Source of the DNA: Sulfuricaulis sp.
Lineage (GTDB): Bacteria > Pseudomonadota > Gammaproteobacteria > Acidiferrobacterales > Sulfurifustaceae
Assembly (NCBI GenBank): GCA_024654125.1
Contig: JANLIC010000065.1
Coordinates: forward strand, 1 to 38,011
DNA length: 38,011 bases
Reading direction: 5' to 3'
Part shown: positions 1 through 38,011 of the stretch, one piece after another
Position numbering within the stretch: the first letter of the stretch is position 1
How the letters are laid out: the number at the start of each line of letters is the position of its first letter
Notes under the pieces: model-generated
What the model saw: the letters and a program-made list of their open reading frames with translations, nothing else
Told to the model about the DNA's origin: nothing
Database searches by the model: none
Position numbers and translations under genes: made by a program

Positions 1-1517
1 GTGACCTCGGTCTTGCCGACGCCCGTGGGTCCGGCAAAGAGATAGGAACCGACCGGTTTTTCCGGATGGCCCAGGCCGGAGCGCGACATCTTGATCGCGG
101 TCGCCAGCGCCTCGATGGCCTCATCCTGGCCGAACACCACCATCTTGAGATCGCGCTCAAGCGTCTTGAGCGCCTCGCGGTCCGACGTGGAAACGGTTTT
201 GGGCGGAATGCGCGCTATCTTGGCGACTATATCCTCGATGTCGTGCACGCCGATGGTTTTCTTGCGGCGACTCACCGGCAGCAGATGCTGGCTGGCGCCG
301 GCCTCATCGATCACGTCGATGGCCTTGTCCGGCAGGTGCCGGTCGTTGATGTAACGGTGCGCCAGCTCCACCGCACTGCGCAATGCCGGCTGCGTGTAAC
401 GCACACCATGGTGATTTTCAAAGCGGTTCTTCAGGCCGCGCAGGATCTCCACCGTTTCCTCCACCGAGGGCTCAGTGACGTCGATCTTCTGGAAACGGCG
501 TGACAGCGCCCGGTCCTTTTCGAAAATATTGCGGTATTCCTGGTATGTCGTAGAGCCGATGCACTTGAGATCGCCCGAGGCCAGCACCGGCTTCAGCAGG
601 TTCGAGGCATCCATCGCGCCGCCCGAGGCGGCACCCGCGCCAATAATGGTGTGAATCTCGTCGATGAACAGGATCGTATTGTCCTGTTTCTTGAGCTGCT
701 GCAATACCGCTTTCAGGCGCTTCTCAAAATCGCCACGGTACTTGGTGCCGGCCAGGAGCGAACCCATGTCGAGCGCGTAGATGGTGCTGTGCATGAGCAC
801 GTCCGGCACCTCGCTATCCACGATTTTCTTGGCCAGTCCCTCGGCGATGGCGGTCTTGCCCACGCCGGCCTCGCCGACATACAGCGGGTTGTTCTTACGT
901 CGGCGGCACAAAACCTGGATCGTGCGCTCCACCTCGCGGTCGCGTCCGATCAGCGGATCGATTTTGCCCATCCGCGCCTGTTCATTGAGATTGATGCAGA
1001 ATACATCGAGGGGGCTTTTTTCAGTGGCGGAGGCACCTTCTTCGGTATCTTCGGAGGCAGGAAGTTCACCCTGACTCTCGCCTGGTACCTTGGAAATGCC
1101 GTGTGAAACGTAGTTCACCACATCGAAGCGACTGATGTTCTGCTTGTGCAGGAAATAAACGGCGTGCGATTCCTTTTCGCCGAAAATGGCGATCAGGACA
1201 TTGGCGCCGGTGACTTCCTTCTTGCCCACGCCCTGAACGTGCAGCACCGCGCGCTGGATCACGCGCTGAAAACCAATAGTCGGCTGGGTGTCGATTTTGC
1301 TGCCCGGGGCGAGTTTGGGGACATTCTCCTCGAGGAAGGCGCTGAGGCTGCGACGCAGCTCCTCGATGTTGCCACCGCAGGCGCGCAGCACGCGCACGGC
1401 GGAAGGATTGTCGAGCAGTGCCGCCAGCAGGTGTTCCACGGTAATGAACTCGTGGCGCTTTTCACGCGCGCCCTGGAATGCGCTGTTCAATGAAAACTCA
1501 AGCTCTTGCGACAACAT
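1..1517 (-). CDS. clpA: ATP-dependent Clp protease ATP-binding subunit ClpA (3' part truncated by window edge)
   Basis: Minus-strand reading frame open to base 1; starts [49 protein letters not shown] (Clp N domain); AAA+ motifs further in; adjacent to clpS. Confidence 0.93.
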
Positions 1518-1577
1518 GGCACCGCCTCCGGGCACTTGCCCTGCTACAAAATTCATCCCTGTTCGAAATTCTTCCCC

Positions 1578-1895
1578 TTATTCAGGTTCCATGGTGCACT
1601 GCAACGGGTGCTGGTTTTCCTGTGCATACGCCAGCACCTGACGCACCTTGGTTTCCGCAATCTCCCGAGTGTAAATCCCGCATATCCCGATCCCCTTCTG
1701 ATGCACATGCAGCATAATGCGGGTGGCTTCTTCCCGGTTCTTGGCGAAAAACCGTTCCAAAATAATTACGACGAACTCCATTGGAGTATAGTCGTCGTTC
1801 AGGAGGATGACTTTGAACAACAGGGGCTTCTGGAGCCGGGGTTTCGCTTCCTGGACGACAGGACCTTCTAGGTACTGCTGGGGCTTGTCGCTCAT
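1578..1895 (-). CDS. clpS: ATP-dependent Clp protease adaptor ClpS
   Basis: 105 aa with [23 protein letters not shown]...[26 protein letters not shown]; upstream of clpA. Confidence 0.97.
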
Positions 1896-2198
1896 ACCTT
1901 CAAGATTACACCATACAACTGGGGAATCCGCATTCTGTCTTATGAATTCAGGTACATTGTGCGACCCGTGCCTGAAATTTCAACCCCTGAAATTCTGGCA
2001 TAATATAATAATTGAGGTTCTTTTGAGTTTAACCGGGTGTCGGACCATGTTATTGCGCCCGGCGGTCTGGCTTGACTTGCCCAATAAAAGAAGGATGATG
2101 GTTGCGGCTGCGCCTTTTCTCGTGCACGGGCAGGAGGCGGGTGTGGTATTAGAGGAGACTGAAGGACGCGGCGCTTTATCCGCACCAGGAGGGGATGT

Positions 2199-2408
2199 AT
2201 GCCACTAGGTAATGTCAAGTGGTTTAACGCCAGCAAGGGGTATGGATTTATCACCCCCACCGATGGCGGTGATGATGTCTTCGCGCATTATTCCGCAATA
2301 GAAATGGAAGGGTACAAGACCCTCAAAGAGGGTCAACAGGTCGAGTTTGAAGTTCAGGAAGGCCCCAAGGGTCCCCAGGCTTCCCATATACGCTCCCTTG
2401 CCAAGTAA
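2199..2408 (+). CDS. Cold-shock protein, CspA/CspD family
   Basis: 69 aa [64 protein letters not shown] motifs; divergent from clpSA. Confidence 0.96.
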
Positions 2409-2436
2409 CCGGCGTTAATTCCGCAAAAATTTCTAA

Positions 2437-2456
2437 CCTGGCCACGCCGGGTTTTT
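2437..2456 (+). terminator. Probable Rho-independent terminator of the cold-shock gene
   Basis: CCTGGC-CAC-GCCGGG stem (one G-T pair) followed by TTTTTC, shortly after the csp stop codon. Confidence 0.65.
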
Positions 2457-2564
2457 CTTCGCTTTGGCCGATCGCGCGCCCTTAATTTACGGGGAATAGC
2501 GCCGCCAGCTTGTACGTCTATAAACGAACGAGTTGTGCGCTGAAACAATCTCGAGGATAGCATC

Positions 2565-3218
2565 ATGCATATCACAACATGGATAACGCGATACTCCCTT
2601 TTGCTCCCGGCTGTTTGTTATATTGCCATGGCCCCGATCAATGCCTCATCCGAAACGGTTGCCTTGAGTGTCAACGACGATCAAGTCACCGTGTGGAATC
2701 GTTTTGTGGAATCGCTGGTCGACCTCCATAAACAAGGCATCGCGGGACGCGAGATCCGGAAATCGGAACTCACCGGGGGATATGGAGGCGAATTCGCGAA
2801 AGGTTACACTTATCGTGAAGTGAATTATCACGATGCAGAATCCGGACGGCTGCTGAGTTGCATCCGACAGGATGAAAACAAGCCGGAGAAGATTCAAGTG
2901 ATCGACGTGTACATCTATGATGCTACCGGCCGGGTCATCCGGGACTATACGGCCATCTACCTTCCCGGGGCTCGCCATGCGCCGATACGCACGTTCATCA
3001 ATCTGCATCAGTATGGGGAAAAACTTCATGGCTTCCGGCAGTTCGACGCCTCGGGTAACCTTCTGTACGAACAGTGCCGTGGCCAGTTCGCCGGTCACGA
3101 CGTCGACCTCTCACTCGAGGAACATCAAATTAAACCGACTGTCACGGCGTCCAATGACTATCAAGCCTGTTTCGGAAGACTCCCGGATACGGCGGAAAAG
3201 TATCTGATTCCAAACTGA
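2565..3218 (+). CDS. Hypothetical exported protein
   Basis: 217 aa ORF with N-terminal hydrophobic signal-like segment (WITRYSLLLPAVCYIAMAPINASS). Confidence 0.75.
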   Translation: MHITTWITRYSLLLPAVCYIAMAPINASSETVALSVNDDQVTVWNRFVESLVDLHKQGIAGREIRKSELTGGYGGEFAKGYTYREVNYHDAESGRLLSCIRQDENKPEKIQVIDVYIYDATGRVIRDYTAIYLPGARHAPIRTFINLHQYGEKLHGFRQFDASGNLLYEQCRGQFAGHDVDLSLEEHQIKPTVTASNDYQACFGRLPDTAEKYLIPN

Positions 3219-3223
3219 ACGCC

Positions 3224-4075
3224 ATGATGCTCCGGCGCTACACTGTGTCCGATTCCGCGATTCTATCAATAGCGATCATGCGAAGAATTTTGCGTATCGT
3301 CCTTTTTCCTCTGACGCTGGCTTTCCCGTTCAGTGCTTACAGCGAACCCGCCACGCTGGACGTTCCCATGGACAGCGGTCAGTTGCAGAAAATGGTTATC
3401 GACTATAACCGCCGGATCGCCGTCAACCCGGATGACGCGGATGCCTATCTCAAGCGCGGCGAGGCCCATTTTAAATTGCAGGAATTCGACAAGGCCATCG
3501 AGGACTTCAGCGCCGCCATCCGGCGCAATGACAGGCTCGATGATGCGTATTTCGGCCGCGGGATGGCGCTCGGGCGACGCGGGCAAATCACAGAGGGGAT
3601 AGCGGATCTGAGCGTCTACCTTCAGCGTCATCCGGACAGCTCGCTCGCCTACACCAAACGCGGCGTCCGTTATATCTGGATAGGCGACCTGGAAAATGCC
3701 GAAAAGGACCTTAAACGGGCCATCGCCCTGGACGCCAGAAATGCCGAGGCGCACGATGATCTCGGCGTCATTCTGGCCCAGCGCGCCGATTACGCGGCGG
3801 CCATCAGCCACTTCCAGTCGACGCTCAATACAGACCCCAGCTACCAGAAGGCCTACCACAACCTGGCGATGGTTTATTACATCACCGGTGAGAATCAAAA
3901 GGCGCTGTCGTCGGTCGACAGGGGGCTGAAACTGATCTTCGAATCGCGCGATTCGATGCTGCTGAAAGCGGCCATCCTGGAATCGCTGGGCCGGCACGGG
4001 GAAGCCAAAACGGCCCGGGAAGAGGCAGAGTTCATGCCGGAAGGAAACCGCCGCGAGCGCGCCGCCGTTCAGTAA
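3224..4075 (+). CDS. TPR-repeat protein with signal sequence
   Basis: Repeated TPR motifs (DADAYLKRGEAHFKLQEFDKAIEDFSAAI; NAEAHDDLGVILAQRADYAAAISHFQSTL); start codon may be internal (about 3278). Confidence 0.85.
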   Translation: MMLRRYTVSDSAILSIAIMRRILRIVLFPLTLAFPFSAYSEPATLDVPMDSGQLQKMVIDYNRRIAVNPDDADAYLKRGEAHFKLQEFDKAIEDFSAAIRRNDRLDDAYFGRGMALGRRGQITEGIADLSVYLQRHPDSSLAYTKRGVRYIWIGDLENAEKDLKRAIALDARNAEAHDDLGVILAQRADYAAAISHFQSTLNTDPSYQKAYHNLAMVYYITGENQKALSSVDRGLKLIFESRDSMLLKAAILESLGRHGEAKTAREEAEFMPEGNRRERAAVQ

Positions 4076-4088
4076 GCTAGCTGTCCGG

Positions 4089-5351
4089 TCAGCCGCTTCC
4101 GGTGTGCTGGGTAATGGCTTCTCCAAAACCCGAACAGCTGACTTCGGTCGCACCGCGCATCTGCCGCGCAAAATCATAAGTGACCGTCTTGGCGGAAATC
4201 GCCCCTTGCACTCCTTTAAGAATCAAATCGGCGGCTTCCATCCAGCCAACATGGCGCAGCATCATCTCGGCCGACAGGATCATGGAACTGGGATTGACCA
4301 TGTCCTTGCCGGCGTATTTGGGCGCGGTGCCGTGCGTGGCCTCAAACATCGCCACCGTGTCGGAAAGATTGGCGCCCGGCGCAATGCCGATCCCCCCGAC
4401 CTGCGCCGCGAGCGCGTCAGAGATGTAATCGCCGTTGAGATTGAGCGTCGCGATCACGCTGTATTCCGCCGGGTGCAGCAGAATCTCCTGCAGAAAGGCA
4501 TCAGCAATCACGTCCTTGATCACGATCTCTTTTCCGGACTTGGGGTTTTTCATGCGCATCCACGGACCCTGGTCGATGAGCTGAGCGCCAAATTCGCGCT
4601 GGGCCAGTTCATAACCCCAGGTCTTGAACCCACCCTCGGTGAATTTCATGATGTTGCCCTTATGCACCAGGGTCACGGAGGATCGATTATTGGCGATGGC
4701 ATACTGGATCGCGCGGCGCACCAGCCGTTCCGTGCCCTCGCGGGATACCGGCTTGATACCGATGGCGGAGGTTTCCGGAAAGCGGATTTTCTTCACACCC
4801 ATCTCGTGCTGCAGGAAGGCGATCAGCTTCCGCGCCTCGGGTGAGCCGGCCGGCCATTCGATCCCGGCATAAATGTCTTCGGAATTTTCCCGAAAAATGA
4901 CCATGTCGATCTTCTCCGGCTCCTTCACCGGGCTGGGAACACCGGTGAAATAGCGGATCGGCCGCAGGCACACATACAGATCGAGCTGCTGGCGCAGCGA
5001 GACGTTGAGCGAGCGGATGCCGCCGCCGACCGGCGTTGTCAGCGGACCCTTGATCGAGACGACATAATCCCTGACCGCCGTGAAGGTTTCTTCCGGCAGC
5101 CAAGTGTTATTGCCATAGGTGGCCACCGCCTTCTCGCCGGCGTAGACCTCCATCCAGGCGATCGCGCGCTTGCCCCCATACGCCTTGGTGACGGCTGAAT
5201 CGACGACCTTGCACATCACCGGAGTAATGTCCCGGCCGATGCCATCGCCTTCGATGAAGGGAATGACCGGTTTGTCCGGGACATTGAGGGAATGATCCTT
5301 GTTGACCGTGATTTTTCCCCCGCCCGGGATCTTGATGTGCGTGAATGCCAT
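4089..5351 (-). CDS. icd: NADP-dependent isocitrate dehydrogenase
   Basis: 420 aa: [59 protein letters not shown]. Confidence 0.97.
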
Positions 5352-5436
5352 GATCGGTTCCGAAAAAAACTGGCGCGCATTCTATCACCAGAACAGCCCG
5401 TGCGGTGGTTTGCTCTCCCGCGTTACACTTCCCGAC

Positions 5437-5982
5437 ATGTCCCGGCTGATTCTCTTCAACAAACCCTATGGCGTCCTGACGCAGTTCACTGACACCGCCG
5501 GTCGCGAAACCTTGGCTTCCTATATCAAAATCCCCGGTGTTTATCCCGCGGGGAGGCTCGACCGCGACAGCGAGGGTCTGTTGCTGCTGACCGACGACGG
5601 CAAACTGCAACAGCGTCTGTCCGACCCACGCTACAAACTCTCAAAAACGTACTGGGTGCAGGTGGACGGCAAACCGGACGAGCCGTCGCTCGAGCGGCTG
5701 CGTCGTGGCGTCACTCTCGATGGCAAGCAAACACAGCGGGCTGATGTCCAGCGTATCCCGGAACCCGCAATTTGGCCGCGCCATCCGCCCATCAGGGTTC
5801 GCCAATCGATACCGACTGCGTGGCTCGAAATCACACTGACCGAAGGACGTAACCGTCAGGTGCGGCGCATGACCGCGGCGGTGGGTTTTCCCACGCTGCG
5901 CCTGGTGCGTTGCGCCATCGGCCAATACACGCTCGAGGGCCTGGCGCCGGGACAATGGCGTGAAGCCGATGCCCAAGTTTGA
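5437..5982 (+). CDS. rluE: 23S rRNA pseudouridine synthase RluE-like
   Basis: [17 protein letters not shown]...[20 protein letters not shown]...[18 protein letters not shown]-track start at 5299 is too long. Confidence 0.92.
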
Positions 5983-5994
5983 TAAGGTTGATTT

Positions 5995-6477
5995 ATGATC
6001 TGGAAACCCAATGTTGTGGTCGCGGCCATTATCGAACGCGATGGAAAATTCCTGTTGGTTGAGGAAAAAGTCGACGGCCGGCTTATGCTCAACCAGCCCG
6101 CCGGACATCTGGACAATGGCGAAAGCCTCCTGGAGGCCGTGGTGCGCGAAACGCTGGAAGAAACCGCCTGGCACTTTTCGCCGGAGGCGTTGCTCGGCGT
6201 CTACCGCTGGATGCATCCTGACAAGGGAATCACCTACCTGCGTTTCGCCTTCATCGGTCACGTGACGCGCCATGACGAGAAACGGACACTCGATCATGAA
6301 ATCGTGCGCACGCTGTGGTTGACCCCGGAGGAAATACGCGCCGAGCACGCGCGGCATCGCAGTCCGCCGGTACAACGTTGTCTCGATGATTACTTGGCGG
6401 GACAAAGTTATCCCCTTGAGTTGCTCAAGGACCTGCCAGAGACAGCGGCTTCGGCTGCTACCCGACATATCGTTTGA
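5995..6477 (+). CDS. nudJ: NUDIX hydrolase (NudJ-like phosphatase)
   Basis: NUDIX box GHLDNGESLLEAVVRETLEETAW; between rluE and mnmA. Confidence 0.9.
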   Translation: MIWKPNVVVAAIIERDGKFLLVEEKVDGRLMLNQPAGHLDNGESLLEAVVRETLEETAWHFSPEALLGVYRWMHPDKGITYLRFAFIGHVTRHDEKRTLDHEIVRTLWLTPEEIRAEHARHRSPPVQRCLDDYLAGQSYPLELLKDLPETAASAATRHIV

Positions 6478-6482
6478 CAGAC

Positions 6483-7583
6483 ATGAACATCGTGGTTGGC
6501 ATTTCCGGTGGCGTGGACTCGGCCGTGGCGGCGCTGCGGCTCAAGCGCCAGGGGCACGAGGTCACGGGCCTGTTCATGAAAAACTGGGAGGAAGACGACA
6601 CCGCGGGCCACTGCGGCGCCGAGGAAGACCTGAAAATGGCGCAGGCGGTCTGCGACCATCTTGGAATCCCCCTCCACACCGTGAACTTCTCCACCGAATA
6701 CTGGGACCGCGTGTTCGGCTATTTCCTGTCCGAATACCGCGCCGGCCGCACGCCCAACCCGGACGTGCTGTGCAACAAGGAGATCAAATTCCGGACGTTT
6801 CTGGATCACGCCCTCGCGCTCGGCGGGGACCGTATCGCCACCGGCCATTATGCGCGGGTTGATAAGACGGCGGGGCGATACCGCCTGCTCAAGGCGCGCG
6901 ACAGCGCCAAGGACCAGTCCTATTTCCTTTATCTGTTGGGACAGGTGGCGCTGGCCCACACGCTGTTTCCCGTCGGCGACCTGGGCAAAACCGAGGTGCG
7001 CCGCCTGGCACAGGAGGCCGGACTGCCGAATTATAATCGCGAGGATTCCACTGGAATTTGTTTCATCGGTGAGCGCGATTTCAAATCGTTTCTGGCGCGC
7101 TATCTCCCCGCGCAACCGGGCGAGATGCGCACGCTTGCAGGGGTGTCCAAGGGACAACACGACGGCGTAATGTACTACACCATCGGCCAACGACACGGGC
7201 TCGGCATTGGGGGGGAAGGCGAGGCCTGGTACGTGGTCGGCAAGGATGTCGCCAACAAAGTCCTCTATGTTGAGCAGGGAGAGCATCATCCCGCGCTGTA
7301 CAGTGTGGCGCTGACCGCTGGACAGCTGCACTGGATCAGTCATGCACCCTCGCCCTGGCCGCGGAAGCTACAGGCCAAAACCCGTTATCGCCAGGCGGAC
7401 CAGGACTGCACGGCCATGCCGCACGGTCAGGAACTGCGCGTGACGTTTGAAGCCGCACAACGCGCCGTCACGCCCGGGCAATCGGTGGTCTTCTACGACG
7501 GCGATGAGTGCCTGGGCGGAGGAATTATCGATGCGGCCGTACCCGACACGCAGACTTTGGCGGCGAGTTCGGCGTTGCGGTGA
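6483..7583 (+). CDS. mnmA: tRNA-specific 2-thiouridylase MnmA
   Basis: MNIVVGISGGVDSAVAALRLKRQGHEVTGLFMKNWEED; PNPDVLCNKEIKF; ATGHYARVD; the track start at 6474 is a TTG, ATG is at 6483. Confidence 0.97.
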   Translation: MNIVVGISGGVDSAVAALRLKRQGHEVTGLFMKNWEEDDTAGHCGAEEDLKMAQAVCDHLGIPLHTVNFSTEYWDRVFGYFLSEYRAGRTPNPDVLCNKEIKFRTFLDHALALGGDRIATGHYARVDKTAGRYRLLKARDSAKDQSYFLYLLGQVALAHTLFPVGDLGKTEVRRLAQEAGLPNYNREDSTGICFIGERDFKSFLARYLPAQPGEMRTLAGVSKGQHDGVMYYTIGQRHGLGIGGEGEAWYVVGKDVANKVLYVEQGEHHPALYSVALTAGQLHWISHAPSPWPRKLQAKTRYRQADQDCTAMPHGQELRVTFEAAQRAVTPGQSVVFYDGDECLGGGIIDAAVPDTQTLAASSALR

Positions 7584-7611
7584 TCCGGCAATTTCCGGTC
7601 GGTTCTGTTAA

Positions 7612-9099
<1,488 letters not shown>

Positions 9100-9158
9100 T
9101 CTATATATATCTTGATGATGGATATTTATTCGCCATCAAGAGATTATTCATCGCGTAT

Positions 9159-9674
9159 ATGGAAACGGCCAAGAATTCACCCGCCACCGAGACAGCGCCG
9201 CTGCGCCGAATAATCAGAGGTCGTGCCGAGATCGGCGATTTTCTGTCCATGCTGGTGGAAAATGCCACGCGCGAAGTCACTATCTTTGCGCCGCTACTGG
9301 ATGACGCGTACTTCAATAACTCCCGTTTTGCTCGCGCGCTGGCTAGCTTCGCCGCGCGTCATCGCCAGAATCTCGCGCGTATTGTGATCGAGGACGCGGA
9401 ACAGGCGATTCGCGACAACGACCGACTGGTAGGACTGTGCCGACGACTGAGTGATTTCATTCACATGCAGCAGGTGGCGGAGGAACACCTTGGCATGCGC
9501 GAAATGTTCATCGTCGTGGATCATCGCGCTTACCTGCATCAGAGCGATATCGCCAAGCCGGACTGCGTGGCGCACCCGCATGATGGGCACGAGGCGGTGT
9601 TGCTGGCGCGGCGTTTCAATGAGTTGTGGGATCGCAGTGAGCCCATCATCGCGTTGCGCGCGGCGGGCCTGTAA
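9159..9674 (+). CDS. Conserved hypothetical protein
   Basis: 171 aa intact ORF between purB and the NlpC/P60 gene; no family recognised with certainty. Confidence 0.75.
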   Translation: METAKNSPATETAPLRRIIRGRAEIGDFLSMLVENATREVTIFAPLLDDAYFNNSRFARALASFAARHRQNLARIVIEDAEQAIRDNDRLVGLCRRLSDFIHMQQVAEEHLGMREMFIVVDHRAYLHQSDIAKPDCVAHPHDGHEAVLLARRFNELWDRSEPIIALRAAGL

Positions 9675-9688
9675 TTTCCGGGGCGCTA

Positions 9689-10156
9689 ATGCTACTTCGA
9701 TTTATCCGGATCTTTTCATGCTTTTTTACTCTGACTGTCTTGGCCGGGTGCGGACACACGCCCACGGCCAAATCCGTGTCGGCGCTGGGAAGCCGGGCCG
9801 CGGATCATGCGCTCGCCATGGTAGGGAAGCCCTATCGCTACGGCGGGAACTCTCCGAAAGGTTTCGACTGCAGCGGACTGGTGCAATACAGCTATGGGCG
9901 TGTCGGTGTGAAGCTTCCGCGCGGTACCCGGAACCTGCTGCAGATGTCACACACGGTTTCGCGCAACAATTTGCGGCGCGGCGATCTGGTCTTCTTTACA
10001 CAGGAAGGCAAGAAATCCTCGCACGTGGCGCTGTACCTCGGGGACGGCCGTTTCGTGCATTCCCCCTCCCGCGGCAAAAATGTTTACGTTGCCGGATTCA
10101 ACGAACCCTACTGGCAGCGCCATTTCACAGAAGCGCGGCGACTCGAGATCGATTGA
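9689..10156 (+). CDS. NlpC/P60 (C40) family peptidase, probable lipoprotein
   Basis: Lipobox-like LTVLAGCG; YRYGGNSPKGFDCSGLVQYSYGRVGVKLPRGT and SSHVALYLGDGRFVHSPS. Confidence 0.95.
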   Translation: MLLRFIRIFSCFFTLTVLAGCGHTPTAKSVSALGSRAADHALAMVGKPYRYGGNSPKGFDCSGLVQYSYGRVGVKLPRGTRNLLQMSHTVSRNNLRRGDLVFFTQEGKKSSHVALYLGDGRFVHSPSRGKNVYVAGFNEPYWQRHFTEARRLEID

Positions 10157-10157
10157 C

Positions 10158-11015
10158 ATGCTTTGCGGCCACCCGGCCATGAAATTTCTTGCCATGGCAC
10201 TGACGGTTCTTATTTCTGTCACCAGCGCCCGTGCCGACGAAGCACGTATCATTCAGCTAAAGCACCGCACCGCCGCAGAAGTGATCCCCCTGATCCATCC
10301 CCTACTTGCTCCGGACGATGCGCTCAGCGGTATGGATTATCGCCTGATCATCCGAACTTCCGATAAGAATCTGAAACAAATTGAACGCCTCCTGGGACAG
10401 ATTGATGTCGCGCGTGAGCCGTTACGAATCACGGTGGAACAGGCGATTGCCGATGAGGTCGATAACACTTCACAATCCATGTCGGGTGAAATTCGTGTCA
10501 ATGACGAGGCGCGAATTACCTTGCCTAAGAAATCTCCAAATGAAGGTGGGCTCACAGTGAAAAAGGACGGATTGCACTACAACACCAGCCGTCGCACAAC
10601 GACCTCCCGCAACGCCAGCACCCAGACAGTCTTGACGCAAAACGGGCAACGCGCCTACATTCGTATCGGCCAATCGGTTCCGCACGTCAAAAGAATCCTG
10701 GCGCTCGGCCGGCGTCATCCGGTATTGATACAGGACATCGAATTGCAGGATATAACGACCGGATTCGAAGTATTACCGCGCGTGCGCGGGGATCGGGTGC
10801 AACTGGAAATCACGCCCCGCTTGTCGTCCCTGCAAAACCCCGGCACCGGACTCGTGAACTTTCAGGAGCTCTCCACCACGGTGGAAACGAAACGTGGAGA
10901 GTGGCTGGACCTGGGACAGATACTCGGAAACCGCAGCGAAGTCGAGCGCGCCTTTCTGGAGAGTAGCGCCACGACATCAGGCGAACGCCGTACAGTGAGA
11001 CTTAAAGTCGACTAA
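10158..11015 (+). CDS. Short secretin-like exported protein (secretin N-domain plus C-terminal secretin-like region)
   Basis: Signal-like MKFLAMALTVLISVTSARA; RIIQLKHRTAAEVIPLIHPLLAPDD...LIIRTSDKNLKQIERLLGQIDV; ITTGFEVLPRVRGDRVQLEITPRLSS. Confidence 0.75.
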   Translation: MLCGHPAMKFLAMALTVLISVTSARADEARIIQLKHRTAAEVIPLIHPLLAPDDALSGMDYRLIIRTSDKNLKQIERLLGQIDVAREPLRITVEQAIADEVDNTSQSMSGEIRVNDEARITLPKKSPNEGGLTVKKDGLHYNTSRRTTTSRNASTQTVLTQNGQRAYIRIGQSVPHVKRILALGRRHPVLIQDIELQDITTGFEVLPRVRGDRVQLEITPRLSSLQNPGTGLVNFQELSTTVETKRGEWLDLGQILGNRSEVERAFLESSATTSGERRTVRLKVD

Positions 11016-11019
11016 TATT

Positions 11020-11850
11020 TCAGGGCTTGGTCCCGGCCGCAAAATGGGTTTCCACGTCCAGCCACAGGCCCTTTTCGGTCGCCAACGGCTGCGTCTCCGC
11101 CAGATGTCCGTTCATGAAGTCCCCACGCGTCGCGGGAGGAATTTTTTCAAGCCTCCCACGCATGCCGCTGTGCCAAAGAACATCCCACCACTGCGTTTCA
11201 TCCTTGAGGTGATAGCCGGCCTGTTCGGTCGTCACCTCAATCTCCCCAAGACCGGCTTGGAGCAACAGTTCCCGGCAGCGTCCCGGCTCGGCCAGGCGAT
11301 TTGACGCCATCGCGGCCTTATCGTCCGCGCTCATGAAGCCGTGGTTCTCCAGCCGCACGAGCAACCGTTCCATCATTGGCTGGAAGGCCCGAGTCCCGAA
11401 TGCCGTGAACATGATGCGCCCTCCCGGCTTCAGGACGCGCACCCATTCCTGGAGTCCGGCCGCCATGTCGGGAAGCAAAAAAATACCAAACGAGCAGACA
11501 ACGTAGTCAAAATAATCGCGCCGGAATTCGAGGGAACTGACATCCATCACATGCAAGTCGATATTCTGAACACCGAACTTCACTACTTTTTCCTGCAGCC
11601 GGTCCAGCATGGATTCCGCCAAGTCAATCGCCATGACGCGACCCTGCTCGCCGACCGCTTGCGCCGCCGCCAGCGCCACGACGCCGGTCCCGGTGGCGAC
11701 ATCCAGCAGTTTGGATCCCGGCATGGGATTGATGTGCCTGACCAGACGATCCGCACAAAAGGGAAAGAATCGCAGCGCCGGGTTATCGTATCCGGCCGCG
11801 ACGAGGTTGAAGACAGATATCACCCGCGCACGCAAATCCGCCTCATTCAT
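11020..11850 (-). CDS. Class I SAM-dependent methyltransferase (UbiE-like)
   Basis: MPGSKLLDVATGTGVVALAAAQAVGEQGRVMAIDLAESML; VLKPGGRIMFTAFG. Confidence 0.9.
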   Translation of the reverse strand: MNEADLRARVISVFNLVAAGYDNPALRFFPFCADRLVRHINPMPGSKLLDVATGTGVVALAAAQAVGEQGRVMAIDLAESMLDRLQEKVVKFGVQNIDLHVMDVSSLEFRRDYFDYVVCSFGIFLLPDMAAGLQEWVRVLKPGGRIMFTAFGTRAFQPMMERLLVRLENHGFMSADDKAAMASNRLAEPGRCRELLLQAGLGEIEVTTEQAGYHLKDETQWWDVLWHSGMRGRLEKIPPATRGDFMNGHLAETQPLATEKGLWLDVETHFAAGTKP

Positions 11851-12095
11851 GGGGGAATGATGTCAGAAACCACATCCTCCGCAACAGGGCTCCGTCGCAG
11901 AGTACGGGCGAGACCTGCAGCGGCCAGCGGTCCTGGGGATCGGAACCCGGGTGGGGTTCCATGGTCCAGACATATGCAGAGATATGTCTAACGCTCCTTG
12001 TCATTTGATGGAGGATCGTCCCCAGGAGGATGTCCGCCAACCGGAGGTCACCTAATGTGACGTTTTCTGTGTATCAGAAGCCCGACGGGAAAACA

Positions 12096-12109
12096 TTGAT
12101 GCACATCAA
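12096..12109. promoter_or_regulatory. Consensus FNR/Anr-type box TTGAT-GCAC-ATCAA
   Basis: Exact TTGATNNNNATCAA palindrome upstream of the zinc-ribbon gene at 12369; a weak -10 (cgtaat, 12127-12132) follows. Confidence 0.5.
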
Positions 12110-12368
12110 GCGGCATACTGCCTTGTCGTAATGCCTGTTGCTGACAAGACGGATGTTTATCTTGCAGAAACCAATTATTTCGGGGCAGTCCATTGCCAAG
12201 CTCAGACAGAAGCCGCGACTTGTCGCTTCAGGGTCGATATCGCGCCACCTGTCGGGCTGGCCGCCCCAAATATCGTCGCGCCGTGTCTGGATTTTCGGCC
12301 AGGGCCTATACTTTTTCTGCGGCACCTCTGCCGCGACTCACAGCCCAGTGAATGGACAAGGATGTCCG

Positions 12369-13325
12369 ATGACGGCAAGGAGTATATTCCAGAAAATCTG
12401 TCCCGGTTGCATGATCACTCTGCCATTGGACGCCCGCGTTTGCTCGTGCGGCCACCAGTTTGATCACGATGAGACGGACATATCGCTTTCCTCGGAAGAG
12501 ATCCGGGTAAAAGCTGAGGAACTCTACGAAAGTTATCTGGCGGCGCGTGTAGAACAGGCCAACAACAGCGTCATGTCGGCCCAGGCTGAATTCGCGCGCG
12601 ATCCGGCAAATTCCCAAAAATCCCAGCTTGTCGCTGACGCGATCCGAGAGTCGGAAAAAGCCCGTGCTGCCCTGTCTGAACAATCCGTTCGCGTTCGAGA
12701 ATTGAAAAAGGCCTTGCCGGCTGTGTCACCTCCTTCGCGCACCTTGCCGGCTCCCACCGCGCCAATAAGACTTTTAGCGCAAGTGAAGCCGGCCCCGGCG
12801 CCAACCCGTACTCGTGCAATGGCCAAGGCTGTTCTGGCCGTTGCCAGCATTTCGAAATCCGTCTCGGTCCATTCTAGTCAGATTACGCAAAAAGTTATTC
12901 CTGCGCAGGCTGAAAAGAAACCTATGCCCTCGCCAGTTCCGGTACACCTGAAAGACAGTTTGCCGCCGGTCCTGAGCCGGGCACCGAACAAGATTTTTCG
13001 TCAGACGCAGGCGGCCAAGGCCGAAAAAATCCTGCGCGCGGTAAAAAACGTAAAGACTTCAGCGCCGGAAGCGATAGAGAAATTTCCCCCCAAACCGAAG
13101 ACGAGATCCGAGATATTACTCACCGCGTCGGTACTGACCAATGCGGCACCGCGGCTGCTGACCCCGGACAGGAAAGAGTGTCCGAACTGCACCTCTAACG
13201 TTGACCAACAGCTTAATCGCTGTCGCTGTGGTTACGAATTTCCAACGAGCGAGTTGCTCATACCGGCGTTGAACATGAGCGAGGAAGAGCGCGCGGAGTT
13301 TGCCAAGATTTTCGGCTTTCCCTAA
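12369..13325 (+). CDS. Double zinc-ribbon protein (paralog A), function unknown
   Basis: N-terminal CPGC..CSCGHQF and C-terminal CPNC..CRCGYEF flanking an Ala/Glu-rich helical region; ORF-track start at 12138 judged too long. Confidence 0.8.
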   Translation: MTARSIFQKICPGCMITLPLDARVCSCGHQFDHDETDISLSSEEIRVKAEELYESYLAARVEQANNSVMSAQAEFARDPANSQKSQLVADAIRESEKARAALSEQSVRVRELKKALPAVSPPSRTLPAPTAPIRLLAQVKPAPAPTRTRAMAKAVLAVASISKSVSVHSSQITQKVIPAQAEKKPMPSPVPVHLKDSLPPVLSRAPNKIFRQTQAAKAEKILRAVKNVKTSAPEAIEKFPPKPKTRSEILLTASVLTNAAPRLLTPDRKECPNCTSNVDQQLNRCRCGYEFPTSELLIPALNMSEEERAEFAKIFGFP

Positions 13326-13541
13326 GTGCGGGGAGCATCTCTGATTCAGGCTCCGACAGTGCGCTGCCAGGCTGGTGGTTTGGCTTCAGAAAATATTTCA
13401 ACCCTTGACACCGGTTTGACCACTCCTTAGCCCTGCACCTGATCAACACTGAATGGTTTTCCGCGGATCCCAGCGGTCCTGACGAGAAGCGGCGCCGGCC
13501 TTCCGGATCTTTGAAGCCCTGACCACGAAGGTATAAAACTC

Positions 13542-14255
13542 TTAACGGGGACGACTCAGCTTGAAGCGCTCTCCTCGGAAGCTCAGGACGGCGCCATCCG
13601 GAACGATGTCTTCGACACGGATCTCCCCCTCGATTTCGCTGCCCTGGCGGTATTCACGATTGTTGATGAAAAGGATCCGCTGGGATTGATCGTGGGAATA
13701 CACATGAATGGTGACCGCCAAGGGCGGCAGAGCGCGCTGGAAATCCTGGGGCATTTCCTGCAACAGCGGAGTATTGTCCGTGGCCAAAGGAATGGCGGCT
13801 GTCGCCACGGATGTCTTGTTTGCCTCGACACGTTGGGTCGTCACGGGTTTCTTCTCGGTACGCACCGCCTTGGCTTTTTTTGGTGGAGGAGCGGGAACAG
13901 GAACTTTCGCCTGCTTTGACAGATCGAAAACGGGAATGATTTGTTTGGCGACAACGGGTGAAGGGGCCGGGCTTTCCTGAACTACCGCCGGGGTGGCAGG
14001 CTCGGGTGTCGGCGCAGTCGCGACCGGCTCACTCGGCGCGGGTTCAACCGAGGGATCGGGGAGGCTCCCTACTGTGCTGCGCCACAAGAACAGGGCGATA
14101 GTGAACAGCGCGAGTAACAACACAATACCCAGGGCCAGCCACCAGCCGCTGAGCGGCAGGGGAAGCGATATATTGTGCACGGCACCGGTCCGCGGCTTCG
14201 TGCCGGGTTGTCGCGCCTGCTGCGACTTGCGAAGGGCGTCCAATATATAGGACAT
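13542..14255 (-). CDS. gspB: General secretion pathway protein B-like (GspB)
   Basis: MSYILDALRKSQQAR start, single TM, Pro-rich linker, C-terminal LPPLAVTIHVYSHDQSQRILFINNREYRQGSEI. Confidence 0.88.
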   Translation of the reverse strand: MSYILDALRKSQQARQPGTKPRTGAVHNISLPLPLSGWWLALGIVLLLALFTIALFLWRSTVGSLPDPSVEPAPSEPVATAPTPEPATPAVVQESPAPSPVVAKQIIPVFDLSKQAKVPVPAPPPKKAKAVRTEKKPVTTQRVEANKTSVATAAIPLATDNTPLLQEMPQDFQRALPPLAVTIHVYSHDQSQRILFINNREYRQGSEIEGEIRVEDIVPDGAVLSFRGERFKLSRPR

Positions 14256-14257
14256 AC

Positions 14258-15955
14258 TCAGCGCGCCTCCGCACTTTTGTTATCGGCGGCAAGGGTGGGC
14301 GATTTGCCTGTGAGATAAACCTGCAATTTGTCGAGCGTGATCTGCCCCGCCACGCCATCGGTGGCGAGGTGGTGCCGGCTCTGGAATTGCATCAGTTGGA
14401 TCTGAAGTTCCTTGTCGAACACGTCGCTGGCGTTCGCCGGTAACGGCTCACCGCGGTAGCGCGCCAAGGCATCCCGCAAATTAATAATTGCCTCCCCGCG
14501 GTCGCCCAGACTTAAAATTCCCTGTTTCGGTAACGACGGTTTCAACAGCAGCAGGTATTTCCCAAACCAGAGGCGACCCACTGCCTGTACGGCGAATTCC
14601 TGTGACATATCGCCCATCACCAGTGACACCGTATCCCTCGTCAAGGCGGACACCAGCACATGGTGCTTGGTGCCCGATGAATCCTGCAATTCAATGACGG
14701 CCGGACGGTTGTGCTCGCGCAGGTTGTTCCAGGTACCGCTTTGATAAATGCATTGCAAACCGGCCTTCAAGGCACGTTCGCAACCGGTGCCCCCACTTAG
14801 GGTCGTGTAATTTACCCCCCAGCGATCGAACAGATTTTTCAGCGCCGTGTCAGTATCAGTCCTGGCCGCGGGGCTCGCGAGCGCTTTCTCGAGCCCGGCC
14901 GCGGTTTCCGGAAGCGACGTCGCGGCATTGGCCTCGGCTGACACCGGCTTAACGGCCGCCGCTGGTGTTGCCGTGGCTTCGGGCATGGCGGACGGCGCTG
15001 CGGACGGGACGGCTTGCCCTACAGATTCTCCGCTAGACGAATGCCGGGGCCAAGATGGCCATCCGTACCAGACAAACACCGCCAGCACGACGGCCAGAGC
15101 CGACGTCGCCGCCATGGTCCATGGAATCACGCGCCGTTTGGGAATGGCACTTGAACCAAGCTCCTTGGCGGCACGCTTGATAATGCTCACATCCGCCATG
15201 CTTTTCCCGTGTGTATAGGCCCCCAGCAAGGCCCGGTCGCAAAGAATGTTGATCAGGCGTGGGATACCGCCCGTGAGAACATGGACATGGTGCAGTGCCG
15301 AATACTTAAAAAGCAGCCTGCGCGCACCGGCGACGCGGCAGCGATGAGCGATGTAATAGCGGGTTTCGTCGTGTGTGATCGCCGCCAGCCCATAGCGCGC
15401 CGTGATGCGCTGCGCCAGCTGGCGCAGATCCTGCTGCGCCAGCATGTAGCTCAACTCCGGCTGGCCAATCAGGATGATTTGTAGCAGTTTGTGCTTGGTG
15501 GTCTCCAGGTTGGTGAGCAACCTGATTTGCTCCAGCACTTCCCGGCTCAGGTTCTGCGCCTCATCGATGATGAGGACGGTGCGTCGTCCCTGCGCATGGG
15601 TACGCAAAAGGTGGGCATTGAGCGCATCGATCAGGTGTTTGAGACTGGCTCGTTCACCGGGATAGGGCACACGCAGTTCATCGCAGATCGCGGCGACAAA
15701 TTCGGAAACCGTCAGCACCGGGTAGAGTATCAAAGCCACATCCACGCCTTCGGGGAGGCGCTCGACCAGCGCCCGGATCAGAAGCGTCTTGCCCGTGCCG
15801 ACCTCACCCGTGAGCTGCACGAACCCCCCGGCCTCGCTCAGACCGTACTGCAGATGCGCCAGCGCCTCCTGGTGCCCCCGGCTCAGGTAGAGATACTGCG
15901 GATCCGGGGGGATGGAGAAGGGATTTTCATTCAGACCGAAATACTGGAGGTACAT
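14258..15955 (-). CDS. gspA: ExeA/GspA-like AAA ATPase with C-terminal peptidoglycan-binding domain
   Basis: MYLQYFGLNENPFSIPPDPQYLYLSRGHQEALAHLQYGL; Walker A GEVGTGKT; VLIIDEAQNL; C-terminal PG_binding_1-like LKPSLPKQGILSLGDRGEAIINLRDAL. Confidence 0.92.
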   Translation of the reverse strand: MYLQYFGLNENPFSIPPDPQYLYLSRGHQEALAHLQYGLSEAGGFVQLTGEVGTGKTLLIRALVERLPEGVDVALILYPVLTVSEFVAAICDELRVPYPGERASLKHLIDALNAHLLRTHAQGRRTVLIIDEAQNLSREVLEQIRLLTNLETTKHKLLQIILIGQPELSYMLAQQDLRQLAQRITARYGLAAITHDETRYYIAHRCRVAGARRLLFKYSALHHVHVLTGGIPRLINILCDRALLGAYTHGKSMADVSIIKRAAKELGSSAIPKRRVIPWTMAATSALAVVLAVFVWYGWPSWPRHSSSGESVGQAVPSAAPSAMPEATATPAAAVKPVSAEANAATSLPETAAGLEKALASPAARTDTDTALKNLFDRWGVNYTTLSGGTGCERALKAGLQCIYQSGTWNNLREHNRPAVIELQDSSGTKHHVLVSALTRDTVSLVMGDMSQEFAVQAVGRLWFGKYLLLLKPSLPKQGILSLGDRGEAIINLRDALARYRGEPLPANASDVFDKELQIQLMQFQSRHHLATDGVAGQITLDKLQVYLTGKSPTLAADNKSAEAR

Positions 15956-16323
15956 TAGTTTGCGCGCACCGAGAAAGTAAGCCAGCGGCCGTCAGTCCTG
16001 CTGGCCCATGGGGGGGATGAATGGTCAGGGAATCTTTGATCCATCATGGGAGTTTCCACTTTCTAACTGGTGTTTTCCTTTGTTTCGGATGATGTGGTTG
16101 CATAAGATAACATTAATTGCGCCTGTCCGGCTCCCAATGGATTAGCGGCGTTTATGCCTTCCGGATTACTCGCAGATACGATGAATCGCCTATCCTAAGC
16201 CGCACCATCCTATTGGCGTGACCGAGGAGACAAAAAGAGTCCCCCGGTTCGATAAACCGATGGATCAGTACTCAGGGAAACAGAGGAAGGATTAAAGATT
16301 ACACGCGGAAAAAGAATGAGACT

Positions 16324-16512
16324 TTATTGGCGGTGTCCGGGCTTGTGGGCATCTTCTCCGGTAGTCTTGGCAGCCTGCACGATCTTGCGAAGATCGGCCA
16401 GCTGCACCTGAAGCGCCTTGATCGCTTCCGCCACCTCGACAGATTCCCGGCTGGTTTCGCTTTTACCGTTTTTTCCCGGTTGCATTTTTGCTGCGCGCTG
16501 TGCTTGACTCAT
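16324..16512 (-). CDS. Small hypothetical protein
   Basis: MSQAQRAAKMQPGKNGKSETSRESVEVAEAIKALQVQLADLRKIVQAAK; strong Shine-Dalgarno GGAGGTCACATG; track start at 16623 is too long. Confidence 0.6.
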   Translation of the reverse strand: MSQAQRAAKMQPGKNGKSETSRESVEVAEAIKALQVQLADLRKIVQAAKTTGEDAHKPGHRQ

Positions 16513-16679
16513 GTGACCTCCTTGTACCAATCCAACCGACAAGAGAGCTTTGACACTCCCTGCGCCTGACAAGAAACCGTAAGCGTATCCATTCATTAAG
16601 GCGGAAAACCAGGGAAAATACAAGTCTAGGCCCCCCCATCCTAGACAGGGTGATGGCCGCCGAGATCAGACCGACTATC

Positions 16680-16708
16680 GTATATGGCGCCACTCACCTG
16701 CCATATAC
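16680..16708. repeat. Perfect 9-bp inverted repeat GTATATGGC-N11-GCCATATAC
   Basis: Direct reading of 16680-16688 and 16700-16708, intergenic. Confidence 0.7.
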
Positions 16709-16816
16709 CCAGGCTGTGGATATCTGTTTAGGCGGAGATGCGACAGGTGTGTGTTTTTTGCATATGTCTTTCTTGGCTATTTTATTTCAGACAAAATGCT
16801 TGACTCTTACATATGC

Positions 16817-18160
16817 TCATACTTTGAGCACACACTTGCGATACAGGTCCTTGAGAGCCCCCTCCGGATCATACTTTTTTTTCAGTCGATCGTAGACCGG
16901 CTTGTTATAAAGTTTCCAGAATTGCTCGGAAGTAAAATAGGAATCCGAATACAACGATTTCATTCCTCCGAGGGCCAGCACCTTTTCTTCAATTTGCCGA
17001 TTGTAATATCCCGGCGACAGTCTTTCACGACCACGAATCATATCCCAGAATCCGAAATTGACGTATAGTTTCCGTGGATCCATGCGGTACAAATCGAACC
17101 GGGCCGTCTCGTCGTAGGCGCGAATGGGGCAGATCCAAACCGGAATGAAACGGATGACATCGTGATAGAACGCCAGGAACTCCGCGGCATGCTCGATGGG
17201 CAGTTCGACATCCTGAATCACGGATTCGCTGTGATATCCTAGCAGGCGCTCGATCGACCGACTCAACTTCCAGCGGCTGTTAAGCCGCATGATCTTCGTG
17301 TACGTCACCGAGTTGAGGTGGCGTTTACCGTAGAGTCGGCGAATGATCGGATTCTGCGCCAGCAGGTTCTTCGAGCACCAGAACCAATCCGTGTCCCAGC
17401 GCCACAGATAATCCTCGGTCGTGAGAAAATCCTCTGCACGTTCACACAGTGATTTGTAAAAGATGTTTTTATAAGTGTAATCGCTGGCATAAGGGGCCTC
17501 ATCAACGAATTGACCGAGCGTGATAACCATTTGGTTCTGGCCGAACACGACACCATCGACAAAATCAAGGTCATGGTGTCTGCACTTATCCTCGAGATCG
17601 ACAAAAAAATCCGCCGGGCGAGCATGTCTGATATGAGTCAGCTTCACGTATTTCTTCGCGGGAACGGTTTTGGCTTTTATCGAAAGGCAGTAACCGAGCG
17701 TCCCGTAGGAATTGGGAAATCCGTAGAACAGGTCGCGGTGTTCATTATCCGGCGTGCACACCACGGTGCGACCGTCGCCCAAGAGGATTTCCATCTCCTG
17801 CACCGTCTCGTGCACCAGCCCGTAGCGGAACGACGACGATTCGATGCCGCATCCGGCAGTCGCACCGCCGATGGTGATGGATTTGAGCTGCGGCACTACC
17901 GCCGGCATGACGTTGTATTGGAGGCATTCGGACACGAGTTTCACATAGGGGGTCATGCCCTCCACCACTATCTGGGATTTCTCCGGATCGACGCGCAGAA
18001 CTTCGTTGAAGTCGCGCACATCCAGCTTGTGCGATGAAACCCCATGACGGTCACGAAACAGGTTGGAAGAGTCCTTTCCGAGGCGAATATCCCGGCCCCG
18101 GGCGGCGCGCAGGGCTTCCATCAAGCGCCGTGTCTTTTCCGTGTGGCGGGCCATGTCCAT
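16817..18160 (-). CDS. FAD-binding oxidoreductase, DHCR24/Diminuto-like
   Basis: SITIGGATAGCGIESSSFRYGLVHETVQEMEILLGDGRTVVC; LYVNFGFWD; ORF continues upstream to 18250 but a start at MDMARHTEKTRRLMEAL is more plausible. Confidence 0.82.
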   Translation of the reverse strand: MDMARHTEKTRRLMEALRAARGRDIRLGKDSSNLFRDRHGVSSHKLDVRDFNEVLRVDPEKSQIVVEGMTPYVKLVSECLQYNVMPAVVPQLKSITIGGATAGCGIESSSFRYGLVHETVQEMEILLGDGRTVVCTPDNEHRDLFYGFPNSYGTLGYCLSIKAKTVPAKKYVKLTHIRHARPADFFVDLEDKCRHHDLDFVDGVVFGQNQMVITLGQFVDEAPYASDYTYKNIFYKSLCERAEDFLTTEDYLWRWDTDWFWCSKNLLAQNPIIRRLYGKRHLNSVTYTKIMRLNSRWKLSRSIERLLGYHSESVIQDVELPIEHAAEFLAFYHDVIRFIPVWICPIRAYDETARFDLYRMDPRKLYVNFGFWDMIRGRERLSPGYYNRQIEEKVLALGGMKSLYSDSYFTSEQFWKLYNKPVYDRLKKKYDPEGALKDLYRKCVLKV

Positions 18161-18384
18161 TTCACCGTCACAATACTGAAAATGCCACCTTGGTGCCAAC
18201 CTGAACCCGGCATAAGCTGCTGTATCAACAGATCGGACACCACCGGTCATCCCTCCCGGGTCTGCCCCGGCTCGCCGTCTGTCGTGTTGCGCCTCGGCGA
18301 AAGCAAAATTGGCGTCTATAATCGAAAGACAACCTCGGATGATTTGTTTCAGGAAGCTTGGAGACAGAGACAGGGAATATCTTC

Positions 18385-18984
18385 ATGAGGACTTACAGCA
18401 TATATCAAAAGCCTTGTCCGGCCTGCGGTGCCGAGGTAGCCATCGAAACGCAGAACTGCACTTGCGGATATAGTTTCGAGTCCGTGAGCACGGACGAACG
18501 GATCCCCGAAAAACAGGCACTGCAGGATGAGGAACTGTTCCAGGCCTATCTGCAGGCGCGTATTGACCAGGCCTTGGAGACGGTGGAATCCGCGCGTGCC
18601 GTATTCGCCGCCGAAACATCCAATCGCCGCAAGACCGATAAACTGATCTTGGCCGTACAGGAAGCAATCGCCTTGCGTGACGAGATTGACGCCCAGACAC
18701 TAAAAATAGCGCAACTACGAGAATCCATGCCCGCCAATCCGGAAGCCCTGTCCTTGTCGTCTCAGCCCACCGAGGCCTTCCGGGCGCAACAGGCGTCCAA
18801 GGCAGAAAAGATCATGGAGTCGTTCACCAACACCCAGACCAAGACCTGCCCGCACTGCAAAACGGTGCTCCCGGTCTCATCGGCCCTGTGTCTTTGCGGA
18901 TACATTTACGCGCGCAATAACTTCATGCTGCCGCGCGCCGTTGACAGGTCGACGCGCGGCGAACTCTACCGCACCAAAGAGTAA
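18385..18984 (+). CDS. Double zinc-ribbon protein (paralog B), function unknown
   Basis: N-terminal CPAC..CTCGYSF and C-terminal CPHC..CLCGYIY; aligns along its length with the 12369-13325 product. Confidence 0.82.
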   Translation: MRTYSIYQKPCPACGAEVAIETQNCTCGYSFESVSTDERIPEKQALQDEELFQAYLQARIDQALETVESARAVFAAETSNRRKTDKLILAVQEAIALRDEIDAQTLKIAQLRESMPANPEALSLSSQPTEAFRAQQASKAEKIMESFTNTQTKTCPHCKTVLPVSSALCLCGYIYARNNFMLPRAVDRSTRGELYRTKE

Positions 18985-19003
18985 ATCCCTTCTTTGGCGG
19001 CTA

Positions 19004-19318
19004 TTAGCCGTACAAAAGATTGACTAACGCGGTATAGGTCCGGTCTTCGTAGCGGCGGAACTGCAGTGCCACACCGTCCCTGTCTGAGCGTACGACGTAG
19101 GCGGGGACGCGATGTATATCGTACTCATTCTGCTCCCTGAGCGTCAGGACCGCTTCCACCGGCGTGCCAGGAGAGATTTCGTCTTTGCTCATTTCCAGCC
19201 TGGCCCCGTTAAGACTGAGGTCACACACTTTCCACCGTTTTGAATAGGTAAGATCCTGGTTTACAAGAATACTGAGCGGTATTCTTTTGCGAATGCTCTG
19301 GCGTTGCTCGGCCTTCAC
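19004..19318 (-). CDS. PilZ domain protein
   Basis: 104 aa: MKAEQRQSIRKRIPLSILV...KVCDLSLNGARLEM...VALQFRRYED. Confidence 0.88.
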   Translation of the reverse strand: MKAEQRQSIRKRIPLSILVNQDLTYSKRWKVCDLSLNGARLEMSKDEISPGTPVEAVLTLREQNEYDIHRVPAYVVRSDRDGVALQFRRYEDRTYTALVNLLYG

Positions 19319-19438
19319 GGGTCACCTGTAATGGGGAACCTTAATGTTCACATGATCTTATTGTCCTGACAAAAGATCAACTTGCCCTGGCAAGTAGCGC
19401 ATTAACGCCGACTTATATCGCAGCGGCCCCCCGAAATT

Positions 19439-19852
19439 TTGGATTCTGGCACGTTTCTGGCATATCTCTGGATGCATAAAATGTACGGGCGATTCCCTCA
19501 TTTCGGAGTGGATACATCCAATATGTCCAAGAAAATGAACTTACCGATGTTCCAGGCTGCTGAACCATTGCGCAAACGCGTACCGGCGCTTGATGAGCAC
19601 GGTAAACCTTTGAGCGATTTCATGGTGCTCATCCCCGGCCTGATCAAGAAACCGCAACATCTCATCCAGACCACGATTGAGCGCATCCAGATCGTATTCG
19701 CCAACTTCACTCATGTCGTGGTGTTTGCCGATCTTAATTTGAAATTGAGCCTGCTGTGGGTAAGCGTCAAGCCGGTTCCCGGCGTGCATTTCCAGATTTC
19801 CGAGGCGTTGCGCGCGGCCATCCCCGAGGCGCGCCTGGTGTCGCCTATCTGA
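19439..19852 (+). CDS. Conserved hypothetical protein
   Basis: 137 aa ORF; start uncertain (MSKKMNLPMFQ at about 19523 possible). Confidence 0.55.
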   Translation: MDSGTFLAYLWMHKMYGRFPHFGVDTSNMSKKMNLPMFQAAEPLRKRVPALDEHGKPLSDFMVLIPGLIKKPQHLIQTTIERIQIVFANFTHVVVFADLNLKLSLLWVSVKPVPGVHFQISEALRAAIPEARLVSPI

Positions 19853-19913
19853 AAGATTAATTGGCGTGCGGGTGGGAAATAGACCGCGCCAGCAGGAACG
19901 GCAGAACTACCTC

Positions 19914-20096
19914 TTAACGCTTGGTAGCGTTGGCGCCTAGCAGATCAACGGCACGACGACCAACGACCTCACGTCGGTTCGATTTTTTCGGCTCCCAGCG
20001 AATTTCTTTGCGACGTTCCGCCACATTGCGGCGGCTAATTTTCCGCCGGTCTATGCCCTTGTAACCCGTGTTACCGTTTGTATAGACATTTGCCAT
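19914..20096 (-). CDS. Small basic hypothetical protein
   Basis: MANVYTNGNTGYKGIDRRKISRRNVAERRKEIRWEPKKSNRREVVGRRAVDLLGANATKR. Confidence 0.5.
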   Translation of the reverse strand: MANVYTNGNTGYKGIDRRKISRRNVAERRKEIRWEPKKSNRREVVGRRAVDLLGANATKR

Positions 20097-20545
20097 GGTA
20101 CCCTCGCTCAGCCCGGGTTCTGGCAGATACCCTGGACCGGTGTTTGACATACCAAAGTAAATAGCAGAAACCATGCCAAAAAACCGGCTGGCCTCATATA
20201 TACCACAGAGATTAGCCCTTTCTGGATGCCCTTTTTAGCCCAACCAATCCCACCGGGGGTCATGGGGCGGTAGGACGCTCCACCCTGGTTGGCCCGCTCC
20301 GCTACCACCCGGTCATAGAACCGGCGGGCGACCGGACCCATCGCGGCGTTCGGGCGCACGCCCAACAAGGCCGCCGATTTATCCTGCTCGAACATGTAAC
20401 GCCGAAATACCTCGGAAGGATAACTTTCCAAGGGAATCGCGAAACCACGTGCACCGTCAGCGGATCGGCCGCAGAACTTAGGGTGGAGAAAATAAGAAGC
20501 CCGGTAAGGATAAAGAATAATCACGGCAACCGGCGTGACCTCACC

Positions 20546-22228
20546 TCACTCGTCCGTGACGCAGCCTTCGGAGGCATTCTTGACGTTTTTGATGAACTTG
20601 TAGAGCGTGCCGTGCGTGGCTTTGAAAGGCGGCATTTTCCAGCCTGCCCGTCGCTGGGCCATATCCGCCTCGCTCAGCGCCACACTGATCTCATTCTTTT
20701 CGGAATCGATCGTGATTACATCGCCGTCGCGAATCAGCGCGATCGGCCCGCCGTCCTGCGCCTCCGGCACCACGTGACCGATGATGAAGCCGTGCGAACC
20801 GCCGGAGAAACGCCCATCGGTCATGAGCGCCACGTCCTTGCCCATCCCCGCGCCCATGATGGCCGAAGAAGGCGTGAGCATTTCGGGCATGCCGGGGCCC
20901 CCTTTCGGACCTTCGTAGCGGATCACCACCACTTCGCCTTTCTTTATCTCCCCGCGTTCGAGGCCCTTAAGCATGTCTTCCTCACAGTCGTACACTCGCG
21001 CCGGTCCCTGGAAACGCAAACCTTCCTTGCCGGTGATTTTGGCCACGGCGCCGCCCGGCGCGAGGTTGCCTTTCAGAATCTGGATATGGCCGCTCGGCTT
21101 GATGGCTTTCTCCAACGGCATGAAAACGCTCTGCCCGGCCTTCAGTCCGGGAAGCCCCGAGAGATTCTCCTCAATGGACTTGCCCGTGACCGTGAAACAT
21201 CCGCCGTCGAGGAATTTATTTTCGAGCAGGTATTTCATCACCGCCGGCGTGCCACCGACCTTGTGCAGATCTTCCATGACGTACTTGCCGCTCGGTTTCA
21301 GGTCCGCGAGAAACGGCACGCGGTCCGAAACCTTCTGAAAATCATCGATCGTCAGTTTCACACCCGACGAGCGCGCCATGGCGATGAGGTGCAACACGCC
21401 GTTGGTCGAGCCGCCGAGCGCCATGATCATGACCATGGCGTTCTCGAAGGCCGCACGCGTCATGATGTCGCGCGGCTTGATGTCTTTTTCAAGCAACTCG
21501 CGCATGGCCGCGCCGGCGCGCAGGCATTCCTCGCGCTTCTCGGCATCCATCGCCGGCGTCGACGAGCTGTAAGGCAGCGACATGCCGAGTGCCTCGATGG
21601 CGCTGGCCATGGTGTTGGCGGTGTACATGCCACCGCAGGCGCCGGCGCCGGGGCAGGCGTGCTCGACGATATCCTCGCGCGCAGGCTCATCGATCTTTTC
21701 AGCGATGAATTCGCCATAGCTCTGAAACGCCGAAATGATATCGATGGCGTCGCCTTTTTTGCTGCGGCCCGGCTTGATGGTGCCGCCGTAGACCATGATG
21801 GCCGGGCGGTTCAGCCGGCCCATGCCGATCAGGCAGCCGGGCATGTTCTTGTCGCAACCGGGCAGCGCGATCAGCCCGTCGTACCACTGCGCTCCCATCA
21901 CCGTCTCGATCGAATCGGCGATAATCTCGCGCGACTGCAGCGAATACGACATGCCGTCCGTGCCCATGGAAATGCCATCCGACACGCCGATGGTGTTGAA
22001 GCGCATGCCCACCAACCCGGCTTTGGTCACGCCCTCTTTGACCAGGGCTGCCAAATCGTTCAGGTGCATGTTGCAAGTGTTGCCCTCGAACCAGTTGGCG
22101 ACGATACCAACCTGGGCCTTGTCCATGTCGGCGCGTGTCAGGCCGGTGCCATACAGCATGGCCTGCGAAGCCCCTTGCGACTTGGGCCCGGTAATGCGGG
22201 AGCTGTAGCGATTCAGCTTCTTGGACAT
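20546..22228 (-). CDS. ilvD: Dihydroxy-acid dehydratase
   Basis: 560 aa: [78 protein letters not shown]. Confidence 0.98.
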
Positions 22229-22323
22229 GAAACTCTCCAGAGGACAATCCAGGCCGGCTTCGGCCTGATGGCCGCCGGGTGAGGCGTCATTCTATATAAT
22301 GTTCCGGCCTTAACTGAATACTT

Positions 22324-23109
22324 TCAGAACTGGTATTCGATGCCGGTGCGGTAGGTGGTGTCGGTTTTCTCGATAAGTTGCGGCGGGCGGTTGTCGTGGG
22401 CCACGTCCAGGGAGATTTTCAGGTCCAGGCGCCGGGTCAGGCTCACCGACAGCGACGCCTGTTCGAGCGCGCGAAAATCACGATAATCGCTGGTCGCGGG
22501 CTGGTAATAAGTCGTACTGGCCAGGCGCACAGTCTCGTTCAGCTGGTACTTCACCACGAAATAGAAGTTCCCGCGCATAAGGGTATCCACGCCGGCATCG
22601 GTAGCACCCGTACGGGGCTCCAGCTCCTCGCGCGAATAAAAACCGCCCAAACCGGCAGTCAGTACCAGCCTGTCGTCGTCAGATCGGAACGCCTCCCGGC
22701 GCACACCGCCACCCAGCAGCCCGCGGAATGAAAGCCGGGTGAATTCATTTTCTTCCGCCTGGCTGAAGGCCTCCCAGGCCCATGGCGGCGTGAGCTCATG
22801 AATATGACGGGCATGCAAAAAACTTTTGTTGGTATCACGCACGCCGCCGGTTTTGCCCGAGTCATGATTGAATACGATGAAATCCGTCACCGGCGCCTGA
22901 TGCCATTGCAACCGGCCACCAACGCTGGAGGTGGATTTGTCGGTGTTGCCGGACTGCCCGGATATTGCCAAAGAGAACTGTCCGCTGAAACCGGCGACCG
23001 GTTGCTTCACCCGGGTGTCTTCGGTGTTGACGACAGCGCCAGCGGGAGAAGCCAGCAAAAACAAAAAAACCGCCGGCGCGCTGAGGCGCCATTTGCATCG
23101 ACTCTTCAT
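22324..23109 (-). CDS. DUF481 (YdiY-like) outer-membrane-type protein
   Basis: Signal peptide; FSGQFSLAISGQSGNTDKSTSSVGGRLQW...YRTGIEYQF beta-strand pattern. Confidence 0.85.
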   Translation of the reverse strand: MKSRCKWRLSAPAVFLFLLASPAGAVVNTEDTRVKQPVAGFSGQFSLAISGQSGNTDKSTSSVGGRLQWHQAPVTDFIVFNHDSGKTGGVRDTNKSFLHARHIHELTPPWAWEAFSQAEENEFTRLSFRGLLGGGVRREAFRSDDDRLVLTAGLGGFYSREELEPRTGATDAGVDTLMRGNFYFVVKYQLNETVRLASTTYYQPATSDYRDFRALEQASLSVSLTRRLDLKISLDVAHDNRPPQLIEKTDTTYRTGIEYQF

Positions 23110-23116
23110 TCGAAAA

Positions 23117-23527
23117 CTAGCTGGCGTTGAGCACCCGGGCCGCGCGGCTCACGTCCTGCTGCTTGACCCAGAGGATCGCGCCGAACCGTCCGGCACCGGC
23201 GCAAACGGCATCCACCGCCGTGACATTGATTCGCGATTTGGCGAGTTTTGACAACACCCCGGCGATGGCGCCACGCTTGTCATTGCCACGGATGAGAAAT
23301 CCCGTCTTCTTGGCCCGCAGTCTGAGCTTGAGGCGGCGCGCGGCGGACAGGAACGAAGCCGGATTGGCGGGAACAAAATCCACTTGTGAACGATGTCCGT
23401 CGGGGAAACCGGTGAATGCCAGAAGATTGATACCATATTTTGCCAGTGCCGCCAGTGTTCGTCCCGCTTCGCCGGGCCGATTGGGAATTTGCATCGCGAA
23501 GTAACTGACCTTCTTTGCCGTGGCCAT
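23117..23527 (-). CDS. ACT-domain protein
   Basis: MATAKKVSYFAMQIPNRPGEAGRTLAALAKYGINLLAFTGF and second repeat RGAIAGVLSKLAKSRINVTAVDAV; AGGAGG six nt before the ATG. Confidence 0.8.
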   Translation of the reverse strand: MATAKKVSYFAMQIPNRPGEAGRTLAALAKYGINLLAFTGFPDGHRSQVDFVPANPASFLSAARRLKLRLRAKKTGFLIRGNDKRGAIAGVLSKLAKSRINVTAVDAVCAGAGRFGAILWVKQQDVSRAARVLNAS

Positions 23528-24046
23528 ATTCATCCTCCTGATGTCATGTCCGATGACGGATGTCGGTTGCATCATAACGCATCGCTGAAGCGACAACCAA
23601 CGCAGCGATATAATGCGCGAAATGATCTGTTGCGCGAGTTGCCCGATTATCAGGTTGCACAGCGAAAAATTCTTCTCGCATAACAACGACACCACGGAAA
23701 GCGGGTAAATGTTAAGGCCTGGCGCTGGAATCTAAGGCCCATAAAAGGTAAAATACACAGCAGAAATTCCCTCCACCTGCCCTCACCGCGCTGCCGCAAT
23801 GGCTCCAGGCGACAAGGACGGGTGTTGTAACAAGCCGCTTTCGTTGAAGCCGTATCTTATCAACTGACTCGTGACGGGTTTCGTGGTCTCAAGCTCCGGG
23901 ATTCCCGTTCCAGGTCGCGAAAACCAGCAAGCGGTGTGTCTTTGCCAGGGATATGAGCGTGACCGAAAAATCCGACTTGAACCAACGAAGCATCACAGTG
24001 GCTTATCTATCCCTTGCCGGGGAATAGCGCCGCGAGACGAAACCCC

Positions 24047-24844
24047 ATGCGCGCCTTGAATCAGGAACCCAGCCTCGCGGATTTTTATCGCCGCCTCCGG
24101 ACCGCGCCAAAACGCGCCTTATTGCTCGATTACGACGGCACGCTGGCGCCGTTTCACATTCGCACGAATGAGGCACTGCCGTATGCCGGCGTGCGCGAGA
24201 TACTCGATACCATCGCGGAAAGCGGTCATACCCGTCTCGTCATCGTCAGCGGACGCTGGACACGCGACCTTAAACCCCTGCTCGGACTGAAACGCCTGCC
24301 GGAAATCTGGGGTTCACACGGCTGGGAACAGCTCAAACCCGACGGCGAATATGCCGTCGCCTCCATGGATGAAAAAGCCCTGCGGCACCTGGTGGAGGCC
24401 GATGCCTGGACCGCCGAAGTCGAGGCCAAGGGCGGGCGCTGCGAAATGAAACCCGGAAGTCTGGCGATCCACTGGCGTGGTCTGAAACCTAAAAAAATCG
24501 GCGAGATCCGGGATCTGGTTTCACAGAACTGGAACCTGTTAGAAATGGGAAAAAACCTGGTATGGCACGAATTCGACGGCGGCATCGAGTTGCGCGTGCC
24601 CGGCCGCCACAAGGGAATGGTCGTGGAGACCATTCTGTCCGAAATGGGCCCGGAAACCGCCGCGGCCTATCTCGGCGACGACACCACCGACGAGGACGCC
24701 TTCAGGGCCATCCGCGGCCGGGGGATCGGCGTGCTGGTGCGTCCTCAGTTCCGCGCCACGGCCGCGGATTTCTGGCTGCAGTCTCCGGCGGAACTGCTCG
24801 ATTTCCTGCAACAATGGAATGAAACCAGCGGGGGAACAAAATGA
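24047..24844 (+). CDS. otsB: Trehalose-6-phosphate phosphatase
   Basis: ALLLDYDGTLAPF (HAD motif), GDDTTDEDAFRA; adjacent to otsA. Confidence 0.94.
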   Translation: MRALNQEPSLADFYRRLRTAPKRALLLDYDGTLAPFHIRTNEALPYAGVREILDTIAESGHTRLVIVSGRWTRDLKPLLGLKRLPEIWGSHGWEQLKPDGEYAVASMDEKALRHLVEADAWTAEVEAKGGRCEMKPGSLAIHWRGLKPKKIGEIRDLVSQNWNLLEMGKNLVWHEFDGGIELRVPGRHKGMVVETILSEMGPETAAAYLGDDTTDEDAFRAIRGRGIGVLVRPQFRATAADFWLQSPAELLDFLQQWNETSGGTK

Positions 24845-25923
24845 ACCTGCTTGAACATATTTATTACGGCAACTCCGCGGCTGACTGGTTGACAGCCATG
24901 AGTGTTGTCATTTTATTGACGCTGATTCTCTATTTCGTGAAACGCCTGGTCCTGGCCCGGTTGAAAGCCTTGTCGCGCAAAACCGAAAACCGTCTCGACG
25001 ATTTCGTCGTGGACATCCTGGCGGGAACCCGCTTCCTGTTCCTGCTCGTGATTGCATTCTACTTCGGATCCCAGTACCTGGAACTGCCGCCAAAACCGAC
25101 GCGCCTGATTACGAACATCTCGATCATCGTCCTGCTGGTGCAGGTGGCTTTGTGGGGCAACCGAGGCATCGCCCTCTGGTTCAGCGACTACCTGAAACGA
25201 CATAAAGACACCGATGCCGCCAGCGCCACCACCATGTCGGTGCTGAGTTTCATCGCGCGGGTGGTGCTGTGGTCGGTGCTGCTGCTGATGATCCTGGACA
25301 ATCTTGGGTTCAATATCACCACGCTGGTGGCGAGCCTGGGTATCGGCGGCATTGCCGTGGCGCTGGCGTTGCAGAACATCCTGGGGGATATCTTCGCGTC
25401 GCTGTCCATCGCCATGGACAAGCCCTTCGTGATCGGGGATTTCCTCATCGTCGATGAAATTCTCGGCACCGTGGAATACATCGGGCTCAAGACCACGCGC
25501 CTGCGCAGTCTCGGCGGTGAACAGATCGTGTTCTCCAACAACGATCTGTTGAAAAGCCGGATTCGCAATTACAAACGCATGTTCGAGCGCCGCGTGGTAT
25601 TCGGCTTCGGCGTGATCTATCAAACGACGCATGCACAACTCAAGCAGATTCCGGTGATGGTACGGAAAATAATCGAGGCGCAGGAAAAAACCCGTTTCGA
25701 CCGCGCGCACTTCAAGGAATACGGAGATTCATCGTTGAATTTTGAAGTGGTCTATTACGTCCTCAGCCCGGATTACAATATTTACATGGACATCCAGCAG
25801 GCCATCAACCTGGCCATCTTCGAGCAGTTCGCCAAAGCGGGCATCGACTTCGCCTATCCGACGCGCACGCTTTACGTGACCTCGGCCGGCGCGGTGCCCG
25901 CGGCGGCGCACGGAAACAACTGA
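24841..25923 (+). CDS. MscS-family mechanosensitive channel
   Basis: GFNITTLVASLGIGGIAVALALQNILGDIFASLSIAMDKPFVIGDFLIV; ATGA overlap with otsB. Confidence 0.94.
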   Translation: MNLLEHIYYGNSAADWLTAMSVVILLTLILYFVKRLVLARLKALSRKTENRLDDFVVDILAGTRFLFLLVIAFYFGSQYLELPPKPTRLITNISIIVLLVQVALWGNRGIALWFSDYLKRHKDTDAASATTMSVLSFIARVVLWSVLLLMILDNLGFNITTLVASLGIGGIAVALALQNILGDIFASLSIAMDKPFVIGDFLIVDEILGTVEYIGLKTTRLRSLGGEQIVFSNNDLLKSRIRNYKRMFERRVVFGFGVIYQTTHAQLKQIPVMVRKIIEAQEKTRFDRAHFKEYGDSSLNFEVVYYVLSPDYNIYMDIQQAINLAIFEQFAKAGIDFAYPTRTLYVTSAGAVPAAAHGNN

Positions 25924-25925
25924 CC

Positions 25926-27428
25926 GTGGAAAGCCAGAAGCGACACAGCGGACTGATCGTGGCCTCGAACCGGCTGCCGGTGGCGCTGACGCGTGCGGAA
26001 GACGGCTCGTACCGAATCGAGCCCGGCAGCGGCGGCCTGGTGTCCGCCCTGTTGCCGGTATTACGCGATCGTGGCGGCACCTGGGTCGGCTGGGCCGGGA
26101 TAAGCGGTGATGTTCAAAACATCAACGCTCTCCTGGAGCAGGCAACACAACAGGCGGGTTACCAGCTTAAAGCGGTGGCGCTCACCGAGGATGAACAGCG
26201 CAAGTTCTATCAGGGATTTTCGAATGAGGTAATCTGGCCGCTGTTTCACGATCTGCAATTGCTGTGCGACTTTGATCCGAGCTACTGGCGTGTCTATCAA
26301 AATGTCAACCGCCGTTACGCCGAAGTCCTGAGACAGAACAGCATTGACGGCGACTTCATCTGGGTGCACGATTACCATCTCATAAACGTTGCGCTGGAAT
26401 TGCGGAATCTTGGCGCCAAGGTGAAGACGGCCTTTTTCCTTCATACTCCATTTCCGCCGCTCGACATCTTCGTCAAACTGCCGTGGCGCTTCCAGTTGCT
26501 GCACGCCCTGGTGGAATACGATCTGATCGGCTTTCAGACCCTGCGCGATCAGCGCAATTTCATCCAATGCGTGCGCACCCTCATGAAGGACGTCGCCGTG
26601 CACGGCAAGGGGCAGATGTTGACCTTGCGTGACAGCGAGCGCGAGGTACATGTCGGCAGTTTTCCCATCGGGATTGACTTCAACGCCTACGTCAAACGCG
26701 CCGCCAGCGAGGAAGTGACCAAACGGGCGGCGGACCTGCGCAACATGCTACCCAACCGCCAGCTGATCCTGGGCGTAGACCGGCTGGATTACACCAAGGG
26801 GATTCCGCAGCGGCTCGAGGCCTTCCGCAACGCCCTCGTACGCTATCCGGAACTGCATAACCGGGTCACGCTGATCCAGGTGGTGGTGCCGAGCCGCGAG
26901 GACATCCCGCAATATAACGATCTCAAAACCAGAATCGAGCGCCTTGTCGGTGAAATCAACGGCCAGTTCACCCAGCCCGGCGGCTGGGTACCGATACATT
27001 ACGTTTTCCGCAGTCTCGACACCGTCGACCTGCTGGCCTATTACCGCGCCGCGGAAATCGCCCTGGTCACGCCGCTCAAGGACGGCATGAACCTCGTGGC
27101 CAAGGAATATTGCGCTTGCAGCATCGAAGAGGAATGCGTGCTGATTCTGAGCGAATTCGCCGGGGCGGCAGCGCAGTTGCAGCGTGGGGCCTTGCTGGTG
27201 AACCCTTACGATATTGAAGGCGTGGCGGACACCATCCACCGCGCCTACACCATGGGCAACACCGAGCGCCGCGCCGCCATGCGCCATTTGCGGCGCACGA
27301 TCCGCGAACAGGACATTTTCTGGTGGGTGGACTCGTTCCTGCGCGCCGCCATCGCCAAAGACCTGAGCGCGTTTCCCCTGCCGGAGGATTACGTCCCGCG
27401 CAACGACATCGGCGGCATGTCGCTGTGA
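25926..27428 (+). CDS. otsA: Trehalose-6-phosphate synthase
   Basis: GTG start; [54 protein letters not shown]. Confidence 0.96.
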
Positions 27429-27466
27429 CCGGCGCTGCGTAACGCAGTGCTACCCGTATCATCCCC

Positions 27467-28468
27467 TCAAAGTTCGGCCAACACCGAGCGCCGCAGGTAT
27501 ATCAGCCCGACCAGGATCAGCAACGAAACCGCCCACATCACGAGATAGGTAATCAAGGACTGGCGGGCCTTCTTTTTTTCCCACCACGTGCGCGGATGGA
27601 TACCCTTAACCAGGAACACCAGCTTCGCCGCAAAATTCACGCACACGACATTGACGGCCAGCAGCAATCCCGCACCCGTCGCCATGGCGTATTCACCGCT
27701 CCCCAGCATGAGGCCAAACGTGGCCGCCGGCGGCAGCAAGGCCACCGCCACCATCACGCCGACCAGCACGCTCGATAATCCGGTCGTCAGCGACAGCGCG
27801 GCGGCGGCGCCGGAGGCGAGCGCCAGTGCCACGGAGTCCAGACCCACGTCGGTGCGCGCCAGCAATTCATGGCTCTTGATATTGATCGGCAACAAAAGGG
27901 CAATACCGATCGAGAGCACCAGCGTCATGCTTACGCCGGCCAGATTGGTTTTCAACGAACGCCACATCAGCGCCGTGTCGCCGAGCGCGGTCCCGAGCGC
28001 CAGTGCGATATTTGGCCCGAGCAGCGGCGCGATTACCATGGCGCCGATGACCACGGCGACGTTGTCCTCAATCAGACCGATCGCGGCCACGATGGTGGAA
28101 AGAAAAACCAGCACCAGAAAGGTGCTGTCGAGACGCGCGCCTTTTTCAGTGTCATCATAAAGTGCTTGACGTGAGATGGCCATCGCGCGCGCCGCGCGTC
28201 GCGAGGCCTCTTCCTCGCCGATCGAGGGCCGCGGCAACGCGGCTTCGACCGGGATCACCAGAATGCGGGCCTCCGGGTCGCTGGAAAGATACCCTTCCAG
28301 GGCATCGAGCACTTTCTGGGTCTGCTCGTCGGCCACCAGCAGGCGTACAACCTGACGACCGTCTGCGTCCTCCGCCCCCAGGCGATGATCCCGCACCTCC
28401 TGCTGATCGGCGATACCCAGCACGGTATCGAGATGCCCCTTGCTCGCCGTGACCTCGATGATCTTCAT
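27467..28468 (-). CDS. DUF389 / TIGR00341 family membrane protein
   Basis: MKIIEVTASKGHLDTVLGIADQQEV; FLVLVFLSTIVAAIGLIEDNVAVVIGAMVIAPLLGPNIALALGTALGD. Confidence 0.9.
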   Translation of the reverse strand: MKIIEVTASKGHLDTVLGIADQQEVRDHRLGAEDADGRQVVRLLVADEQTQKVLDALEGYLSSDPEARILVIPVEAALPRPSIGEEEASRRAARAMAISRQALYDDTEKGARLDSTFLVLVFLSTIVAAIGLIEDNVAVVIGAMVIAPLLGPNIALALGTALGDTALMWRSLKTNLAGVSMTLVLSIGIALLLPINIKSHELLARTDVGLDSVALALASGAAAALSLTTGLSSVLVGVMVAVALLPPAATFGLMLGSGEYAMATGAGLLLAVNVVCVNFAAKLVFLVKGIHPRTWWEKKKARQSLITYLVMWAVSLLILVGLIYLRRSVLAEL

Positions 28469-28551
28469 TGATGCCTCCCTCTCCGCTGCTTCCGGCAAAC
28501 CGCATTTCACATTCTGCTGATTCCCCCACTGGCTACTGATTGTAGAGATGA

Positions 28552-29688
28552 ATGGGTTATGATGCATTCACCGACATGGCCACCTGCGCCTCGTACAGAT
28601 TGTTACGCCCGCTGCTCTTCCGGCTGCCCGCCGAAACCAGCCACCAACTGACATTCTCACTGCTGCACCTGTTGCACCGCCTGCCCGGTGCGGGCGCGCT
28701 CGCGCATGCAATCAGCACGCGTCATGCGGCCGTTTTGCCGGTCAGCCTGATGGGCCTGAATTTTCCAAATCCAGTGGGTCTGGCGGCCGGTCTTGATAAA
28801 AACGCCGAACATGTCCGCCTGCTCTCGTATCTCGGATTCGGATTTCTCGAGCTCGGCACTGTCACTCCCGAGCCACAACCCGGAAACCAGAAACCGCGGT
28901 TGTTCCGCCTGACGCAGCGGGCGGCGTTGATCAATCGAATGGGATTCAACAACGTCGGGGTCGACCGGTTCATCCTGAATATCGTGCGCGACGGCAGGTC
29001 CTGCCCTGTGGGGATCAATATCGGCAAGAACCGGGATACACCGCCGGAGCGCGCCGTCGAAGATTACCTCGCGGCCCTGCGCGCGGTCTATGCGCATGCC
29101 GATTACATCGCCGTCAATATTTCGTCCCCGAACACCGCCGGGCTGCGCGATCTGCAGAACGAGGAGATTCTCGATGATTTGCTGCGCCAGTTGAAAACGG
29201 AGCAGACGGCACTCGCTGAAACGAATAGGCGGTACGTACCCATTGCCCTGAAGATCGCTCCCGACCTGGGCGATACCCCGTTGGCCACCATTGCCCAACT
29301 GATGCTGGAACACAAGTTCGACGCCGTCATCGCCACCAACACGACTATCACCCGTCCCGGCCTTGAACAAGATCCGGTGGCGCACCAAAGCGGTGGCCTG
29401 AGCGGCCCACCGCTCAAGACACTGTCCACGGAAATCATCCGCAAGTTGTATGGCCACCTCCAGGGAAACGTCCCGATCATCGGCGTGGGCGGGATTGAGA
29501 ATGGGGAAGACGCCTGGGAGAAACTTGTGGCAGGCGCCGATCTGGTCCAAATCTACACCGCACTCATCTACGAAGGGCCGTGCGTGGTCCGCGCCATCGT
29601 GCGTGCACTGGCGGATCGTGTACGGGCATCCGGAAAAGCCACGCTGGCGGAGGCGGTGGCACAAGCCCGGACAACGCGTAACTCATGA
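28552..29688 (+). CDS. pyrD: Dihydroorotate dehydrogenase (quinone)
   Basis: NPVGLAAGLDKNAEHVRLLSYLGFGFLELGTVTPEPQPGN; VNISSPNTAGLRDLQ; start may be internal. Confidence 0.97.
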   Translation: MGYDAFTDMATCASYRLLRPLLFRLPAETSHQLTFSLLHLLHRLPGAGALAHAISTRHAAVLPVSLMGLNFPNPVGLAAGLDKNAEHVRLLSYLGFGFLELGTVTPEPQPGNQKPRLFRLTQRAALINRMGFNNVGVDRFILNIVRDGRSCPVGINIGKNRDTPPERAVEDYLAALRAVYAHADYIAVNISSPNTAGLRDLQNEEILDDLLRQLKTEQTALAETNRRYVPIALKIAPDLGDTPLATIAQLMLEHKFDAVIATNTTITRPGLEQDPVAHQSGGLSGPPLKTLSTEIIRKLYGHLQGNVPIIGVGGIENGEDAWEKLVAGADLVQIYTALIYEGPCVVRAIVRALADRVRASGKATLAEAVAQARTTRNS

Positions 29689-29829
29689 TCGCTCCAGTCC
29701 GCCGTAAGGCGATGACGTTTCGGCTGGGTCGTCGCCGGCCGGGCAGTAATTTCACGTCGGTTTTCAGGGACATGCTCGGGGCAATCACCCTGATCTCCTC
29801 GCCACCGTAACGCCTAGGGTCAACGTCGA

Positions 29830-30426
29830 TTAGCGGAATTGTTTCACCCACCAGATCGATCGGTTGTTCGCCGGCATGGCGCGGTCACCGGCAAGAACAA
29901 GCCCGTTCTGTTCCGCCAACCGATTTACATCCTCGAACAAGCGCACGCCGGATACCGGATCGCGGGCTTTCAGCCAGCGGTCGAATTCCTCGTTGCTCTC
30001 CTCCAGCGTTCGCTCGACATAGCGATAGGGTCCGTAGACATACAGGATTCCTCCGGGCACGAGCAGCCGGCCGGCGCCGGCGAACAGTCTTTCCACGCCT
30101 GTCCATGAGACGATGTGTATGGTATTGACACTGACCAGTGCGTCGGCCTGTTGCACCGGCCAAGCATCGGTGAATAGGTCGAGCACTTGCGGGTTACGCA
30201 AGTTGGGCAACCCGGCTTCCATGCGCCAGGCGGCGATGCTCGGGAGATTTTCCGCGGTGTCGGTCGGCTGCCATGTCATATGCGGCAGACCGCGGGCAAA
30301 ATGCACCGCGTGCTGACCGCTGCCACTGCCGATTTCCAGCACCAGTCCGGGGGCAGTGAAAATTTCGCGCAGCACGGCGAGAATCGGTTCCTTGTTGCGC
30401 TCGCAGGAAGGCGAATGTTGTTTCAT
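29830..30426 (-). CDS. DUF938 family SAM-dependent methyltransferase
   Basis: 198 aa: MKQHSPSCERNKEPILAVLREIF....LVLEIGSGSGQHAVHFARGLPHMTWQPTD. Confidence 0.9.
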   Translation of the reverse strand: MKQHSPSCERNKEPILAVLREIFTAPGLVLEIGSGSGQHAVHFARGLPHMTWQPTDTAENLPSIAAWRMEAGLPNLRNPQVLDLFTDAWPVQQADALVSVNTIHIVSWTGVERLFAGAGRLLVPGGILYVYGPYRYVERTLEESNEEFDRWLKARDPVSGVRLFEDVNRLAEQNGLVLAGDRAMPANNRSIWWVKQFR

Positions 30427-30479
30427 ATTCCGCTTTATAGTGGATTATTATGTTTGCCACGACAACCCCGGAGGATGCC

Positions 30480-30824
30480 ATGCCTTATCTGAAAATTCAG
30501 ACCAACCGCGAAATCGCGGATGACGTCAAACAGGAGATTCTCAAAAAGGCCTCGGTGCTGGTATCCAAGAATCTCGGTAAACCGGAAAAATACGTCATGG
30601 TGCGCATTGATCCTGTCCAGACGATGAGGTTCGCAGGTAGCAATGCACCCTGCGCTTACCTCGAATTGAAATCCATCGGCCTGCCGGAGAGCAAGACCGA
30701 AATGCTATCCAAGGTGTTATGCCAACTGATATGGGATGAGCTCAAAATCCCGACAGAGCGGGTTTATATCGAATTTGCGGATGCCAAAGAATCGATGTGG
30801 GGCTGGAACAGCGGGACATTTTAG
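30480..30824 (+). CDS. MIF/phenylpyruvate-tautomerase-like protein
   Basis: MPYLKIQTNREI (N-terminal Pro after Met), KPEKYVMVRI, LGLPESKTE-like motif, MWGWNSGTF end. Confidence 0.88.
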   Translation: MPYLKIQTNREIADDVKQEILKKASVLVSKNLGKPEKYVMVRIDPVQTMRFAGSNAPCAYLELKSIGLPESKTEMLSKVLCQLIWDELKIPTERVYIEFADAKESMWGWNSGTF

Positions 30825-30838
30825 GTAATCAGGGGCGA

Positions 30839-31963
30839 TCAGCTCTTGATGGCCCCGAGTAATACTTCGCAAACACGCTCAATATGAGCGAGCGGCATGC
30901 CGGGGTACATGGGAAGAGAAAGTGTCTCGGTACAAACTCGCTCGCACACCGGTAGGCTGTCGGGCTTGTAGTTGAGGTGCTGGTAGACTTCTTGCCGATG
31001 CAGGCCCTGCGGATAGCACTGCGAGGTACCGATCTGCGCCTCCGTCAGGGTCTGCCGCACGGCATCGCGCTTGGGCACGCGAATGGTATAGAGATTGAAG
31101 ACATGCGTGCCATTTTTGGGTAAGGACGGGGTTTTCACAGGAGAGTTAGCCAGGCGCTTCGTATATTCCACCGCCACTTTCTGCCGGCCGGCAATATCGT
31201 CCCGGATATGCCGCAGTTTGATCCGCAAGACCGCCGCCTGAACCTCGTCGAGACGGCTGTTGGTGCCGATCTCGGTATGCAGGAAGGGTTTCACCGCTCC
31301 GTGGTTGCGCAGCCGGCGAATATGTTCGTTGACCTCGTCCGAATGAGTCGTGACCATGCCCCCGTCGCCGTAACAGCCGAGCACCTTGGTCGGATAGAAA
31401 CTGAAACTGCCGGTATCGCCGATCGAGCCGACCATCTTGCCGTTATGCAGTGCGCCGAAAGATTGGGCACAGTCTTCGATCACGGCCAGTTTGTGTATTC
31501 TGGCAATTTCCATGATCTCGCCCATCTCGGACGGATAACCGAAGATATGCACCGGCACAATGGCCCTGGTTCTGGCGGTAATTTTCGCACGTACACGGGC
31601 CGGATCCAGGCAAAAGCTTTCCGGAAGAATATCCACAAACACCGGCGTGGCACCGACCATGTCGATGGTTTCGGCCGAGGCAAAGAAGGTGAATGGCGTG
31701 GTGATGACCTCGTCGCCCTGGCCAATACCCAGCACGCGCAACGAAAGGTAAAGCGAATCCGTGCCATTGGCCACGGCGATGGCATGCTTCACCCCGACGT
31801 AATCGGCGAATTCCTTTTCGAAGGCCTGGGTGTGCGGGCCAAGAATGAAACTGCCGCGCGCGCCGGTCTCGCGGATGGCCGCGATCCATTCGGATTCGAG
31901 GCTTTTATACTGCGTGGAAAGATCAAGAAACGGAACGGGCTGGTTCTTGGTCACGGCGTGCAT
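30839..31963 (-). CDS. DegT/DnrJ/EryC1/StrS-family sugar aminotransferase
   Basis: VPFLDLSTQYKSLESE; VEDCAQSFGALHNGK; GSFSFYPTKVLGCYGDGGMV. Confidence 0.93.
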   Translation of the reverse strand: MHAVTKNQPVPFLDLSTQYKSLESEWIAAIRETGARGSFILGPHTQAFEKEFADYVGVKHAIAVANGTDSLYLSLRVLGIGQGDEVITTPFTFFASAETIDMVGATPVFVDILPESFCLDPARVRAKITARTRAIVPVHIFGYPSEMGEIMEIARIHKLAVIEDCAQSFGALHNGKMVGSIGDTGSFSFYPTKVLGCYGDGGMVTTHSDEVNEHIRRLRNHGAVKPFLHTEIGTNSRLDEVQAAVLRIKLRHIRDDIAGRQKVAVEYTKRLANSPVKTPSLPKNGTHVFNLYTIRVPKRDAVRQTLTEAQIGTSQCYPQGLHRQEVYQHLNYKPDSLPVCERVCTETLSLPMYPGMPLAHIERVCEVLLGAIKS

Positions 31964-32931
31964 GCAGCAATTTTCTCCTTCACGAGCAGGGCCACGCGCA
32001 GCGCCTCAAGCCCGACCCGGCCGGTGACCAAAGGGGGCGTGCCGGTGCGCACGGAATTCACGAAATATTCGAGCTCCGCATCCAGCGGCGGACGCGGCGT
32101 GATGTCGAGACGCTCGGTGACGATGCGCGGCCACTTGCCGCCGTCCGGATCCGGGTCGGACCGCACCATTTCGAGCTTCTGATCGATGTAATCGAGACCA
32201 TAATAGTGCTCCGCGCCGAAGATGCGGATACGACGCAGTTTCTTGTTCGAGACGCGACTGGCGGTGACGTTGGCAACGGCGCCGTTTTCGAATTCTATGC
32301 GCGCATTGGCGATATCCACGTGATCGGTGAGCACCGGAATACCAGTGGCGGCGATATTCCGGATATTCGATCTCACCAGCGACAGTACAATGTCGATATC
32401 GTGAATCATGAGATCGGTGACGACGTCCACATCGGTGGCACGCTCAACGAACGGGCCGAGACGATGCACTTCGATGAAGCGCGGATTCTGCACGCGCTCG
32501 GCCAGCGTCATGATACCGGCATTGAAGCGCTCAAGATGGCCCACCTGAAAAATGACGCCGGCGCGCTCAGCCAGCTCCACCAGTGTGCGCGACTCCTCGT
32601 AGGTCGGCGCAATCGGCTTTTCCATCAGCATGTGTACGCCTTTTTCGAGAAATGGCCGTGCCACATCACAGTGATAAATGGTGGGAACCACAATGCTCAC
32701 GGCATCCACGCTCCCCAGCAGGTCGCGCGCATCAGTATACGCGCGGCAGCCATGCTGCTCGGCCACTTCTTTGGCAACGCGCTCATTGGAATCGGCGACG
32801 CCAACAAGCTCAACGTCCGGCATGGCAGCATAGATGCGCGCATGAAAACGGCCTAGATACCCAACACCAGCGACACCGACGCGCAGCTTTCCGCCGTTTC
32901 CTGTCGAATGTGTGCGAGAGGCCGTGGTCAT
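31951..32931 (-). CDS. Gfo/Idh/MocA-family oxidoreductase
   Basis: LRVGVAGVGYLGRFHARIYAAMPDVELVGVAD; MEKPIAPT; VGHLERFNAG; overlaps the aminotransferase start. Confidence 0.93.
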   Translation of the reverse strand: MTTASRTHSTGNGGKLRVGVAGVGYLGRFHARIYAAMPDVELVGVADSNERVAKEVAEQHGCRAYTDARDLLGSVDAVSIVVPTIYHCDVARPFLEKGVHMLMEKPIAPTYEESRTLVELAERAGVIFQVGHLERFNAGIMTLAERVQNPRFIEVHRLGPFVERATDVDVVTDLMIHDIDIVLSLVRSNIRNIAATGIPVLTDHVDIANARIEFENGAVANVTASRVSNKKLRRIRIFGAEHYYGLDYIDQKLEMVRSDPDPDGGKWPRIVTERLDITPRPPLDAELEYFVNSVRTGTPPLVTGRVGLEALRVALLVKEKIAACTP

Positions 32932-33276
32932 GAAATGCTTGGGTGGCTCGATCCTTCAGCCAGATTGGAATAGAAATATATCGATTACCCGTTTGCGGTG
33001 CGAATTATACCGGATTTACTCCGGCATGCCATGAAGCAGGGCGCTCACCTCCCGAGGCGCCACGCCCCGGAATCGGCAATAACCCGAAACAGCGTAACTT
33101 CAATCTTGGCGGCCCAGGCTTTAGCCGTGAGCTTGTTTAGGTCTTTTTCCTTCGGCACAGCGGGATAGAGTGGGTTGACCGTCTGGCATCGCTCGGCGCA
33201 GGATGTTGTACTCAGGCGTTATACACCCTAAAGTCAATTTCCGCCCTGTGCAACTTCCGAAACCAATACGGCGCGC

Positions 33277-34119
33277 ATGAAATCCAAATGCATATTGATC
33301 ACCGGCTGCTCGTCCGGCATCGGCCGTTGTCTCGCGCACGGCCTGAAAAAGCGCGGCTACCGGGTGTTCGCCACGGCACGACGTGAAAAGGATGTCACGG
33401 CACTGTCAGAAGCCGGTCTTGAGAGCTTTCAGCTGGACCTGGACTCGCCCGAATCCGTGCATAACGCCGTCAAGGCCGTGCTTGAACAGACACAGGGCCG
33501 TCTTTACGCCCTGATCAACAACGGCGCCTACGGGCAACCCGGGGCCGTCGAAGATCTGTCACGCGATGTGTTGCGGGCGCAATTCGAGACAAATCTTCTC
33601 GGCACCCAGGAGCTGACCAATCGGGTGATTCCGGCCATGCGCGCCCAAGGAGAAGGCCGCATCATCAACATGAGTTCGATGCTCGGCATTGTGTGCTTCG
33701 CCTACCGTGGTGCCTACAACGCCACCAAGTTCGCGCTCGAAGCCCTGTCCGACACCATGCGTCTCGAACTGCGGGATACCAATATTTTTATTTCAGTTAT
33801 TGAACCCGGCCCGATTGAAAGCCGTTTCCGCGCCAACGCCTACGTAGCCTTCAAGCACCACATTGACCGCGAGCACAGTGCACATCGTGAACATTACGCG
33901 CGTCTGGAAAATAGACTCGAAGGCTCGAAGCCCATGCCCTTTACGCTTCCACCCGAGGCGGTACTGAAAAAAGTGATCCGTGCCCTGGAATCGCGCCGGC
34001 CAAAAGCACGCTATGGCGTTACTTTTCCCACACATCTCTTTGCCGTGCTGCGGCGGATTCTGCCGGTGCGCATGCTTGACTGGGTACTTGCCGTGGTGAG
34101 TAATGGAGGACAAAGATAA
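33277..34119 (+). CDS. Short-chain dehydrogenase/reductase
   Basis: ILITGCSSGIGRCLAHGL; NNGAYG; YRGAYNATKFALEAL. Confidence 0.95.
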   Translation: MKSKCILITGCSSGIGRCLAHGLKKRGYRVFATARREKDVTALSEAGLESFQLDLDSPESVHNAVKAVLEQTQGRLYALINNGAYGQPGAVEDLSRDVLRAQFETNLLGTQELTNRVIPAMRAQGEGRIINMSSMLGIVCFAYRGAYNATKFALEALSDTMRLELRDTNIFISVIEPGPIESRFRANAYVAFKHHIDREHSAHREHYARLENRLEGSKPMPFTLPPEAVLKKVIRALESRRPKARYGVTFPTHLFAVLRRILPVRMLDWVLAVVSNGGQR

Positions 34120-34185
34120 CGCAAAGTTCACCGGACGAGGGACCGCGCCAGCGGGACCGAGTTCCGGTGGAACGACGAGTTATGC
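34114..34185 (-). other. attC-1, integron recombination site (terminal site of array)
   Basis: Minus strand: GCATAAC TCGTC GTTCCACCGGAAC ... GTCCGGTGAAC TTTGC GTTATCT. Arms pair as GTTC[C]ACCGG[A]AC with GTCCGGTGAAC; extra bases only on the R'' arm; the XRE stop codon lies within R''. Confidence 0.7.
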
Positions 34186-34440
34186 CGCCGCTTTGTCGGG
34201 CAGTTGCCAGCCGGGGAAAACCAACACCCCGGGATGGCACTTGAGTGCCCGGGCGAGAACCTTGGCCCGTTCGACGCCAAGACGGACTCGGTCATTCTCA
34301 ATCGCCGAAATAGTGGCTTGAGGAATCCCGGTAAGACGGGCCAACTGGCTTTGGCTCAACTCCTGAAGCTCACGAAGAATGCGCACGGACTCACCAACCG
34401 AAACCGTGACACGCTTTTTGGCAGGACGATACTCTTTCAT
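34180..34440 (-). CDS. XRE-family HTH antitoxin
   Basis: SVGESVRILRELQELSQSQLARLTGIPQATISAIENDRVRLGVERAKVLARAL; immediately follows the toxin gene. Confidence 0.9.
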   Translation of the reverse strand: MKEYRPAKKRVTVSVGESVRILRELQELSQSQLARLTGIPQATISAIENDRVRLGVERAKVLARALKCHPGVLVFPGWQLPDKAAA

Positions 34441-34722
34441 TTATGGCCTCCTATAGTCATGCGCGGTTAACGATGCCACCTGGAAAAGAAACTTTTCGGC
34501 AACCACACGGTAGATGACGCGCCACTGAAGTCCGAGCCGGCAAGATCGGTAACCTCGCCACTCCCCTGACAGGGCCTCGTCACGAAATCCCCTGATCAGA
34601 CGGAGCCCGGGTGGGCCGGATATCGCCGCAATGTCCTTCCACTTTTCATAGCGCTTGAGAATATCCTTCGGGGCCGCCGAAACTTGTTTATCCACCCGGC
34701 GGTGCTCTTCGATGCGCCACAT
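34441..34722 (-). CDS. RelE/HigB-type toxin
   Basis: MWRIEEHRRVDKQVSAAPKDILKRYEKWKDIA...LSGEWRGYRSCRLGLQWRVIYRVVAEKFLFQVASLTAHDYRR. Confidence 0.85.
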   Translation of the reverse strand: MWRIEEHRRVDKQVSAAPKDILKRYEKWKDIAAISGPPGLRLIRGFRDEALSGEWRGYRSCRLGLQWRVIYRVVAEKFLFQVASLTAHDYRRP

Positions 34723-34754
34723 ATCATATTATGGCTATACTCAATATGGTATGT
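34719..34754 (-). promoter_or_regulatory. TA operator/promoter: 12-bp imperfect inverted repeat overlapping promoter and start codon
   Basis: Minus strand ACATACCATATT-N12-AATATGATATGT (11/12 paired); -35 TTGACA (34752-34757), 18-bp spacer, -10 CATAAT (34728-34733); toxin ATG at 34722. Confidence 0.65.
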
Positions 34755-34773
34755 CAATAAACTTCCCATTGCG

Positions 34774-34831
34774 GCACAACTTTTGAACTCAGCCGCTGAC
34801 GAAGCCGGTCGGCTGGAGTGAGCAGTTAGAG
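34774..34831 (-). other. attC-2, integron recombination site (58 bp)
   Basis: Minus strand: CTCTAAC TGCTCA CTCCAGCCG ACCGGCTTCGTCAG CGGCTGAG TTCAAAA GTTGTGC. CTC[C]AGCCG pairs with CGGCTGAG with one extra base on the R'' arm; toxin stop TAA lies within R''. Confidence 0.75.
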
Positions 34832-35095
34832 GGCGCCACGATATACATTTTTTCGGTGCCCCACCTTGACGATATAGATCACAAGCTTCTCATCTTCTAC
34901 CGCATATACGACTCGATAAACTCCCTGGCGAATACGGTACCGGTCGTGCCCGGTAAGCTTCTTGGAACTGTTTGGTCTTGGGTCTGTGGCTAAATCTTGA
35001 ATGCGGCGAATGATCTGTTGGCGGATTTTCTTTTGCGGGATGGCCTCGATCTCCTTTACCGCGGCAGGCTTGATGAAGACCTTATATTTTCCCAC
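34826..35095 (-). CDS. RelE/ParE-family toxin
   Basis: MGKYKVFIKPAAVKEIEAIPQKKIRQQIIRRIQDLATDPRPNSSKKLTGHDRYRIRQGVYRVVYAVEDEKLVIYIVKVGHRKNVYR. Confidence 0.95.
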   Translation of the reverse strand: MGKYKVFIKPAAVKEIEAIPQKKIRQQIIRRIQDLATDPRPNSSKKLTGHDRYRIRQGVYRVVYAVEDEKLVIYIVKVGHRKNVYRGAL

Positions 35096-35315
35096 GCCGT
35101 TTCAGATCCTTCACGACGTCCTCAAAGGGCAGATTTGGCTCTCGTGAGCGTTGCTTGAATGCCGCCAGGTCTTCCGCATCATCGGCCAGGCTGAGTTGCA
35201 CAGCTTCATTGACCAAGTCGGATAAAGAGCGATCCATCTCCGCAGCCTTTAACCGAAGGGCGCGGTGAAGCTCAGAATCGAAATAAACGGTTGCTCGTTT
35301 GGGATTAGCATTCAT
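35082..35315 (-). CDS. Ribbon-helix-helix antitoxin
   Basis: KRATVYFDSELHRALRLKAAEMDRSLSDLVNEAVQLSLADDAEDLAAFKQR; overlaps the toxin start by 14 nt. Confidence 0.92.
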   Translation of the reverse strand: MNANPKRATVYFDSELHRALRLKAAEMDRSLSDLVNEAVQLSLADDAEDLAAFKQRSREPNLPFEDVVKDLKRRGKI

Positions 35316-35319
35316 GCAC

Positions 35320-35351
35320 GCTAGTCTAGCGTCTTAACGCTATAACGTCAA
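35320..35351 (-). promoter_or_regulatory. TA promoter with two overlapping perfect inverted repeats
   Basis: Minus strand: -35 TTGACG (35346-35351), 17-bp spacer, -10 TAGACT (35323-35328); TAGCGT-TAAG-ACGCTA (35327-35342) and GCTAG-A-CTAGC (35320-35330). Confidence 0.65.
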
Positions 35352-35369
35352 GCCGCTAACCGTTAAGCC

Positions 35370-35449
35370 CTCTTACGTCGTTTTAACCGGCGCGGGCAAG
35401 AGGAAACAGTGCGCCGCATCACCGCGTCCGGTTGAAAACACAGTTAGGC
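35370..35449 (-). other. attC-3, integron recombination site
   Basis: Minus strand: GCCTAAC TGT GTTTTCAACCGGACGCGG ... CCGCGCCGGTTAAAAC GAC GTAAGAG. Arm GTTTT[C]AACCGG[A]CGCGG pairs with CCGCGCCGGTTAAAAC; R' box degenerate (GTAAGAG). Confidence 0.75.
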
Positions 35450-35466
35450 TCCTTTCCCATGGTAAT

Positions 35467-36033
35467 TTAATTCTTATTCATTAAAGCCATTAACGCTTCT
35501 TCGGCAGTTTTATTATTATTTTCTTTTGCTAGATCTAGGGCACTTTTCCCTTGCGCAGTTTTGTCATCTAGTTTGGCACCAAGCGACACCAATGTTTCGA
35601 TAATTCCTTTGTTAGTGTTGTATTGAGCCGCGATCAGTAAGGCAGTTTCATCATTATTTACCTTCTTGTTTATGTCGGCCCCCAAATTCACTAACTCTCT
35701 AATTATTTCTGGATTGCGGCTATAGCCAGCCGCCCCCGTGATAGGAGTGCCAGAAAATATAGAATCAGACTCATTCACCTGGGCACCTCGTTCAACTAAT
35801 GCTCTTATAATCCTTGGGTCGGAAGCTCCTATCGCAGCCCACATTAAAACGCTGCCGTTCTTATTACCGGCCTTTAGGGCTTTATCAGGTACCTGGGATA
35901 CTGACTCCAAATTAGCTAATTGCCAGAACTCCCGTGTACTGTATTTCTTGTCGGGATTCATTACTTTCAATACCCCCACAAACGCAACAACCACGATAAG
36001 TGCAATGATGTATTTTGGATTAACTGACGTCAT
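35467..36033 (-). CDS. Membrane-anchored ankyrin-repeat protein
   Basis: N-terminal TM (YIIALIVVVAFVGVLKVM), repeats ALVERGAQVN.., ELVNLGADINKKVNNDETALLIAAQ, TLVSLGAKLDDKTAQGKSALDLA; SD GGAG upstream. Confidence 0.9.
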   Translation of the reverse strand: MTSVNPKYIIALIVVVAFVGVLKVMNPDKKYSTREFWQLANLESVSQVPDKALKAGNKNGSVLMWAAIGASDPRIIRALVERGAQVNESDSIFSGTPITGAAGYSRNPEIIRELVNLGADINKKVNNDETALLIAAQYNTNKGIIETLVSLGAKLDDKTAQGKSALDLAKENNNKTAEEALMALMNKN

Positions 36034-36098
36034 AGTTTCTCCGACTCTCTGCTTTGTAATAAAGGCTATTGATTATCGCTCGATGATGCCTAACGAGT

Positions 36099-37404
36099 CT
36101 GTAGAAAAACCCCTTTGCAGAAGTATGGCAGACTCGATGTGATTATTGTTTGATCGGTTGGTCGTCCCGGATGTCGGGGTTTTTGTTTTTGCTTCTTTCG
36201 GCTTCGCCTCGGTTGCCGCTTTCCTTCTTGATCCTTCATCCACTCGCTGCCAGCATCGGCCCGTAGCGCTGGATTTTGCCGATATTATGCACCAGGCAGT
36301 AGAGCAGCCACTGGGCATTGACCTTGGTTTTGCCTCGGAGCGTGAAGCGATCGAGCCCCTTGGCGTGGCGGACGTTGGCCTCCGAGGCGTAACCGGCGTC
36401 GGCGGTGAGGCGGGCCTTGGATAAGACATCGCGGCTCTCCCCCGCCGCCTTCAGATTCTCGCGCAACCCTTCGACCGTGGGCACGAGCAGCCCGTGTTCC
36501 TGACCCTCACCAAAGGCGCCCGCGTGCACGATGACTTGGTGTTTGCCATCCACCGCCGCCACCGCCGTGTAGCCCTGGATCACGCCGTGGCTCGTTTTCA
36601 TCTTGGCGCTTTGGGGGTCGGTGATGTTGCTTTGGCGGATCGTGCCTTTCGGCCCGCGGTTCTCGTTGCCCGTGGCGAGGAATTCCTTGATCTTGCGCAC
36701 CTTCGCGCGCAGGCGTTCGATTGACTCCTCGGCGCGCTCGCGCGGGGGCGCCGCGGTCTCGGCGGCATCGCGCGCCCGGTGGGCCGCGAGCATCGTGCGA
36801 ACGGTCTGCTCGAGCTTGCGTTGCTTCTTCTTGAGATCGGCGCGGGTACCGCTCCACTCCTTGGCCGCATTCGAGGGCAGTTTCAGCCCATCGATCGCAA
36901 AGAGCTCCTTACCCAGCAATCCGAGTTGATCGCAGTAGGTGAGCACCTCGCGAAACAGCGCCACGATCTGCTCGTGGGAGCCGGCCACAAAATCGGCAAT
37001 CGTGGTGAAGTCGGGTTGGGTATCGGCCGAGAGTGCCATCATTACCACGTTCTCGCGGCAGAGGCCTTCGATGCGCCGCGAGGAGACCACGCCCCGCGAG
37101 TAGGCGAACAAGATGATCTTCAGCAGGAGGCGCGGATCGTAGGCCGGGGCGCCGCCCTCGTCGTTGCGGTACCGGCCATCGAAGACCGAGAGATCGAGCT
37201 CGTGGTCGATGACGTAACCGAGGGTGTATTCAAAGGTACCGGGAAGAATCTGTTCGGAATAACGGACGGGAAGGAGCTTGTGCTGATCGTACGAGTAGTC
37301 CTTGTATCGCGCCATTCGACCCATCTCCTGTGGCTAAGCGGTGTTGAGAAAAAACACGGCGAGCGAACGGCGTGATTATAAATGTTTGGAGGGTTTTTCT
37401 ACAG
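36099..37404 (-). mobile_element. IS1182-family-like insertion sequence with 14-bp perfect terminal inverted repeats
   Basis: CTGTAGAAAAACCC at 36099-36112 and GGGTTTTTCTACAG at 37391-37404, bracketing one transposase ORF. Confidence 0.88.
36236..37324 (-). CDS. IS1182-family-like transposase
   Basis: LPVRYSEQILPGTFEYTLGYVIDHELDLSVFDGRYRNDEGGAPAYDPRLLLKIILFAYSRGVVSSRRIEG...LTADAGYASEAN...WLLYCLVHNIGKI. Confidence 0.92.
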   Translation of the reverse strand: MGRMARYKDYSYDQHKLLPVRYSEQILPGTFEYTLGYVIDHELDLSVFDGRYRNDEGGAPAYDPRLLLKIILFAYSRGVVSSRRIEGLCRENVVMMALSADTQPDFTTIADFVAGSHEQIVALFREVLTYCDQLGLLGKELFAIDGLKLPSNAAKEWSGTRADLKKKQRKLEQTVRTMLAAHRARDAAETAAPPRERAEESIERLRAKVRKIKEFLATGNENRGPKGTIRQSNITDPQSAKMKTSHGVIQGYTAVAAVDGKHQVIVHAGAFGEGQEHGLLVPTVEGLRENLKAAGESRDVLSKARLTADAGYASEANVRHAKGLDRFTLRGKTKVNAQWLLYCLVHNIGKIQRYGPMLAASG

Positions 37405-37476
37405 TTTCAACGAAAAGCTTGAGCGGCGCGCTGCTTTTGCGCGTCCGCCTCGAAGCGCTGGTTGGACCTCGGCTGA

Positions 37477-38011
37477 CTAACCACAAGCGTCCTTGTTGCC
37501 GAAGTGTTCTGGTTTATTCGACCATCCGACAACGCCGCTTTTACTTTTCACTTTAACCCACCACACGGCCTTTGGCGGACGTTTTCGCTGTCCCCAACAG
37601 GTTTTCTCTTCTACGCACTGGTCCCAACCCCCAAGACCGTGAACAAAGAAGAACGCTTCCTCCTCATACATTTGTCCCTGAAACCACACTCTGAAAAACC
37701 CTTCACCCAAGTTGGTGTAAACCCACACCAGGTCCTTCGGGTTATAGGTTCTGTTCGATACCTTGCTGGCATGCGGGCGAAGCACTTCTATAAGACCTGG
37801 TTCGATGGTTGCTACGAATCCGGTCAGACCGTCGACTTTTTCGCCGGTGCGCACCACCCCGATGGGTTTTGATTGTTCGTCAGGGGTTGTGAGGAGCGTT
37901 GTCGGCTTCTTCACTGTCCATTCGCGATATGTGCAGCATTCAAAAGGGCAGGCCCCTTCATCGACATATTTGGTAGGACGCTCCGCAGCAATTCCTACAC
38001 AAGTGATAAAA
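37477..38011 (-). CDS. Secreted Cys-rich/SH3-like hypothetical protein, integron-cassette-borne (5' end beyond window)
   Basis: Frame stays open past the GTG start in the ORF track: ...FITCVGIAAERPTKYVDEGACPFECCTYREWTVKKPTTLLTTPDEQSKPIGVVRTGEKVDGLTGFV...; stop directly precedes the attC-4 R'' box. Confidence 0.7.
   Translation of the reverse strand, partial: FITCVGIAAERPTKYVDEGACPFECCTYREWTVKKPTTLLTTPDEQSKPIGVVRTGEKVDGLTGFVATIEPGLIEVLRPHASKVSNRTYNPKDLVWVYTNLGEGFFRVWFQGQMYEEEAFFFVHGLGGWDQCVEEKTCWGQRKRPPKAVWWVKVKSKSGVVGWSNKPEHFGNKDACG

Follow-up and report, generated by a model that had tools for sequence, protein, structure and literature searches.

Most surveyed members of a widespread IS1182-type group of insertion sequences appear to insert into integron attC sites

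Two types of mobile elements are known to target the attC sites of integrons, namely the IS1111-attC elements (PMC11187229) and the group IIC-attC introns (PMC7923331). The IS1111-attC group includes ISKpn4 and ISPst6, according to the part of PMC11187229 that cites Tetu and Holmes 2008 and Post and Hall 2009. IS1111 elements have a DEDD transposase that is guided by a seekRNA, and their repeats are subterminal (PMC11187229). For the group IIC-attC introns, the target is the attC hairpin together with a core that contains GTT, the consensus being TTGT/T (PMC7923331). Within the IS1182 family, IS1272 is described as replacing a palindrome without a duplication (PMC5678879). Here we describe an integron cassette array in which one attC is split by an IS of the IS1182 family and we examine related IS copies, for whose attC-inserting clade we propose the group name IS1182-attC.

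The DNA analysed here, henceforth the window, is the whole of contig C106 with its 38,011 bases; it belongs to a metagenome-assembled Sulfuricaulis genome, 87.7% complete, whose 346 contigs add up to 2.43 Mb. Since the window is a complete contig, the array continues past the assembled sequence. All cassette genes between 34114 and the end of the contig are on the minus strand. The features are as follows, with E-values from two covariance models, R1 and R2, given where they apply.

33277-34119, plus strand: SDR (short-chain dehydrogenase) gene (Pfam PF00106), the conserved chromosomal anchor at the most likely distal end of the array
34114-34185, minus strand: attC-1, R'' GCATAAC, R' GTTATCT, most likely distal array end (R1 E 1.4e-6; R2 E 1.5e-9)
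34180-34440, minus strand: HTH (Xre/HipB-like) antitoxin of cassette 1 (PF01381)
34441-34722, minus strand: RelE/YafQ-like toxin of cassette 1 (TIGR02385, above cut-off)
34774-34831, minus strand: attC-2, R'' CTCTAAC, R' GTTGTGC (R2 E 3.5e-4)
34826-35095, minus strand: ParE/RelE toxin of cassette 2 (PF05016, E 1e-12)
35082-35315, minus strand: ribbon-helix-helix antitoxin of cassette 2 (PF20605)
35370-35449, minus strand: attC-3, R'' GCCTAAC, R' degenerate, GTAAGAG (R1 E 0.0014; R2 E 1.5e-11)
35467-36033, minus strand: ankyrin-repeat protein of cassette 3 (PF12796), with a possible N-terminal membrane or signal segment
36088-36094, minus strand: displaced half of the attC-4 R' box, GTTAGGC (from the sequence)
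36095-37408, minus strand: IS1182-family IS with ends GANN-CTGTAGAAAAACCC, flanked by duplicated GTT (from inverted repeats and boundaries)
36236-37324, minus strand: transposase ORF of 362 aa (NF033551, 196 bits, below the cut-off of 270)
37405-37467, minus strand: attC-4 body, R'' GTCCAAC to GTT (R1 E 3.1e-19; R2 E 5.3e-13)
37477-38010, minus strand: cassette 4 ORF, function unassigned, open and running off the contig end, with no Pfam match

The presence of four attC sites, all on the minus strand and in this order, had been claimed by a first-pass annotation on the basis of boxes and hairpins. A scan for boxes plus hairpins returned dozens of pairs in the window and was dropped as not specific by itself; covariance models were therefore used instead. 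R1 was trained on nine short, uninterrupted attC from relatives, with zero window sequences. R2 is an enlarged model refined on 61 matches, and 4 of these 61 training rows are interrupted by an IS. The model structure was set by hand on one attC length class and then extended; RNAalifold gave no consensus structure on attC of mixed lengths. All covariance E-values are rough because the calibration was short. Over the window and three further stretches of the genome (71 kb together), R1 matched 37405-37467 (E 3e-19), 34114-34185 (1.4e-6) and 35370-35449 (0.0014), with no further match at E<=1. R2 matched all four predicted positions, including attC-2, which R1 had missed and which was absent from the R2 training set. 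No window position outside the four sites was found by R2 at E<0.05, its sole extra match (E 0.087) being the opposite strand of attC-1.

Homology confirmed the sites as well. By BLAST, attC-4 is 90% identical to attC in genomes G003 and G014, attC-3 matches G006 (E 1e-18, an 80-nt homologue), attC-1 matches G009 (E 7e-20) and attC-2 is matched weakly (E 5e-8). Homologues of attC-1 adjoin intI in both G002 and G009, and arrays of the genus that adjoin a full-length integrase contain very similar attC. It could be argued that ordinary terminators, or hairpins that lie by chance near words resembling RYYYAAC and GTTRRRY, account for the four sites, as such box pairs are common by themselves. The R1 and R2 matches, with E-values down to 3e-19 and in the exact order and strand, together with homologues in arrays that bear intI, refute this explanation and leave it practically no probability. 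The claim of attC is thus carried by the covariance and homology evidence, not by the box-plus-hairpin search, and the window contains a cassette array with four repeated attC, each with R'', L'', L' and R' boxes and a hairpin, between small genes.

Two of the four box assignments needed revision. The apparent R' box of attC-4, GTTGAAA, is composed of GTT and the tip of the IS, and the R' box of attC-3 is degenerate, reading GTAAGAG rather than GTTRRRY. Neither the attC-targeting IS nor the decayed R' box of attC-3 had been foreseen by the first-pass annotation.

The same annotation had read the array toward lower coordinates, with attC-1 as its distal end and with attI and intI, if present, beyond 38011. 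This reading is supported. The contig ends at 38011, and an integrase fragment was found on contig C278 of the same genome. It consists of the C-terminal 67 residues of an integron integrase, lies at the very edge of C278 and is followed by lexA and then by a convergent DUF1015 gene. It is the only integron-type integrase piece in the source genome, the N-terminal part of intI being unassembled. The stop codon of the SDR gene shares bases with the R' box of attC-1, and an SDR orthologue is present in 8 of the 9 genomes of the genus. The SDR-attC junction is common to G006 and G008 and occurs in none of G003, G004, G005 and G007. In G003, the SDR and DUF1015 genes are immediate neighbours, arranged tail-to-tail. 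This adjacency and the gene order on C278 indicate that C106 and C278 most likely bracket one sedentary chromosomal integron, with attC-1 at its distal end beside the SDR gene, a linkage which we infer from synteny. The simplest order would be SDR, array, attI (presumed), intI, lexA and DUF1015, and the simplest reading of the gap between the two contigs is that it is due to repeats in the assembly.

It is rather unlikely that these cassettes are instead a CALIN, a cluster unattached to an integrase, with the intI fragment on C278 belonging to another array of the genome. Covariance matches to further attC on contigs C164, C260, C5, C254 and C134 point to several clusters in the genome, and the missing N-terminal part of intI fits a CALIN as well. 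Against it, the SDR-DUF1015 adjacency in G003 and the gene order on C278 predict exactly the connection between C106 and C278, with which the gene directions also agree. In G002, the distal toxin-antitoxin cassette and its attC recur with 90% identity at a different chromosomal location, roughly 2.8 kb away from the intI of that genome.

The IS of 1,314 bp (36095-37408) sits between the ankyrin cassette and attC-4 and splits attC-4 inside its R' box, right after the GTT core (37409-37411). Its two ends are exact 14-bp inverted repeats, CTGTAGAAAAACCC, of which 0 are expected by chance. The minus-strand sequence across the site is ...CTTTTCGTT/GAAACTGTAG...CTACAGACTC/GTTAGGC..., where slashes mark the IS boundaries, and the second copy of the duplicated GTT appears as AAC at 36092-36094. 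When the IS and one GTT are taken out, the R' box becomes GTTAGGC and completes an attC whose R'' box is GTCCAAC. The intact homologues of attC-4 have the R' boxes GTTGGGC in G003 and GTTAGGC in G014.

The transposase matches only IS1182/DDE_Tnp_1_6 models, and the element has terminal inverted repeats. The window transposase has an in-frame internal deletion relative to a 508-aa relative and, in an alignment of intact relatives, lacks the invariant VEPVFGN segment. This deletion explains its score of 196 bits; an intact relative, L018, scores 282 bits with NF033551, above the cut-off of 270 for an IS1182 family transposase. No second copy of this IS was found in the source genome. Judged by its sequence, the window IS is an internally deleted remnant and, since its transposase is deleted, this copy would be unable to act by itself.

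Transposase similarity was the sole criterion by which related IS copies were chosen, both from 369 genomes of the class and from the GTDB contig set. They were found in Gamma- and Betaproteobacteria, Gemmatimonadota and Desulfobacterota, and both IS ends were located in 89 loci, which are phylogenetically related to each other. GTT flanks the IS on both sides in 71 of 79 distinct insertions, and the insertion logo is C-GTT-R-G. One insertion, L150, is flanked by TTT on both sides, which indicates that the triplet belongs to the target. An attC detected by covariance model ends exactly at the IS, with its R' side touching, in 51 of 85 copies, and none of these 51 abutting sites faces the wrong way. 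R1, for which only uninterrupted attC were used, also detects many of them. When a stem with an RYYYAAC (R'') box was scored against shuffles of its own flank, p<=0.05 was obtained for 54 of 79 insertions, with about 4 expected. An earlier energy-based null drawn from random GTT positions was weak, partly as it may include real attC, and was replaced by these own-flank shuffles. With both tests combined, about three quarters of the testable insertions are in attC, and about a quarter have no attC by either test. Among the latter, L084 and L086 look like missed attC; L076, L110 and L117 do not. The insertions with no detected attC all keep GTT, and most keep CGTT, suggesting that recognition of a short sequence may suffice.

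The orientation of the transposase relative to the attC is largely fixed by clade, with about 4 changes on the transposase tree versus 24 with shuffled labels. One of these changes involves L088, which has a very long branch and probably a wrong reading frame. IS1182-family controls from outside the clade (about 30% identity or less, with other inverted repeats) yielded no attC match at E<=1 when 74 kb of their flanks were scanned. A full intI was present in 13 of the 17 IS-bearing genomes and in 126 of the 352 others (Fisher p 0.0013, indicative only because related genomes are not independent). For the two IS copies tried, the exact empty site was not found among relatives and plasmid records. 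A transposase search of a plasmid collection returned only three records, all marine; in one of them, from Pseudoalteromonas piscicida, the copy has GTT on both sides and stands behind an attC-like hairpin. Taken from sequence comparison, these data suggest that the surveyed copies of this widespread IS1182-type group mostly insert into integron attC.

Could this excess reflect survivorship rather than targeting? The IS might enter any short CGTTRG, and the copies at attC might persist because the junctions are intergenic and harmless. The CGTTRG core is indeed conserved also where no attC was detected, and the approximately 103 kb of IS flanks hold 121 CGTTRG sites outside long ORFs, so alternative targets exist. 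Yet few of the intergenic CGTTRG sites should belong to attC, and about three quarters of the testable copies are found at attC. Survivorship alone also does not predict an orientation fixed by clade relative to the attC body, and the control IS1182 elements, which are equally free to persist at attC, never do. We consider survivorship an improbable explanation.

A still less probable explanation, to which we give very little weight, is that the integron integrase places the element, in that a circular IS with abutted ends (CTC-GTT-GAG) recombines at G/TT in the manner of a cassette. The junction does fall at the triplet cut by IntI, and tandem IS-GTT-IS junctions occur in L059 (1326-1338) and L144. 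However, the TTT pair of L150 cannot be a product of IntI at G/TT, the ends are identical at non-attC sites, 4 of the 17 IS-bearing genomes have no full intI at the threshold used and the element itself lacks an attC.

We thus favor targeting by the transposase. The attC identity of the site, the IS ends, the GTT duplication, the attC flank and the orientation by clade are direct observations. We regard it as highly probable that the window contains the distal part of a sedentary chromosomal integron, whose attC-4 was struck by a member of an IS1182-attC clade with a transposase that recognises the attC end. The transposase would recognise this end as either double-stranded sequence or a folded strand and would enter the R' box between GTT, the core triplet of the integrase, and RRRY. 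Insertion would duplicate GTT (3 bp), in an orientation fixed for each IS lineage, and the IS would end up in the leader of the next cassette. The attC body remains nearly complete, since R'', L'', L' and GTT are not separated from each other and RRRY is replaced by GANN from the IS tip. The insertion is probably harmless to the host and, going by attC structure, the attC may still be usable for recombination. The non-attC sites that keep GTT or CGTT seem to speak for sequence recognition; the strong over-representation of attC, together with the fixed direction, seems to speak for more than sequence. A bolder version, which we offer tentatively and hold to be doubtful on balance, is that an IS1182 clade which is old and occurs in three or more phyla recognises the attC strand in its folded form, by structure and not by sequence alone, enters the GTT core in a fixed direction and parasitises integrons without destroying the site, with the IS travelling with the cassette behind it.

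Should the attC stay active after insertion, the IS could provide silent cassettes with a movable leader or promoter that the integrase shuffles. For annotation, the end GANNCTGTAGAAAAAC beside GTT would mark an attC, even where a split R' box may mislead automated tools.

The integron itself is ordinary. It resembles other sedentary chromosomal integrons of Gammaproteobacteria in its small-gene cassettes ended by attC, its toxin-antitoxin modules, its single reading direction and the intI of the TIGR02249 family in the genus. It differs in the neighbourhood of intI, which adjoins lexA in three genomes of the genus; otherwise nothing is unusual.

A search of titles and abstracts, ISfinder notes and many subscription papers aside, returned no paper on attC targeting by IS1182-type elements. 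Within this searchable literature, IS1182-attC would be the first DDE-type element on attC, and the third, unrelated type of mobile element to have converged on it. Like IS1111-attC, these elements are IS that appear to target one attC end precisely. Their transposase is of the DDE type, however, and not a DEDD enzyme as in IS110/IS1111; their repeats are terminal, and 3 bp (GTT) are duplicated. They would share with the group IIC-attC introns the use of the attC hairpin and the GTT core, but those introns are RNA-based retroelements that insert at R'' on the bottom strand, whereas IS1182-attC is a DNA transposon at R'; the window has no Rfam match, and the element has no reverse transcriptase. 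With IS1272 and other palindrome-targeting members of the IS1182 family they share the transposase family and targets capable of forming stem-loops. Instead of replacing the palindrome as IS1272 does, IS1182-attC retains the attC body and duplicates GTT, and its inverted repeats are different. The IS1182-attC clade thus differs from IS1111-attC, group IIC-attC and IS1272 in enzyme, position or product.

The R' box of attC-3, the site between the ankyrin cassette and the ParE-type toxin-antitoxin cassette of the window, reads GTAAGAG (35370-35376). Since it lacks the GTT core, these two cassettes may be frozen together.

The window's genome, G000, holds a second cluster of four attC sites on contig C164 (38831-41181; locus L167, G000:C164 30000-41354). 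This cluster includes a DUF3644 cassette and stops at the contig edge, and C164 may be the neighbour of the window contig, C106.

In three genomes of the genus Sulfuricaulis, lexA directly follows intI:

L013 1-911; L037 8606-10260; L040 7883-9540, same direction, intI-lexA pair (genomes G000, G004 and G007)

The SOS repressor encoded by lexA is a common controller of integrases. The intI of G002 (L041 11017-11400) ends prematurely after about 115 residues, and a working integrase is therefore probably absent from the integron of this genome.

Tandem pairs of the IS1182-family element, separated by one GTT, were found at L059 1326-1338 and at the right end of L144. This arrangement suggests either that the same core was hit repeatedly or that a circle junction is present. 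This IS clade often contains shortened copies whose ends are intact (L067 1345-2715, L069, L070 and the window copy at 36095-37408), and they resemble non-autonomous derivatives.
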